Assembly (NCBI GenBank): GCA_016744995.1
Contig: JADGDG010000008.1
Span: 1 to 64,000 of the forward strand
Direction of reading: 5' to 3'
Length of the DNA stretch: 64,000 nt
Source: Gammaproteobacteria bacterium
Lineage (GTDB): Bacteria; Pseudomonadota; Gammaproteobacteria; GRL18
Both the position numbers and the translations under genes were made by a program. Below are positions 1 through 64,000 of the stretch, one piece after another (position 1 is the stretch's first letter; each line of letters opens with the position of its first letter). The notes under the pieces are model-generated. The model had not been told where the DNA came from and searched no databases. It saw only the letters and a list, made by a program, of their open reading frames with translations.

Positions 1-1326
1 ATTACCTATCAGCGTCGCAAATCAAAGCAGCGTGCTGATGAATGTGTCACGGAACAGGGTTTACGCTTTGATGCGCAAGTCCCTGTTGAAATCATAGAGG
101 TACCCGTTCCTGAACTTCAAGGTGAAGGGGCTGAACACTATGAAATCATTGAGCATAAAATCACTCGTCGTTTGGCTCAACGTCCTGGCAGTTATGTGGT
201 CTTAGAATACCGTCGCCCAGTCGTCAAACATAAGGCCACACAAACCCTGTCAACACCTTCTGCACCCACTGCTGTCTTTGATAACGGTATGGCGGATGTC
301 AGTGTACTGGCTGGCCTGTTAATCGATAAATTTGTTTACCACATCCCATTGTATCGTCAACATCAACGTCTTCAACAAGCTGGAATTACTTTAAGTCGAG
401 CCACCTTGACCCACTGGACACAAAGAGCGATTAATTTACTCAAGCCCATTGCAGACAGTCAGTTACAACAAGTACTGCAAAGCAAAGTGCTGGCAATGGA
501 TGAAACACCCATCAAAGCGGGTAGAAAACAAAAAGGCAAAATGAAATCCACCTGGTTCTGGCCCATCTATGGCGAGAATGATGAGGTCGTCTTTACCTGG
601 TCAAGCAGCCGGGGAACGGCTCATGTGGAGCAACAACTCAAAGGCTTTAAAGGGACCTTATTAACCGATGGTTATGCGGCCTATGATCGATTTGTTAAAA
701 ATAAACCCGAAGTAACATTGGCACAATGTTGGGCTCATACCCGACGTTACTTTTTTAAATCTTTAAAAGTTGAAACCCAGGCTGCTGAAGAAGCGATGCA
801 ATGGATTGGCGAGCTTTATAAGAATGAAGAAACTATCCAGAAAAAACAACTGACGGGACAGAAAAAATTAGACTATCGGGGCAAGCACAGTAAGCCTGTT
901 GTCGATGGATTTTTTAAATGGTGTTATGAACAACGCCAGAGAATTGATCTGGAAAATAGTAATCCACTATCAAAAGCACTGACTTATGTGGATAATCACA
1001 AAGATCAGTTGTGTGTTTACCTGTCTGATCCAGATGTTGCCATTGATACCAATCATTTGGAACGTACATTAAGAGTCATTCCCATGGGCAAGAAAAACTG
1101 GCTCTTTTGCTGGAATGAAGTCGGTGCTGAACAAGTGGCTACTATCCAGACATTGCTAACAACCTGTAAGTTACAGGATGTTAATCCCTATCATTATTTA
1201 GTGGATGTGCTGCAGCGGATCAATCTGCACCCAGCCAGAGAGGTGGCTGAATTAACTCCCCGATGTTGGAAAGATAAGTTTGAGGCTGATCCTCTTTTAT
1301 CAGATTTGGCTAGGTTGGGGAAATAG
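1..1326 (+). CDS. IS66 family transposase (TnpC), 5' end outside window
   Basis: The frame is open from base 1 and ends at the TAG at 1324-1326, so the N terminus lies left of the window. A TTG exists at 172, but the reading frame continues unbroken upstream of it, so it is not the real start. The protein has the IS66 TnpC core: an Asp in the MDETPIK motif, a second Asp in LLTDGYAAYD, the CWAHTRR segment, and the Glu in NHLERTLR followed by GKKNWLF. It ends with the usual short C-terminal IS66 tail. The family moves DNA by a DDE mechanism. The partner genes (tnpA and tnpB) would be to the left. Nothing visible inactivates this part. Confidence 0.93.
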   Translation: MTYQRRKSKQRADECVTEQGLRFDAQVPVEIIEVPVPELQGEGAEHYEIIEHKITRRLAQRPGSYVVLEYRRPVVKHKATQTLSTPSAPTAVFDNGMADVSVLAGLLIDKFVYHIPLYRQHQRLQQAGITLSRATLTHWTQRAINLLKPIADSQLQQVLQSKVLAMDETPIKAGRKQKGKMKSTWFWPIYGENDEVVFTWSSSRGTAHVEQQLKGFKGTLLTDGYAAYDRFVKNKPEVTLAQCWAHTRRYFFKSLKVETQAAEEAMQWIGELYKNEETIQKKQLTGQKKLDYRGKHSKPVVDGFFKWCYEQRQRIDLENSNPLSKALTYVDNHKDQLCVYLSDPDVAIDTNHLERTLRVIPMGKKNWLFCWNEVGAEQVATIQTLLTTCKLQDVNPYHYLVDVLQRINLHPAREVAELTPRCWKDKFEADPLLSDLARLGK

Positions 1327-1347
1327 AATCGCCGATTGATCGCTTAC
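1327..1347. repeat. IS66 right terminal inverted repeat
   Basis: Immediately after the transposase stop the top strand ends in CGCTTAC at 1341-1347. Read on the bottom strand this is GTAAGCG, the usual start of IS66-family terminal repeats. The interrupted IS91 reading frame resumes exactly at 1348, which fixes the element boundary. The next eight bases (1348-1355, ATCGGGAC) should be the target duplication; the left copy is outside the window. Confidence 0.75.
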
Positions 1348-2126
1348 ATCGGGACAGATATTTTACAACGGTTTCAGGCTTTTTTAAGTAAGGTTTAATG
1401 TAGATTGACCAATTCTTACTCATCACGGTATCCAGGATCTGATTGACTTCATTAGCACGGTTAATACGAAACAATTTACCTTGTTGCCAGGCACTTCTGA
1501 GCAAACTTACCAGTTTGCCTCGAAACACTTTTTTTAAAGCCCCAACAGGATAGAGATAATCACTTTGAGTTGTCTCTATGGTCTCCCGTCCAGACTTAAA
1601 GACCTGGAATCAAACAATGCAGATGAACATGGCGTTGTAAATTTTGCCCCCATGTGTGCAGAACACTAGTGACTCCCAGTTGCCCTCGTAAACGTTTATG
1701 ATCCCTGGAAAACTGTGACAGTGTTTGCCAGACTGCTTTAAACAACAGGGCATACATTATCTCAGGATGCAGCTGACACCAGCCATTGAATTCATGTGGC
1801 AGGGTGAAGACCAGATGATAATAGCGAACCGGTAATAAGGCAGCCAATTGTTTTTCTTCCCACTGTTGTGAGGCCAGCTGCTTACAACGGGGACAATGGC
1901 GATTACAGCAACTGTGATAAAGTCGCTGTTCATAACCACAGTCCATGCACTTTTGTTGCTCTCCACCCAACGCTTCTGTCTGGCATTGAATGATACTTTG
2001 ACAAGCACTGGCTTGCTCTGGTGATAATTTATATCGCAGACGATAAGCAGGCAAAAACTGTTTGATGATCCGTGCCATGTCAGCGTTGGATGACTTAGAA
2101 TGCATCATGCGAATTCTCCTTATCAT
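1348..2126 (-). pseudogene. IS91-type HUH transposase, frameshifted and cut by IS66
   Basis: On the minus strand the N-terminal part (2126 down to about 1600) has the IS91 zinc-binding region (CMDCGYEQ, then CNRHCPRC) and the HUH motif HVHLHCLIPG. A one-base frameshift near 1590-1605 then breaks the frame. Shifting by one base restores an IS91-like continuation (QSDYLYPVGALKKVF) that runs on through 1528 to 1348. There it stops at the IS66 terminal repeat, and the last codons read in that frame (about 1347-1310) are IS66 sequence. The catalytic tyrosine region is missing. The start near 2108-2126 overlaps the end of the recombinase gene, as is common for IS91-type pairs. The gene is almost certainly dead. 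Confidence 0.85.
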
Positions 2127-2982
2127 GAGAATTCAACACCACTTCATCGGGTGTGAAGTGGGCCAGTAAATCACTGGCCATGACATGAGATTCAGGTACC
2201 CAGTGTAAATATCTCAGAGTCAGGTTGATGTCACTATGCCCAAGAAATTTCTGTAGTTGATGAATGGGTAGTCCATTTTCCAGTTGATGGGTCGCATAAG
2301 CATGACGTAAGCTATGGATACCGCCTTTTTTATCAATGTCGGCAGTCTTTTTTGCCTGCCTGAAGACTTTTTGGGCACTGCTGATACTCATGGCTTTTTT
2401 TTGATGGTAACGGCTGAAGATAAAATAATTAGGATGCCATGCACACCAATACCGTCTGAGTAAATTAAGTAAGCTTTTTGATAGTGCTATGTTGCGATCT
2501 TTTTTACCCTTACCGCGAACAACACGCAATAATAATCGCTCAGAATCAATATCATCCTGAGTGAGAGACACCAATTCACTGACCCGTAAACCACAGCCAT
2601 AACAGACACTCAAAAGTGTTAAATGTTTCAGATTTCCTGGGGCATTGAGTAAACGATATACCTCCTGTTGAGTAAGTAATAGTGGGATCTTTTGAGGACG
2701 TTTAGGCAAACCTATATCCAATAAAAAATCCGGCTGTGCCAAGACCTGTGTGTATAAAAACTTAAGCCCATTCTTTGCCTGGTGCACCGTGGAGGCTGAC
2801 CAATGACGTTCATTGGCAACTTGCATCAACCAGTCAATGACTTGTTGTTCAGTCAGGTGTTCTGGTGAGCAATTATAGTAACGGCTGAGGTACGTCACAT
2901 AGGCGAGATAAGCCTTATGGGTTTGAGGTGAATACTGTCTGAAGGTCATCAGATCAATCATTTTCTGGCGTAAAGGGGTCAT
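2095..2982 (-). CDS. Tyrosine recombinase associated with IS91-type element
   Basis: This 295-residue protein has an N-terminal SAM-like DNA-binding region (about residues 5-85) and a C-terminal catalytic domain with the full tyrosine recombinase set: Arg133 in GCGLRVSEL, a Lys in GKGKKDR near 158-161, His223 and Arg226 in HSLRHAYATH, His249 in LGHSD, and Tyr258 in TLRYLHW. It lies directly upstream of, and overlaps, the IS91-type transposase, an arrangement common in environmental gammaproteobacteria. The length is normal and no defect is seen, so it may still be active although its partner is broken. Confidence 0.9.
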   Translation of the reverse strand: MTPLRQKMIDLMTFRQYSPQTHKAYLAYVTYLSRYYNCSPEHLTEQQVIDWLMQVANERHWSASTVHQAKNGLKFLYTQVLAQPDFLLDIGLPKRPQKIPLLLTQQEVYRLLNAPGNLKHLTLLSVCYGCGLRVSELVSLTQDDIDSERLLLRVVRGKGKKDRNIALSKSLLNLLRRYWCAWHPNYFIFSRYHQKKAMSISSAQKVFRQAKKTADIDKKGGIHSLRHAYATHQLENGLPIHQLQKFLGHSDINLTLRYLHWVPESHVMASDLLAHFTPDEVVLNSHDKENSHDAF

Positions 2983-3110
2983 TATGGCTCTCCTTATTTG
3001 TTTAAGTGAAGGAGATTTAAGTATCGGTATAGTTTTAAGGGATTACGAATCTGGGGAGATGTTTTTAAAGGAATATTATTATAAAAATCAGTGGACTGGA
3101 AGGAAAAGCT

Positions 3111-3123
3111 ACCGCGAAGCGGT
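3111..3123. repeat. Short hairpin, possible IS91-type element end
   Basis: A perfect inverted repeat, ACCGC-GAA-GCGGT, lies about 130 bases upstream of the recombinase start and is followed by TTTGTTC. IS91-type elements have small hairpins near their ends and insert beside a GTTC/GAAC-type tetranucleotide. This is suggestive only, because no second copy is available for comparison. Confidence 0.3.
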
Positions 3124-3473
3124 TTTGTTCAACAGTTAAATCTAAAGCAACACGCATATTGGCGATACCCGCTTCCGTATTTCTCTTTTTCATTATTATT
3201 ACTGATCAGAATCAAAATATCATTATTTTTTGTAAGGTTAAACTTACATATACAGAAAATATCAAATATTTTGTCAAAAACTCTTTTTATTATGAATAAT
3301 GTACACTAATATAATAAAACAACTTAATCAAAGATTTATTCTACCAAAACAATTAACTTATTGATCAATAAAAGATTATGAAATTCATGGATGAATACAA
3401 AAACAATAAATTCTGGAACAAATATATTTGAACAACTCAACACAAGAGCTATAAAAAAACTGCACAAAGATAG

Positions 3474-3647
3474 TATATTCTTCACGTTAAGCAATATGTT
3501 AAATCAGTTCCTGATAAAAAATTCATATATCAAGAAGCAGAAAACGAGAATCAGTATTTCTCCGAGATAGGCCGAAACAAGTCCCTGACTGAATGGCAAT
3601 TTCACCAGTGTATTGAAGCATTAGAGGTTTATTTTGTGAAACTTTAG
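3474..3647 (+). pseudogene. Fragment of a second integrase N-terminal domain
   Basis: An open stretch without a start codon encodes about 57 residues, including YFSEIGRNKSLTEWQ followed by HQCIEALEVYF. This spacing (F..xIGR..xL..WQ..Q...AL..YF) is typical of the N-terminal core-binding region of XerC/integron-type recombinases. It ends at a TAG and no catalytic domain follows. The rest of 2983-3872 holds no other convincing gene and looks like decayed mobile DNA. Confidence 0.4.
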
Positions 3648-3872
3648 ACAACAAATTACAGGAGCCACAATTTTATTCAATGGGTGGCCTGTTAATATGG
3701 GAGTTAATCTCGATGTGAATAATATCTATTAGATCACATTAAAGATCATGTCGCAAAATAGCACAGCATTATCTGCGTTAGTATTATTGAATTGGCAAGA
3801 CAGGTCTTTTGAGAGTTATTCTACAGCCTCAACGCCTATATCACTGGTTCAAAAAATCTGGGCTGGGCTTTT

Positions 3873-4058
3873 TTAGCCAAGCTTTTTTGAATCCATGTGC
3901 ATTTTTTTGTTAGGATTTTGTGGTTTAATGTACACTATTTTACCATCTTTCCAAAGAGGCATTTTTAAATTATTTTCTGATGCAATTTTTTCAGCTATAT
4001 CTGATGCTCTATACATAGCACTAATAGCTAGTTTCGAGTAAAAACTTTTCTCTTTCAT
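3873..4058 (-). CDS. Small partner of zeta-like kinase (possible antitoxin)
   Basis: This 61-residue protein overlaps the zeta-like gene by 4 bases (ATGA), so the two are co-transcribed and probably translationally coupled. It has a helical N-terminal part (SAMYRASDIAEKIA) and ends near PLWKDGKIVYIKP. Small proteins with this Ala/Arg-rich helix and a W(K/R)DGKIV ending often follow solitary zeta-toxin-like kinases. An antitoxin or accessory role is inferred from position; no biochemical function can be read from the sequence. Confidence 0.6.
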   Translation of the reverse strand: MKEKSFYSKLAISAMYRASDIAEKIASENNLKMPLWKDGKIVYIKPQNPNKKMHMDSKKLG

Positions 4059-4561
4059 AATGATTCGTCCAGTACGATTGGTATTTTTCCAGAATTATCA
4101 AAAACAACCCATGAATCAACAAGATGTTTGTAATGATTTTGTAAGTTCTGCCATCCTTTTTTGTAACGGCGTTTTATTACATCTTCTGGGATATTATGCC
4201 CGCCTTCGGCAACTCTTAATTTGACTCTCTGGACTGCCATTTCTTCATTTGGCAGTTTTAGAAAAAATAAAATGACTTCATACCCTTGACTCTTCCAACT
4301 TTTGATTCGTCGAATATAGCTCAAACCACTGAGGGTTGTCTCAAAAGCAAAAGATTCCTTTTTTTCAACTAAATCATCAAGTTTTTTTAACAATAGTTTT
4401 CCTGATTCAATTGCAACACTTTCAGGTTTAAATGGTGATAAACCTTCAGCAATAAGATCAGCATTAACATAATTTAAGCAAGACGCTTCTTCAGGTAAAA
4501 AGGTTTTGGCAAATGTTGTTTTTCCTGCACCATTAGGACCAGCGATAATATAACATTTCAT
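4055..4561 (-). CDS. Zeta-toxin-like P-loop kinase
   Basis: The 168-residue protein starts with a Walker A loop, GPNGAGKTT, at residues 8-16. It continues with the zeta/AAA_33-type segments NADLIAEGLSPF and FAFETTLSG, and an RVAEGGHNIPEDVIKRR stretch that supplies the lid arginines. Zeta toxins phosphorylate UDP-N-acetylglucosamine and block cell-wall synthesis; many chromosomal relatives such as this short form have untested substrates. It is complete and sits next to mobile-element debris, which fits acquisition by transfer. Toxin function is inferred from family. Confidence 0.8.
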   Translation of the reverse strand: MKCYIIAGPNGAGKTTFAKTFLPEEASCLNYVNADLIAEGLSPFKPESVAIESGKLLLKKLDDLVEKKESFAFETTLSGLSYIRRIKSWKSQGYEVILFFLKLPNEEMAVQRVKLRVAEGGHNIPEDVIKRRYKKGWQNLQNHYKHLVDSWVVFDNSGKIPIVLDESL

Positions 4562-4956
4562 ATTTTATTTAAATTTACCATATTATTTTCATAATTTTAG
4601 TTGATTTATATTCACTAGCTCAATATCATCCTAACAAGTTATTGACTAGGTCTGTTTATTTATACTCCAATATTGCTTCTTACTCAAGAATCATCTCTAT
4701 AGCCCGAACTTCCTTTCTGGATAATACACATAAAAAAGTGATGCATTGTTTATAGATAGAGTCCATTCAAACAAGACTGCCAAACCAGTTGCACTATATG
4801 CTGATTCTTAATTGAATGATTAAAAAAACATCAATAAATTATCATTATGGGGACAACAATATTAGTGAATTTTCCCTGTCCATTTTACAATTTAAAACAT
4901 TGGTAACTTATAAGTAAACCTCCCCTCTTGAAAGGGGAAATTAAAAGAAAAAACAA
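4562..4956. other. Intergenic stretch, no gene seen
   Basis: About 395 AT-rich bases between the zeta-like gene and the ion-channel gene. The only structure noticed is a CCCCT/AGGGG hairpin at about 4922-4937, just beyond the channel stop codon, which could be its transcription terminator. It lacks a clean run of T, so this is weak. Confidence 0.4.
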
Positions 4957-5778
4957 CTACGACAGTTTCTGATCAATTTTCACCATTAATTGTTTCATTT
5001 CCCTCAGCTCATTTTGTAGTGATTTGATCTCATGTTGATAAACCAGTTCTTTAGCGGTTTCCAGTTTATCTTCATCACTATTTGACTGCTCATGTTCCTG
5101 CCCCTTAATAGTAAAAATAGCATCAACTACCAGACCAATAAATAAATTCACCATAATAAAGGTCACGATTAAAATGTATATCACAAAAAAGATCCAGGCA
5201 TAGGGATGCACTTCTATAATGGGTCTGGCAATCCCCATGGACCAGCTTTCAAGTGTCATAATTTGAAATAGTGTAAACATCGATTCTCCTAAGCTGCCAA
5301 ACCATTGTGGAAATGTCATACTGAAAAGGTTGGTTGCAATAATGGCAAAGACATAGAAAAACAATAATAACACCAGAGAGACTGAAGCCATTCCTGGAAT
5401 AACACTCAGTATGGCAGAAATAATCAGGCGCATTTGCGGCACAATTGTCAGCAGTCTGAATAGTCTCAAAACCCTGAGCACTCTCAGGATTGACAGCCCG
5501 TCATTGGCAGGTACTAATGAAATCGAAACCACGAAAAAGTCAAAAAGACTCCAGGGATCTTTAAAAAACTGTTTACGATAGACATAAATTCTCATGCTTA
5601 TTTCAATGGTGAAAACAGCCACGATGAAAATATCCAGATTATTAATAAGCACGCCATAATCGCTCATAAAGTCTCTGGAAGTTGCCAGACCCAGGGTCAA
5701 ACCATTAAAAATGATCAAAAAAGTAATAAAATGTTGAAAATATTTTGTTTCTATAAAGTTCTTTATCGTATTTCTCAT
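4957..5778 (-). CDS. Bacterial voltage-gated sodium channel (NaChBac/NavAb type)
   Basis: A single six-helix ion-channel domain of about 273 residues from the ATG at 5778. An upstream start at 5826 is possible but adds a non-conserved leader. S4 carries regularly spaced arginines ([14 protein letters not shown]), then VPQMR as in NavAb. The selectivity filter is TLESWSM, identical to that of NavAb and diagnostic for Na+ selectivity. The C terminus after S6 is an acidic neck followed by a heptad-like helix ([16 protein letters not shown]), the usual tetramerisation coiled coil. The homotetramer acts in the inner membrane. It stands alone, so its physiological role (for example motility or pH response) cannot be told from context. 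Confidence 0.93.
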
Positions 5779-5962
5779 AGTTTTTCTTATCTGTAAAAAT
5801 AAAATGTTAAATGTCCAGTGAAACAAATTGTAACCTGAATCAGAATAATCACCAATTTCTTAAATACATGATTTCAATCAATGTGTTCAATAATTAATTA
5901 TTATACATTGCAGCCTTTATTTGTTTTTACTCCTTATAACCTGAATAAATCGTGGATTGTGT

Positions 5963-6382
5963 ATGTTAAATAGCCTCAAGGCCATTAGTTTGGGTGTCAT
6001 TACCATTTTAATTTTAGGTCTGGTGAATCAGCTGGTGATCATTATGTCTGTCGTCGGTTATAATTCACTTACTGCCCTGTCACCTGACTTTGTGCCATGG
6101 TCACAGACATTTACTTATGTTATTGGCGGGATTGGTTTTTTTATTGTTATGGCAATTGGCGGACTGGTTACGGCAAGAGAAGCAGCGAAGCAAGCCTGTT
6201 TAAAGGCGGTTATTGCCTCAGTTCTGGGCAGCAGTATTTCTCTCTATTTATCATTACAAAATGAGATATTTACCCCCGTGGCATTTTTCTTTATCAGCTT
6301 TGGAGTAATTTCTTCATTGATTGGCTGCTGGTTGTGGCAAAAATACCAGCAAAGGGTAAAGGATCAGGGCAAGGCTGTCTGA
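5963..6382 (+). CDS. Small integral membrane protein, unknown
   Basis: About 139 residues from the ATG at 5963; a TTG two codons upstream is less likely. Four hydrophobic segments can be seen (about residues 8-32, 48-70, 79-98 and 105-126), with a positively charged C terminus. No catalytic motif or family is recognised. It is convergent with mtgA and the two coding regions overlap by 19 bases at their 3' ends. The hydrophobic pattern and composition resemble real genes here, but the product can only be called a membrane protein of unknown function. Confidence 0.65.
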   Translation: MLNSLKAISLGVITILILGLVNQLVIIMSVVGYNSLTALSPDFVPWSQTFTYVIGGIGFFIVMAIGGLVTAREAAKQACLKAVIASVLGSSISLYLSLQNEIFTPVAFFFISFGVISSLIGCWLWQKYQQRVKDQGKAV

Positions 6383-7062
6383 CTCAGTTGACGCATTTGT
6401 TTTTTGATCCACTGGGTTCGTTGGATTGTGTAGTTTGAAGCTTTATTAACATGAAAAAGATAAGGGTTTGGCAGTACGGATGCCAGTCGTGCAGATTCCT
6501 GAATATTAAGATGTTGCGCGCTTTTATGATAATAATATTGGCTGGCGGCTTCAACACCAAAGATCCCCGGTCCAAATTCCACCAGATTAAGATAGATCTC
6601 AAGTATTCGCTGCTTATCCAGCATTAATTCCATCAAAGCAGTCAGCCAGGCTTCTATCCCCTTGCGCAGATAACTTTTACCGGGCCATAAAAAAAGATTT
6701 TTTGCAGTCTGCTGAGTAATAGTGCTGGCACCTCGGATTGGTTTGCCCTGAGCATTTGAAGACAGAGCATTCATAACTGAATTAAAATCAAAGCCATAAT
6801 GTTGAGCAAATAGTTGATCTTCGGAGGCAATAACAGCCAGCTTCATATTATTGGAAATATGTGATTTGTCCAACCATTGATGATGAATTTGTGCAGGATA
6901 GTTCTCTGGCGGGATTATTTGACGCTGAAGTTTCCACCCCCAGGTTGGCGGATTAATAAAATTGAGGCTGGCCACTAATAAGACAGAAACAAGAAAAAAA
7001 CTTATAGACAACCAAAGAAGCTTTTTTAATAAATATCGGATAAAGACTTTCGAGGATTTCAT
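6364..7062 (-). CDS. mtgA: Monofunctional peptidoglycan glycosyltransferase
   Basis: A 232-residue GT51 enzyme with an N-terminal membrane anchor (about residues 12-33). Conserved GT51 motifs are present: the catalytic Glu in ASEDQLFAQHYGFD, then GASTITQQ-AKNLFLW, and LEIYLNLVEFGPGIFGVEAA. It polymerises lipid II into glycan strands at the periplasmic face of the inner membrane. Length is normal for MtgA. It lies 10 bases downstream of the TerB-like gene on the same strand and may be co-transcribed with it. Confidence 0.95.
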   Translation of the reverse strand: MKSSKVFIRYLLKKLLWLSISFFLVSVLLVASLNFINPPTWGWKLQRQIIPPENYPAQIHHQWLDKSHISNNMKLAVIASEDQLFAQHYGFDFNSVMNALSSNAQGKPIRGASTITQQTAKNLFLWPGKSYLRKGIEAWLTALMELMLDKQRILEIYLNLVEFGPGIFGVEAASQYYYHKSAQHLNIQESARLASVLPNPYLFHVNKASNYTIQRTQWIKKQMRQLSQTALP

Positions 7063-7072
7063 TCACATAAAC

Positions 7073-7528
7073 TTATTGCTTCAGCTTTTGAGCTTTTAGT
7101 TTAGTCTGAATATAATCCTGATGAGGGACATAAATGAGATCTGCAATACGGCGAACCATATGTTCTTCATAGGCATCCAGATGATTATCAGCATATGCAA
7201 CATGCCATAGTAGCTCAATGACTTGAATTTTTTGCGGCTGAGAAAAATGTTTTGCGATCAATTTAGTAAATTGATAATAGTCTGTCGCATTACGGACTTC
7301 ATCTTCTGCTAAACGACACAATTCTTCTGTTTCTGTATCATTGAGGTTAAAATTATCTTTCAGTGCCTGTCGAGTAGCCTGTTTTTCTGCGTCATGTACC
7401 TTGTCGTCAATATTCATCATCTCAACCAGTAGGGCTGCTGTGGCTAACCGCACCCGATGTTCCTGATCTTCAGGCGCAGCATCCGGTGACATATTTTGTT
7501 CAAAAAAGTTTCTGATTGCTTTTAACAT
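7073..7528 (-). CDS. TerB-like (tellurite-resistance/DjlA-type) protein
   Basis: About 151 residues from the ATG at 7528; an upstream start at 7543 adds five residues with no support. The all-helical protein has the TerB fold pattern: an acidic metal-binding-like motif MMNIDDKVHDAEK in the first half and its counterpart HVAYADNHLDAYEEHMVRRIADLI in the second. TerB-domain proteins are cytoplasmic or membrane-associated and often implicated in stress responses; no ter operon is present here, so tellurite resistance should not be assumed. It precedes mtgA by 10 bases. Confidence 0.85.
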   Translation of the reverse strand: MLKAIRNFFEQNMSPDAAPEDQEHRVRLATAALLVEMMNIDDKVHDAEKQATRQALKDNFNLNDTETEELCRLAEDEVRNATDYYQFTKLIAKHFSQPQKIQVIELLWHVAYADNHLDAYEEHMVRRIADLIYVPHQDYIQTKLKAQKLKQ

Positions 7529-7794
7529 TAAATAGCGTCTCACACTGTGAAAAATTGTTCTAACTGTATGCTAAAGCAGGTGGCAAGATCAATAGTATTT
7601 TTAAATTAGTGCAGTTTTATATTGCTGTTGTTTTTTTCAATTTCAACCACACTGAAGCTAATGGTATTTACAATCAATCGTACAATTACAATAAATACGC
7701 AGAAAAATGTAATTTGTATTTTTTTGTCACAAAAACTAGAATACCCCTGTTAATTTCAGAATAAACTGTTAAATCAAAGCATAAGAGCAAATTC

Positions 7795-8709
7795 ATGGCA
7801 ATCCACTGGTATCCCGGTCACATGCACAAGGCCAATAAAGAGATTAAAGAAGTAATGTCTCAAATGGATTTAATCATCGAAGTTCTGGATGCCCGAATTC
7901 CTTATAGTAGTCAAAATCCCCTGCTATCCAGTTTACGTGGTGATAAACCGTGTATTAAAGTGCTCACCAAAAGCGATCTGGCTGATGCTGATATGACTCG
8001 CCAATGGCAAGCCTGGCTTGAACAGGAGCAAGGCGTAAAAACGCTGCCGTTAACAACAGAGCAGCCTGAACAAATGCGCAGGCTTATTGACTTAAGCCGT
8101 AAAATCATTGGTCACCTGCCTGCTCAACGACAAATATACAACACCATGATCATGGGCATTCCCAATGTTGGTAAATCCAGTCTGATTAACATCCTGGCGG
8201 GTAAAAGCATTGCCAAAACAGGCAATGAACCTGCGGTCACAAAAGCTCAGCAACGCATTAATCTGAGTAATGACTTTGTCTTATATGATACGCCGGGAGT
8301 ACTCTGGCCTAAGGTGGAAAACCAGCCCAGTATGTATCGCCTTGCCATCTCTGGTGCGGTTAAAGATACCGCCTATGAATATGATGATATTGCCTTTTTT
8401 GCTGCTGAGTATTTAATCAACGCTTATCCTGACAGTCTTATGCAGCGTTTTAAACTTGAAGTATTACCTGAAAATGAACTGGACTTAATCGAAGCCATCG
8501 GTCGAAAACGCGGCTGTCTGCAAAGCGGCGGGCGGGTTGATTTAGATAAGGCCAGTAAAATATTACTGACCGAATTACGCAGTGGTAAGCTCGGCAGAAT
8601 AACACTTGAATCACCCAAAATGATTGATAAAGAGCTTATCGAACTGCAACGAAAAAAAGAAGCCGAACCTAAAAAAGGCAAAAAGAAGAAAAGAGTCTAT
8701 CGCCCCTAA
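7795..8709 (+). CDS. ylqF: Ribosome biogenesis GTPase RbgA/YlqF
   Basis: A 304-residue circularly permuted GTPase. It starts with the family signature IHWYPGHMHKA, then the G-motifs in permuted order: TKSDL (G4), GIPNVGKSSLIN (G1/P-loop) and DTPGVL (G3). The family helps assemble the large ribosomal subunit. The last 20 or so residues are very lysine-rich, consistent with RNA contact. It is transcribed alone, convergent with the rhodanese gene. The preceding gap (7544-7794) is AT-rich and presumably holds its promoter. Confidence 0.95.
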   Translation: MAIHWYPGHMHKANKEIKEVMSQMDLIIEVLDARIPYSSQNPLLSSLRGDKPCIKVLTKSDLADADMTRQWQAWLEQEQGVKTLPLTTEQPEQMRRLIDLSRKIIGHLPAQRQIYNTMIMGIPNVGKSSLINILAGKSIAKTGNEPAVTKAQQRINLSNDFVLYDTPGVLWPKVENQPSMYRLAISGAVKDTAYEYDDIAFFAAEYLINAYPDSLMQRFKLEVLPENELDLIEAIGRKRGCLQSGGRVDLDKASKILLTELRSGKLGRITLESPKMIDKELIELQRKKEAEPKKGKKKKRVYRP

Positions 8710-8732
8710 GTAAATTAATTCAGCATTTGCAA

Positions 8733-9551
8733 TTATTCCCCTGTATGTACTTCTGTATCAGGATGATTGCCCCACTCTGACCATGAACCGGCATAAGCTT
8801 TGATGTTTTTAAAACCGGCAATTTTTAACATGTAATAGGAAAAAGAAGAGCGATGATGGCTGTGACAATAGGCCACGATGGTCTTGTCTTTATTAAAGCC
8901 TTTATCCATCAGCACTTGTTGTATTTCTTTAATGGGGCGCAGGCAAAGATTATTATTCCGATCCATTGCATCTGTCCATTCATAGTGGATTGCACCGGGG
9001 ATATGCCCGCCTCTGAGAGCAAAAGCCTTGGTTCCCTGAAATTCTGCTGCAGAGCGTGAGTCTAACAATTGAATCTGTTCATTATTCAGATTATCCTGAA
9101 TATAACTCAGGCTGACCAGAACAGAGGCATCTTTATTTATTTTAAACTGTGCAGACGTTGGCTGCTCTGCGATTTTAGACAGTGGAAAACCATTGTTTGC
9201 CCAGGAAAAAATCCCGCCATTGAGCAATGACAGATTTTTATGACCCAATAGTTCCAGAGTCCACATAAAACGACAGGCATTGCCCCCACCCTCATCATCA
9301 TAAACGATGACATGAATATGCTCAGCAATCCCCAGAGAAGAGAACAATTCAATCAGGCGATCATCATCGGGCACCAGGCCTACGATGGGCTTTTCAACTT
9401 TAACTATATTTGAATAATCGCAATGGACAGCACCCGGAATATGATTAGTATCGTATGTTTGTTTTTTACACAGATCAACAATGAGCAGATTTTCATCATT
9501 AAGATGTTTTTCAAGCTCTGTTGCCTCAATTAACAAGGGGTAACGGGACAT
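8733..9551 (-). CDS. Two-domain rhodanese sulfurtransferase
   Basis: 272 residues with two rhodanese domains (about 8-125 and 150-265). The N-terminal domain is the inactive copy. The C-terminal domain has the catalytic Cys in VAYCHSHHRSS and ends with the typical GSWSEWG motif. The active loop CHSHHRSS differs from the CRKGVTA loop of classical thiosulfate sulfurtransferase and from the CGSGVTA loop of mercaptopyruvate sulfurtransferase, so the donor cannot be assigned. No signal peptide is present, so it is cytoplasmic. It probably transfers sulfane sulfur to thiol acceptors. Confidence 0.9.
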   Translation of the reverse strand: MSRYPLLIEATELEKHLNDENLLIVDLCKKQTYDTNHIPGAVHCDYSNIVKVEKPIVGLVPDDDRLIELFSSLGIAEHIHVIVYDDEGGGNACRFMWTLELLGHKNLSLLNGGIFSWANNGFPLSKIAEQPTSAQFKINKDASVLVSLSYIQDNLNNEQIQLLDSRSAAEFQGTKAFALRGGHIPGAIHYEWTDAMDRNNNLCLRPIKEIQQVLMDKGFNKDKTIVAYCHSHHRSSFSYYMLKIAGFKNIKAYAGSWSEWGNHPDTEVHTGE

Positions 9552-9652
9552 AATATCTCCAAAAGAAAAAAGGCTGGACAGTTACAAAAATCATTAAAAA
9601 TTACTTTCTATAGTTATAGAAAGAAGGCATTTGAGTATTTTAGGTGAATTGT

Positions 9653-9793
9653 GTGGAAAAAACACTTGTTTGTATCATTGATAATGATATGAATATGCAT
9701 AAATCAATGTTTGCACCACTTAGTAAAAAATATGAGTTCATAATATTTGAGAGCTATGATTGTGCAACAGGATGGAACAATAGGAATATTTAA
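9653..9793 (+). pseudogene. Possible response-regulator receiver fragment
   Basis: A 46-codon open stretch starting at GTG 9653 reads VEKTLVCIIDNDMNMHKSM and continues to a TAA at 9791. Its first 40 residues match the beta1-alpha1-beta2 pattern of a receiver domain (hydrophobic strand, acidic pair, helix, second strand), but the phosphorylated Asp and everything after it are missing. It abuts the 3' end of the convergent RND gene. It could be a relic or chance. Confidence 0.3.
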
Positions 9794-9794
9794 A

Positions 9795-12700
9795 TCAGGC
9801 TCTGAACCAGGCAGCATAAAGTGCAGGAAGGAACAAAAGTGTCAGCAGTGTAGCCACAATCAGACCACCCATAATTGACATGGCCATAGGACCCCAAAAG
9901 GTGTTGGCTGACAGAGGAACCATTGCCAAAACAGATGCTGCAGCTGTTAATACAATAGGACGCAGGCGTCTGACTGCAGCTTCAATAATTGCTGTTTTCA
10001 TTGTAGCCCCCTCTTCTTTGTCCCGTTCAATTTGATCCACCAGGATGACAGAATTTCTCATGATCATACCGAACAAAGCAATAACACCCAGATTTGCTAC
10101 AAAACCATATGGTGCATTAAATAACAATAACGCAGCACTAACACCAATGACCCCGAGAGGTGCCGTTAGAACCACGATAATTGCTCTCTGAAAGCTTTGC
10201 AATTGAATCATAAGCAAGGTGAAAACACTGACAATAACGATTGGCATAACGGCAATAATAGATTGTTCCCCCTTGGCACTTTCTTCAACCACGCCACCCA
10301 GCTCGACGTGATAACCCGCAGGCAATCTGTCACGGATGCTGTCCAGTTGTGAGTCTATCTGCAGACTGACACTAGCTGCCTGCACATGACCAACAACGTC
10401 CGATCTAACTGTAATGGTTGGCAGCAGATCGCGTCGCCAGATTAAACCTTCTTCTAACTCAAATGATAATGAAACAAGCTGGCTTAAAGGGATAAAAGTG
10501 CCATTATTTGTTGGCAGACGTATATCGCTGAGATTGCCTAGTTCAATACGTTCATTTTTCTCAGCTCTGGCCAGAACTTCAACCAGTCTGTTTTTATCTC
10601 TGAAATGAGTAATAGAATAACCACTCAAAACTGAATTAATGACAATGGCCAGCTCTTGTGAACTGATCCCTAAAACACGAGCCTTATCCTGATCTATGGT
10701 CAGCTTAACCACTTTTGATAATTCATTCCAATTGTAGTTAACATTGTCAGTATTAGAATGATCACGCATAATAACAGCGACTTCAGCAGCAATATTTCTC
10801 AATATATTACGATCATTGCCGGATACTCTGAATTGAACGGGATAACCGATTGGCGGCCCATTTTCCAGCCGTTTGATCCGGCCTCTAATATCGATAAGTC
10901 GCTCTTCAAACACTTTAGCCAGACGTTTTTTAACAATCTCACGGGCTTCATTATCCCGCGTCATAATAACAAACTGAGCCAGATTATTATGTCTTAATTC
11001 TTGATCCAGAGGTAAATAAAAACGCGGTGAACCATTGCCGATATAAGACACATAGTTAACAATATTTTCATCGTCTTCCAGTAGTGCTTCAAATCGTTTT
11101 GCATAGGATTCTGTTGCCTGAAAGGAGCTGCCATTCGGCAGCCAGAGATCAACAATCAATTCATTACGCTTTGAACTGGGGAAAAACTGGCTTTCAACAA
11201 AATTAAACGAATAAATTGATATTGAAAAGATGATCAAAGTAATCGTAATCACTGTCTTACGCCAGTTCACACACCATGTCACGACAGCACGAAAAAATCG
11301 GTAAAATCTTTTTTGATAAATATCTACAGATAAGTGCTTTGTTTTAGAACTCTTTGTTTCAAGAGAATGCGGCAATAATTGATAACCAATAAATGGTACA
11401 AACCAGACAGCAACGACCCAGGAGATCATTAAGGCCAGACCTACAACAATAAAGATTGATCCGGTATATTCACTAGCAGAAGATTTGGCCAGAAATACCG
11501 GCAAAAAACCGGCAACTGTAATAAGAGTTCCAGTCAACATAGGAAAGGCTGTATGGGTAAAAGCATAAACTACTGCTTTAAAACGGTCCATACCCTGTTC
11601 CATCTTTGATGACATCATTTCAACTGAAATCATGGCATCATCCACCAGCAAACCCAATGCAATAATCAATGCACCAAGAGAAATACGCTGTAAATCAATT
11701 CCCCACAGTTTCATACCAAGAAAGGTAATGGCTAAAACCATTGGAATGGATAAAGCAACCACCAGACCTGTGCGAAATCCCAGGCTCAAAAAACTGACCA
11801 GCAAAACAATAATGACGGCTTCTAATAAAACTGTGACAAATTCAGAAACTGATTTTTTCACCACTTCAGGCTGATCAGCCACTGTATGTATCTCTATACC
11901 TATAGGCAAATTAGCCTGTATTTCTGAAATAAGCTTATCAAGTGCTGCACCCACTTTTAAAATATCTCCTCCTTTTGCCATACTCAGGGCGAGGCCAATT
12001 ACTTCTTCGCCCTTAAAGTGCATTTTAAATTCAGGTGGATCAGTATAAGTACGATAGACAGTAGCAATATCACCTAGACGAAATAAGCGGCCATTTGAAC
12101 GAATGCCCACTTTACGAATTTCTTCAACTGATTCAAGGCGACTAACCCGAATATAAACCCGATCCGAATCCGTATTGATATCCCCTGCCGGGGTGAGATA
12201 ATTTTGCTGATTAAGAGTGTCAAATATCTGGGTGGGCTGCAGACCTAATTTTGATAATTTAACATTAGAAATCTCAATAAATATTTTTTCATCCTGAACA
12301 CCCAGTAGATCGGCTTTGGCCACATCCGCTATATTAAGCAGTTTCAGACGAGCATCATCAACATAATCACGTAATTGTGCATAGCTGAAGCCATCACCAC
12401 TAAAGGCATAGATGATCCCAAACGTATCACCAAATTCATCATTAGGAAAAGGCCCCTGCACACCATCAGGAAAAGTATGTCTGATATCATTTAATTTCTT
12501 TCTTACCTGATACCAGGATTCAGGTACTTGGTCAGCAGGCGTATAGTCTTTCAGATTAACAAAAACCATCGATTCACCGGGCTTTGAATAACTGCTTAAA
12601 TAATCAAGCCAGGGTGTTTCCTGCAGTTTTTTTTCAATTCGGTCAGTGATCTGTTGCTCAACTTCCAGTGCAGTTGCACCAGGCCAGAGTGTTTTTACCG

Positions 12701-12848
12701 CCATTAATTTAATAGTAAATTCAGGATCTTCTGCCTGTCCCAGATCACGGTAGGCAAGCACACCAAAAAAAACCAGAGTCAACATAAAATAAATGGTTAA
12801 TGAGCGATGACGAAGCCCCCACTCAGAGATATTGATCACTTTCACCAA
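9795..12848 (-). CDS. RND efflux permease (AcrB/HAE1 superfamily)
   Basis: 1017 residues with the RND layout: TM1 near residues 16-35, a large periplasmic loop, a six-helix bundle starting near 335, a second periplasmic loop, and a second bundle to the C terminus. TM4 carries the proton-relay aspartates in LGLLVDDAMISVE. It exports substrates from the periplasm or inner membrane outward using the proton gradient, together with the adaptor upstream (7-base overlap) and an outer-membrane channel that is not encoded here. The substrate is unknown. It is the last gene of the tetR-adaptor-pump operon. Confidence 0.93.
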   Translation of the reverse strand: MVKVINISEWGLRHRSLTIYFMLTLVFFGVLAYRDLGQAEDPEFTIKLMAVKTLWPGATALEVEQQITDRIEKKLQETPWLDYLSSYSKPGESMVFVNLKDYTPADQVPESWYQVRKKLNDIRHTFPDGVQGPFPNDEFGDTFGIIYAFSGDGFSYAQLRDYVDDARLKLLNIADVAKADLLGVQDEKIFIEISNVKLSKLGLQPTQIFDTLNQQNYLTPAGDINTDSDRVYIRVSRLESVEEIRKVGIRSNGRLFRLGDIATVYRTYTDPPEFKMHFKGEEVIGLALSMAKGGDILKVGAALDKLISEIQANLPIGIEIHTVADQPEVVKKSVSEFVTVLLEAVIIVLLVSFLSLGFRTGLVVALSIPMVLAITFLGMKLWGIDLQRISLGALIIALGLLVDDAMISVEMMSSKMEQGMDRFKAVVYAFTHTAFPMLTGTLITVAGFLPVFLAKSSASEYTGSIFIVVGLALMISWVVAVWFVPFIGYQLLPHSLETKSSKTKHLSVDIYQKRFYRFFRAVVTWCVNWRKTVITITLIIFSISIYSFNFVESQFFPSSKRNELIVDLWLPNGSSFQATESYAKRFEALLEDDENIVNYVSYIGNGSPRFYLPLDQELRHNNLAQFVIMTRDNEAREIVKKRLAKVFEERLIDIRGRIKRLENGPPIGYPVQFRVSGNDRNILRNIAAEVAVIMRDHSNTDNVNYNWNELSKVVKLTIDQDKARVLGISSQELAIVINSVLSGYSITHFRDKNRLVEVLARAEKNERIELGNLSDIRLPTNNGTFIPLSQLVSLSFELEEGLIWRRDLLPTITVRSDVVGHVQAASVSLQIDSQLDSIRDRLPAGYHVELGGVVEESAKGEQSIIAVMPIVIVSVFTLLMIQLQSFQRAIIVVLTAPLGVIGVSAALLLFNAPYGFVANLGVIALFGMIMRNSVILVDQIERDKEEGATMKTAIIEAAVRRLRPIVLTAAASVLAMVPLSANTFWGPMAMSIMGGLIVATLLTLLFLPALYAAWFRA

Positions 12849-13936
12849 CTGACCCCATCCTGAAGGCGAACCACTTGTTCTTCATATAATTTATGCACCC
12901 CTGCAACGACAACGATTTGTCCATTTTTTAAACCGGAGCGAATAAGAACTGAATTAAACTGATACTCCAATATATCAACAGCTTGCAAATTAACCTGGGA
13001 ATTTTGGGGTGAATAGAGCCATACGGCAGGCTGACTGTCTTTCTGGAAAATGGCCGTTAAAGGCAGTTCTGCCACCTTTTCATTTTTCTTCTGAATAATA
13101 ACTACTGTCGTAGTCATACCCAACTGTGCCTTTACAGCGGTATCAATAAAACTAATCTTAACGGTATAAGTCCGGGTCACCGGATCGGCACCAGGTGAAA
13201 TTTCACGAACTTTTCCAGTATAAAAATGTTTTGGATCAATCCATAAACTGATCTTCACTTCATCTGCATAACGCACCTCATCCAGGCGGCCTTCAGCAAC
13301 AGCAATAATCACTTCTTTCTCTTCAGGCAAGGCTAAATTAACAACAGTCTGGCCGGGAACAATCACTTGCCCTACTTCCATTTCTAATGAGGTAATGACT
13401 CCACCTTTATCCGCATAAAGAGACGTGTAATCTGATTGATTACGAGTGACCTCAAGATGTGCCTGAGCCTGGGTATATTTAGCCTTAGCAATATCCAGTG
13501 AATTGCTGAATCTGAGATGTTCTGCTGCACTGATCATATTGTCTTTATAGAGTTTTGTATAACGCCTCAAATCCAGTTGTGCTTTTCTCTTTTCCGCTTT
13601 AGCCGCCTCTAGTTCACCCTCAGCATGCATCAGCTGTAATTTTGAGTCTTCCGGATCCAGTCTGGCCAGTATTGCACCCGGCTTAACCACATCACCCACT
13701 TCAATGAATCGTTCAACAATTTTCCCACCAATACGAAACCCCAGGGCCATCTTATAGCGTGCTCTGATTTCTCCGGCATAGGTAGCCTGCTGCCAGTTGT
13801 CCTGTATTTTAACCTGTTGAGTGACTACTGGACGAATGCTCTTTTTTGTTTCTACTTGTTTATCACAGGCTGATAATAAACTTAAGGTTATTATGACCAT
13901 CAGGCTATTAATAAAAAGTGTTATTATTTTTTTCAT
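12842..13936 (-). CDS. RND periplasmic adaptor (membrane fusion lipoprotein)
   Basis: 364 residues. The N terminus is a lipoprotein signal peptide ending in the lipobox LSAC (Cys24), so it is probably anchored to a membrane by lipid. The mature part has the adaptor order: a lipoyl half-motif (GGKIVERFIEVGDVVKPG), an alpha hairpin (about 95-165), a second lipoyl half, and beta-barrel and membrane-proximal domains. It bridges the RND pump to an outer-membrane channel. It overlaps the upstream regulator by 4 bases and the downstream pump by 7, indicating tight co-translation. Confidence 0.93.
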   Translation of the reverse strand: MKKIITLFINSLMVIITLSLLSACDKQVETKKSIRPVVTQQVKIQDNWQQATYAGEIRARYKMALGFRIGGKIVERFIEVGDVVKPGAILARLDPEDSKLQLMHAEGELEAAKAEKRKAQLDLRRYTKLYKDNMISAAEHLRFSNSLDIAKAKYTQAQAHLEVTRNQSDYTSLYADKGGVITSLEMEVGQVIVPGQTVVNLALPEEKEVIIAVAEGRLDEVRYADEVKISLWIDPKHFYTGKVREISPGADPVTRTYTVKISFIDTAVKAQLGMTTTVVIIQKKNEKVAELPLTAIFQKDSQPAVWLYSPQNSQVNLQAVDILEYQFNSVLIRSGLKNGQIVVVAGVHKLYEEQVVRLQDGVSW

Positions 13937-14565
13937 AGCGTGTCTGATCTCAATAAACCATTCATTAGCAGATTAAAAACATGTTGTGCAATAAATTCAG
14001 CCTGATTATGTTGTTTTTTATAACCTTTCAGAAAATACCGGATCGGCGTTGTTTCCAGATGATAAAGTATCAGAGACAGAACAGATATTGCGTTCAAATG
14101 AGGATCACATTGCGGATCAATTTCCAACACCAACAGGCTCAGTGCATTAAACTGATCCTGAAAGACCTTTTCTGCCAGATATTGCATTCTCTGTTCATCA
14201 CCATCGAGCATTTCTCTTTGGATCAGACGTCGAAAAGGTTCATCTTCAGAGGCCAGCTCTGAAAACTTGTAAATATAATATTTCAGCTTGGTTTCAGCCG
14301 GTTCCTGTATTTGTAATATTTCTGTTAAAGCTATGGCTTTTGAGGAGAAAACTTCTTTGATCGAAGCTAAGTACAGGGTCTGTTTATTATCAAAATGGTA
14401 ATACAAAGAGGCTGGTTTTATGCCCACCGCAGCAGCAATATCCCGCACAGAAACATTGGCATAACCTGACTGGGCAAATAACTTGATTGAGATATCAATA
14501 ATCGTCTGTCTGGTGCTTTCTTTTACTGACTTGTCTTTTACCGAATTGTCTTTTACTGCATTCAC
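13933..14565 (-). CDS. TetR family repressor of the RND operon
   Basis: 210 residues from a GTG start with an AGGA ribosome-binding site. The TetR helix-turn-helix lies at about residues 20-65 (IKLFAQSGYANVSVRDIA, then KPASLYYHFDNK). The ligand-binding C-terminal part ends with a TetR_C-like region. An oddity is a threefold near-repeat at the N terminus, VKDNS-VKDKS-VKEST, encoded by a 15-base tandem repeat. It is the first gene of the operon and the palindrome just upstream is its likely operator, so it should repress itself and the pump until an inducer binds. Confidence 0.92.
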   Translation of the reverse strand: MNAVKDNSVKDKSVKESTRQTIIDISIKLFAQSGYANVSVRDIAAAVGIKPASLYYHFDNKQTLYLASIKEVFSSKAIALTEILQIQEPAETKLKYYIYKFSELASEDEPFRRLIQREMLDGDEQRMQYLAEKVFQDQFNALSLLVLEIDPQCDPHLNAISVLSLILYHLETTPIRYFLKGYKKQHNQAEFIAQHVFNLLMNGLLRSDTL

Positions 14566-14592
14566 CAGAAATTCCTGCTTAATTAAAACTAA

Positions 14593-14606
14593 CTAACATT
14601 CGTTAG
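14593..14606. promoter_or_regulatory. Palindromic TetR-type operator
   Basis: A perfect inverted repeat CTAAC-ATTC-GTTAG lies 28-41 bases upstream of the GTG of the tetR gene, in the expected promoter position. TetR repressors commonly bind such palindromes in their own promoter. The assignment is inferred from position and symmetry. Confidence 0.6.
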
Positions 14607-14679
14607 GTATCTTGGCAAGATTTATCCCTTTTGTCAATTTTAAACATTCAGCAAACAACTTTACAAAAATATATTCAGC

Positions 14680-16116
14680 TTATGAACCAAAATATTTTAA
14701 TAACACCCCAGCCGCCACTGCAGAGCCAATCACACCCGCCACATTAGGGCCCATTGCATGCATTAATAAAAAGTTATGAGGATTGGCTTCAAGACCAACT
14801 TTATTGGACACACGAGCAGCCATGGGTACCGCAGAAACACCAGCAGAGCCGATAAGTGGATTAATATCTTCTTTGGTAAACTTGTGCATCAGTTTTGCCA
14901 TTAAAACACCACAGGCCGTGCCGATGGAAAAAGCAATCACACCAAGCAGTAAAATTTTTAAGGTATCAATTTGTAAAAATTGCCCGGCCTGAAGCTTTGA
15001 ACCAACAGCAAGACCGAGAAAGATGGTCACCATATTAATCAAAGCATTTTGGGTGGTCTGACTCAGTCTTTCCACCACACCGCTTTCGCGCATCAGAGTA
15101 CCAAAGCAGAACATACCCAGCAATGGTGTGGCTTCTGGTAATACCAGACCGACTAATAGAAGCAGTAACACAGGAAATATAATTTTTTCGGTCTGGGAGA
15201 CATGACGCAACTGTGTCATAGTCCGTTTACGCTCCTCTTCTGTGGTCAGCAATCTCATAATTGGGGGTTGTATCATAGGAACCAGAGCCATATAGGAATA
15301 GGCTGCTACGGCAATAGCACCCAATAAATGAGGAGCGAGCTTGGTAGTGACATAAATTGCTGTCGGCCCGTCTGCACCACCGATAATGGCAATGGCAGCG
15401 GCTTCACCACCGGAAAATCCCAAAGCAATAGCGCCCAGCAGAGTGGTAAAAATACCAACTTGCGCCGCCGCACCCAGTAACAGGGTTTTAGGGTTTGCCA
15501 GCAGAGGACCAAAGTCTGTCATGGCACCCACTCCCATAAAAATCAATAGAGGAAAAACCCCGGTCATGAGTCCAACAGAATAGAATAAATACAAAATACC
15601 ATCAGAAAAACTATTCTTACGGGCAATTTCGCTGAGTTCAAATGCTTTTTTTACATCATTTTCTTTCACTGAATAAAAAGCTTCCTTACACAGTGCTCCC
15701 TGTTCGCAAAGATTAAGCGCATCACCCAGCACATGTCTGATATCTTGTGCTAGTCCTGCAGTTTTTGGATTGATGCTGTTTTGAGTTGCTTCAGACAGTG
15801 TCGAAAAATTAACCGTCTCTGCTGACACTCCGTTTAAACCCTGCTTTTTCACAGACTGTTCAACATATTGCTCAACCACAGCTTGCTCATAGGTCATCGC
15901 TTTATAGAATGCCTGAAATGCAGCAGACTCGGATAAACCCGCAACGGGAATATTGGATAAAATTGCCCCAAAACCGATAGGTACAAGCAATAGAGGTTCA
16001 AATTTTTTCTTAATGGCCAGAAAAAGTAATATCAGGCCAATGACTATCATAAAGGCCTGGCCCAGAGAAATATTATAAAGTCCAGAGCCTTCCCAAAGAC
16101 GAATTAAATTATCCAT
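14680..16116 (-). CDS. oadB: Oxaloacetate decarboxylase Na+ pump, beta subunit
   Basis: 478 residues with many membrane segments. Signature segments are [40 protein letters not shown] (with the Asp implicated in Na+ transport) and [15 protein letters not shown]. This subunit decarboxylates carboxybiotin and drives Na+ out of the cell. It is longer than the usual roughly 375-435 residues because of an extra soluble stretch at about residues 70-165 after the first membrane segments. Its ATG follows the oadA stop codon directly, with no intergenic base. It forms an operon with oadA and oadG. Confidence 0.95.
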
Positions 16117-17925
16117 TTATTGATATACCATTTTAAGCAAAAAATCACCTACGTTGACTGTATCACCTTCTTTGACACAGAGTTCAGTAATTGTCCCTGA
16201 ACAACAGGCACGAATTTCCGTTTCCATTTTCATCGCCTCAAGGATAATAATCACATCACCTTCAGCCACTTTCTGTCCCTTAGAAACCGGTATTTTAAAG
16301 ATCTGACCACTTAAAGGGGCGGGAACCGGCTCCTCTGTCGAGATAACTGCCGAAGAGGCCGTCGCAGCAGAAGGTTCAGCTTCAGAGTTTGCCGCTGATA
16401 TCGGCCCTTTTATAATATCACCACCCTCATCAACCTGAACCACATAGGATTGGCCTGCAATAGTAACGGTATAGATATTTTGTTCTGACTTTACTTTTTG
16501 CTCAGTCTGTGAGGCAGGTTCTATATCATCAATAGAGGGAACAGGCTCAAAAGCAGCAGGATTATCTCTGTTTTCAAAAAATTTCATCGCCACCATTGGA
16601 AATAATGCATAGCTGAGTACGTCATCAATCACATTCTCAGCCAGTTTAATTTCATTTTTAGCCGCAATTTCTATTAATGTTTGAGTCAGTTTTTTCATTT
16701 CTGGCTCAATATTATCGGCCGGACGACAGGTAATTGCCTCTGCTCCATCAAGGATCCGAGCCTGTAGCTCTTTATTGAATTCAGCAGGTGCCGCTCCATA
16801 CTCACCCTTAAGTATCCCACTTGTTTCTTTAGTAATGGTTTTATATCGCTCATCTGAGAGAACATTGAGCACCGCCTGAGTACCCACAATTTGAGAAGTA
16901 GGTGTCACCAATGGAATATAGCCCAGATCCTGACGTACTCGTGGGATTTCTTCAAGCACCTGATCCAGTTTATCACTGGCATTTTGTTGTTTTAGCTGAT
17001 TTTCCATATTGGTCAGCATGCCGCCCGGTACCTGGACAACAAGAATGCGAGAATCAATGCCTTTTAAATCCCCTTCAAACTTGCCGTATTTCTTACGGAC
17101 AACTCTTAAATCAGCAGCAATATCTTCCAGTTGTCTGATATCCAACCCAGTTTCACAAGGTCGGCCTTCCAACATTGCCACAACAGACTCTGTTGCTGTA
17201 TGACCATAGGTAGCACTCATTGATGAAATAGAAGTATCTACATTATCAATACCTGCTTCAATTGCTTTAAGCAAAGTGGCCGTTGAAAGCCCAGTAGTGG
17301 CATGGCTATGCAAATGAATTGGGACTTCAAGTTCCTGTTTTAAAAGTGCAACCAGTTCGTAGGCATCATAGGGTTTAAGCAGACCAGCCATATCTTTGAT
17401 ACAAATAGAGTGTGCCCCCATCTCCTGTAGTTGCCGCCCAAGATTGAGCCAGTTTTCAAGAGTATGAACCGGGCTGGTGGTATAAGAGATGGCACCCTGA
17501 GCATGTTTGCCATTATCAATAACTGCTTTAATTGCTGTTGCAAAGTTTCTTGGGTCATTCATGGCATCAAAAACACGAAACACATCAATACCATTAACGG
17601 CAGCACGCTCAACAAATTTTTTCACCACATCATCGGCATAATGACGATAGCCGAGAATATTTTGCCCCCGAAACAACATCTGCAAAGGTGTATCCGGCAT
17701 CACTTCTTTGATCTTTCTGATCCTTTCCCAGGGATCTTCTCCGAGAAAACGAAGGCAACTATCAAAGGTCGCACCACCCCATGCTTCAACAGACCAATAA
17801 CCCACTTTATCCAGTTTGTCAGCAACCGGCAGCAGATCATCAATACGCATCCGGGTTGCAAGTAACGACTGATGCCCATCACGAAGAACAACATCGGTTA
17901 TGCCAAGTTTCTTTTTATTACTCAT
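16117..17925 (-). CDS. oadA: Oxaloacetate decarboxylase, biotin-carrying alpha subunit
   Basis: 602 residues. The N-terminal carboxyltransferase TIM barrel begins with [18 protein letters not shown] and has the metal-binding HLHSHATTG motif. A conserved PYC_OADA domain follows, then an Ala/Pro/Ser-rich linker (about 510-530). The C-terminal biotinyl domain has Lys566 in the EAMKMETE motif as the biotinylation site. It moves the carboxyl group from oxaloacetate to biotin, giving pyruvate. It sits in the cytoplasm, bound to the OadB/OadG membrane part. Length is normal. Confidence 0.97.
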
Positions 17926-17936
17926 AAGTGATCGTT

Positions 17937-18182
17937 CTATACCTTTTTGCTGATGTTTGCTCGATGCTGTTGTATAGCATTGCTGATAATACCTGTGAGT
18001 AACTCATCTGAAATTGTATCTGTTTTCTTATTAATGGACGTCTTTACAGGTGCTGAGGCAATAATTTTCTTTTCATAGGAACTGATTAATTTAGACATGA
18101 GGCCGGTTATAAAAATAAGCAGGACGAGAAAGCTGAAAACCGTTCCCATGCCCATTAAAGCCAGCTCTAATCCTAGTTGCAT
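17937..18182 (-). CDS. oadG: Oxaloacetate decarboxylase gamma subunit
   Basis: 81 residues with one membrane helix (about residues 8-32; [19 protein letters not shown]) and a short cytoplasmic tail. This is the normal layout of OadG, which holds the alpha and beta subunits together and carries a metal site near its C terminus. It is the first gene of oadGAB and is separated from oadA by 11 bases. Sequence conservation in this small family is low, so the assignment depends largely on the operon. Confidence 0.9.
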
Positions 18183-18270
18183 CGCAATTATTCCTGATGA
18201 TATTAAAATTTCTGTATTCTAAATGATATAGAGTTGAATGTCTTGTCTGACGAGATTAACTGCCGGGAGC

Positions 18271-18324
18271 ATGGACATCCCCCTACATTAGTCGTTATTG
18301 ACAAAAGATGGGCAAGGTGTCCAT
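18271..18324. repeat. Inverted repeat upstream of oadG
   Basis: ATGGACA at 18271-18277 and its complement TGTCCAT at 18318-18324 flank 40 bases in the gap between oadG and the large c-di-GMP protein gene. It could be a regulator site or a stem in the oad leader. No family is recognised. Confidence 0.25.
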
Positions 18325-18391
18325 CCTCCAGGAAAAAGTCTCTTCAGGTAAAATATATATAACCAGATCGACTGAATATAAGTCTGAAAGC

Positions 18392-21300
18392 TCAGTTAAG
18401 GGCCTTATATCCACCTTCTTCTCTATTAGCATCCATATATTTGGAGATTAAAATTGGTTTTTCAATGCCATAACCCTGGGCATAATCAACCCCAATTTCT
18501 TTAAGGATTTCTATAATTTCAAGATCTTCAACAAATTCTGCTACGGTTTTCATACCCAGGAAATGTCCAATTTCATTGATGGATTTAACCATTGCCCTGT
18601 CAGCAGGACTATTGGCAAGATCTTTAATAAAAACACCATCAATTTTAAGGTAATCAACTGGAAGATTTTTAAGATATGCATATGATGACTGACCTGTACC
18701 AAAATCATCTAATGAAAATTTACAGCCTTTTTCCTTTAAAGAATGAATGATATTATTGGCATGAGTCAAATTAGTCACAGCCATTGTTTCAGTAATTTCA
18801 AAACAAATTTGCTCATGCGGTATATCGGGATATTGCTCAAAAACATCTAATATAAACGGGAAGAAATCAACATCATTGAGACTCTGACCTGATAAATTAA
18901 TTGCAATGCCGCCCATGATTTTAAGTTGTTCAGGGTGTTTGTTGAACCAGTCAAAAACAAATTTAATCACCCAACGATCCACTTCAGCCATTTTATTGTA
19001 CAACTCTGCCGCCTCAATAAATTCAGCTGGCGGCATATGACCATTGTTTTCATCTTTGATCAGCAGCAGCATTTCATAATGCTGTAATAAGTTGTCATCA
19101 GATATGGGCTGCAGTCGCTGACAACGAATATCCAATCTGTTGTTTTCCACCATGTGCTCAACTTTAGTTGCCCATTGCTGCAATTCCTGCCGATAATTTA
19201 ATTCAAGCGCATCATACTCAATCAAGTGCACTCGATTACGCCCGGTTTCTTTAGCGATGGTTGCTGCAGTAATAACTGCTTTGATAAAGACATTCACTTC
19301 ATTGAGTTCTGAAATTGTAACCTGCCCGATACTGGCTGACATGGTAAATTCTTTGTTATCAATTTTAAAATGGTAATTCTGGATTAATTTTCGTTGAGAT
19401 TCAGATACTTCTAAAGCATCTGTCTGTGAATAACCGGAAAGCAATACAATAAATTCATCCGTACTGTATCGGGAAAAAATGCTGTCAGATGGCAAGTTGT
19501 GCTTAATTTCCCGAGCAACTTCTGCAATATATTGATCGCCTCCTGCATAACCACAAGTATCATTAATTAAGCTAAACTGGTCAATATTGATCAAGCAAAG
19601 AGTCAATTCAGGTGCATCTGCCGTTCTATTGTTGAGTTTTGCTGTCATTTGGCGAATAAATTCACGTTGGTTGATTAAGCCCGTGAGTTTATCCAGAGCA
19701 TTTCCTCTGGCCAGATTGTCATGTACATCACCCAGAATTGCATACAGACTTCTTTCTAATAAGGGCAGAGTATAATCTTTAGTCTGCGTTAGCTGTCCAC
19801 TATCCAGCATGGCAACAACTTCAGATAAATTAAAAACAGCCTGTTGTTTCCCGCTCCTGCCAGAAAACACAAAAATATTTTGAGCGTCACTCCCCCAGAC
19901 ATATTGAAGACGATTTATTTTATTAGTATCCTGATTTGAATTTTGTTTAAGGCGCTGTTTAAAAACAAGATAATCATTAATTTTCAGACGCTTTGCAATA
20001 GATTTATTAGCAAGAGACTTAGCATCAGTTGCTCCCAGACTTATTTCAGATAGCGCAAGCTTGTCGGAAAGATCCGAACCGTTTATCAACAGTTTTATAA
20101 TGGTTTCAGAATCAAGCAGAATTTTCTCAGAAGATTTTACTCCAGATAAACATAGCTCAATAGTATCGATTATTTTTTTATTGTGTTGTTGTTTATTTCC
20201 CTCAAGACCCTGCTTAATAATAAAGAGTATGGTATCTTTATCAATAAAATCTTCATTTACATCGCCTGCCATGCTCAAAATCAACATGTCCATAGCCTGA
20301 AAATATTGATCCCATAAATTGCTTTCTTTGCCATGTTTAAGATAAGTGCTAACAAGAATAGGCAGCCATTGACAGCTTATAAAATCAGCTATTGTTTCAG
20401 GAATAGTTTTTCCTGCAAGACGAATGGCTATTTCATTGACAACTATTTGCCGCGCATCCCATTGAGCCACAATTCGGATCACGTTTTTTTGATAATATTG
20501 AGCCTGAAGCTCTAATAATTCTGTGAGCACACTTTGAACTTTGGTAAATACATTCAAATTAGTATCATAATTTTTTAACACATAAAGAACAAATGAATAT
20601 GCTTTAAGATAGAAGCTGTTTTTCTCATCGTCAAAATCCACCATTGCCAGTTTATTAATAAATATTCTCGCAGGATTTGACCAGGATTCAAAAAAATCTT
20701 TGTGCAGCAAAGCAACTTTCAAGAGTGGAATTTGTAATAATGATAATAATTTCTTTACTGGATCTCCAAGCCAGCGATCTTCCTGAATTGATACAAACAA
20801 ACGTTTAATAATATCCTGTGTGTATTTAAACTCATATTGTATATCAATAGAGAAGATATCTTTTTTAATGCAAGCATCAATAAGCGGCTCCAAATCAAAC
20901 GATCTGTAGCCATAGAGTGCCACTTCTTTTTCCTGTTGATGCTGAATTTGGCTCAATTCAGAGATAAAAGATTCAAGTTGTTCCTGGTACTCTTGAGAAC
21001 TATAAGAATTATCTGATGACTTATCAACTCCCTGACCACTTTGAAAAGACAATAGTTCTTTAAGAGTCTGATATGCAGGAACCAGATCAACATCATTTTT
21101 AATTGTATTAATTTCACTCAGATGTGCATTGAATGCCTGTTGCTGCAATGATGAAGATACTGGTGAATCAATAACAGCTTGATGTACACCTGACGAAAGT
21201 TGTGACTGATTATGAGTTGAAGGCTCTTGTCTAGCTGAAGGCTCTTCTCTGGCTGAAGGCTCTTCTCTGGCCGAAGGCTCTTTGCCAACCAAGGTTTCTT

Positions 21301-22354
21301 TCCCAGCTGAAAAGTCTTTTATAATTTCAAGTTCTTCCTGCTCAATAATTGGCAACACGTTTTGCTCAATAAAGATTTTATTTATTTCTTTATAAACTGT
21401 AAAAAGGTGGTTATCAACAATTTTTTCAAATTGTTGATAAAGGATTAAAATAATATTTTTGTTTAAAAAATGATGATGGATGGCTTCACTGAATGAATGA
21501 AAAATATTATCAGGAGAAAAAGGATTTTGCTCAATCTCTTTAACATCAACATCCATAAGTTTTGCCAGTCTTTGCTCAATTTCAAGTAGTTCCTGTTCAT
21601 ATTCAGGAGAAATACGAATAATGAGCTGGTTCACTGCCAGCCAGTTTTCAAATTCATTTTGATCAATTAATTGCAGTTCATCAAAATTCTGATTTTTTTC
21701 TGCCTGCACATCTTTCTTACAGCATAAGTTAAGACATTTCTCGAGTAAATTAAGGAATTCATTTTTTAAACTGGATTTTGATTTATTAAGGGTATTAATA
21801 GCATCAAAATAAAGTGCCTGTTCAGCATTATTAGATGAACTCTCCGCCTGTTGAAAGAGTGAATCATGAACAACCGGTAAAAAAACATCCGTCATATGAG
21901 ACATATTTTTCATAAAACTACGTCTGACAGTATCGAGTATATTAAGTGAACGTTTATCTAGTGTATTAGAAAGGGGTGTAACGTCATGCATACCAGCTCG
22001 CAGCTGTTCTTTACTGACAAAAGAAATCGCATCCAGAGCTGGGTTAAATAAAGTAACAGAAAGCTCACGATCATGTACATGAACAATTTTGACATCGAGG
22101 TGGTGCTCCACGATCTCTTTTGAAGGATCTATCTTTTCATTATTAGCAGTAGTAAATTGAACATCAAGCAAGTCACCAATAGCAAAACTATTTGGCATTA
22201 AAGTCCTGTTATTCCAGGTCAGACGCAAACCATCAAAACCAAAATCTTCAATAACAAAATCCCATGAACGATACATATCATCATGTACCGTGGCATCAAG
22301 CCTTACAGGCGATCGTTTATAATTTTTTTGTTCCAAGTATGCTCCCTGATTCAT
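18392..22354 (-). CDS. Giant PilZ-like/DUF1631/GGDEF/EAL protein
   Basis: 1320 residues. The N terminus is PilZ-like (about 13-125), with an RxxxR motif in KRSPVRLDA and EDFGFDGL as the second c-di-GMP-binding element. A long helical DUF1631-type region follows (about 140-800). A GGDEF domain (about 880-1040) has the degenerate signature RYSTDEF in place of GG(D/E)EF, so cyclase activity is unlikely. The EAL domain (about 1055-1310) has EML in place of EAL but keeps NLSGQS, ETMAV, DDFGTG, KIDG and AEFVE, so it may hydrolyse c-di-GMP. Residues near 360-380 contain a SAREEP tandem repeat. No membrane segments are seen, so it is cytoplasmic. Confidence 0.88.
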   Translation of the reverse strand: MNQGAYLEQKNYKRSPVRLDATVHDDMYRSWDFVIEDFGFDGLRLTWNNRTLMPNSFAIGDLLDVQFTTANNEKIDPSKEIVEHHLDVKIVHVHDRELSVTLFNPALDAISFVSKEQLRAGMHDVTPLSNTLDKRSLNILDTVRRSFMKNMSHMTDVFLPVVHDSLFQQAESSSNNAEQALYFDAINTLNKSKSSLKNEFLNLLEKCLNLCCKKDVQAEKNQNFDELQLIDQNEFENWLAVNQLIIRISPEYEQELLEIEQRLAKLMDVDVKEIEQNPFSPDNIFHSFSEAIHHHFLNKNIILILYQQFEKIVDNHLFTVYKEINKIFIEQNVLPIIEQEELEIIKDFSAGKETLVGKEPSAREEPSAREEPSARQEPSTHNQSQLSSGVHQAVIDSPVSSSLQQQAFNAHLSEINTIKNDVDLVPAYQTLKELLSFQSGQGVDKSSDNSYSSQEYQEQLESFISELSQIQHQQEKEVALYGYRSFDLEPLIDACIKKDIFSIDIQYEFKYTQDIIKRLFVSIQEDRWLGDPVKKLLSLLQIPLLKVALLHKDFFESWSNPARIFINKLAMVDFDDEKNSFYLKAYSFVLYVLKNYDTNLNVFTKVQSVLTELLELQAQYYQKNVIRIVAQWDARQIVVNEIAIRLAGKTIPETIADFISCQWLPILVSTYLKHGKESNLWDQYFQAMDMLILSMAGDVNEDFIDKDTILFIIKQGLEGNKQQHNKKIIDTIELCLSGVKSSEKILLDSETIIKLLINGSDLSDKLALSEISLGATDAKSLANKSIAKRLKINDYLVFKQRLKQNSNQDTNKINRLQYVWGSDAQNIFVFSGRSGKQQAVFNLSEVVAMLDSGQLTQTKDYTLPLLERSLYAILGDVHDNLARGNALDKLTGLINQREFIRQMTAKLNNRTADAPELTLCLINIDQFSLINDTCGYAGGDQYIAEVAREIKHNLPSDSIFSRYSTDEFIVLLSGYSQTDALEVSESQRKLIQNYHFKIDNKEFTMSASIGQVTISELNEVNVFIKAVITAATIAKETGRNRVHLIEYDALELNYRQELQQWATKVEHMVENNRLDIRCQRLQPISDDNLLQHYEMLLLIKDENNGHMPPAEFIEAAELYNKMAEVDRWVIKFVFDWFNKHPEQLKIMGGIAINLSGQSLNDVDFFPFILDVFEQYPDIPHEQICFEITETMAVTNLTHANNIIHSLKEKGCKFSLDDFGTGQSSYAYLKNLPVDYLKIDGVFIKDLANSPADRAMVKSINEIGHFLGMKTVAEFVEDLEIIEILKEIGVDYAQGYGIEKPILISKYMDANREEGGYKALN
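21219..21284. repeat. 18-base tandem repeat within coding region
   Basis: About 3.7 copies of an 18-base unit (GAAGGCTCTTCTCTGGCT on the top strand) begin at 21219, 21237, 21255 and 21273. They encode the minus-strand repeat SAREEP in the linker of the large c-di-GMP protein. The unit length keeps the frame, so copy-number changes would only alter linker length. Confidence 0.85.
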
Positions 22355-22451
22355 GCTAAGATTGCTTAATTATAGATTAAGACGCCCATAAGTCAAAATA
22401 AAGGAAGATAAATAATTCGACTCAGCAGTTTCTAATACGATACAATACAAT

Positions 22452-25073
22452 ATGCCCATCCTTCCAGTCACTCAGGTACTGCCTGAGATTAAAGCCCACC
22501 TGTCTCAAAATAATCGTCTAATTTTGCAGGCCCCTCCGGGCGCCGGTAAAACAACCCTGGTGCCTCTTGCTCTACTGGATCAGCCCTGGTTAAAAAACAA
22601 ACAGATCATTATGCTTGAACCCAGGCGTTTAGCCACTCGAAACTCTGCCGCACGCATGGCGTATTTATTAGGAGAAAAAGTGGGAGAAACAGTGGGTTAT
22701 CAGATCCGACAGGATAAGTGTTTCAGTAAAAAAACTCGAATACTGGTAGTTACCGAGGGCATTTTAACCCGCAAGCTACAGACTGACCCCGAGCTAAGCG
22801 GTGTTGCTCTGGTAATTTTTGATGAATTTCATGAACGCAGCATTCATGCAGATGTATCACTGGCTTTTTGTCTGCAAAGTCAGGAAGTTTTCAATGAAGA
22901 ACTAAAAATTCTGGTCATGTCCGCGACTTTGGACACTGAAGCCCTAGTGACTCTTTTAGATGCGCCTATGGTCAGTAGTCAGGGAAGAAGCTTTAAAGTA
23001 GATATTATTCATCAGGCGATGAACAACACAACACGGCACTTCTCATCCCATCAATGGCACAATCTTATCCCGGCACTGACAAAAAAAACTATTGATGCAA
23101 TTAGTTTTCATCAGGGAAATATTTTAATTTTTCTGCCCGGAGCTCGGGAAATCAAACAACTCAAACATGAACTCAGCAGCTATTTTTCTGAAAATGCTTT
23201 ACAGACAATTCATATCTGCCCGCTTTATGGTGATTTATCAAAGAAACAACAGGATCAAGCCATTAGTCCCCCCCCTGCTGGAGAGAGAAAAATCGTCCTG
23301 GCCACTAATATTGCAGAAAGCAGTTTAACCATTGAGGGTATCAATGTAGTGATTGATTCCGGTCTGCAAAAGGAATCTTTCTTTAACCCTGGTTCTGGCA
23401 TGAACGCATTACACACCACGATGATTGCACAGGATTCTGCCACACAACGCAGTGGCCGTGCAGGAAGACTCAGTGCTGGCACTTGTTACCGCTTATGGAC
23501 TGAAATCCAGCATAAGCGTTTACCTGCTCATCAAAAAGCTGAAATATTACGTTCCGATCTGGCTCCTGTCATACTGGAACTGGCCCAATGGGGTGTTCAG
23601 AATGTCAATGAGTTGAACTGGCTGGACAGCCCACCTCCTGGTGCAACAGCTCAGGCTAAAGATCTCCTGCTAAACCTGCAAGCCATTGCTGAAAACGGGC
23701 AAATTACTCATCATGGTCAAAAAATGCTGTCTTTAGGTATACACCCACGTCTTGCCCATATGGTATTAAAGGCTCAGGTACTTAATTGTACTGAATTAAG
23801 TTGTTTACTGGCCGCACTGCTCACTGAAAAAGAGATATTAAAAGGCCAGAAAACATCTGATCTATCTCATCGTATTGCATTATTATTGCAAGCAAAACAA
23901 AACCAATTGCCTGATAACACCCAGATCGATAAACGACAATGTCAGCAAGTATTAAAAACAGCAAGAGAAATTCAGCACCGACTGCAAAAAATGTCCCGAA
24001 AAATCTCTGCTACAGAAAACCACACTGAGCAGAATATTGATCAGAATATGAGCAGTGTATTGCTGGCATTTGCCTACCCTGATCGAATAGCCAAACTTCG
24101 CCCACCATCTGGTAATAATAGCAACCAGCGTTATTTGCTCAGTAATAAAAAAGGAGCTTATTTCTCTCATCATGACAATTTATCAAACGAAACTTTTTTA
24201 GTGATCCCAAACTTAAATGAACAAACCGGCAAACAACTTAAAGAAGCACGGATCTTTCTTGCCTCAAGCATTTCACTGGCTCAGTTAGAACAATATTTTG
24301 CCGATAGCATCGAAGAAAAAAATGATATCCTCTGGAATAAAAAGTTACAAAAAGTAGATTGTCAGACTAAGTTCATGTTAGGCAGTCTGATACTGAAAGA
24401 AAAGAATAATTCTGCCATTGATGCATTCCACCTGCAGCCAGTATTACTTCAGGGAATTAAAAATCTCGGACTCAACTGTCTCCCCTGGTCAAAACAGGCC
24501 TATAATCTGAAACAGCGAGTCGAATTCATTCGTTATCAGCAGGCACAGAATTCATCCATCAGTCCGTCTTTAGCGCAAATTGAACTACCTGATTTTTCTG
24601 AGCAGTATTTATTGAATAATCTGGAACAGTGGCTGTTGCCCCATTTAAGCAATGAAACATCCATAAAAAAACTACAGGATCTGAATTTAGAACAAATTTT
24701 AAATTCGGCTATCAGCTGGAAAACGTTACAATTACTTAATGAATTAGCACCTGAGACCATCAAGGTACCCAGCGGTTCACAAATTCGTATTGATTATAGC
24801 GAACCAGGCTCTCCAGTGTTGGCTGTGCGGCTACAAGAGCTGTTTGGTTTACAGACCACACCCGCTGTATTGAGAAACAGCTATCCGCTATTGTTACACC
24901 TGCTCTCCCCTGCTTCCCGTCCAATGCAGGTGACTCATGATCTGGCAAGCTTCTGGAAAAACACCTATGCTGAGGTCAAAAAGGAACTCAGAGGTAAATA
25001 TAAGAAACACTACTGGCCAGATGATCCACTACAGGCACAGGCAACCAGTCGAGTTAAACCAGGAAAGCGTTAG
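22452..25073 (+). CDS. hrpB: ATP-dependent helicase HrpB
   Basis: 873 residues of the DEAH/RHA helicase family. Motif I is APPGAGKTT near residues 27-35, motif II is DEFHERS (DEFH variant), motif III is SATLD, and motif VI is QRSGRAGR. HrpB-specific C-terminal domains follow, ending in the YKKHYWPDDPL motif conserved at HrpB C termini. The cellular role is poorly defined; it is thought to act on RNA and is not essential in E. coli. The ATG lacks a strong ribosome-binding site. It diverges from the large c-di-GMP protein gene. Confidence 0.95.
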   Translation: MPILPVTQVLPEIKAHLSQNNRLILQAPPGAGKTTLVPLALLDQPWLKNKQIIMLEPRRLATRNSAARMAYLLGEKVGETVGYQIRQDKCFSKKTRILVVTEGILTRKLQTDPELSGVALVIFDEFHERSIHADVSLAFCLQSQEVFNEELKILVMSATLDTEALVTLLDAPMVSSQGRSFKVDIIHQAMNNTTRHFSSHQWHNLIPALTKKTIDAISFHQGNILIFLPGAREIKQLKHELSSYFSENALQTIHICPLYGDLSKKQQDQAISPPPAGERKIVLATNIAESSLTIEGINVVIDSGLQKESFFNPGSGMNALHTTMIAQDSATQRSGRAGRLSAGTCYRLWTEIQHKRLPAHQKAEILRSDLAPVILELAQWGVQNVNELNWLDSPPPGATAQAKDLLLNLQAIAENGQITHHGQKMLSLGIHPRLAHMVLKAQVLNCTELSCLLAALLTEKEILKGQKTSDLSHRIALLLQAKQNQLPDNTQIDKRQCQQVLKTAREIQHRLQKMSRKISATENHTEQNIDQNMSSVLLAFAYPDRIAKLRPPSGNNSNQRYLLSNKKGAYFSHHDNLSNETFLVIPNLNEQTGKQLKEARIFLASSISLAQLEQYFADSIEEKNDILWNKKLQKVDCQTKFMLGSLILKEKNNSAIDAFHLQPVLLQGIKNLGLNCLPWSKQAYNLKQRVEFIRYQQAQNSSISPSLAQIELPDFSEQYLLNNLEQWLLPHLSNETSIKKLQDLNLEQILNSAISWKTLQLLNELAPETIKVPSGSQIRIDYSEPGSPVLAVRLQELFGLQTTPAVLRNSYPLLLHLLSPASRPMQVTHDLASFWKNTYAEVKKELRGKYKKHYWPDDPLQAQATSRVKPGKR

Positions 25074-25179
25074 CTCACCAGGTTACCCCATTCTTCATCT
25101 GGCAGGCTATTGAAAAAACATTTATAATGGCTCGAAAAAAGCGATTGTGCTGAATTAGTTATAAAAAAAAGAAAACAAC

Positions 25180-25812
25180 ATGCTGAGATATGAGATTATC
25201 CCTGTCACCGATTATCAACAAAATTGCTCTCTGCTCTGGTGTGACCAGACAAATCAGGCAGCTCTCATTGATCCAGGAGGTGATGTAGCCCTTTTAATGG
25301 ATGCCATCAGAAAAAATCAACTGGATTTGAAACAAATCTGGCTAACCCACGGTCATCTTGACCATGTGGGTGGAACTGAGGAGCTTGCTGAACTTAGTGG
25401 TGCTAAAATCATTGGACCACATAAGGATGATTTTTTCTGGCTTGATATATTACAGCAGCAATGTGAAATGTTTAATTTCCCAAAAGTAAAGAATTTCACC
25501 CCTGATCAATGGCTTAACGAGGATGACACACTCACTTTAGGCGAGGAGAATTTTGAGATTTTACATACCCCGGGTCATACTCCAGGCCATATTGTTATTG
25601 TCCACCATGATTCAAAAACCGTCTGGGTTGGTGATGTCTTATTCAAACAATCCATAGGCAGAACTGACTTCCCCAGAGGCAGCCATGATGATCTCATCGC
25701 CTCAATTAAAGACAAACTCTTTTCATTACCTGATGATTACCAGTTTGTACCGGGTCATGGGCCCGGTGGCAGTTTAAAAGAGGAGGCATTGAGCAACCCA
25801 TTTTTACGTTAG
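25180..25812 (+). CDS. Metallo-beta-lactamase-fold hydrolase, YcbL/glyoxalase II-like
   Basis: 210 residues. It starts with the YcbL-type sequence IIPVTDYQQNCSLLWCD and has the metal-binding motif THGHLDHVGG, a further His in HTPGHTPGH, the bridging Asp in VWVGDVLF, and a final His in FVPGHGPGG. Short type-II glyoxalase-like proteins hydrolyse S-lactoylglutathione or related thioesters; the true substrate here is unknown. No signal peptide is present. It lies 106 bases after hrpB on the same strand. Confidence 0.9.
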   Translation: MLRYEIIPVTDYQQNCSLLWCDQTNQAALIDPGGDVALLMDAIRKNQLDLKQIWLTHGHLDHVGGTEELAELSGAKIIGPHKDDFFWLDILQQQCEMFNFPKVKNFTPDQWLNEDDTLTLGEENFEILHTPGHTPGHIVIVHHDSKTVWVGDVLFKQSIGRTDFPRGSHDDLIASIKDKLFSLPDDYQFVPGHGPGGSLKEEALSNPFLR

Positions 25813-25915
25813 TTTTCCAGTTAAATTTATAAAACTGAGAACCTGCTATTAATAATATAATACAATTTATACTATTATTGCCTATGACAATAACAGGATA
25901 AACTAAGGAAACAAA

Positions 25916-27325
25916 ATGTCAGAAATAATCAATAAAATTAAACCCGCAGGAAGCACTATTTTTAAACTCATAGCAGGAATTGTTGCTCTTATCGTAGCAA
26001 GCCTGTTTATTTCTAACTCAATCTTTTATGCAGAGCCCGGTTATATTTATCATGTTCGTACCGTCCTGGGCTCAGAAGAAGTCGTCACAGATGTTGGTTA
26101 CAAATTTTTTCCATTTGGGCGTTATAATTCATGGAAGCGAGCGATGACGGTTCAGGCGACTAAAAATCCTCAAAGTAACCGATATAAATTATCCTCTGAT
26201 GGCAATAACAATGTGAACGCAGAAAGTGACACTGATAATGCTTCAGCTAATTTACCTGCACTGAACATTATGTTCCTTGATCAGGTTGATGCTTATGCAG
26301 AAGCTACTGTGCGTTTTTCAATCCCTTCTGATGAAGTCTCTTTCTTAAAACTGGCTCATGAATATCGTTCACCAGAAAACTTGTTACGCACAGCTCTGAT
26401 GCCTGCATTTAAAGAAACATTACAGTCTAATGCCTCTTTAATGACAGCTGAGGACTACTATTCTGGTTCCCGAACTGAATTTAACTCTGAGTTTGAAAAT
26501 CAAATGGGTCAGGGGATCTATCTGGTTAGACGAATTGAAGTTGAAACTCAGGCTTCAATTCGTGCCAGAGCATCAGCTAATGCGGCACTGGGCACCGATC
26601 AGGAGCAATACGGGGAAGGTTCTAAAACCATTTTCGTGGTACAAAAATTATTAGATGACAATGGCCTGCCCAGACGTAAAAAACAACGTTTTATTGACTT
26701 TGGTATTACCGTTGTTTCCGCACTTGTCACGGAAATGCGCCCTAATAATAAATTTGTTGAACGAATGCAGTTGAAGCAAAAAGCCTCGGCTGACCGAGCT
26801 ATTGCCCGAGAGCAAAGAGTTCAGGAAGAAGAGCAACGTTTATTAGCAATCGCCCGTGGTGAACGTGAAGTTGCTGAGCGCCAGGCTCAGGCAAAAGTTG
26901 AACAGATCCAAAAAACAACAGAAGCTGAAACAGAAAAGCAGCTTGCAATTACCAATGCCAATAAACTTAAAGCTCAGGCAGCAATTTCAAAAGATACCGC
27001 TGAAATTAATTTTGAAAAAGCAAAAATAGAAGCCCAGACAATACGCACACTGGCAGAAGCTGAAGCCTATCAGAAACAGGTTATTTTAGAAGCAGATAAC
27101 GCTCTGGCGCAAAAACTGGATGCTGAGATTCAAATCCAGAGACTATGGGCTCAGGCATTTTCTCAACGTAAAGTGCCCACAACAGTCTTTGGCAGTTCCG
27201 GACAATCCGGTGGTGCACCTGTTGGTAGTGATGGTGAAGTAAAAGCATTTATGCAATTACTGACGCTGGATGCAGCCAAACGCCTGAACTATGATCGAGA
27301 AATTGACACCAGCAGCAGTAAGTAA
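25916..27325 (+). CDS. SPFH/band 7 domain membrane protein
   Basis: 469 residues with an AAGGAA ribosome-binding site before the ATG. One N-terminal membrane helix (about 17-39) is followed by a band 7/SPFH domain (about 45-290). A long Ala/Glu/Lys/Gln-rich coiled coil comes next (about 290-410; many AEAE and KAQA runs), as in flotillin-like scaffolds. The C-terminal tail is Gly/Ser-rich. Such proteins form large membrane-bound oligomers that organise microdomains or shield proteases; no partner protease gene with NfeD features is adjacent. The role is inferred from family only. Confidence 0.85.
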   Translation: MSEIINKIKPAGSTIFKLIAGIVALIVASLFISNSIFYAEPGYIYHVRTVLGSEEVVTDVGYKFFPFGRYNSWKRAMTVQATKNPQSNRYKLSSDGNNNVNAESDTDNASANLPALNIMFLDQVDAYAEATVRFSIPSDEVSFLKLAHEYRSPENLLRTALMPAFKETLQSNASLMTAEDYYSGSRTEFNSEFENQMGQGIYLVRRIEVETQASIRARASANAALGTDQEQYGEGSKTIFVVQKLLDDNGLPRRKKQRFIDFGITVVSALVTEMRPNNKFVERMQLKQKASADRAIAREQRVQEEEQRLLAIARGEREVAERQAQAKVEQIQKTTEAETEKQLAITNANKLKAQAAISKDTAEINFEKAKIEAQTIRTLAEAEAYQKQVILEADNALAQKLDAEIQIQRLWAQAFSQRKVPTTVFGSSGQSGGAPVGSDGEVKAFMQLLTLDAAKRLNYDREIDTSSSK

Positions 27326-27346
27326 TACTACATTATGAACGTGGAA

Positions 27347-28273
27347 TTACTCCAGGTGTTCACTGAATTCCTCAAATGCAATGGATATTGGAATGGCAAA
27401 GCCAATACCTTCCAGATCCATTCGTTTTAAAGTGACCACACCAAAAACCAGGCCCTCATCATTAACAATGGGACCACCACTGCTTCCGGGATTCACGGAA
27501 GCATCAGTCTGAATCATTCTTTTTGCACCATCACCTTCAATTCGTGAAAATACGCCAGAGCTGACTGTATGTCCAAAGCCTGATGGGTTTCCAATCGCAT
27601 AAATTGTATCACCATAATTCAGGTTTTCTGCATCACCTTTTTGTAGAAAGGGACAGTCCACTTCATTAATTTTCATAAGAGCAAGATCATAATTATCACT
27701 TATTTCAATAAGATGACCCGTATATTTTTCTTCATTTCCCAAGGTCACTTCATAAATTAATTTGTATTTTAAGTTATATATTTTTTCTTCTGCATCATCA
27801 ATAATTGTGCTCAATTTCCCATGTTTTTGCATCTCATTACTGATATTATTTTCTCTGGCTTCCTGGCTGCAGTCACTGCATTGACTGGTAAACTGATCAT
27901 GTTTGTCTGCAATAATATTACTCAACTGCCTTAATGACTCATTTGTCGATTCCAGGCGCTCAAGAATATGATCCATCTTTTTTTCATCAAAACTGACAAC
28001 ATGCTTATTGGTCAAAATAAAACACTCACTGCTGACAAAAAAGCCTGCACCCAGTCCTAAGTCTGATTTTATTGAAACCGTTGCAGCTCTGGCATCAATG
28101 ACTTTATTCGATTGCAGATCCTCCTCACCATCCTGAGATGAAGCATTCTCATCGGAGGCTGCTGTATTATCAGCTTGCCTGGAGACCGATTTTGACATTT
28201 TGAAAACACCAATTTGTGCTAATAAAAGAGTGCCTATGATAAGCAGTAAAATAGTAATTAGAAAGTTTTTCAT
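27347..28273 (-). CDS. Membrane-anchored trypsin-like serine protease (S1C type, no PDZ)
   Basis: 308 residues. An N-terminal hydrophobic segment (about 4-24) acts as signal or anchor, followed by an acidic Ser-rich linker. The catalytic triad is His91 (TNKHVVSF), Asp196 (NYDLALMKI) and Ser265 (NPGSSGGPIV). Unlike DegP/DegS there is no PDZ domain after the protease fold. An inserted helical stretch of about 75 residues (about 97-172) lies between the His and Asp strands and contains Cys132-x2-Cys135. The enzyme probably acts in the periplasm. The gene is convergent with the SPFH gene (21-base gap) and divergent from the second RND operon. Confidence 0.88.
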   Translation of the reverse strand: MKNFLITILLLIIGTLLLAQIGVFKMSKSVSRQADNTAASDENASSQDGEEDLQSNKVIDARAATVSIKSDLGLGAGFFVSSECFILTNKHVVSFDEKKMDHILERLESTNESLRQLSNIIADKHDQFTSQCSDCSQEARENNISNEMQKHGKLSTIIDDAEEKIYNLKYKLIYEVTLGNEEKYTGHLIEISDNYDLALMKINEVDCPFLQKGDAENLNYGDTIYAIGNPSGFGHTVSSGVFSRIEGDGAKRMIQTDASVNPGSSGGPIVNDEGLVFGVVTLKRMDLEGIGFAIPISIAFEEFSEHLE

Positions 28274-28547
28274 TTTTTTTCTGAGTTAGTATTATTTTTT
28301 TTCAAGCTGAAAGCATCATTAAACATAACTATTCAGCTCAACGTGTTTAACAGAAGAACTATCACCAGTATAAGAAAAATAGAAATTATTTACAATTTTA
28401 GTCATTATTCAGCATAATATTTTATTAACAAGCTAGCAGACAAAATCTGGCAGCTGCAGGCGTTTATGGTGGTATAAGGCACTAATATAGTATAATTCTG
28501 TGCTACTCTAAGGTTTTATCCAGACTTTTAACACAGAGGATAGTATT

Positions 28548-29957
28548 TTGTTCAATAAACGCTGGGTTTTCTTTGTTCCCGTTATTGTGGGAATAATTAT
28601 ATTTTTATTGCTAAAACAAAATAGCCCTGAGCCACAGCAAAAACCAGCCAGGGAAGTGAGCACCGCAGTCAGGGTGCTAGCAATTCCTGAACTCAGTGTG
28701 ACTCCCATAGCAATTGGTTATGGAACCGTTCGCCCGGTTTCAACCTGGGAGGCCATTGCTCAGGTTGAAGGGATCATCCTGGAAAAAAATCCTGATTTCA
28801 GTAAGGGTGCCATTATTGAAAAAGGCCATCTATTGTTCCAAATTGATCCAGTCGACTACCAGCTAAATATCACACAAATCGAAGCAGACATACTGGCAAC
28901 TAAAGCTCAACAGGAGGAGTTAAACACCAAACAGAAAAATACGCAGGCTTCTCTTGAAATTGAGAAAAAATCCCTTGAACTGACTAAAAACGAACTTAAA
29001 CGCTTGCAAAAGCTATTGAAAAAAAGCAGTGTCAGTCGTTCTGATTTTGAAGCTCAGGAACGAAATATGCTGGCCCAGCAACAAAGTGTCCTGGCACAAA
29101 GCAATTCCCTTAAGTTAATCCCTACTCAAAAGGCACAGCTGGAAGCACAACTGCAACAAAAAAAGACACAACTAAAACGTGCACAGCGTGATTTACACAA
29201 TACTAAAATCACTATGCCTTTTACCGGTCGCATTTCTACCGATAATGTTGAACCGGCTCAATACGTTCGCGTCGGTGACATGCTCACAGCGGCCGATGCA
29301 CTTGATAAAGCAGAAATTGAGGTACAGATCCCCATTCGCTACTTCCGTGGATTGCTGCGTTCAGAGAAACACATTAATTTGCTGCATCCATCCATGAATA
29401 AACTGGATCAGCAATTGGGTATTAATGCAATGGTGGTTTTACAGGAAGGCGGCCTGTCAATTCACTGGAAGGCACGATTTTCACGACTCAGTGACACACT
29501 GGATCCCAAAACACGTACCATTGGGGTGATTGTTGAAGTGGATAAGCCCTATGACGACGTCATACCCGGCAGCAGGCCACCACTTATCAAAGGTTTTTTT
29601 GTGGAAGTGCATTTACTCGGTGCTCCTCGCCCAGACAGCCTGATAGTGCCTCGCTCAGCACTACATAATAATCACCTTTATCTGGTTAATGAGCAAAATC
29701 GGCTGGTGATTAAAAAAGTCCAGGTTGATTTATACCAACCTGAATTTGCTATTGTCTCGGATATAAGAACAACGTCCAAAGGTGCCCCGGCAAAAAACCC
29801 ATTAGTCGCAGGAGATAGTCTTATTATTTCTGATCTGGTGCCTGCGATTGAAGGCATGCTGCTATCGCCACAACAGGATCACAGCTCTGAAAAGCATTTA
29901 AAAACATTGGTTCTTTTGAACAGAGATAAACATCTCAGAGTTAAAGGAGATCAGTAA
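28548..29957 (+). CDS. RND periplasmic adaptor (second system)
   Basis: 469 residues starting from a TTG that is well placed behind AGAGGA (28535-28540). An N-terminal membrane anchor (about 6-23) replaces the lipid anchor seen in the other adaptor in this window. Lipoyl halves, a long alpha hairpin (about 110-220, Gln/Lys/Glu-rich) and a beta-barrel segment follow. The stop codon overlaps the ATG of the pump gene (TAATG), so the two are co-translated. No regulator gene is adjacent. The substrate is unknown. Confidence 0.9.
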   Translation: MFNKRWVFFVPVIVGIIIFLLLKQNSPEPQQKPAREVSTAVRVLAIPELSVTPIAIGYGTVRPVSTWEAIAQVEGIILEKNPDFSKGAIIEKGHLLFQIDPVDYQLNITQIEADILATKAQQEELNTKQKNTQASLEIEKKSLELTKNELKRLQKLLKKSSVSRSDFEAQERNMLAQQQSVLAQSNSLKLIPTQKAQLEAQLQQKKTQLKRAQRDLHNTKITMPFTGRISTDNVEPAQYVRVGDMLTAADALDKAEIEVQIPIRYFRGLLRSEKHINLLHPSMNKLDQQLGINAMVVLQEGGLSIHWKARFSRLSDTLDPKTRTIGVIVEVDKPYDDVIPGSRPPLIKGFFVEVHLLGAPRPDSLIVPRSALHNNHLYLVNEQNRLVIKKVQVDLYQPEFAIVSDIRTTSKGAPAKNPLVAGDSLIISDLVPAIEGMLLSPQQDHSSEKHLKTLVLLNRDKHLRVKGDQ

Positions 29958-32900
29958 TGCTCACCTTTTTTATCCGGCACCCAACTGCCGGAAATTTGCT
30001 AATGCTAATACTTCTGGCTCTGGGTTTGATATCCCTCCCCTCTTTAAAGCGTGAAACCTTTCCAGATTTTGTGCCTGAAAAAATTGAAATTCGTGTTGTC
30101 TATCCCGGAGCCAGTACAGAAGACGTCGAAGAAGCTATATGCCAGCGTATTGAAGATGCCATTGATGGAATTAATAATGTCGAGGAAGTCAGCTGTATGG
30201 CCCGTGAAGGCTTTAGTACCAGCATTATTGAAATGGTTGAAGATGGTGATATTTCACGTTTTCTGGATGATATAAAAAGTGAAGTGGAAGCCATTGACAA
30301 TTTTCCGGAAGAAGTTGAAGTACCAATCATAAAAGAACTGGGGCGATCCGATCAAGTGGTATCGATTGCCATTACCGGACCTTTTACTGGCTCTGGGGGT
30401 GAAAGCAATCTGAAGGCTTATGCCGAACAAATAAAGACAAAAATGTTACGTGAGCCAGAAATTTCTCAAGTCAACATTGTTGGGTTTTCTGATCATCAAC
30501 TACGCATTGAGATCCCAAAGCATATCCTGCACCGCTATAGCTTGAGCATGTCTGATATCGCCACAACCATTGCCCGACAAGGTGTTGATCTGCCTTCAGG
30601 ATCTCTGGAAACCTATGATCTGGATGTGCTGTTACGGTTTACTGATCTGCGCAGAACACCCGATGAACTGTCTGAATTGAAAGTGGTCAGCGCAACATCC
30701 GGTGCTGAAATACGCCTCGGTGATATTGCTACCATTACCGACAGATTTGAGTTGGATGAAGAAAAAACAATATTTAACGGCAAGCGTGCAGCCATACTCG
30801 AAATCATCAAGCCAAAGCAGGATGATTCGCTTACCGTAGTTGATGCAGTCAAGCGGTTTCTGAAAAATGAACAGGCTTTAGCACCGCCTGGCGTTTTATT
30901 TGACCTCACCAATGATCGCTCTTCTATTGTCCGCGACCGCCTCTCTATGCTGGTTAAAAATGGTGCCCAGGGTCTTATTCTGGTCTTTTTAGCCATGTGG
31001 CTTTTCTTTCAGGGACGTTTTGCCTTCTGGGTTGCTCTGGGTTTACCCATTTCATTTATGGGTGCTTTATTTATGATGAGCCTGTTCGGCTTAAGCATCA
31101 ATATGATCACCATGGTAGCACTGTTGATAGCCACTGGCCTTTTAATGGATGATGCAATTGTCATTTCAGAGAATATTGCAACTCATCTTCGTCAGGGGAA
31201 AAATGCCTTTCAGGCCGCGATTGATGGCACTCGGCAAGTAGCGCCCGGGGTCATCTCTTCATTTTTAACCACCATTGCAGTATTTGGACCTCTGGCTTTT
31301 TTATCAGGAGATATGGGTAAAGTACTGCAATTTATACCGATAGTTCTAATCGTAGTATTAGCCGTCAGCCTGATTGAAGCTTTTTTGATCTTACCGCATC
31401 ATCTGGCACATTCACTCAAACATCATGAAAAAGATTCATCTCGTTTTCGACAACGATTTGATGCTCGTCTGGATAAATTTCGTGAACAAACATTGGGTTC
31501 AGCCATTGATTTTGTCATCCATCGACGTTACTGGTTTATGGGCTCAGTTGTTGCTGTCTTTATCATCAGTATAGGCATGCTTGCGGGTGGTATTTTAAAA
31601 TTTCAGGCGTTTCCCGATATTGAGGGCGACATCATTGAAGCAAGATTATTACTCCCTCAGGGAACACCTCTGTGGCGCACAGAAAAAATAGTTAAACAAA
31701 TAACAAATGCTTTGGATAAGGTGGATAAACAGCTGACACCTCTGCAAAAAAACCAGCAGAACCTGCTAAAAAATGTTCAAATTCAATACAATACTAATCT
31801 GGACTCAGGTGAATCAGGAGCACATATCGCAACCATCACCGTAGACTTACTCACTGCTGAAAAACGCATCGGTTCCATTGATGAGATCATTAACCTATGG
31901 CGTAACTCTGTGGGTGAGATCCCTGATATTATTGCACTGAATTTTAAAGAGCCTACCACCGGCCCAGGTGGTCTGGCATTAGAGATCCGTTTATTCGGTG
32001 ACGAGATTAATGATCTTAAACTGGCTTCTATGTCACTGCAAAACTGGTTATCACGTTATCAGGGTGTATTTGATATATCGGACAATCTGCGACCTGGAAA
32101 ACCAGAAATAAGACTGAGTATGAGAGAGGGAACTTTTGCTTTAGGAATTGATGCTGCGACGATATCCAGTCAGCTTAGGGCTGCATTCTGGGGTACCACA
32201 GCCAATGAAATTCAAGTCGGGCCGGAAGCGTATGAGATTGATGTTAGACTAGCCGATAACGATAAAAATACACTCTATGCATTGGATGATTTTCGTATTA
32301 TAGATAAAGACAACAAGCAGATCCCACTCACAACATTAGTTAATATCGAGCGAGGTCGAGGGTTTTCTCGTATTGAGCGCATCAATGGCCAACGAAGTGT
32401 CACTATCACTGGAGATATTGATACCAGCATTGCTAATTCCAGAGAAATTATTGCTCATACTCGAGAAAATTTTATGCCTCAATTACTGAAACAATACCCC
32501 GGTGTTCATGCCGGCTTTGAAGGTCAGTCCAGAGAAACCGCCAAAACAGCCGGATCAATGATCCGGGGCTTTACTCTAGGCTTGTTGGGTATTTTTATCT
32601 TATTAAGTTTTCAATTTAAAAGCTATATCGAGCCATTATCAGTGATGTTTATTATACCGCTTGCTTTAATTGGTGTTATTTGGGGGCATCTGCTGATGGG
32701 ACTCAATATGACCATGCCTGGCATTATTGGCTTTGCTTCACTGAGCGGCATTGTAGTCAATGACTCAATTCTCCTGGTGGAATTTATCAAGCTAAAGATA
32801 AAGGCAGGTTATACTGTGTTAGAGGCTTCAAAACTTGCCAGTCGAGCACGATTCCGTGCCGTTATATTAACCTCAGTAACAACCATAGCAGGTCTGATCC

Positions 32901-33061
32901 CTCTGTTACTGGAAAAAAGTTTACAGGCACAGATTTTAATACCACTGGCCACCAGTATCATTTTTGGTCTATTAACAACCACCTTATTGGTGTTATTAGT
33001 AGTACCCGCATTATATAGTATTCTGGATGATTTCAGAGCCAAAAGTAAGGTGAATCATTAA
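29957..33061 (+). CDS. RND efflux permease (second system)
   Basis: 1034 residues with the complete RND architecture. It begins FFIRHPTAGNLLML, with TM1 near 10-28, and has RETFPDF followed by VYPGAS after it. TM4 has the proton-relay aspartates in TGLLMDDAIVISEN. The C-terminal bundle contains SGIVVNDSILLVEF. It probably exports hydrophobic or toxic compounds with the adaptor encoded just upstream. It differs clearly from the pump at 9795-12848, so the two are not a recent duplication. An outer-membrane channel gene is not present nearby. Confidence 0.93.
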   Translation: MLTFFIRHPTAGNLLMLILLALGLISLPSLKRETFPDFVPEKIEIRVVYPGASTEDVEEAICQRIEDAIDGINNVEEVSCMAREGFSTSIIEMVEDGDISRFLDDIKSEVEAIDNFPEEVEVPIIKELGRSDQVVSIAITGPFTGSGGESNLKAYAEQIKTKMLREPEISQVNIVGFSDHQLRIEIPKHILHRYSLSMSDIATTIARQGVDLPSGSLETYDLDVLLRFTDLRRTPDELSELKVVSATSGAEIRLGDIATITDRFELDEEKTIFNGKRAAILEIIKPKQDDSLTVVDAVKRFLKNEQALAPPGVLFDLTNDRSSIVRDRLSMLVKNGAQGLILVFLAMWLFFQGRFAFWVALGLPISFMGALFMMSLFGLSINMITMVALLIATGLLMDDAIVISENIATHLRQGKNAFQAAIDGTRQVAPGVISSFLTTIAVFGPLAFLSGDMGKVLQFIPIVLIVVLAVSLIEAFLILPHHLAHSLKHHEKDSSRFRQRFDARLDKFREQTLGSAIDFVIHRRYWFMGSVVAVFIISIGMLAGGILKFQAFPDIEGDIIEARLLLPQGTPLWRTEKIVKQITNALDKVDKQLTPLQKNQQNLLKNVQIQYNTNLDSGESGAHIATITVDLLTAEKRIGSIDEIINLWRNSVGEIPDIIALNFKEPTTGPGGLALEIRLFGDEINDLKLASMSLQNWLSRYQGVFDISDNLRPGKPEIRLSMREGTFALGIDAATISSQLRAAFWGTTANEIQVGPEAYEIDVRLADNDKNTLYALDDFRIIDKDNKQIPLTTLVNIERGRGFSRIERINGQRSVTITGDIDTSIANSREIIAHTRENFMPQLLKQYPGVHAGFEGQSRETAKTAGSMIRGFTLGLLGIFILLSFQFKSYIEPLSVMFIIPLALIGVIWGHLLMGLNMTMPGIIGFASLSGIVVNDSILLVEFIKLKIKAGYTVLEASKLASRARFRAVILTSVTTIAGLIPLLLEKSLQAQILIPLATSIIFGLLTTTLLVLLVVPALYSILDDFRAKSKVNH

Positions 33062-33101
33062 TCAAAAAATAAATAAAATACGTTCAGGCGATGAATATGC
33101 T

Positions 33102-33824
33102 TTAAGCTCTTATATATGTCCACCCCTGATTTAAACGCCTGACAATTTCTTCAAGAGCTTCAGGAATAATGCTTGCCTCTTTGACAAGATGAATATCAAT
33201 GCCCTTTAATTTTTGCCTTTCAATTGAACGTTGACAAGCTAGAAAAGAGACATTTTCATGCGCCATTGCCAGGGAACGAATTCTATTAATATAGGGTGAA
33301 TTAATTGCCTGAAGAATTTTAATACCATCAGCATTAACAAGGATCTGAAGTTGAAACTTTTCATTGCTGTCATTTGATGCCAATAACCTTTCTGCATTAC
33401 CAAGTGCTGATTCGACCCGTGAAGAATCATCAGTTGAGATATGTAATAAGACTTGATGGCTATTGATCGTTTCTGAACTTAATTGAACGTATTGTGATGT
33501 ACTGTCCTTAAAAATCGGATGACCATAAAAAAAAGCGCCATTCCAACCCACAATACTGCCTATAAGTAAAAAAATACTGGCTGCAATAGCATACTGAAAA
33601 CGATTTGAATGATGTTTTTTAAGTTGTTTATCAGAATGACTATCCGGTGGCGTTTGATACGATAATTTAACCATTTCTTTAATAATTCTTGTCTGGCAAA
33701 TACTCTCTGAAATATCTTCATTTTCTTGTGATTTTTTTAAGATCTCAGCTTTCACTTCATTGGAAAGTTGATCATCAACATAGGCATTAATTTGTTCTAT
33801 GTGAGACATATCATCAGAGTTCAT
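33102..33824 (-). CDS. Membrane anti-sigma factor with DsrE-like extracytoplasmic domain
   Basis: 240 residues. The cytoplasmic N terminus (1-75) looks like an anti-sigma domain without the zinc-binding HxxxCxxC motif. One membrane helix lies at about 77-95. The C-terminal part (about 120-240) aligns along its whole length with the exported DsrE-family protein at 34640-35089: HQVLLHISTDD against HKLVIQVSTND, RIRSLAMAHENVSFLAC against RVKSLALQDIQFSAC, and matching ends (WTYIRA against YSYLRP). The Cys in the shared position (Cys197) is kept. It overlaps the sigma gene by 4 bases. Role as the cognate anti-sigma factor is inferred from this arrangement. Confidence 0.75.
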   Translation of the reverse strand: MNSDDMSHIEQINAYVDDQLSNEVKAEILKKSQENEDISESICQTRIIKEMVKLSYQTPPDSHSDKQLKKHHSNRFQYAIAASIFLLIGSIVGWNGAFFYGHPIFKDSTSQYVQLSSETINSHQVLLHISTDDSSRVESALGNAERLLASNDSNEKFQLQILVNADGIKILQAINSPYINRIRSLAMAHENVSFLACQRSIERQKLKGIDIHLVKEASIIPEALEEIVRRLNQGWTYIRA

Positions 33825-34372
33825 TTTACACTCCTCAATTTTATTTTTTGTCTACTCTTTTTTTGAGTATTAATATTTTTTTTCAAAAGGTTTTCTTTCA
33901 ATGACAGGCGACCACGGCTTAATCGACTCATTACAGTTCCTATTGGAATGTTTAATATTGAAGCAACATCGCCATAAGAAAAACCTTCTAAATCTATTAG
34001 GGTGATAACCTGGCGTTGCCCCATGGGCAATAAACCAATAGCCTTTCTTACCTGAATAATAATTTCTTGCTGCTGCAGTAATTGTTCGGGAGTTTCATCA
34101 TCAATAAAAACAAGATCATCAATACTTTCTGATGGTTTTATTTTGCGTAAATGATCATACCAGCAGTTGGCTAGTATCTTAAATAACCAACTATGAACAT
34201 TAGATTTATCACGAAGACTGGGCCATTTTTTTAATGCTTTAAAAAGGGTTTCATTGGTGAGATCATCAGCCAGCAACTCATCATTGCACCAGGAATAAGC
34301 CACTCGATAGAGTTGTTCTCGCTTATCTTTAAGCTCATTTTGTGTTTTATTTGTAAAAAATGAAAATAGCAT
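33821..34372 (-). CDS. ECF-type RNA polymerase sigma factor
   Basis: 183 residues with the two-domain layout of an extracytoplasmic function sigma factor. Region 2 includes ADDLTNETLFKALKKW and SWLFKILANCWYDHLRK. Region 4 includes LPMGQRQVITLIDLEGFSYGDVA and a helix-turn-helix (IPIGTVMSRLSRGR). It would recognise the promoter motif found upstream of itself and of the divergent DsrE gene. The next gene downstream is the membrane anti-sigma protein (4-base overlap), which would hold it inactive until an envelope signal is received. Confidence 0.93.
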   Translation of the reverse strand: MLFSFFTNKTQNELKDKREQLYRVAYSWCNDELLADDLTNETLFKALKKWPSLRDKSNVHSWLFKILANCWYDHLRKIKPSESIDDLVFIDDETPEQLLQQQEIIIQVRKAIGLLPMGQRQVITLIDLEGFSYGDVASILNIPIGTVMSRLSRGRLSLKENLLKKNINTQKKSRQKIKLRSVK

Positions 34373-34449
34373 AGTTTTTATTATGTTTTATTCCAAGATT
34401 CAAAGACTTGATTAACTGACAAATTCAGATTTTTTTAACTATTAACTAA

Positions 34450-34478
34450 TAAGACGGATGAATGATTTATTTTATTCC
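34450..34478 (-). promoter_or_regulatory. ECF-type promoter of the sigma/anti-sigma operon
   Basis: Reading the minus strand, GGAATAA (34478-34472) is followed after 15 bases by CGTCTTA (34456-34450). The GGAAT-type -35 element and the CGTC-type -10 element are typical of ECF sigma promoters. The same two heptamers occur in the opposite direction upstream of the DsrE gene. The predicted leader before the sigma start (34372) is about 70 bases. Confidence 0.7.
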
Positions 34479-34570
34479 ATTTATTTTAAACTATTTTAGT
34501 AACTCCTGAGTCTCAGCTTCAGTCCAAACAAGACTATAGACTGTTCTTTTATAAAAAGGAAAAAATAAAT

Positions 34571-34598
34571 GGAATAAAAATGTTTGTAATACGTCTTA
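34571..34598 (+). promoter_or_regulatory. ECF-type promoter of the exported DsrE gene
   Basis: GGAATAA (34571-34577) is followed after 14 bases by CGTCTTA (34592-34598). The heptamers are identical to those of the divergent sigma operon, and the match extends upstream (both are preceded by AAATAAAT). The predicted transcription start lies about 35 bases before the ATG at 34640. Shared control by the neighbouring ECF sigma factor is inferred. Confidence 0.7.
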
Positions 34599-34639
34599 TC
34601 TATGACTATCAATATTCTTTAATAAAATAGGAAAGTAAT

Positions 34640-35089
34640 ATGAGACATATTAAATATCAACTAAGCAACTTATTGATTCTATCAGTAGTAATGATCCTCG
34701 CTGTTAGCAGCATGTCTTCAGCATTTGCCGAAGATGGGCATCATAAGCTGGTTATCCAGGTCAGTACAAATGATCCAATAACACAAAAAATCGCTTTAAA
34801 TAATGCGGTCAATCTACAAAAGCACTATGGTATGGACAATATTACAATTGAAATTGTAGCTTTTGGACCAGGGCTTGGCTTGTTAACTACAAAAAGTAAA
34901 CAGGCTGACAGAGTGAAAAGTCTTGCTCTTCAAGATATACAATTTAGTGCTTGTGCTAACACCATGAAAAAAATGGCAAAGAAAGCAGGAAAACAGCCTG
35001 AATTGATTGAAGGTGTTGGCATTGTGTCTGCTGGAGCAGCAAGAATTATTGAACTGCAGGAGCAGGATTATTCATATCTCAGACCTTAA
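34640..35089 (+). CDS. Exported DsrE-family protein
   Basis: 149 residues with an AGGAAAG ribosome-binding site. A signal peptide (about residues 1-30, cleavage near AFA-ED) sends it to the periplasm. The mature part is a DsrE/DsrF-like fold: HKLVIQVSTND strand, a helix, VAFGPGLGLL, and SLALQDIQFSACANTM with Cys105 where DsrE-type proteins hold their reactive Cys. DsrE relatives in sulfur oxidisers carry persulfide sulfur; those work in the cytoplasm, so export is notable. It resembles the extracytoplasmic domain of the divergent anti-sigma protein and shares its promoter motif. A sulfur- or redox-sensing role is inferred. Confidence 0.82.
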   Translation: MRHIKYQLSNLLILSVVMILAVSSMSSAFAEDGHHKLVIQVSTNDPITQKIALNNAVNLQKHYGMDNITIEIVAFGPGLGLLTTKSKQADRVKSLALQDIQFSACANTMKKMAKKAGKQPELIEGVGIVSAGAARIIELQEQDYSYLRP

Positions 35090-35125
35090 GAAAATGATTT
35101 CAGCTTCAAATTTTTGGATATGACT

Positions 35126-35144
35126 TGCCTGATCCTATCAGGCA
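35126..35144. terminator. Hairpin between convergent genes
   Basis: A perfect stem, TGCCTGAT-CCT-ATCAGGCA, lies between the DsrE gene and the convergent REC-PAS-GGDEF gene and overlaps the latter's stop codon. It is strong enough to stop transcripts from either side, although neither side has a clear T run. Confidence 0.45.
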
Positions 35145-36535
35145 CTATAAAACTGGAATGTATTTCGCCCATTCTCTTTTGACTGGTACATTGCCATATC
35201 AGCCTTCTTCATCAAATCTTCCGCGCAATCTGCATCATCTGGAGAAAGGCTGATACCAATACTGGAAGTAATAAAAAGCTCATGCATTTCCCAGTGAATC
35301 GGCTCTTTTAGTGATTTGTTTAATTTTTCAGCCATGGCTTTAACATCCTGAACATTCGTCACCGATTCCATTAAAACAATAAATTCATCACCACCGATCC
35401 GAGCAATGGTATCCATGGCTCGCACGCTTTTTGTGAGTCTTTTAGCGACAGCAATAAGCACTTCATCTCCCGCATCATGTCCAAGGGTATCATTAATTGG
35501 CTTGAATTTATCTAAATCAATATACAGTACAGCCAGATGTTTTTTTATACGCTGAGCTTTTTTAATAGATTGCTGTAGACGATCACGCAGTAATAGACGA
35601 TTAGGTAACCCCGTCAGTGCATCATGATGAGCAACATGTTCCAGGGCCATTTGCTTTTTAAGCATATTCTGCCGGTGCAATTCACGCTCAGTGACATCAA
35701 TAATAACTCCCTGATAATGAGTTATTATTCTTTGAGCATTGCGCACAATTGAGGAGCAGTCATCAACCCATTTTACCACTCCTGATTTGGTTATAATCCG
35801 GTAAGGTTTATGCTGAAACCTTGTTGTCTTATCATCTGCCACTACCTCATCAATGACTCGTGCCCTATCTTCTGGATGAATAATATTTCTATAAATTACC
35901 TTGTTTGTCACAAATTCATTGGCCGAATACCCCAATAAGTCAATAACATTTCTGGAGACAAATTGAACCGGCCAGCTGGAAACATTTCTCCACAGGAAGG
36001 CAACAGCAGGACTAGAATTAATGATTTTATTTGTCAGGTTTAAATCTTCCGTACGGATAATCTCTTCTAATTCCATCAAAGTTTTTTCAACACCGCTAAA
36101 AACAACCGTCTGTTGTTTACTCTCAGAATCTTGTACCTGGTTGTTTTTTTGTTCAACAAGGTGATTGAGTAGTTTAAGAAGTTCCGCAGGATCATAAGGT
36201 TTGCTGAGAAAGTCTTCAGCCCCCATGCGCAGTACTTTACGGGCATTTTCAAATGTGGCATTCCCACTCAGAACAATGATATGTGTTTCAGGATAGTGGG
36301 TATGAATTTCTCTCATGACCTGCAAGCCATTTACTTTGGGCATTTCAATATCAAGCAGCACCAGATCAAAAAACTCACGTTTCAAATATTCCAGAGCCTG
36401 CAGCCCATCTTCAGCCAAAGTAGTGGCCATATTGTACATTGTCATTAACTCTCTAAGACTTTCACGCATACGCAAATCATCGTCAACGATCAGAATAGAA
36501 AGCTTTTTTTCCTGGTAAATGGACAACAAGTACAC
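35138..36535 (-). CDS. Response regulator with PAS and active-looking GGDEF domain
   Basis: 465 residues from a GTG start. A receiver domain (about 13-130) has Asp62 in LLDIEMP as phosphoacceptor. A PAS domain (about 170-290) follows, carrying a WPVQFVSRNV segment and a PAC end. The GGDEF domain (about 305-465) has intact RIGGDEF with the inhibitory site RAMD five residues before it. It probably makes c-di-GMP in response to phosphorylation and a PAS-sensed signal. No membrane segments are present. The kinase partner is not obvious; the multi-PAS kinase at 37858 is a candidate and shares the same PAS subtype. Confidence 0.92.
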   Translation of the reverse strand: MYLLSIYQEKKLSILIVDDDLRMRESLRELMTMYNMATTLAEDGLQALEYLKREFFDLVLLDIEMPKVNGLQVMREIHTHYPETHIIVLSGNATFENARKVLRMGAEDFLSKPYDPAELLKLLNHLVEQKNNQVQDSESKQQTVVFSGVEKTLMELEEIIRTEDLNLTNKIINSSPAVAFLWRNVSSWPVQFVSRNVIDLLGYSANEFVTNKVIYRNIIHPEDRARVIDEVVADDKTTRFQHKPYRIITKSGVVKWVDDCSSIVRNAQRIITHYQGVIIDVTERELHRQNMLKKQMALEHVAHHDALTGLPNRLLLRDRLQQSIKKAQRIKKHLAVLYIDLDKFKPINDTLGHDAGDEVLIAVAKRLTKSVRAMDTIARIGGDEFIVLMESVTNVQDVKAMAEKLNKSLKEPIHWEMHELFITSSIGISLSPDDADCAEDLMKKADMAMYQSKENGRNTFQFYSA

Positions 36536-36877
36536 GGCCTCTCTGGGGTATCAGTTAATCATTAACCTCCCAAGAATTATTTGAAATTAAATGATTTTAT
36601 TGCAATTTTGCTCCTGCCGCAAATAAAAATAATAAGACACCTGCCAATTGGATGTAGATTAGATACCTTATCAGTGGGTATTCATAATATCTTGCTGGAT
36701 AATTTAGGCCTGAAGGCAGTGAATTAGAGCTGCAGATTAGAGACAGCCATTAAATGGCCTGATTGATCATACCGATGGAAGGTCTGAATATTGTACTTAT
36801 GAGATGAAGAATAGCTAATACAATAAGAACTCCGATTATAGTGAAGACTTCAGTTAAGCCAGGGCATTTTTGCCCAG
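36536..36877. other. Intergenic stretch, no gene seen
   Basis: About 340 bases between the REC-PAS-GGDEF gene and the hemerythrin gene. A short hairpin GGGCA-TTTT-TGCCC lies at 36862-36875, next to the hemerythrin stop codon, and might act as its terminator. Otherwise nothing was recognised. Confidence 0.35.
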
Positions 36878-37333
36878 TTAACTCCCCCAAAGACGTGTTA
36901 TCCATGATTTCTTTTTCAATTGTGGTTTTGCTCCAGTAGCAAGGAAAAAAGCACTGTATTGTGTATCTTCTTCCAAAATATGTTTAGTCAGCCACGACTT
37001 TAGAAAATACATCAATTCAAAACTGATTGCTGTTTTTCCTGAAACTACTTTTTCATGCAGCATCACAACATGTTCAAGCAGTTCATCATGAATATCTTTG
37101 TGTTCCTCATAGCCTGGAAAATCAAGAATACGCATAAGGCTTTCTTCAACAGCAAAATGTATCTTTGTATAATCAGCTAATTCCTCTAAAATTTCTTTAA
37201 CCGTATCGCTCCCATGATGCTGAGCAATAGCATCATGCATTCTATTAATCAGGTTAACTAAAACTTTATGCTGCTCATCAATCTCTTCAATTCCAACGCT
37301 CAGATCATCTGACCAGGTAATAAATACGCTCAT
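36878..37333 (-). CDS. Bacteriohemerythrin
   Basis: 151 residues. All seven di-iron ligands of the hemerythrin fold are present: His22, His59, Glu63, His78, His82, His118 and Asp123. The fold begins with the typical W-D-L-S-V-G-I-E-E-I-D-E-Q-H pattern. Bacteriohemerythrins bind O2 reversibly and deliver it to oxidases or act as sensors in microaerobic bacteria. A perfect FNR-type box lies 131 bases upstream of the start, which fits expression under low oxygen. A Lys/Trp-rich C-terminal tail (KKKSWITRLWG) extends beyond the fold. Confidence 0.95.
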   Translation of the reverse strand: MSVFITWSDDLSVGIEEIDEQHKVLVNLINRMHDAIAQHHGSDTVKEILEELADYTKIHFAVEESLMRILDFPGYEEHKDIHDELLEHVVMLHEKVVSGKTAISFELMYFLKSWLTKHILEEDTQYSAFFLATGAKPQLKKKSWITRLWGS

Positions 37334-37463
37334 TATTTGATATTTCCAATATATTTAAAGATTCTCAGTGTTTATTTTAGAGAATAGACACATGATATGT
37401 GAGGTTATGATATAGAATATTTAATTATAATCCAATATCAGGTTTTAACTATTTTATAATATT

Positions 37464-37477
37464 TTGATATATATCAA
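37464..37477. promoter_or_regulatory. Perfect FNR/ANR-type binding site
   Basis: TTGAT-ATAT-ATCAA matches the FNR-family consensus TTGAT-N4-ATCAA exactly. It lies in the 524-base gap between the hemerythrin gene (start 37333, minus strand) and the multi-PAS kinase gene (start 37858). A TATAAT on the minus strand at 37429-37424 could be the hemerythrin -10 element. The rest of this gap (37334-37857) is AT-rich and shows no gene. Confidence 0.65.
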
Positions 37478-37857
37478 TGAATTTTATTTTCAAATGGAAA
37501 ATAAACGGCGCTTATCTATCCTCACGCAAAACTGAATCAGATCATAGCAAGTTGAAACATTAAAGCTTTGGTATCCTCAACTTTATAAACAACCATATAT
37601 GTTGATTAAAACCCAGTCAGCAACCACTGTAAATACTGTTGATAATTCACATGATTTTTTTAGGTTCTTTTGAAAATAGTATTTTTTATGAGCAAGATGA
37701 ATAAAAATGTCCATGCTACAATGAAAATATTCAAGTTTGAAGTGATAAGTCCATAGTGTTGGTGAAATCTATTTTTAGAGTATCATGATGTGATGCTCAG
37801 GGCAAAAAAACAAATAAATTACTCCAGTGAACTATTTGTTGAAATCGGATCTGTATT

Positions 37858-40800
37858 ATGACAAAAATTTCTGAGAACAATACTCAACTATTAAATGAAT
37901 TGAAACAATTAAGAGCTGAGAATTCTGCTTTAAAAAAAATTCAGAAGCTGTTTAATGATGGGCCTTTGGTTATTTTTAAATGGTGTAATTCACCAAATTG
38001 GCCAGTGGAGTATGTATCATCCAATGTGAATGATATATTTGGTTACACGGTTGCTGATTTTTATTCAGGCAAAGCAATTTATGTTGATATTATTGCAACA
38101 TCTGATCTGGCCCGGGTAACAGAAGAAGTTGTAAACGCAAGTAATGAAGGTGTCCATTCATTTGACCACAAACCCTATCAGATTATTCATAAAGATGGAA
38201 CAATTCGATGGATTTATGATCATACAATAATTATTAGAGATGAGCATAATAAAGTTTCTCATTTTTATGGTTATGTGTTTGATATTACGCGTTACAAAAT
38301 GACTGAAGCTGCATTGAATATTAGTGAAATTCAGTCAAAATCTATTCTTGATAACACTGAAGCTGTAATTTATATAAAGGATTTGAATGGTTATTTTTTA
38401 CAAGTGAACCAGCATTTTGAAAATTTTTTTAATATCCAGTCTAGTGATATTATTGGCAAAACAGATTATGATTTTTTTGCACCTAAACAAGCCGATATTT
38501 TACGTACAAACGATTTAAAGGTTCTGGAACTCAATCAAAAAATTGAATTTGAAGAACAGGTAACAAAAAATAATGAACTGCAAACCTATATATCACAAAA
38601 ATTCCCCCTTTATGATGAGCATAATAAAGTCTATGGCATTTGTGGTATTTCAATTAATATCACGGATGAAAAAAGAAGAGAGCAGAAGCTATCAGCCTCT
38701 ACTGAAGAATGTAAAAAAACAGAATTTTTATTACAAAAAACTTGTGATAATTTACAATTAACACTAAAAAAACATGATAATAATTTATTTTACCTCAGTC
38801 GACAAATTCAAATAGCCGTTGAGCAACGTATCAAGGTTGAAAACACACTCAAACAAGAGCAAGACTTTGTTGATGGCCTAATTGATACAGCACAGGAGAT
38901 TATTTTAATCCTGGATTTAAAGGGTAAAATATTACGTATCAATACATTTTTTGAAAAATTGTCCGGATACAATTCCAATGAGGCAAGGGGAAAATCCGGA
39001 GTAAAAACTTTTTTGAACAGGGAAGGTTATTCTACAGCAAAAGCTTTATTTCATCGTATTTTAGCTGGAGAACAAGTTGATAATATGGTTTTTCCACTGA
39101 TAAAAAAAAATGGAAATCACTGCCAGATTTCATGGAATTGTAAAGGTATTAGTGATACTGATGGTAACATTAAGAACCTGTTAGTTATTGGTTATGATGT
39201 TACTGAGCGAATAAAAACAAACAAAAAGCTGCATGAAAGCAAAGCCCGTTACAAATTACTTTTTGAAAGTTCTCCTGTGGCCTTATGGGAAAAGGATTTT
39301 ACACAACTGTATGCTTATTTTGATCAACTAAGGAAAAAAGGTGTTAATGATTTTAGAACTTTTTTTGATCAAAACACCAATGAATTAAAAAAATGTGCTC
39401 AGAAAATAAAAGTGATTAATGTCAATAAAGCAGCAATCAAATTACATGGAGAAAAAAACAAAGAAGATTTATTAGGCAGTTTGAATAGTGTATTCACGGA
39501 AAGTTCATTAAATGTTTTTAAAGAGCAGAATATTGCTTTCGCTAATGGCCAGACAGAATTTAAATCTGAAGCAAAAGTTAAGACACTTTCGGGTCAATTT
39601 AGAAATATTTTACTGAAAATAAAAATTGAAAAAAAATCCTCTGGAAAAGTAAAAGCATTAGTTGCAACACCCAATATTACCGAACAAAAACAGGCTGAAA
39701 AAACACTTGCTCAACAGCAAAAGATACTTATTTCTGTTGCTGAAATATCTAACAATCTTCTAAATACAGACAACTGGAAAGAAGAGGTTGAACATGCACT
39801 AGCCCTGATTGGTAAGTCTGCAAATATCAGTCGAGCTTATATTTTTGAGGCTTTTAATGGCTCAGAAGACCGCTTATTATTTCGTCAGGAATATGAATGG
39901 TGCACCCATGGTGTGACGAAGCAGATAACAAATAGTGAGCTTCAATCTCTGGACTTTAACAGGATTGGATTTTCAGGTGTTTATCAACAATTGCTCAATA
40001 ATAACATTGTTATATGCAGACAATCTGATTTTTCTGAGATACAGCATGATCACCTTGATCCCCAGGATATTTTATCCATGCTTATTGTTCCCTTATTTAT
40101 AGATGATGCCTTCTGGGGGTTTATCGGCTTTGATGATTGTTTTAATGAACGGATTTGGAATAAGGTGGAAATTGCAGCTTTAAAGCTTTGTGCTGGAGTA
40201 ATTAGTGGTGCCTTACAGCGAGAACAAAGTTGCCTGGCATTACGAGAAAGTGAACAACGCTTTCGCAGTCTGGTTGAGTCAACAAGTGATATGATATGGG
40301 AGATAGATCTTAATGGTGTTTATACCTATGTCAGTCCATCAATAGAAGGAATACTTGGATACAATGCTGCAGACATTATTGGAAAAACACCTTTTGACTT
40401 AATGCCTGATGCAGAAGCTAAACGATTAAAGTCGGTATTTTCTGATATTTCAAACAAACTGATCTCTTTCACAGGCTTAGAAAATATTAATCTGCATAGA
40501 GATGGATATTCGGTCGAACTGGAAACTAATGGAGTCCCTATCTTTGACCACATGGGACAAGCTATTGGTTATCGCGGTATTGATCGTGATATTTCCAATC
40601 GAAAAGAGGCTGAAAATACACGTGAAATCCAGGCTGAAAAACAAAGAGATTTATTAATTAAAGAAGTTCATCATCGGATTAAAAATCATCTTCAGGGACT
40701 TATTGGATTACTGAAACAGCATGGCAAGGATAAGCATCAATATGATGAGATTATTAGTAAAATGATCACACAAATAGAGTCCATTGCCATTGTCTATGGA

Positions 40801-41253
40801 CTTCAGTCATTTCGCTCAGAATCACAGATTTATTTATTAGAAATGGTGCAAGCCATTGTACAGAGTTTAACTGGACTGACTCAAATCTCATTGTCTCTCA
40901 CCCAAAGTGGGCAGTTGAGTTCATTTGAAATTGATAAAAACAAGGCTGTGGCTCTTGCCCTCGTTATAAATGAACTCATCATGAATGCCATTAAATATTT
41001 TTCCTCTGATAATAAGCAGAGAAAAATAACCATTCATCATGATTATGGGTCAAATTATATTGCTTTATCCGTCAGCAATCCCGGTTCTTTACCCAAAGAG
41101 TTTGACTTTATAAGTGGCAAAGGTTTAGGAACCGGGCTTGAATTGGCTAAGGCTATGTTACCAACTCAAGGTGCTGAGTTTCTGGTAGAAGAAAAAAATG
41201 GTATAGTCATAGCAACACTGCTGATTAATTCACCTCTACTGGTTATTTTATGA
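37858..41253 (+). CDS. Multi-PAS/GAF sensor histidine kinase (HisKA_2 type)
   Basis: 1131 residues without clear membrane segments. Domains in order are PAS (about 24-145, with the SPNWPVEYVSSNV segment), PAS (155-275), a coiled linker, PAS (340-455), a divergent PAS (460-610), GAF (about 630-780), PAS (795-915), a HisKA_2 dimerisation domain with the phospho-His in KEVHHRIKNHLQ (near His938), and a HATPase domain (N box LVINELIMNAIKYF; G box GKGLGTGLEL). This kinase class often feeds regulators with an RNA-binding output, and an ANTAR regulator follows with a 4-base overlap. The signals are unknown; several PAS domains suggest redox or ligand sensing. Confidence 0.93.
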   Translation: MTKISENNTQLLNELKQLRAENSALKKIQKLFNDGPLVIFKWCNSPNWPVEYVSSNVNDIFGYTVADFYSGKAIYVDIIATSDLARVTEEVVNASNEGVHSFDHKPYQIIHKDGTIRWIYDHTIIIRDEHNKVSHFYGYVFDITRYKMTEAALNISEIQSKSILDNTEAVIYIKDLNGYFLQVNQHFENFFNIQSSDIIGKTDYDFFAPKQADILRTNDLKVLELNQKIEFEEQVTKNNELQTYISQKFPLYDEHNKVYGICGISINITDEKRREQKLSASTEECKKTEFLLQKTCDNLQLTLKKHDNNLFYLSRQIQIAVEQRIKVENTLKQEQDFVDGLIDTAQEIILILDLKGKILRINTFFEKLSGYNSNEARGKSGVKTFLNREGYSTAKALFHRILAGEQVDNMVFPLIKKNGNHCQISWNCKGISDTDGNIKNLLVIGYDVTERIKTNKKLHESKARYKLLFESSPVALWEKDFTQLYAYFDQLRKKGVNDFRTFFDQNTNELKKCAQKIKVINVNKAAIKLHGEKNKEDLLGSLNSVFTESSLNVFKEQNIAFANGQTEFKSEAKVKTLSGQFRNILLKIKIEKKSSGKVKALVATPNITEQKQAEKTLAQQQKILISVAEISNNLLNTDNWKEEVEHALALIGKSANISRAYIFEAFNGSEDRLLFRQEYEWCTHGVTKQITNSELQSLDFNRIGFSGVYQQLLNNNIVICRQSDFSEIQHDHLDPQDILSMLIVPLFIDDAFWGFIGFDDCFNERIWNKVEIAALKLCAGVISGALQREQSCLALRESEQRFRSLVESTSDMIWEIDLNGVYTYVSPSIEGILGYNAADIIGKTPFDLMPDAEAKRLKSVFSDISNKLISFTGLENINLHRDGYSVELETNGVPIFDHMGQAIGYRGIDRDISNRKEAENTREIQAEKQRDLLIKEVHHRIKNHLQGLIGLLKQHGKDKHQYDEIISKMITQIESIAIVYGLQSFRSESQIYLLEMVQAIVQSLTGLTQISLSLTQSGQLSSFEIDKNKAVALALVINELIMNAIKYFSSDNKQRKITIHHDYGSNYIALSVSNPGSLPKEFDFISGKGLGTGLELAKAMLPTQGAEFLVEEKNGIVIATLLINSPLLVIL

Positions 41254-41267
41254 CTGGAGAAAATGAA

Positions 41268-41852
41268 ATGAAAATAAAAAAATTGTTATTAGTCGATGAT
41301 GATGGACTTGTTTTATCTACATTTGGAAAAGGTTTGACTGATCATGGCTATAATGTTGTGCTGTCTGATAATGGTGAAGATGCATTAAAACTGGCGCTTA
41401 AAGAACAGCCAATTGATTTGGCCATTCTTGATATGCGCATGCCTGGAATGTCAGGTATTGAAACAGCTCAGGGTTTAAAGTCTCTAGGTATCGCTTCTAT
41501 CTTTCTCTCTGCCTACAATGATAAAGAGCATGTAAAGCAAGCCATCGATGAGGGTGCATTAGGTTATCTGATGAAGCCGATTGATGTTGAAAAAGCTTAC
41601 CCCGCAATTGAATCTGCATTACTTCGGGCAATTGAAATTCAAAAACTTTTTGAGATGAAACACCGCCTGGATGCTGCTTTAGAGACCAGTAACCAGGTGA
41701 ATGTCGTCGTAGGAATTTTTATGGAACGACATCGTATTGAACGGCAGGATGCTTTTGAATTATTGCGTACGAAAGCACGTTCCAGTCGGCGTAAAGTCAA
41801 AGATATTGCTGAAGAAATATTAACTGCATGGCATACAGTTAATCTAAAATAA
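41268..41852 (+). CDS. Response regulator with ANTAR RNA-binding domain
   Basis: The ATG at 41268 is preferred because GGAGA lies 7 bases before it; an ATG at 41250 overlapping the kinase stop is also possible. The receiver domain has the DDD acidic pocket and the phospho-Asp in LDMRMPGMSG. A helical linker leads to a C-terminal ANTAR domain (about the last 60 residues: NVVVGIFMERHRIERQDAFELLRTKAR in part). ANTAR proteins bind paired hairpins in mRNA leaders and prevent transcription termination. It is the evident partner of the kinase upstream. Its RNA targets were not identified in this window. Confidence 0.93.
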   Translation: MKIKKLLLVDDDGLVLSTFGKGLTDHGYNVVLSDNGEDALKLALKEQPIDLAILDMRMPGMSGIETAQGLKSLGIASIFLSAYNDKEHVKQAIDEGALGYLMKPIDVEKAYPAIESALLRAIEIQKLFEMKHRLDAALETSNQVNVVVGIFMERHRIERQDAFELLRTKARSSRRKVKDIAEEILTAWHTVNLK

Positions 41853-41858
41853 TTCTTG

Positions 41859-41894
41859 AAACAAAAAAAATATTTATTTATTTGTTTTTTTTTT
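41859..41894 (+). terminator. AT-rich hairpin with T tract after the ANTAR gene
   Basis: AAACAAA at 41859-41865 can pair with TTTGTTT at 41881-41887, and a T run continues to about 41894. The stem is all A/T-rich and therefore weak, but its position just after the stop codon suits a terminator. The gap to 42157 holds two further small stems (near 41975 and 42002) and no gene. Confidence 0.4.
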
Positions 41895-42157
41895 GACAAA
41901 TGCTTTTTTTAGTCCTATAAATAAAATCATGTAATAATAAAAGCCTTTCTCCCCTGCTTTTATTCAAATTCAATGCTGTTTTAACAGCCTTTAATAATAT
42001 GCCAGCTCAGAACTGGTTGGAATTTTACCCTACTCAAGCAGTATTCTTCCAGACTTAATCTTTTTTTGCTCAGACAGATTTGAACAATCAATGGATCTTT
42101 TTCTATGAAATGGTCTATGCATGATTATCATTATTAATTTTATTGGGGGATGTTATT

Positions 42158-44191
42158 GTGAATTTTATTCTTAAGCCTGCGGTTGCGTTAATGGATCGAG
42201 TTCGTTATCCAGTTAAATTCAGCATTATTTTCCTGATAGTTTTAATCCCATTAGTTATGCTAAGCCTGATATTAATTGACTCAATCAGTCAGGAAGTTGA
42301 TTTCTTGAAAAAAGAGACAGCAGGTCTGCATTATATTAATACTGTCCGTCAGCCTATTGAACATATTCAACAGCACCGGGGAATGATGGCGGCATATCTG
42401 AATGGTTCAACAGAATTTTATGAGCGTATTATGCAAAAACGCCGTGTCGTTGATGAAAAAATAATGGAACTGGGTCGAATTGATAAGAGTCTGGGAGGGC
42501 AACTGGATACCAGTGACAGCATGGCAATGTTATTGCAGAAATGGAACACTATCAAAAATAATTCAATGGATATGAATGTTGCCGATGTTATCAAAACACA
42601 CACAAACCTTATTGCTGATATGCTCAATTTAATGGCTTCTATCGCAGATACTTCAGGTATAACTCTGGACTCCAAACTTGATAGCAATTATATGGGGAGC
42701 ACATTGGTTTCTGGTTTGCCTAAAATGATTGAATATATGGGGCAGGCACGAGCAATAGCTTCAGGTGTTGCTGCCAAAGGGAAATTTACTAACCAGGAAA
42801 CCTATACAAAACTGGCTGTACTTTCCAGCAATATAAATAATTTCTTTCAGGGTGTTAATAATGATTTACAAGCGGTCTATAAAGAAAACTCAGAAATTGC
42901 GAGCAAGTTACTTGCCTCAACAAACTCAAATAATATCGCTATTCGTGAAATGCAGACCCTTTTAAATGACAAGCTACTCAATGTAGAAAAGATTTCTGTT
43001 AGCAGTGATCAGGTCTTTAATGCTGCTACTAGTGCGATTAGTGGTTCATATAAACTTTATGATTCACTGGTGCCAGAATTAGAAAAAATCTTTATTAAAC
43101 GAATTGATTCTGCTAATTTTTCTATGAATAAGACTATCAGTATTGTTTTTCTTATACTCATTCTAGTGGCTTATTTGTTTGCAGGTTTTTATTACTCCGT
43201 ACGACAAAGCATCGCACAGATCAGTGATATGGCAGAAAAACTGTCTACTGGTGATCTCAATGTTCACCTGGAATTATCAACTCGTGATGAGATGAGCCAG
43301 ATTGCCAATAGTTTTAATCGGATGGCTGAACAGTTTGCCCAGATCATCAATCAAATTATATCATCCTCCCATCAAGTTGCCAGTTCATCAGAGGAGCTTT
43401 CATCAATAACTGAACAGACTGGTCATAGCATGAATCAGCAGCAATTCCAGACGGAAGAAGTAGCAACAGCCATGCACCAAATGATGATTACGGCTCAGGA
43501 TGTGAGCAAAAATAGTGACAACACAGCAGAAGCAGCTAATGATGTATACACAGAAACAATTGAAGGACAACGAGTCGTGGAAGGAGCGGTAAAAGCAGTT
43601 CAGCAGTTAGCGGGTCAGATTGAATCTGCTGCAAAAATAATTCACGAACTGGAACAGGACAGTGAAAATATTAATACCGTCCTGGATGTTATTAAGGGAA
43701 TTGCCGAACAGACCAATCTTCTGGCATTGAATGCTGCGATTGAAGCAGCTCGTGCTGGAGAAACTGGACGCGGTTTTGCTGTTGTAGCTGATGAGGTTCG
43801 TACACTGGCTGGTCGCACTCAAGAAGCAACTGAAGAAATTAATCAAGTCATTGATAAATTGCAGAATGGATCACGTCGAGCGGTTGATGCAATGAAGCAA
43901 AGTCGTGAGGAAGCTCAAACTGTTGTTGAACAAGCAACCACAGCCGGTGATTCATTATCGCTGATATCTGAAGCAACAGCACGTATTAATGATATGAGCA
44001 TGCAGATTGCAAGTGCTGCCGGGCAACAAAAAGTAACTGCTGAAGAGATTAACAACAATATCAATAATATATCAAAAATGTCAAATAATACTGCCAAAGG
44101 TGCGCAGCAATCCGTATCAGCCACTGAAAATCTGGCCCATTTAGGGACAGAATTAAAAACTCTGGTGGTGCAATTTAAAACCAGTACTTAA
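42158..44191 (+). CDS. Methyl-accepting chemotaxis protein
   Basis: The GTG at 42158 is preferred over a TTG at 42143 because GGGGG lies just ahead of it. About 677 residues: TM1 (about 22-45), a helical periplasmic sensor of about 290 residues with an [13 protein letters not shown] segment resembling NIT-type sensors, TM2 (about 328-350), a HAMP domain, and a cytoplasmic signalling domain. The hairpin tip has [20 protein letters not shown] followed by [15 protein letters not shown], the universal CheA/CheW contact. The ligand is unknown. It stands between the ANTAR regulator and a c-di-GMP gene and has no chemotaxis operon nearby. Confidence 0.95.
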
Positions 44192-44373
44192 TCAATGGGT
44201 CTGGAAGTCTCATAAATGCCCATACTCAGTAAACATGAATTCAGTTGCTATCAGGGATCTATATTTTCGGTTGTAATATTTTTTTGTCTTTTAACTAAAT
44301 TTTAGAGAAAAAATCATGACTATAAAGATTAATCTTCACCTTATTTTATCAATTGATAAACTATTTTTGTAAA

Positions 44374-47082
44374 ATGTTTGAAGCCTTTGCTTTCGTCAAA
44401 AAAGAAACCTCACGATTTTTTGTATTGTCTTCATTTTTTTTGACCATCGGTACTTTTTTTGGCTTGTTGCTGACTTTATGGACTGCAGTTCAACAATATC
44501 AGACCTATAAGACTAATCAGCAGATACTGTTAAACAATTCAGTGCATTCAGTTTCATTAAAAATATCAAACTTACTTAGTGAACGAACTCGAATATTGAC
44601 TGCTATTGCTCAAGATAATCGTCAAATTTTGTTACAGTTACACAATAATGCTGACAACGAAGCTCTAATTGCTAAATTTGAATATCGTTTAAAAGCCTAT
44701 TTCCCTGACTTTATTTTTTTCGCTATTATCAATGAAAAAGGAAAACATGCTTCCAATTATTCAGGGGAACAAATTTGTGAGCTATGTGTCCGAGATGTTA
44801 CAGCCTTTTTACAGGGTGACAAGAAGGTAACTGAACTAATTGATGGTGTTAATTTTTACTTACCCATTCTCCATCACCAACTATTTTCCAGTCATTTTGA
44901 CTTGATGACCCAAATATCTGCCAATGATGATTCCAAACTGATCCTTTTTATGAGTTTTCATTATGAGGTTTTATTGAAGCTTCTCAGAGAACACCATATT
45001 TCTGGAGAACAGCTTTTCCTTGTTCGTTCTGATGGATCAGATTTAATTGAAGTGGGTGAAAATGGTTCAAGAGAGCAATTACAGCGTAGCTTTAATCTTA
45101 ATAAAATTGATAAGAAAGATTTATTTATCCAAAAAGAAATCCCTGGAAGTCGCTGGAAAATTGTTGCTTTTCCAGAAAAAGGTTTATTTTTTACTCAAAT
45201 AAATGCACTCTTCTTTCAATATGGTTTTTTATTTGTAATGATCATTATTTTCTATTTATCCGTTTTATTTATTCTCTATCGATTAAATAAGCAAAGAAAT
45301 CATGCATTTGATCAGCTTCATCTATTAAATAATAATTTAGAAACTCTTATTGTTGAGCGGACACAAGAATTGACCAAGCTCTCAACAGCAGTGATCCAAA
45401 GTCCAGTGGAAGTCATTATCACTGATATGAAAGGCATCATTGAATATATCAACCCTAAGTTTACAGAGATAACAGGATATTCACAGAAAGAAGCGGTGGG
45501 CTCCAATATTATGTTGTTCAAGTCCGAAGAAATGGATGTAGATTTAATAAAAACGATCTGGCGTACTATATCAGAAGGGCAAACATGGAGTGGAGAATTT
45601 CTTAATTGTCATAAAAACGGGACAAAATACTGGTTACGTTTTTCTGTTTCTCCGGTTAGAAATGATGTTGATCAGATCACTCATTATCTGGGAATTGGCG
45701 AGGAAATTACTGAAAAGAAAGAACAGGAAAAGCGTATTTTATATCAGGCCCATTATGACGAACTAACAGGAATACCAAATCGTTTACTGGCAATCGATCG
45801 CTTAAAACAGGCAATACAACTTTGTTCACGTACTGAATACATGGTTGTGTTGATATTTATTGATCTGGATAATTTTAAAAAAATAAATGACACACTGGGA
45901 CATGACTGTGGTGATATTTTATTGATCGAAACTGCTCAGCGCCTGAAATCTGTTCTCCGGGAAGCGGATACCATTGCTCGTCTGGGTGGTGATGAATTTT
46001 TAATTATTTTATCCCAGGTCAAAGATAAAAAATATATTGATACAATTGCCAATAAACTTTTAAAGCAATTTCAAGAGCCTATTTGCACCAAATGTTCAGA
46101 ATGTATGATCACAGCCAGTCTGGGGATTTCTGTTTTTCCGGATGACGGAATGGATGCTCTCAACTTGATGCGCTCAGCCGATCTGGCAATGTACCAGTCA
46201 AAAGACAGTGGACGAAATCAGTATCATTTTTTTACTTCATCTTTTGAAGAAAAAGCTCAGAAGCATTTTCAAATTGAAAAACACTTACACCATGCTTTGG
46301 AACGAAATGAACTTTCTGTTGTGTATCAACCTATTATAAAAATGGAAAGTGATCAATTAGCAGGATGTGAAGCCCTGGTTCGTTGGAACAACCCAACTTT
46401 AGGTGTCATCGGCCCTGATATTTTTATTCCTGTTGCTGAACAGTCGGGCTTAATTACATCTATTGGTGAATTTGTATTACAAACAGCCTGTTCTCAATTA
46501 GCATACTGGAACGCAACTTATCAGCAAACACTCTTTATCGCTGTTAACTTATCACCACGTCAATTTAGGGAAAAGGATTTTATCAGTAAAATAAATTCAG
46601 TGATCAATAAGACAGGACTATCCCCTTCCTGTCTTGAACTGGAAGTAACAGAAGGAATGATCATAAAAAACCATAAAGAAACACAAAGCATCATGAATAG
46701 TTTGATCAAAATGGGCATTAAGCTCTCCATGGATGATTTTGGCACAGGTTATTCATCTCTTTATCACTTGAAGAAATTTCATTTTGATAAATTAAAAATT
46801 GATCGTTCTTTTATCCAGGAACTGGACATAAATAGTGATGATTTTACACTGGTTCAAACGACTATAGCACTAGCTCATGGTTTGGGCCTTAAAGTGGTTG
46901 CTGAAGGCATTGAAGAAATGCATCAGCTGCAGATCTTAAAAGATGAGCAATGTGATTTTGGACAGGGTTATTTTTATTCCAGACCTATTCCAGCTGAAGA
47001 ATTTGAACTTGCCTTTGTCAAAAAGACTCTTGCCTCAAAGAAAACATTAATTCTACAGGATGAAATAAATTCAGATATTTAG
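44374..47082 (+). CDS. Membrane PAS-GGDEF-EAL protein
   Basis: About 902 residues from the ATG at 44374; a TTG at 44353 would add seven. Neither has a strong ribosome-binding site. Two membrane helices (about 20-42 and 285-310) enclose a periplasmic sensor of about 240 residues. A PAS domain (about 335-450), a GGDEF domain with LGGDEF and an inhibitory READ site, and a complete EAL domain (CEALVRW, NLSPRQF, EVTEGM, DDFGTGYSS, KIDRSFI, AEGIEE) follow. Both catalytic domains look intact, so it may make or break c-di-GMP depending on signal. Confidence 0.93.
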   Translation: MFEAFAFVKKETSRFFVLSSFFLTIGTFFGLLLTLWTAVQQYQTYKTNQQILLNNSVHSVSLKISNLLSERTRILTAIAQDNRQILLQLHNNADNEALIAKFEYRLKAYFPDFIFFAIINEKGKHASNYSGEQICELCVRDVTAFLQGDKKVTELIDGVNFYLPILHHQLFSSHFDLMTQISANDDSKLILFMSFHYEVLLKLLREHHISGEQLFLVRSDGSDLIEVGENGSREQLQRSFNLNKIDKKDLFIQKEIPGSRWKIVAFPEKGLFFTQINALFFQYGFLFVMIIIFYLSVLFILYRLNKQRNHAFDQLHLLNNNLETLIVERTQELTKLSTAVIQSPVEVIITDMKGIIEYINPKFTEITGYSQKEAVGSNIMLFKSEEMDVDLIKTIWRTISEGQTWSGEFLNCHKNGTKYWLRFSVSPVRNDVDQITHYLGIGEEITEKKEQEKRILYQAHYDELTGIPNRLLAIDRLKQAIQLCSRTEYMVVLIFIDLDNFKKINDTLGHDCGDILLIETAQRLKSVLREADTIARLGGDEFLIILSQVKDKKYIDTIANKLLKQFQEPICTKCSECMITASLGISVFPDDGMDALNLMRSADLAMYQSKDSGRNQYHFFTSSFEEKAQKHFQIEKHLHHALERNELSVVYQPIIKMESDQLAGCEALVRWNNPTLGVIGPDIFIPVAEQSGLITSIGEFVLQTACSQLAYWNATYQQTLFIAVNLSPRQFREKDFISKINSVINKTGLSPSCLELEVTEGMIIKNHKETQSIMNSLIKMGIKLSMDDFGTGYSSLYHLKKFHFDKLKIDRSFIQELDINSDDFTLVQTTIALAHGLGLKVVAEGIEEMHQLQILKDEQCDFGQGYFYSRPIPAEEFELAFVKKTLASKKTLILQDEINSDI

Positions 47083-47139
47083 AGTTAGAGTGACTGCTCA
47101 GACAATAATGATACAACACTCTATTTTCTGGATGCCGTA

Positions 47140-47592
47140 TCAGGCTTCGCTGCAATCAGGAGAGAACTTTGTTGTGATGATCCGAAGAGCTATCAATGAT
47201 GTAATGACAAAAATACTCAATAATACTTCATTTGCATTATACTCTGCATACCAGAGGCTTATTAATTCACCGATTAGTACCACCAGTGCCACATCAAGAA
47301 TAAAGGTAACTTTTACACGTCCAATTAACAGATAGGACTGAAAAACTCTAATGAGTTCAAATGAGGCAAGAATAATTACCGTATCTTTAATCATGCCCTC
47401 AGCGCCATGAGTCCAGTTATTGGGATAAGAATGATATAGACCCAATAATAAATTAATAAATCCAGAAGCCATCCAGAGATAAATTGCTATCATGAGTATT
47501 CCTATAAAAAAACCAATAATAGCAGAGTGCCATTCATTGGATAATATATATGTTTTATAGGTTGGCTCAGTTGTAGTTGAATTGTCTTTCAT
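47140..47592 (-). CDS. PsiE-like phosphate-starvation-inducible membrane protein
   Basis: 150 residues with four predicted membrane segments (about 21-45, 66-88, 94-115 and 118-138). The central part, ILASFELIRVFQSYLL followed by FILDVALVVLIGEL, matches the PsiE family. The biochemical role of this family is not known. It is convergent with the GGDEF-EAL gene. No Pho-box was recognised upstream, so phosphate control is only a family inference. Confidence 0.75.
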   Translation of the reverse strand: MKDNSTTTEPTYKTYILSNEWHSAIIGFFIGILMIAIYLWMASGFINLLLGLYHSYPNNWTHGAEGMIKDTVIILASFELIRVFQSYLLIGRVKVTFILDVALVVLIGELISLWYAEYNANEVLLSIFVITSLIALRIITTKFSPDCSEA

Positions 47593-47844
47593 AAATATTC
47601 CATGAGAGTCATAATAGGCGATATTCTATATTGGATATATTTCAATAAAATGACAAAGCCTTGATAATAGGATAGATTTGTGAGGAACAACCGAAAATCT
47701 TATCCAGGCTTGGACAAGACACAATATTTATCTTAGTAAGAAATCATACCTGCATGAATGAACTCGTGCTTTTCTCTTCCGAATAGTGACTTAGAAGAGC
47801 ATTCGCAGTTAACTCCCTGAATAGAAAGAAGGCATTAATATGCA

Positions 47845-49818
47845 TTAATTTTTCAGAGTTGTTGGTATATTGATACCTGATGCAACTGAGCGATCTTTCT
47901 CTTTTTTTAATTGTTTCCGCCATTTTTTCAATTGCTGCTCAATTTTATTGCCCATAGACATTTGTGGGTTCGAGTGGCTGTACCCTTCTTTATCTTCTCT
48001 TTGAGCAATCAAAATCGACGATTTAGAAAAAGCTTGTTTAAAACTATCACTTTTAACCAGTGCCTGTTCAAAAAAAGCCTGACTAAAATAAGTAAATTCT
48101 GCATCATCGCTACAGCCAAATGAAACATGATCACTGCTGGAAGCGGTAATTATAAGCGTATTCTCATTTTCCAGTTCATCAATAAAACCACCAGAATAAC
48201 AAGAAGAAACAATAATCACCTTCCATTTTATTTTGCTCTTTTCTATTAACTCTGCCAATTTTTTAACCGATAAATCATTGAGTGGAACATCTTCCAAACT
48301 GATAGACAGATGATGATTTTTAGAACCATGACTGGTTAAAAATAGAAACAAAATGTCTTCATCTTGCATTAATTCAGACATTTTATTAAGGCTCAATTCA
48401 AGATTGAACGCCGTAGCCAAAGGCACATTTTCGACCGTTTTAGCATTATTGATTAAGCTGATAGAATGCTTTTGAGTCTGATAATGTTGGTCAAATAAAT
48501 CTTTACTAAATTTAGCTTCTTTCATAAATAGATCCTGTGCACCATAAGAAGCGAATGAAATAAAAAATAATTCGCTTTTATCAGGCATGGATGGTTTTAA
48601 GACTTTTAAATGATTGTTTAATATTTCATACTGAGAATAAAGAATTTCCTCAGCATTTAATTTAATTGAGGTATTTTTTGCATCTTCAATTTCTTTTTTT
48701 AATTTTTCTTCAAGCTCTGCTGTTATTTCTGGTGGTTTTTCTTGTCCAAAAAAATATCCCTCAACCCACCAGCCTGTAGTAACCTTTTTCCTTCCTTTAG
48801 GAGTACTCAAAGTTAAACTACCTTTCCCATGCATCAGGTTATTTTTAAACTCACCTTCATAAACATTTCCATTTTCATAGACCATTTTGCCCTTGCCATA
48901 AAAGTTCTCTTCTTTAAAAAATCCTGTGTATTGACCACTTCCAGGCATAATGAGCTCACCATAGCCCTCAGGCATCCAGTCTAATACTTCTCCCTTATAT
49001 AGATAACCCTCTCCATAATTGATTTCACCACTGCCTGTTAAAGTACCCGACATAAAGTCACCCTTATAAATACGGCCGTTTGTACTGTGGTAAACGCCTT
49101 TGCCCTGTAATTCCCATTCTTGAAGTTCACCCCGGTAAGTATCACCACTCTGATATAATACTTCTGCTTGCCCTGTAGCCTCACCCTTTACAAAATCACC
49201 TATAAACTTGTCACCATTTTTCTCAGTAAACTGTCCTTTGCCGTCAAACAGCCAGTTTTTAACTTCACCTCTGTATCTTGAACCAGATTTATAAAAGACT
49301 TCAACCTGACCATCAGGGGAATTTTTTTTAAATTCACCCACATAACGATTACCTTGCTGATCAATATAAATACCATGACCATCAAATTCATTGTCCACAT
49401 AATTACCTTCATATGAAGTACCAAAAGCATCCGATGAACGTCCCTTTCCTTGTATCTGACCTTTAACAAATTGTCCTTCTAAACGAGCACCGTCTAAAGT
49501 GACCATTTCTCCTTTTCCATGAGGCAAACCGTTATAAAATTCCCCCGTAAAGCTTGTTCCATCGCTGGCAACATAAGCTCCTTCGCCTTGCATAACACCC
49601 TGATAAAAATCTCCCTTAAATGAACTGCCATCTTTCCAGTCGAGTTCACCAACACCATGAAGCAAGCCATTTTCCAATTTTCCCTTATAAATTGAGCCAT
49701 CAGGAAGACTCAATTCACCCTGATAATCAGACAATTGTATTAAAGGGGGTATCGATTGACACCCCTGAATAATAAACAATATCAGAAAAATACCAATCAA
49801 CGAATAAGACTGAGACAT
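47845..49818 (-). CDS. MORN-repeat lipoprotein fused to a C13/caspase-like peptidase
   Basis: 657 residues. The signal peptide ends in a lipobox (IQGC, Cys20), so it is a lipoprotein. About 13-14 MORN repeats fill residues 28-345 (recurring Y-x-G-E/D-F...G-x-G-x). A charged helical linker (about 355-390) leads to a C-terminal domain resembling C13/legumain-type cysteine peptidases. The predicted catalytic dyad is His497 in FLTSHGSKNHH and Cys540 in VSSCYSGGF; each follows a hydrophobic strand as in the caspase-like fold. MORN repeats often bind membrane lipids or give scaffolds, so the peptidase may be held at the envelope. Substrate unknown. Confidence 0.87.
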   Translation of the reverse strand: MSQSYSLIGIFLILFIIQGCQSIPPLIQLSDYQGELSLPDGSIYKGKLENGLLHGVGELDWKDGSSFKGDFYQGVMQGEGAYVASDGTSFTGEFYNGLPHGKGEMVTLDGARLEGQFVKGQIQGKGRSSDAFGTSYEGNYVDNEFDGHGIYIDQQGNRYVGEFKKNSPDGQVEVFYKSGSRYRGEVKNWLFDGKGQFTEKNGDKFIGDFVKGEATGQAEVLYQSGDTYRGELQEWELQGKGVYHSTNGRIYKGDFMSGTLTGSGEINYGEGYLYKGEVLDWMPEGYGELIMPGSGQYTGFFKEENFYGKGKMVYENGNVYEGEFKNNLMHGKGSLTLSTPKGRKKVTTGWWVEGYFFGQEKPPEITAELEEKLKKEIEDAKNTSIKLNAEEILYSQYEILNNHLKVLKPSMPDKSELFFISFASYGAQDLFMKEAKFSKDLFDQHYQTQKHSISLINNAKTVENVPLATAFNLELSLNKMSELMQDEDILFLFLTSHGSKNHHLSISLEDVPLNDLSVKKLAELIEKSKIKWKVIIVSSCYSGGFIDELENENTLIITASSSDHVSFGCSDDAEFTYFSQAFFEQALVKSDSFKQAFSKSSILIAQREDKEGYSHSNPQMSMGNKIEQQLKKWRKQLKKEKDRSVASGINIPTTLKN

Positions 49819-50012
49819 GGATAAACCTTCATAATAAATTGAGTGACAACAAACCGAAGCAAAAAGTGTTTTGATTCATTGTGTTAATAATAACTTTAGA
49901 TAATTAAAAATTCAAATACCCCCATCACAAACCTGAATTGCTCTACCACTTCTCGATAAAAATCAATTTATGCTTTAAACTGATTCATCACTCATTGTCA
50001 TAATAAAAAACT

Positions 50013-50936
50013 ATGGAAAATAATATGGATTTGAAAAAAGCAAGCATTATCTGTGCTTTATTTTTTGTCTCAAGTTTCATTGCTGGTCATTCAATAGCAG
50101 AAAAACATCACTCAGATACACCGTCGTTCAAGTCGACTAAAGTTTCCAAAAACATCTGGATGCTGCAAGGTAAAGGGGGAAATGTTGCAATAATGACTGG
50201 AGCACAAGGTCTGCTGATGGTGGATGATGACTATAAGGAAATGTCACCAGCCCTTATAGAAGAAGTAAGACATTTTGGCGGCTTAGATAAGCTCACTTAT
50301 ATTATTAATACCCACTGGCATGGTGACCATACGGGTGGAAATTTCGCCCTTGGTTCTCATGCACAAATTATCGCTCATGATAATGTCAGAACACGCTTAT
50401 TAAATACTCAGGAAATCAAGTTATTTAAAATGGTCTCTGAGCCTTATCCAGAAAAAGCATTACCTGACGTAACTTATGCAAAATCAATGACACTGCATAT
50501 GAATGATGAAGAAATAAAAATTGTTCATTATGCCAATGGTCATACCGACGGCGACTCCATTGTTTTCTTTAAAAAAGCAAATGTGGTTCATATGGGGGAT
50601 CACCATTTTTCGGGATTTTTCCCATTTATTGATATCGAACATGGCGGTAACGTCTTAAATATGGCTAAAAATGTCAAAGACATACTGGCTATTATCAGTG
50701 ATACAACAAAAGTGATACCAGGTCATGGCCCATTATCCAGCAAATCTGATTTACAGGATTTTTATAACATGTTAATTGGTACTTCATCTGAAGTAGAAGC
50801 TATGAAAAAACAAGGACTCACTCTGGAACAGATCCAGTCTAAGGGTCTGTCTAAGCAATGGGACTCCTGGACCGATGGCTTTTTGTCAACAGAAACCTGG
50901 ATAGAAATTGTTTACAATAGTCTTAAGTCTCAATAA
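50013..50936 (+). CDS. Exported metallo-beta-lactamase-fold hydrolase
   Basis: 307 residues, or 303 from the alternative ATG at 50025. A signal peptide covers about residues 8-33 (cleavage near SIA-EK), so it works in the periplasm. Metal ligands are visible in NTHWHGDHTGG, in the His of HYANGHTDGDS, in the Asp of HMGDHHF and in IPGHGP. Periplasmic members of this superfamily hydrolyse varied esters and thioesters; the substrate cannot be told. It differs from the cytoplasmic YcbL-type gene at 25180. A strong terminator follows. Confidence 0.88.
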   Translation: MENNMDLKKASIICALFFVSSFIAGHSIAEKHHSDTPSFKSTKVSKNIWMLQGKGGNVAIMTGAQGLLMVDDDYKEMSPALIEEVRHFGGLDKLTYIINTHWHGDHTGGNFALGSHAQIIAHDNVRTRLLNTQEIKLFKMVSEPYPEKALPDVTYAKSMTLHMNDEEIKIVHYANGHTDGDSIVFFKKANVVHMGDHHFSGFFPFIDIEHGGNVLNMAKNVKDILAIISDTTKVIPGHGPLSSKSDLQDFYNMLIGTSSEVEAMKKQGLTLEQIQSKGLSKQWDSWTDGFLSTETWIEIVYNSLKSQ

Positions 50937-50968
50937 GCTGTACTGAAGTGGTCAACCCAAAAGAAAAT

Positions 50969-51007
50969 CATCCACCCTAAAATTGTTTCAGTGGTGGATG
51001 TTTTTTT
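50969..51007 (+). terminator. Rho-independent terminator after the exported hydrolase
   Basis: CATCCACC (50969-50976) pairs with GGTGGATG (50993-51000) and is followed at once by seven T. It ends the hydrolase transcript. On the other strand the same stem is followed by ATTTTCTTTT, so it may also serve the convergent DUF1501 gene. Confidence 0.85.
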
Positions 51008-51023
51008 ATGGTATAGTTTTAGG

Positions 51024-52211
51024 CTAAGTTGACATAAAACCTAAATCCCATTCATCAAAGTTATTTAAATCCGGGAACAGTTTATTGAGTTGCCCGTCAT
51101 TGAGACCAAACCATTTCCCAAGCGTTGAATAAGTCTGAATATCGGCCAGTTTTGGGATCAGGCGTTTCGATTTGGTCCAATATTCCGGATCATCATAGTC
51201 AATAAATTCACCAATAGCCTGATTTCCCTGAACTGGTTTACCAAACACCAGCTGATTGTTTCCCCACCCATGATCAGTGCCAACGCTATTTGGCTTTAAG
51301 CTGCGGCCAAAGTCAGATGCAGTGACACAAACCACATTATCTGCTACACCATATCGTTCAAGCTCTAAGATAAAGTCAGCAAATAAATTATCAATAGTGA
51401 TATATTGTTCATTTAGTCTTTGCATTTGATCTCGATGTGTATCCCAGGTACCAGGTAATGCAACATGAATAATTTGTCGCTCATGCCCCAATTGTCCAGC
51501 AGCAGCAATTAATTTGCTGGCAATAGTTGCTGATGTATTTAACTTACCACTTTCTTCAAACTGGGAAAATAATACTTGCAGATATTCCTGACCTTCAACT
51601 GAATTTGATATGTTTTTTTGTGCTGCCTGTTCGATGATATGGCTGTAATCACTATTTTTACTCAGGCTGTAAACAATATCACGTAGTTCAGGTTGTAGTG
51701 CATACCAGTTTTCCCCTTCACTTCTAATTTGAGAAACACCAAGTGTTGCCGATGAAACCAGATCCAAATCCTGAGCCATTGTTAGTGCAGGACTAATAGA
51801 TTGAGGAATATAGTCATCTTCATACCACAGATCAAGCATACGCCCTGCCCAACCGGTTACTTTATCATATGCTCCTTTATTGAAGCTTTGTTGGTGTGAG
51901 TGACTATGTAAAAAAGGAGGTGTAGCGGCTAGTTTTTGATTTAATGTATCATAAGTCACAGGTTCAACTAAATTTCCTGTGCCCAGTATAGGAGCTGCAA
52001 TTCCGGACTGAATCATTTCAGCAGTACGATTAAAGTGGCCATGAATCGCCAGATTATTTTGTCCTATTCCCAGAGGGATCAAGCTGTCTTCCTGATGGGC
52101 TAAGTTACCACGATAGTCAGCATAACGCTGATAATTATCAAGAGGCACGAACATATTATAGCCATCATGACCACCATGCATATAGAATACTACGATTGCT
52201 TTATGACTCAT
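51024..52211 (-). CDS. DUF1501 family protein
   Basis: 395 residues from the ATG at 52211, which lies 1 base after the stop of the DUF1800 gene; an upstream start at 52241 inside that gene is less likely. Features include VVFYMHGGHDGYNMFVPLD near the start, HSHSHQQSFN, and TASDFGRSLKPN then GTDHGWGN near the C terminus, which fit the sulfatase/alkaline-phosphatase-like DUF1501 fold. Many relatives have a Tat signal, but none is visible here. DUF1501 and DUF1800 genes are usually paired; their function is unknown. Confidence 0.9.
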   Translation of the reverse strand: MSHKAIVVFYMHGGHDGYNMFVPLDNYQRYADYRGNLAHQEDSLIPLGIGQNNLAIHGHFNRTAEMIQSGIAAPILGTGNLVEPVTYDTLNQKLAATPPFLHSHSHQQSFNKGAYDKVTGWAGRMLDLWYEDDYIPQSISPALTMAQDLDLVSSATLGVSQIRSEGENWYALQPELRDIVYSLSKNSDYSHIIEQAAQKNISNSVEGQEYLQVLFSQFEESGKLNTSATIASKLIAAAGQLGHERQIIHVALPGTWDTHRDQMQRLNEQYITIDNLFADFILELERYGVADNVVCVTASDFGRSLKPNSVGTDHGWGNNQLVFGKPVQGNQAIGEFIDYDDPEYWTKSKRLIPKLADIQTYSTLGKWFGLNDGQLNKLFPDLNNFDEWDLGFMST

Positions 52212-52212
52212 T

Positions 52213-53871
52213 TTAAGCCTCCTGCGGCATATTAATGACAAGAAAATCAGGGGATACTGTTGCTATCAACAATGCACCTCTTACTTTATAAGTATAATAT
52301 TTCGGATCCTCATTCCTTGTATTCAGTAACTCTATCATTTCTGTTTTCAGTGTTTGGCGATAATTTCCAAACAGGATTTGATCCAGCACATAATCAGCAA
52401 ATTCTTCATTTGTGGCGCCTTGTTCCAGTTTTTCATAAAAGCGAGTGAGATCTTCTGTTTTTATCAACATACTGCTGCGTAATTTATTGGAGATTAGTAC
52501 AATACTATTTAAATCATAAAGATAGGCTTCTGGAGCCACATAATCTATATAAGAAGTGCCTTGTCCATGAAGTATTGACGGCTGAAATTCTCTTGGGAAA
52601 AACCCAAAGACACTAGGTGCCCCAAGCGGTGTTTGATTAAAAGTTGATATCGTACGTATTTCTCCATCTCTTAATAATGGTCCTGTAGTAGAATTCAATA
52701 GTTGATCTCGTGGTGGCGCAATAGCACGACGAGCACTGCTATACCAGAGCAGTGGCTCTTTTAGACGCCCTGTCTCTCCTTTTTCACTACTGTTTCCATC
52801 AATAGCATCTGGATGTAACATTATCGCCCGGACAATTTGTTTAATATTTCCATCAGTCTCTTTAAATACTTTTGCTACATGATCCACATAAGCAGCCCTT
52901 GGGTTTGACACAGTAAGACGTTGGATCATAAACCGGGAAAAATTACCCGCAGTGGTTGCCTTACGTCTGCCTACGATAAGGGCCAGAGCTTGACGAATAT
53001 CGTCATAAAGACTCAATCCTTCAGGTATTGTTCGTCCAAATAATTTTTTACTGCCAAAATCGTGATGTTCAGAAAATTCAATGACCGGTGACTCAAAATC
53101 GCCTCTCAATATTCCCCAGCGTGATCCATCCTTCAATCCCATTCCAGTAAATACTCTGGCCAGTTCCTGAACATCTTGTTCGCTATAATTGGGAATTTTT
53201 TGACCAGTTGTATCTTTTCTGAATGTTCCATTCCAGTAACGTTTTTCTGCACCGCAGGTAAATAATTGTAAAAGTTCTCGTGCATAATTTTCGTCAGGAA
53301 TTGTACCGAGTTCAGGATCAGCTTTTTGATTAAAGATAGATGATAAATAAATACTCATTGCAGGATGAGTTGATACACTAAATAATAACTCTTTAAATGA
53401 ACCATCAATGCCCTTGAGCAACATATCATAGTAGTGTGCCTGCATAGGTTTTCGTCCTGTTATAGCAGGATGCTCTGTGGAAATAACAAACCATTGAGAA
53501 AGCGCAAAGCCAACTCGCTGAAGCAGTTGATCCGGTGCATTGATTGTATTTGTCCACCAGGGTGAATAAAAATAATTCCCCCTTTTCTCATCTGTTATTA
53601 TATCAAAACTATCAGAGAGTGATGTAAAGGGCATACTAAGTTGTGTATCCAGCCAGTTTTCCCAGCCAGTATCCATAATTAAATTAACTGTCTCCTCATT
53701 TGCACCAAAGGTTGCATAATCAGCCAAACGAGCGGCTCGGGTTCTGAGATACATTAATACAGGATCATCAATAACTGATGCTGCATTTACTTGTGAGACA
53801 AGACCAGGCATTATAGAAGTACCACTTATTGCCACTAAGCCTTTTAAAAGTAATCGACGATTATAATTCAT
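52213..53871 (-). CDS. DUF1800 family protein with Tat-like signal
   Basis: 552 residues. The N terminus has a twin-arginine-like signal (NRRLLLKGLVAISG, cleavage near VNA-AS), so export in folded form is likely. The body shows the DUF1800 pattern: LSQWFVISTEHP, HPAMSIYLS, NYARELLQLFTCG, DVQELARVFTG, and FSRFMIQRLTVSNP. The family is widespread in environmental bacteria and always close to DUF1501; no biochemical role is established. The two genes are contiguous and must form an operon. Confidence 0.9.
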   Translation of the reverse strand: MNYNRRLLLKGLVAISGTSIMPGLVSQVNAASVIDDPVLMYLRTRAARLADYATFGANEETVNLIMDTGWENWLDTQLSMPFTSLSDSFDIITDEKRGNYFYSPWWTNTINAPDQLLQRVGFALSQWFVISTEHPAITGRKPMQAHYYDMLLKGIDGSFKELLFSVSTHPAMSIYLSSIFNQKADPELGTIPDENYARELLQLFTCGAEKRYWNGTFRKDTTGQKIPNYSEQDVQELARVFTGMGLKDGSRWGILRGDFESPVIEFSEHHDFGSKKLFGRTIPEGLSLYDDIRQALALIVGRRKATTAGNFSRFMIQRLTVSNPRAAYVDHVAKVFKETDGNIKQIVRAIMLHPDAIDGNSSEKGETGRLKEPLLWYSSARRAIAPPRDQLLNSTTGPLLRDGEIRTISTFNQTPLGAPSVFGFFPREFQPSILHGQGTSYIDYVAPEAYLYDLNSIVLISNKLRSSMLIKTEDLTRFYEKLEQGATNEEFADYVLDQILFGNYRQTLKTEMIELLNTRNEDPKYYTYKVRGALLIATVSPDFLVINMPQEA

Positions 53872-54284
53872 TGATTTATTCCTGAGATCAGTTTCGTTAT
53901 AAATAATTATATTGAAGTCTTAGGAATAACAAATGACATTTCTGTTCATTGACAGGACAATTCCACTCATTTTGATGAACGTGTTAACTAAATCACATTC
54001 AGATTGAGTTTAAAAAGCCTGAGGAGGACATGAAAAACGATGATTTTGTAAAAAAGAAGGAAAAGGAATAAAATGATGCAGGTAAATTTATGAACTTAAA
54101 CGTTTATTAGATGCACAAAGACAAAATATATCAATTACAATTCATGAGTCCTTAATAGATACATTTGGTTTACCTGAAAAACAGTTCATATTTTTTAAAT
54201 ATGAAGAAAGTTTTATCTATGAATAAAAAATAATTTCTATTCGACTTGTAATAATGCAAGACATGACTATAATAATTTTTTCTT
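53872..54284. other. Intergenic stretch with a short open remnant
   Basis: 413 AT-rich bases between the DUF1800 gene and the LysR gene. A 46-codon open stretch without a start codon (54086-54226, plus strand) encodes YELKRLLDAQRQNISI and a further 28 or so plausible residues ending in ESFIYE. It looks protein-like but no family was recognised and the upstream part is broken, so it may be gene debris. Confidence 0.35.
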
Positions 54285-55214
54285 TTATTCCTCTGCATTT
54301 TCATCAAAGAAATCAGGATCCATAATTTCAATAAAACGCCTTGCCTGAGGTGATAGGAATTTACCTTTTCGTAACACTAAGCCATAGCTTCTTTTTGGAA
54401 AATAATCATCTAAAGGTTTTTGTGCTAATTTTTCATCACCTGTTAAACAGACATCGGTGACAATTGATACGCCCATCCCCAGTTCAACATATTTTTTTAT
54501 GATCTCCCAACCACCAGCCTCAAGGGAAACATGGAAAGACAGGTTTTGTTGCCGAAAAGCCATATCAACCACTCTCCAGGTACTCAAATGATGTGGCGGC
54601 AAAATCAGCCCATAAGGACTGATATCTTCCAGAGTCACGCTATCTTTCTCAGCCAGAGGATGATCTTCCTGTGTGATCAAAACTGGATTATAAGAAAATA
54701 TAGGTCTGTAAATAATATCTTCAGGTTCTTCTAACATTGAACCCACGGCAAAATCTGCTTCATCTGCTCTGACCATAGCCATGCCATCACGCCCGGTGAC
54801 ATTAAGCAGTTTTAAATGGATTTGCGGGTATTTTTTATTAAATTGTTCAACAAACTCAGGAAGAATATAAAGGATGGTTGACTCTCCAGCAGCAATATTT
54901 AACTCACCTGACTCAAGTCGGCCCAGATTTGCCGCAAATGTTTCATGCAGCTTATCAATACCATCAACCAGTGAGTTAGATAACTCATAGAGTAATTTTC
55001 CTTCTGGCGTCAATTGTATTTTCGGACCACGGCGTTCAAATAAATCAATGTTGAGCTCGCGCTCAAGCGCCTGAATTTGTAATGTGACTGTTGGCTGGCT
55101 CAAAAATAGTAGTTCGGCCGCTTCACTGATACTACCAGTACGGCTTGCATGACAAAAAGCACGCAGTTGTTTCATACGGTTTTGTTTGTAATACATTGTT
55201 GGAAGTTTGGTCAT
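54285..55214 (-). CDS. LysR family regulator, divergent from the rnf/PFOR operon
   Basis: 309 residues. The start at 55214 has AGGGGG just ahead and is preferred over an internal ATG at 55196. The winged helix-turn-helix (about 15-75) reads RAFCHASRTGSISEAAELLFLSQPTVTLQIQALE, in part the CysB-like LysR pattern. A substrate-binding domain (about 100-300) follows. LysR proteins often activate the divergent neighbour in response to a small metabolite, so this one is the likely controller of rnfB-PFOR-rnfC-rnfD. The ligand is unknown. Confidence 0.93.
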   Translation of the reverse strand: MTKLPTMYYKQNRMKQLRAFCHASRTGSISEAAELLFLSQPTVTLQIQALERELNIDLFERRGPKIQLTPEGKLLYELSNSLVDGIDKLHETFAANLGRLESGELNIAAGESTILYILPEFVEQFNKKYPQIHLKLLNVTGRDGMAMVRADEADFAVGSMLEEPEDIIYRPIFSYNPVLITQEDHPLAEKDSVTLEDISPYGLILPPHHLSTWRVVDMAFRQQNLSFHVSLEAGGWEIIKKYVELGMGVSIVTDVCLTGDEKLAQKPLDDYFPKRSYGLVLRKGKFLSPQARRFIEIMDPDFFDENAEE

Positions 55215-55364
55215 AGATCCCCCTTTGCAAACTTGATTTAATTATAGTATTAAATTTTTTAATATACAAGATTGAAATAATTGAAATGACTAATAATATA
55301 TACCCTTGTAGAGTATCAGGAAATATGAGCCAAGCAATTCAATCTTGATGGTGTGAGGATAGCA

Positions 55365-56270
55365 ATGGAAATAAGCACTGAGTCAATTAATCAATTACTG
55401 CTCGCCAGCTTTTTTATGGCCAGCCTTGGCGTTATTCTTGCCGGAATTCTTTCCGTTGCTAACCGACGTCTTTATGTATACGAAGATCCAAAAATAGATG
55501 AAGTAGAAGACTTATTACCACATGCCAACTGCGGTGCCTGTGGTACACCAGGGTGTCGACCATTTGCTGAGGCTCTGGTTGCTCATAAAGTAGACCCTGG
55601 TCTCTGTACGGTTAACAGTAAGGATATGAATCAAGTCATTGCTGATTTTTTAGGGGTTGAAGTCAACACCCATGAAAAGAAAGTTGCTCGTCTCGCCTGT
55701 GCAGGCGGCAGCCACGTTAGTTATACCCGGGCCAACTATGAAGGCCTAAAAACCTGTCGAGCCGCAGCTCTGGTTTCCGGTGGCGGAAAAGGTTGCAGTT
55801 GGGCCTGTCTGGGTCTGGAAGACTGTGGTAACGTCTGTGATTTTGATGCCATCTCATTTAATAAATTCAGTTTACCTGTCGTTGATGAAGATCTTTGTAC
55901 TGCATGCAACGATTGTGTCACTGAATGCCCAAAAGATTTATTTTCCTTACAACCCATTAGCAACAAGTTATGGGTTGCCTGTAATAACAAAGACAATATG
56001 GATGAAAGCGAGGCACATTGCAGTGTCGCCTGTAATGCCTGTGGTCGCTGTGTCAGTGATGCTCCCGAGGGTCTTATCAGCATTAAAAATGCTATAGCAG
56101 TTATTGATTATAGTAAAAACGGCTTAGCATCCAAAGTCGCAATAGAGCGTTGCCCCACTGGCTCCATTGTCTGGAAAGATTACAACAAAGAATCAGAACG
56201 AGGCATCAGCTCTCATAAAATAGTCCGTAAGGAACCTATTTTACGAATTGAACCTCTGCCTAGAGTGTAA
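55365..56270 (+). CDS. rnfB: Rnf complex iron-sulfur subunit B (long form)
   Basis: About 301 residues from the ATG at 55365, which has GAGGA five bases ahead; a GTG at 55353 is less likely. An N-terminal membrane helix is followed by the Rnf cluster motif C-x2-C-x4-C-x16-C (Cys56, 59, 64, 81). Next comes CRAAALVSGGGKGCSWACLGLEDCGNVC (in part), then ferredoxin-type motifs CTACNDCVTECP and CNACGRCV. The long C-terminal part resembles RnfB of anaerobes rather than the short enterobacterial RnfB. It accepts electrons from ferredoxin. It is the first gene of the operon. Confidence 0.88.
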   Translation: MEISTESINQLLLASFFMASLGVILAGILSVANRRLYVYEDPKIDEVEDLLPHANCGACGTPGCRPFAEALVAHKVDPGLCTVNSKDMNQVIADFLGVEVNTHEKKVARLACAGGSHVSYTRANYEGLKTCRAAALVSGGGKGCSWACLGLEDCGNVCDFDAISFNKFSLPVVDEDLCTACNDCVTECPKDLFSLQPISNKLWVACNNKDNMDESEAHCSVACNACGRCVSDAPEGLISIKNAIAVIDYSKNGLASKVAIERCPTGSIVWKDYNKESERGISSHKIVRKEPILRIEPLPRV

Positions 56271-56320
56271 CACTACCCATAAGCCTAGAATAATAGCCAT
56301 AAGTCAAAACTAAGGACTCA

Positions 56321-59300
56321 ATGATGTTTGATAAAATCCGTAATAATCTTTCTTCAAAAGAAAAAAAGACATTCCCTTATCCAGGAAAACGTATGGCTAT
56401 GGATGGCAATGGTGCGGTAATTATGTGCGAACGTGAGGCCTCAGATGCTGCTGGTGCATATCCTATTACACCCTCAACACAAATGGGCGAATATTGGGCT
56501 GAAGAAGTAGGCAAAGGTCATATTAATACTTCTGACCGGCCGCTGATTTTTATTGAACCAGAAAGTGAGCATGCGGCAGCAGCAGTAACTGCCGGTCTTT
56601 CTATGACCGGGCTTCGAGCCGTCAACTTCTCTTCCGCTCAGGGTGTGGCTTTTATGCACGAGTCACTTTATACCGCAGCCGGTAAAAGGTTACCCTATGT
56701 TTTAAATATTGGCTGCCGTGCCATTACTAAAGCCAGTTTAAATGTTCATTGTGGCCACGATGATTATCACTGTGTTGATGACACCGGTTTTATCCAAGTT
56801 ATGGCAAAAGATGCTCAGGAAGCTGCAGATTTAACCCTGATGATGCGTAAACTGGCTGAATTAGCTCTGACTCCGGCAATTGTTGCTCAGGATGGTTTTC
56901 TGACCACTCACCTGATTGAATTACTGCAAGTACCTGAACGTCAGCTCATTGCTGAATACCTCGGCCGCCCTGAAGATATGATTGACTGCCCGACAGCCGC
57001 TCAAAAGATGATTTATGGCAAACAACGTCGCCGTGTACCTATGTCATGGGATGTTGATAATCCTGTAACTACCGGCAGTGTACAGAATCAGGATGCCTAT
57101 ATGCAGACGGTTGCCGCACAACGTCCTTATTTTTATGAGCATATTGATGCATTAGCAGAACAGGTCATGGATGAGTATTACCATCTCACCGGTCGAAAAT
57201 ACGAACGTGTCGGTTGCTATAAAACCGATGATGCCGATTATATCATTGCTGCACAGGGCAGTGTCATCGTTCAGGCTGAAGTAGTCGCTGATTATTTACG
57301 TGAGACTCGTGGCCTTAAGGTTGGTGTTCTAAATATGCGTTTCTATCGTCCTTTCCCTGGGGATGTTCTGAGCCATATTTTAAAAGGTAAAAAAGGCGTT
57401 ACTGTCATTGAAAGAACCGATCAACCTCTGGCTGAAGATCTCCCTTTAATCAGGGAAATCCGTGCAGCCCTGAGTAAATGTTTTGATAATCAGGGCAAAA
57501 CCAAGCCTTATCCTGATTATGCAACATTTGACAAAATAACAGATAAACCCACACTCTACTCTGGTTCTTTCGGCTTAGGAAGCCGTGATTTACAACCTGA
57601 AGCTTTGATTGGTGTTATAGAAAATATGCTGCCTGAAGGCAAGCAGCTGCCATTTTATTATTTATCCATTGAGTTTGTTCATAGTCAGCCTGATTCACCT
57701 AAACAGGAAATAGCTCAACAGGAATTATTAGATGCCTATCCACACCTGGCAGATCTGTCAATCAAAGGCAGTGAAAATCCCAATTTAATGCCTGAAGGCG
57801 CCATTACTTTACGCATGCACTCCGTAGGCGGCTGGGGAGCAATAACAACGGGTAAAAACTTATCACTGACTTTATTTGATTTACTAGGTTATCACATTAA
57901 GTCCAACCCCAAATATGGTTCAGAGAAAAAAGGACAACCAACAACTTATTATCTGTCTGCTGCGCCTGAGCCAATTAAGGTAAACTGTGAATTTCATTAT
58001 GTTGATATTGTTCTGTCACCTGATCCCAATGTTTTTGAGCACTCCAATCCCCTCTTCGGTTTGAAAAAAGGCGGTGTTCTGGTAATTCAAAGTAATCTGG
58101 AATCACCTCAGGCAGTATGGAACTCACTGCCATTAAAAGGGCGGCAAAAGATCATTGATGATGACATTCGAATTTTTTACGTTGACGGCTTTAAAATTGC
58201 CCGTGAAGAAGCCGGCAACCCTGATCTACAATATCGCATGCAGGGTACAGCATTTCAGGGAGCATTTTTTGTCGCTTCACCCATTATGGAAAGTGCAGGC
58301 CTGGGCGAGAAAGAGTTATTTAAAGCCATTGAAGCTCAGCTCGAATCAAAATTCGGTAGCAAAGGCCGGGCAGTCGTTGAAGATAACTTACGGGTTGTTA
58401 AACGTGGTTTTGATGAAACTACTGAAATAATTGACAAGGTTATTGAAGGAAAATACTCAACCATTGCTAAAAAAGTGGTCAACTTGCCTGCCCTGCTGAA
58501 AAAACAGCAGCAAGGCTCTGAAAAATTATCCGACATTCATCACTTCTGGGAACAAACCGGCAGCTTATACCTTGCAGGTCAGGGTAATGATAATCTGGCT
58601 GATCCATTTTTAGCTATCAGTCAAATCCCCGCATCTACCGGTGTGTTCCGCGATATGACTCAAATTCGCTTTGAACATCCCACCTGGAATGCAGAAAATT
58701 GCACTGCCTGCGGTGATTGTTATACGGTTTGCCCGGATAGTGCCATGCCCGGCCTGGTGAATACCTTTAGTGAGATTTTTGCCACCATTATTACTCGTAT
58801 TGAAACCGGGGTCTCTGGTGATTCATCCCATACAACCATCGGCCACAAAACACAATTTTTGCGTCGTGCTCTACGAGATGTTGAGAAAAAACTGCGTGTC
58901 TTAATTGAACCTTATGGTGATAAGGCAAACGTTAACCAGCTATTAGATCAGGCTATTTTAGAAACACTTAATGAATCCGAGCTGGAAGAATCGGAGCTGA
59001 AAACCCTGGAAAAAGAATTTGGCTGGTTTATGGCATCACTGGGCGATTTTAAATTCTCGGCAACCAAACCTTACTATGCCAATAAAGAGAAAAAAGCCAA
59101 AGGCAGCGGTGGATTGTTTTCCATCACGGTCAACCCATACACCTGTAAGGGCTGCATGCTCTGCATAGACGTTTGTGAAGATGATGCTCTGACTATTGAT
59201 ACTCAGACCACAGAAAGCGTTGAAAAATTGCGCAATGAATGGAATTTCTGGGAAGCCCTGCCCACAACTGATGATGATTATATTCGCATAGATGATATTG

Positions 59301-61291
59301 ATGAAGGCATCGGTGCTCTGGAAACATTATTGCTAAATAAGCGCAATTACGGCTCAATGGTCTGTGGTGATGGTGCCTGTCTGGGTTGCGGTGAAAAAAC
59401 TGCCATACATCTTTTCACTGGTACTATCACTGCATTAATGCAGCCCAGAGTGAAAAAACATCTGGCTCAAATTGAGCAATTGATTGAGGATCTGGAACAA
59501 CATATTCGCCTCACACTGGCACAGAACATTGACTTAAATAATACCGGTGCTATTCATAATTTACTGGATGATAATCAGGATAGTGATGTTACTCTGACCA
59601 AACTAACCAGTACACTTGATGCCCAGGATGATAGTGAACCTCTGGACTCTGAATGGCTGCAGTGGGTCACTGATCTGCTGGAAGATCTAAAACAGCTGAA
59701 ATGGAAATACACCACCGGTGTCACCAATACCGGCCGTTCCGACATGGGCTTTATTAACGCAACAGGGTGCACTTCTGTCTGGGGTTCAACCTTCCCGTTC
59801 AACCCTTACCCTTTCCCATGGTCCAGTAATCTGTTTCAGGACTCTCCTTCCATGGCAATGGGTCTGTTTGAAGGTCATATGGTTAAAATGGCTGAAGGTT
59901 TTAAAGCCGTGCGCATGGCAGAGCTGGAACTCGCCGGAAAATACAGTGCCTCTGAACATAAAGAATTTTTTACCCGCTTCAACTGGGAACAGTTCAGTAC
60001 CGAAGAATTTCATCTTTGTCCACCCGTTGTTGCTGTAGGTGGTGATGGTGCCATGTATGATATTGGTTTCCAGAATTTATCCCGTATGATGATGTCCGGA
60101 GTTCCCATCAAGGTCATGATTGTGGATACTCAGGTTTATTCCAATACCGGAGGACAAGCCTGTACTTCAGGATTTGTCAGCCAGATTTCAGATATGGCCC
60201 CCTTTAGTAAAGTCTGGAAAGGTAAAAAAGAAATTCGTAAAGAAATGAGTCTGATTGCCGCCGCCCATAGAACTTCCTATGTTCTGCAAAGCTCATTCTC
60301 ACATCCCAGTCACTTATTAGAAGGTTATATTGAAGGCTTGAACAGCTCCAGACCTGCCATCTTTAATATTTACGCCGTCTGCCCACCGGAACATGGCATC
60401 GCCGATGACAGTGCTGACAGACAAAGTAAACTGGCTGTTGAGTCCAGAGCTTATCCATTATTTAAATTTGATCCCGACAAAGGCACAACATTTGAGGAAT
60501 GCATTGAGCTGGACGGTAATCCATCAATGGCTCAGGACTGGCCACGTTACAAGCTGGATTATGTTGACAGCAAGGGAAAAGAACAACAGCTTGATGTGCC
60601 TCTGACCTTTGTTGATTTTGCTGCCACGGAAGGTCGCTTCCGCAAACACTTCCGTAATATTCCTGAAGATAAATGGACCGATGAAATGCTCCCGGTTGAT
60701 GAGTTCCTTGAACTGGATAAAGAAGAGCAGAAAACAGCACACCCTTATATCTGGACGGTAAGCAGAAAACAGCAGTTGATACGTACTCAGGTATCGAAAG
60801 AACTGGCCTATTCTGCTCTGGAGCGTCGAGACTTCTGGCGACAATTAAAATCTCTCAGTGGTTATGACCATACTACGGATCAGGAAGCAATTATTAAACA
60901 GACACGTCAGGAAATGGCTCAGAGTTTAACTAATAATCTGTTGTCCATGACGGGCGGCGGCAACGATTCAGCCATGAGCCTTATGACAAATACAAGCAGC
61001 AGCACAGGAACCAGTGCACCTGCCGGTAATAATGGCTCTGATTATGAAGCTGTCTGGGTCGAATCGCCTGAATGCACCGCCTGCGATGACTGCATTGCCA
61101 TAAACTCAGATATTTTTGCCTATAACGACCAGAAGCAGATCATTATTTCTGATCCACAGGCCGGCAGTTATAAGGATATTATTAAAGCTGCTGAAAAATG
61201 CCCTGCTGAGTGTATCCATCCAGGTACCCCATTTAACAGCAATGAATCAGGATTAGATAAACTGATCAAACGTGCAGAGAAATACCAGTAG
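56321..61291 (+). CDS. Pyruvate:ferredoxin (flavodoxin) oxidoreductase with extra ferredoxin domain
   Basis: 1656 residues; usual single-chain enzymes have about 1170-1200. Domain order: pyrimidine-binding domain (DAAGAYPITPSTQMGEYW near 45, SSAQG loop), transketolase C-like domain, gamma domain (MHSVGGWGAITTGKNL near 500), two 4Fe-4S motifs (CTACGDCYTVCP near 793; CKGCMLCIDVCE near 942) separated by about 150 residues instead of about 50, then the thiamine-diphosphate domain (CLGCGEK near 1017, GGDGAMYDIG near 1241, YSNTGGQ near 1274). A C-terminal ferredoxin-like domain (CTACDDC near 1585 and CPAEC) follows a Ser/Gly linker. It oxidises pyruvate to acetyl-CoA and CO2. The oxo-acid substrate is inferred from family. 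Confidence 0.92.
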   Translation: MMFDKIRNNLSSKEKKTFPYPGKRMAMDGNGAVIMCEREASDAAGAYPITPSTQMGEYWAEEVGKGHINTSDRPLIFIEPESEHAAAAVTAGLSMTGLRAVNFSSAQGVAFMHESLYTAAGKRLPYVLNIGCRAITKASLNVHCGHDDYHCVDDTGFIQVMAKDAQEAADLTLMMRKLAELALTPAIVAQDGFLTTHLIELLQVPERQLIAEYLGRPEDMIDCPTAAQKMIYGKQRRRVPMSWDVDNPVTTGSVQNQDAYMQTVAAQRPYFYEHIDALAEQVMDEYYHLTGRKYERVGCYKTDDADYIIAAQGSVIVQAEVVADYLRETRGLKVGVLNMRFYRPFPGDVLSHILKGKKGVTVIERTDQPLAEDLPLIREIRAALSKCFDNQGKTKPYPDYATFDKITDKPTLYSGSFGLGSRDLQPEALIGVIENMLPEGKQLPFYYLSIEFVHSQPDSPKQEIAQQELLDAYPHLADLSIKGSENPNLMPEGAITLRMHSVGGWGAITTGKNLSLTLFDLLGYHIKSNPKYGSEKKGQPTTYYLSAAPEPIKVNCEFHYVDIVLSPDPNVFEHSNPLFGLKKGGVLVIQSNLESPQAVWNSLPLKGRQKIIDDDIRIFYVDGFKIAREEAGNPDLQYRMQGTAFQGAFFVASPIMESAGLGEKELFKAIEAQLESKFGSKGRAVVEDNLRVVKRGFDETTEIIDKVIEGKYSTIAKKVVNLPALLKKQQQGSEKLSDIHHFWEQTGSLYLAGQGNDNLADPFLAISQIPASTGVFRDMTQIRFEHPTWNAENCTACGDCYTVCPDSAMPGLVNTFSEIFATIITRIETGVSGDSSHTTIGHKTQFLRRALRDVEKKLRVLIEPYGDKANVNQLLDQAILETLNESELEESELKTLEKEFGWFMASLGDFKFSATKPYYANKEKKAKGSGGLFSITVNPYTCKGCMLCIDVCEDDALTIDTQTTESVEKLRNEWNFWEALPTTDDDYIRIDDIDEGIGALETLLLNKRNYGSMVCGDGACLGCGEKTAIHLFTGTITALMQPRVKKHLAQIEQLIEDLEQHIRLTLAQNIDLNNTGAIHNLLDDNQDSDVTLTKLTSTLDAQDDSEPLDSEWLQWVTDLLEDLKQLKWKYTTGVTNTGRSDMGFINATGCTSVWGSTFPFNPYPFPWSSNLFQDSPSMAMGLFEGHMVKMAEGFKAVRMAELELAGKYSASEHKEFFTRFNWEQFSTEEFHLCPPVVAVGGDGAMYDIGFQNLSRMMMSGVPIKVMIVDTQVYSNTGGQACTSGFVSQISDMAPFSKVWKGKKEIRKEMSLIAAAHRTSYVLQSSFSHPSHLLEGYIEGLNSSRPAIFNIYAVCPPEHGIADDSADRQSKLAVESRAYPLFKFDPDKGTTFEECIELDGNPSMAQDWPRYKLDYVDSKGKEQQLDVPLTFVDFAATEGRFRKHFRNIPEDKWTDEMLPVDEFLELDKEEQKTAHPYIWTVSRKQQLIRTQVSKELAYSALERRDFWRQLKSLSGYDHTTDQEAIIKQTRQEMAQSLTNNLLSMTGGGNDSAMSLMTNTSSSTGTSAPAGNNGSDYEAVWVESPECTACDDCIAINSDIFAYNDQKQIIISDPQAGSYKDIIKAAEKCPAECIHPGTPFNSNESGLDKLIKRAEKYQ

Positions 61292-61292
61292 C

Positions 61293-62651
61293 ATGAGTAT
61301 TCTGGATTTTTTTAAATACAAAACGTTCGCCCATGGAATTCATCTTCCTGATAAAAAGGAACACACACGTGAACAGGCCATCAGGCGTCTGCCTTTTGCA
61401 CCGGAGCTGATTGTTCCTTTGTCACAGCATTTTGGCACACCGGCCAAGGCCATTGTGTCTCCCGGGCAGGAAGTGGTACGTGGTGAGCTGATTGCAGAAG
61501 CCAATGGCTTTATGTCTGTCCCCATTCATGCTCCCGCCAGTGGTATCATAAAAGAGATCGAGCTGTATCCCACGGCCAGGGGGCCGAAAACTGAATCCAT
61601 TGTGATAAAAACCTGGCCTGGAGCCAGCCAGAGGACGGCATCATTTGAACCTGTTAATATTCCCTCTCTGACTCATGAGCAATTCATTAAAGCTGTACAG
61701 GACACGGGAATGGTTGGTCTTGGAGGAGCAGGCTTTCCAACTCATATTAAACTATCAGTACCGCCTGAATACAGCATTGATACGTTAGTGGTAAACGGCT
61801 GTGAATGTGAGCCCTATTTAACTACTGACCATCGTCTTATGCTGGAACAAACTGCTGAACTACTGCTGGGAACCAGTATGCTGATGAAGGCACTGGGAGC
61901 CAAACAGGCCATTATCGGCATTGAAGATAACAAGATGGATGCAGTGGAAGCCATCAAGGGACACCTCTCAGGCGTTGAACATATCCAGGTTAAGGCTGTT
62001 CAAACTCATTATCCTCAGGGTTCAGAAAAACTCTTAATTAAAGTACTATTAGGCCGTGAAGTACCTTCCGCCGGTTTTCCTTATCAAGTTAATGTTGTGG
62101 TGCAGAATATTGCCACCATTACACAACTGGGTAAATTATTGCCTCAGAATCAAGGCTTAATTGAGCGTGTTGTCACCGTAACTGGCACTGGAGTTAAAAA
62201 ACCTGGAAATTATCTGGTTCCCTTAGGCACACCCATTCGTTTTTTATTAGAGCACGTTGGTTTTTCAGGATCAGCCAAGCATTTAATCCTGGGCGGTCCA
62301 ATGATGGGTTCAACGGTTGCTTCACTGGATGTACCCATCACAAAACCCGTTTCAGGGCTATTGGTTTTTAATGAACAATCCATTGAAAAAGTCTCAGATG
62401 ATGTCTATCCTTGCATTAAATGCGCTCGTTGTGTTGATGCCTGTCCTATGCACCTGAATCCATCAATGCTGGGCCAGCTGGCTTCAAAACGCGAATATGA
62501 ATCCATGCAGGAAAATTTCAATTTGATGGATTGTTTTGAATGCGGCTGTTGCAGTTATGTTTGTCCATCTAATATACCACTGGTTCAGTACTTTAGAATT
62601 TCAAAGTCCATTATGAGAGAACGGGCTATAGAGAAACAAAACAATGATTGA
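61293..62651 (+). CDS. rnfC: Rnf complex subunit C
   Basis: About 452 residues from the ATG at 61293, one base after the PFOR stop; an earlier GTG at 61272 would overlap PFOR. The N terminus has the RnfC start (SILDFFKYKTFAHGIH). The glycine-rich flavin/nucleotide site GLGGAGFPTHIKL and NGCECEPYLTTDHRLM follow. Two ferredoxin-type motifs close the protein: CIKCARCVDACP and CFECGCCSYVCP. RnfC is the NAD(H)-reactive peripheral subunit on the cytoplasmic side. It overlaps rnfD by 8 bases. Confidence 0.95.
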   Translation: MSILDFFKYKTFAHGIHLPDKKEHTREQAIRRLPFAPELIVPLSQHFGTPAKAIVSPGQEVVRGELIAEANGFMSVPIHAPASGIIKEIELYPTARGPKTESIVIKTWPGASQRTASFEPVNIPSLTHEQFIKAVQDTGMVGLGGAGFPTHIKLSVPPEYSIDTLVVNGCECEPYLTTDHRLMLEQTAELLLGTSMLMKALGAKQAIIGIEDNKMDAVEAIKGHLSGVEHIQVKAVQTHYPQGSEKLLIKVLLGREVPSAGFPYQVNVVVQNIATITQLGKLLPQNQGLIERVVTVTGTGVKKPGNYLVPLGTPIRFLLEHVGFSGSAKHLILGGPMMGSTVASLDVPITKPVSGLLVFNEQSIEKVSDDVYPCIKCARCVDACPMHLNPSMLGQLASKREYESMQENFNLMDCFECGCCSYVCPSNIPLVQYFRISKSIMRERAIEKQNND

Positions 62652-63666
62652 ATTGCGCACCTCACCACATATGAAGGGGACTTTGTCTCTGCCTCAGATT
62701 ATGCACCACGTTATTTATGCATTGCTGCCCATCTGTGCCTTTGCTGTCTACCAGTTTGGTATCAGTGCTCTGGCACTCATTCTGGTAGTAACGCTATCCT
62801 GTGTTTTAACGGAACTATTTTTTAATTATATTTCTGACAAAAACTCTAATCCAAAAAAGTCATTAAATGATTATACTGCCGTTATTACAGGTATTCTTCT
62901 AGCACTGACATTACCGCCCGGTTTTCCTCTATGGATGGGTGCTGTTGCCGGATTTGTGGCAATTTCTATGGGAAAAACACTATTTGGCGGCATGGGTTTT
63001 AATCTATTTAACCCTGCCTTACTTGGTCGAGCTTTTGTTCAGGCAGCTTTTCCTGTGGCAATCACCAGCTGGACACCAGGAGGGCTGACGGATCGTTTTA
63101 CTCAATTCATTCCTTCCAGCCTCACGTTACCATTTACCGCTCCTGCAAGTATCGATGGTTTTACTGGTGCAACACCTCTGGCTTTACATAAGTTTGAAGG
63201 TACATCCACATCCTTTAATGATCTATTTCTGGGGTTCAGCAGCGGCTCTCTGGGTGAAACATCCAGTTTATTAATTCTGCTCTGTGGCACCTACTTAATT
63301 ATCCGTGGAATAATGGGCTGGCGCATTCCTCTGGCTATTTTTATTTCGACTATTATTATCAGCGGTACTTTTTTCCTCTTTGATAACAGCTATCCAAGTC
63401 CATTATTTATGCTCTCCTCCGGCGGATTAATGCTGGGGGCATTATTTATGGCCACTGATCCGGTCAGTGCCCCTGTGACTCCAGCAGGCATGTGGTTATT
63501 TGGAATTCTTATTGCCAGCATAACCATTATTATCCGTCTTTTTGGCGGCCTTCCCGAAGGGATCATGTATGCTATTTTATTTGCCAATGCTACAGTGCCG
63601 CTTATCGAAGCCATTGCACAACCACGCAAATTTGGTCATGTTGCCCGTAAGGGAGCTGGAAAATGA
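62644..63666 (+). CDS. rnfD: Rnf complex subunit D
   Basis: 340 residues with about nine membrane helices. The motif FTGATPLA (about residues 173-180) contains Thr177, the expected covalent FMN attachment site of RnfD/NqrB. Further family segments are MGFNLFNPALLGRAF and ATDPVSAPVTPAG. It forms the ion-translocating membrane core together with RnfA and RnfE, which are not in the window. It overlaps both rnfC and rnfG, consistent with one transcript. Confidence 0.95.
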   Translation: MIELRTSPHMKGTLSLPQIMHHVIYALLPICAFAVYQFGISALALILVVTLSCVLTELFFNYISDKNSNPKKSLNDYTAVITGILLALTLPPGFPLWMGAVAGFVAISMGKTLFGGMGFNLFNPALLGRAFVQAAFPVAITSWTPGGLTDRFTQFIPSSLTLPFTAPASIDGFTGATPLALHKFEGTSTSFNDLFLGFSSGSLGETSSLLILLCGTYLIIRGIMGWRIPLAIFISTIIISGTFFLFDNSYPSPLFMLSSGGLMLGALFMATDPVSAPVTPAGMWLFGILIASITIIIRLFGGLPEGIMYAILFANATVPLIEAIAQPRKFGHVARKGAGK

Positions 63667-64000
63667 CTCATTCTGCCGCTCCTAAACGCGCCTCTTCCCT
63701 GGCAATGATTATTACTCTGGGTGGCGTGGCCATGTTATCCGGTTTACTGGTCGTGTTAACCTGGCAATTGACCCTGGCTCCCATTCAGGAAAATCAACGC
63801 ATTATGATTGAAAAAGCCATTTTTCAAGTGATACCCGGCGCACAGCAGCGTCGAAGCTATCGACTCACTGATAAAGGGCTGGAACAGTTTGATCCAAAAG
63901 TAACAAAAGCGAATAAAACCGATCTAAAATTTTATGCCGCCTATGATAAACAAGGTCAACTAAAAGGCATTGCTGCTGAAGCTGCGGCTCAGGGTTATGC
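63663..64000 (+). CDS. rnfG: Rnf complex subunit G (3' end outside window)
   Basis: Only the first 112 codons lie in the window. The ATG overlaps the rnfD stop (ATGA). The N terminus has a membrane helix (about 16-38) followed by the RnfG pattern (LAPIQENQRIMIEKA, VIPGA). The FMN-binding SGAT motif expected later is beyond the end. RnfG carries covalent FMN on the periplasmic side. It continues the operon, which presumably runs on to rnfE and rnfA. Confidence 0.9.
   Translation, partial: MTHSAAPKRASSLAMIITLGGVAMLSGLLVVLTWQLTLAPIQENQRIMIEKAIFQVIPGAQQRRSYRLTDKGLEQFDPKVTKANKTDLKFYAAYDKQGQLKGIAAEAAAQGY

Follow-up and report, generated by a model that had tools for sequence, protein, structure and literature searches.

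A putative sigma-factor switch with a DsrE-type sulfur-carrier domain on the predicted outer face of its anti-sigma protein in sulfur-oxidising bacteria

How sulfur-oxidising bacteria sense their substrate in the periplasm is poorly known. The window analysed here, a stretch of 64,000 nucleotides from a gammaproteobacterial contig (JADGDG010000008.1, assembly GCA_016744995.1), raises the question of whether a sulfur-carrier domain may have been recruited for this purpose. An initial annotation, made from the sequence alone, had proposed that the extracytoplasmic part of an anti-sigma protein aligns end to end with a divergently encoded exported DsrE-family protein, with a cysteine in the same place in both, and had suggested that sulfane sulfur, persulfide, a redox signal or DsrE-DsrE heteromer formation in the periplasm releases the sigma factor. 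We first asked whether this arrangement is real. The locus comprises the following features:

33821-34372, minus strand: ECF sigma factor, 183 aa.
33102-33824, minus strand: predicted anti-sigma factor, 240 aa, with cytoplasmic N-terminal helices (8-56), one TM helix (about 75-100) and an extracytoplasmic DsrE domain (122-240) containing Cys197.
34640-35089, plus strand: exported DsrE-family protein, 149 aa, with a signal peptide (about 1-30) and Cys105.
34452-34478, minus strand: ECF-type promoter facing the sigma gene, GGAATA-N16-CGTCT.
34571-34596, plus strand: ECF-type promoter facing the exported DsrE gene, GGAATA-N15-CGTCT.

The sigma and anti-sigma genes overlap by four bases, and the exported DsrE gene starts 267 bases away from the sigma gene. 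The sigma factor has regions 2 and 4 of sigma-70 only (Pfam Sigma70_r2, 3.9e-14; Sigma70_r4_2, 2.2e-15; TIGR02937, 83.8 bits against a cut-off of 42.9) and scored below the cut-off of the NCBIfam ECF equivalogs listed. An RND efflux pair (membrane fusion protein and pump, 28548-33061) ends 40 bases from the anti-sigma gene, tail to tail. Among related loci, L032 has another RND operon nearby, behind a DUF454 gene, whereas L033 and L035 have none, so the pair does not look like part of the module.

The two proteins align over residues 123-239 of the anti-sigma protein and 36-148 of the exported DsrE, with Cys197 opposite Cys105. As a single pair this match is weak (BLASTP E 0.001, 22% identity), but profile against profile it is decisive (hhalign probability 99.6%, E 4.7e-24 over the whole domain). 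Pfam detected DsrE in the exported protein (PF02635, 3e-5; 24.6 bits against a cut-off of 22.7). Pfam and NCBIfam searches of the window anti-sigma protein alone gave only chance hits (RE_HpaII, 0.006) and the family alignment was needed: 5 of 20 family members hit PF02635, and the family profile found the DsrE-type structures MTH1491 (1l1s, E 6.8e-20) and ST0148 (E 6.2e-11) over residues 123-240. The corresponding search with the exported protein found MTH1491 at 8.1e-23. An AlphaFold2 model of the anti-sigma protein, built from 20 sequences (mean pLDDT 78.8, about 90 in the domain), matched 1l1s over residues 122-240 with Z 18.0 (rmsd 1.7, 110 aligned residues), YchN with 13.9, DsrE of DsrEFH (2hy5_A) with 12.4 and TusD with 12.2, unrelated folds scoring 7 and below. 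The model of the exported protein (pLDDT 91) matched 1l1s with Z 20.8. A second structural comparison listed no other convincing fold for either protein. The N-terminal helices, the single TM helix and the charge bias around it (373 against 77 Lys+Arg in the 15 residues before and after it, summed over 100 proteins) place the N terminus inside and the DsrE domain outside.

The N-terminal part is less easily recognised. Weak zf-HC2 hits were obtained in 12 of 20 family members and weak RseA_N hits in 3 of 20, with none in the window protein. The latter has a single N-terminal cysteine (Cys43) and lacks the HxxxCxxC motif of zinc-binding (ZAS) anti-sigma factors. The anti-sigma function is inferred from class.

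We next examined conservation of the cysteine. In 100 distinct full-length relatives (22-80% identical to the window protein, most of them 22-36%), only Leu20, Trp235 and Cys197 are invariant, with Asp17 present in 99, and every one has exactly one cysteine in the last 125 residues. The exported proteins keep their cysteine in 78 of 78 cases, and the 18 in our alignment of exported proteins have a single cysteine in the domain. Cys197 and Cys105 both align with Cys78, the only cysteine of the DsrE encoded by the window's own genome, which is closely related to the DsrE of 2hy5 (E 1.1e-65); Cys197 also aligns with the cysteines of MTH1491 and ST0148. This residue is the established active site of the family, and DsrE-like proteins carry adducts such as thiosulfonate on cysteine (PMC4175335). 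A generic thiol redox sensor, responding to oxidant or disulfide stress, could in principle act through intermolecular disulfides of a conserved periplasmic cysteine. However, the single cysteine excludes an internal disulfide switch in the outer domain, and the putative targets described below are sulfur genes rather than oxidative-stress genes, so we regard this alternative as very unlikely.

The initial annotation had called the exported protein a paralogue of the sensor domain, a term to be read loosely. In a phylogenetic tree, sensor domains and exported proteins form separate groups (95/83 support), archaeal DsrE proteins lying on the exported side, and a recent local duplication was thus rejected.

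To establish how general the arrangement is, we searched for it in other genomes. Of 96 genomes searched, 37 had a match, part of them to DsrE proteins only. A scan of named genomes gave 80 loci, largely from sulfur oxidisers, including Thiobacillus, Sulfuricella, Guyparkeria, Halothiobacillus, Thiohalophilus, Thiomicrospira, Sedimenticola and Thiogranum. The module is widespread in sulfur-oxidising beta- and gammaproteobacteria. Two loci, L160 and L166, lie on contigs labelled Phycisphaerales and Desulfobacterales, reflecting either transfer or wrongly binned MAG contigs. Plasmid hits in Rhizobium and Azospirillum turned out to be exported DsrE-like genes: no sigma gene is annotated beside the Azospirillum one and none was seen among the ORFs read beside the Rhizobium one. 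In the Azospirillum brasilense plasmid (L197:2706-4363) the DsrE-like gene lies directly after a site-2 protease gene; site-2 proteases cut anti-sigma proteins in other systems.

The sigma gene lies directly upstream of the anti-sigma gene in 96 of 97 loci with flank. In the 79 loci with at least 1.5 kb upstream, a divergent exported DsrE gene is present in 47, any DsrE gene close by in 55 and a porin of family Porin_O_P in 41. The remaining 24 loci have no DsrE gene close by, although four such or related genomes that were checked carry one elsewhere, so a dedicated partner is not obligatory in cis. PEGA/SHOCT lipoproteins are further neighbours. The porin and the lipoproteins recur next to the module, in several loci behind the same promoter (L040:3951-5381, L040:3340-3852, L044:2511-3050), and we found no description of a role for them in sulfur oxidation. 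A second exported DsrE type (up to 224 aa) lies divergent from an exported DsrE of 161-178 aa, each behind its own GGAATA...CGTC promoter, next to the sigma module (L041:2644-3132, L051:4060-4734). Together, these results confirm the observation of the initial annotation: neither of the two outcomes that would have overturned it, a C-terminal domain unlike DsrE or a lack of conserved gene pairing in relatives, was found.

Two divergent promoters, which the initial annotation had missed, make the exported DsrE a predicted output of the sigma factor. Both sides of the intergenic region carry the same ECF-type sequence, GGAATA-N15/16-CGTC, with two matches in the window against 0.01 expected. In relatives, the sigma-facing copy is exact in 72 of 93 loci with at least 300 bases upstream, against 0 with the reversed pattern and 0.02 in shuffles. 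Among the 79 loci with longer flank it faces the sigma gene in 63 and the opposite gene in 51, the control pattern giving none, and the opposite copy is present in 40 of the 47 loci with a divergent DsrE gene. In the window's genome a large regulon was rejected, since GGAATA-N15/16-CGTCT has three hits, two being this pair and the third lying inside an ORF, and a variant pattern added one hit, also inside an ORF. The predicted regulon there is hence the operon itself plus the exported DsrE. In two sister genomes the promoter also stands in front of an unlinked exported DsrE gene of another subtype.

These findings prompted us to look for a link to sulfur oxidation. In loci L096 and L142 the place of the DsrE gene is taken by a sox operon behind the same divergent promoter (a TsuA-like gene with SoxYZAXB, and SoxYZAXB, respectively), and in L116 a separate copy of the promoter precedes SoxX-Y-Z-A. 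In L043, L044, L132, L136, L146 and L154 sox genes lie beside the module. SoxY and some others were recognised by position and GGCGG tail only. Among 276 genomes of the class, 56 of 57 with the full-length anti-sigma protein carry soxB above the curated cut-off, against 60 of 219 without it (Fisher 1e-24, not corrected for phylogeny). The window's genome has dsrAB with dsrEFH, and soxB. An alternative is that the DsrE domain is a structural or degenerate module, that the real signal is envelope stress, for example from porin assembly, and that the sulfur link arises only because the owners are sulfur oxidisers. The frequent Porin_O_P neighbour would fit this view, as the classical RpoE/RseA system senses outer-membrane proteins (PMC8103513). 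However, the cysteine is invariant in sequences that otherwise drift to 22% identity, and sox operons can replace the porin as putative target, so we consider this explanation unlikely.

Taken together, our results suggest a transmembrane switch for periplasmic sulfur, an explanation that we favour with moderate confidence. In this model, the N-terminal part of the anti-sigma protein would hold the sigma factor at the inner membrane. The periplasmic DsrE domain would take a sulfur adduct on Cys197, either persulfide/sulfane sulfur or thiosulfonate from thiosulfate or tetrathionate chemistry, directly or handed over by the exported DsrE protein, and the change would release the sigma factor by conformation or by proteolysis. 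The sigma factor would then read the paired promoters, raising its own operon and the exported carrier and, in relatives, also an outer-membrane porin, a PEGA lipoprotein or the sox operon. The net effect would be to match periplasmic sulfur-handling capacity to supply, with the exported carrier feeding back on the sensor. The sequence analysis establishes the DsrE domain, its topology, the invariant single cysteine, the paired promoter sites and the conserved neighbours. By contrast, binding and inhibition of the sigma factor, sulfur loading and transfer on the cysteine, the identity of the signal, the release step, the feedback and the use of the promoters are inferred from protein class, from the chemistry of the family and from conservation, no experiment having shown that sulfur species change sigma activity.

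The main rival, which overlaps with this model but appears unlikely, is that the exported DsrE protein is itself the ligand, forming hetero-oligomers with the outer domain (DsrE proteins oligomerise, as in DsrEFH and TusBCD), so that its amount or sulfur-loading state would set sigma activity, like RseB on RseA, and Cys197 need not react with small sulfur compounds. The conserved pairing and co-regulation inferred from the promoters, the common fold and the common cysteine position agree with this reading. Against it stand the 24 loci without a neighbouring DsrE gene, some with the sox operon or the porin in its place, and the separate grouping of sensor domains and exported proteins.

The interpretation offered by the initial annotation is therefore supported in part. 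The DsrE-like sensor half, the export of the second DsrE and the conserved three-gene set hold, and the sulfane-sulfur hypothesis gains strong, although circumstantial, support from the single invariant cysteine at the active-site position, the sox operons behind the same promoter in relatives and the near-perfect co-occurrence with soxB. A generic intramolecular redox disulfide is unlikely, while sigma release and DsrE-DsrE heteromers remain hypothetical. A bolder reading, possible but tentative, is that these proteins form a widespread, undescribed class of one-step transmembrane sulfur sensors, in which a cysteine-based sulfur-carrier domain was captured as the sensor of an anti-sigma protein and a secreted carrier of the same family passes its sulfur charge to it, so that protein-bound sulfur itself would turn on periplasmic sulfur oxidation.

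The module offers a concrete candidate sensor, residue and promoter set in organisms such as Thiobacillus, Guyparkeria, Thiomicrospira and Sulfuricella, and ties uncharacterised exported DsrE proteins, a Porin_O_P porin and PEGA lipoproteins to sulfur oxidation. SoxR-type repressors and sulfite-responsive ECF factors are not known to have a sulfur-carrier sensor. In the open literature searched we found no description of a DsrE domain as an anti-sigma sensor, papers matching DsrE together with anti-sigma being DsRed-type false hits, although an existing ECF group with this anti-sigma protein cannot be excluded.

Both components belong to known kinds. ECF sigma factors that answer to sulfur oxyanions have been described in the sulfite- or tetrathionate-responsive ECF26 systems of Sinorhizobium meliloti (RpoE1, RpoE4) and Starkeya novella (PMC3511301, PMC6527743). 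These are autoregulated and control a few sulfur-oxidation genes; they form an alphaproteobacterial group with COG5662-type anti-sigma proteins, in the accounts of which no DsrE sensor was seen, and their targets are sulfite oxidases. With ECF sigma/membrane anti-sigma pairs such as RpoE-RseA(-RseB), the present module shares a sigma gene followed by a one-TM anti-sigma gene, an autoregulatory promoter (here predicted) and a periplasmic co-protein, but its predicted sensor domain is DsrE and the putatively co-regulated periplasmic protein is a DsrE carrier. With the DsrE/TusD family and the MTH1491-type (COG1416-like) single-domain DsrE proteins it shares the fold, here predicted, and the position of the single active-site cysteine. 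The described DsrE, TusD and DsrE3A proteins are cytoplasmic, whereas here the domain is the extracytoplasmic half of a predicted membrane anti-sigma protein and its partner is exported.
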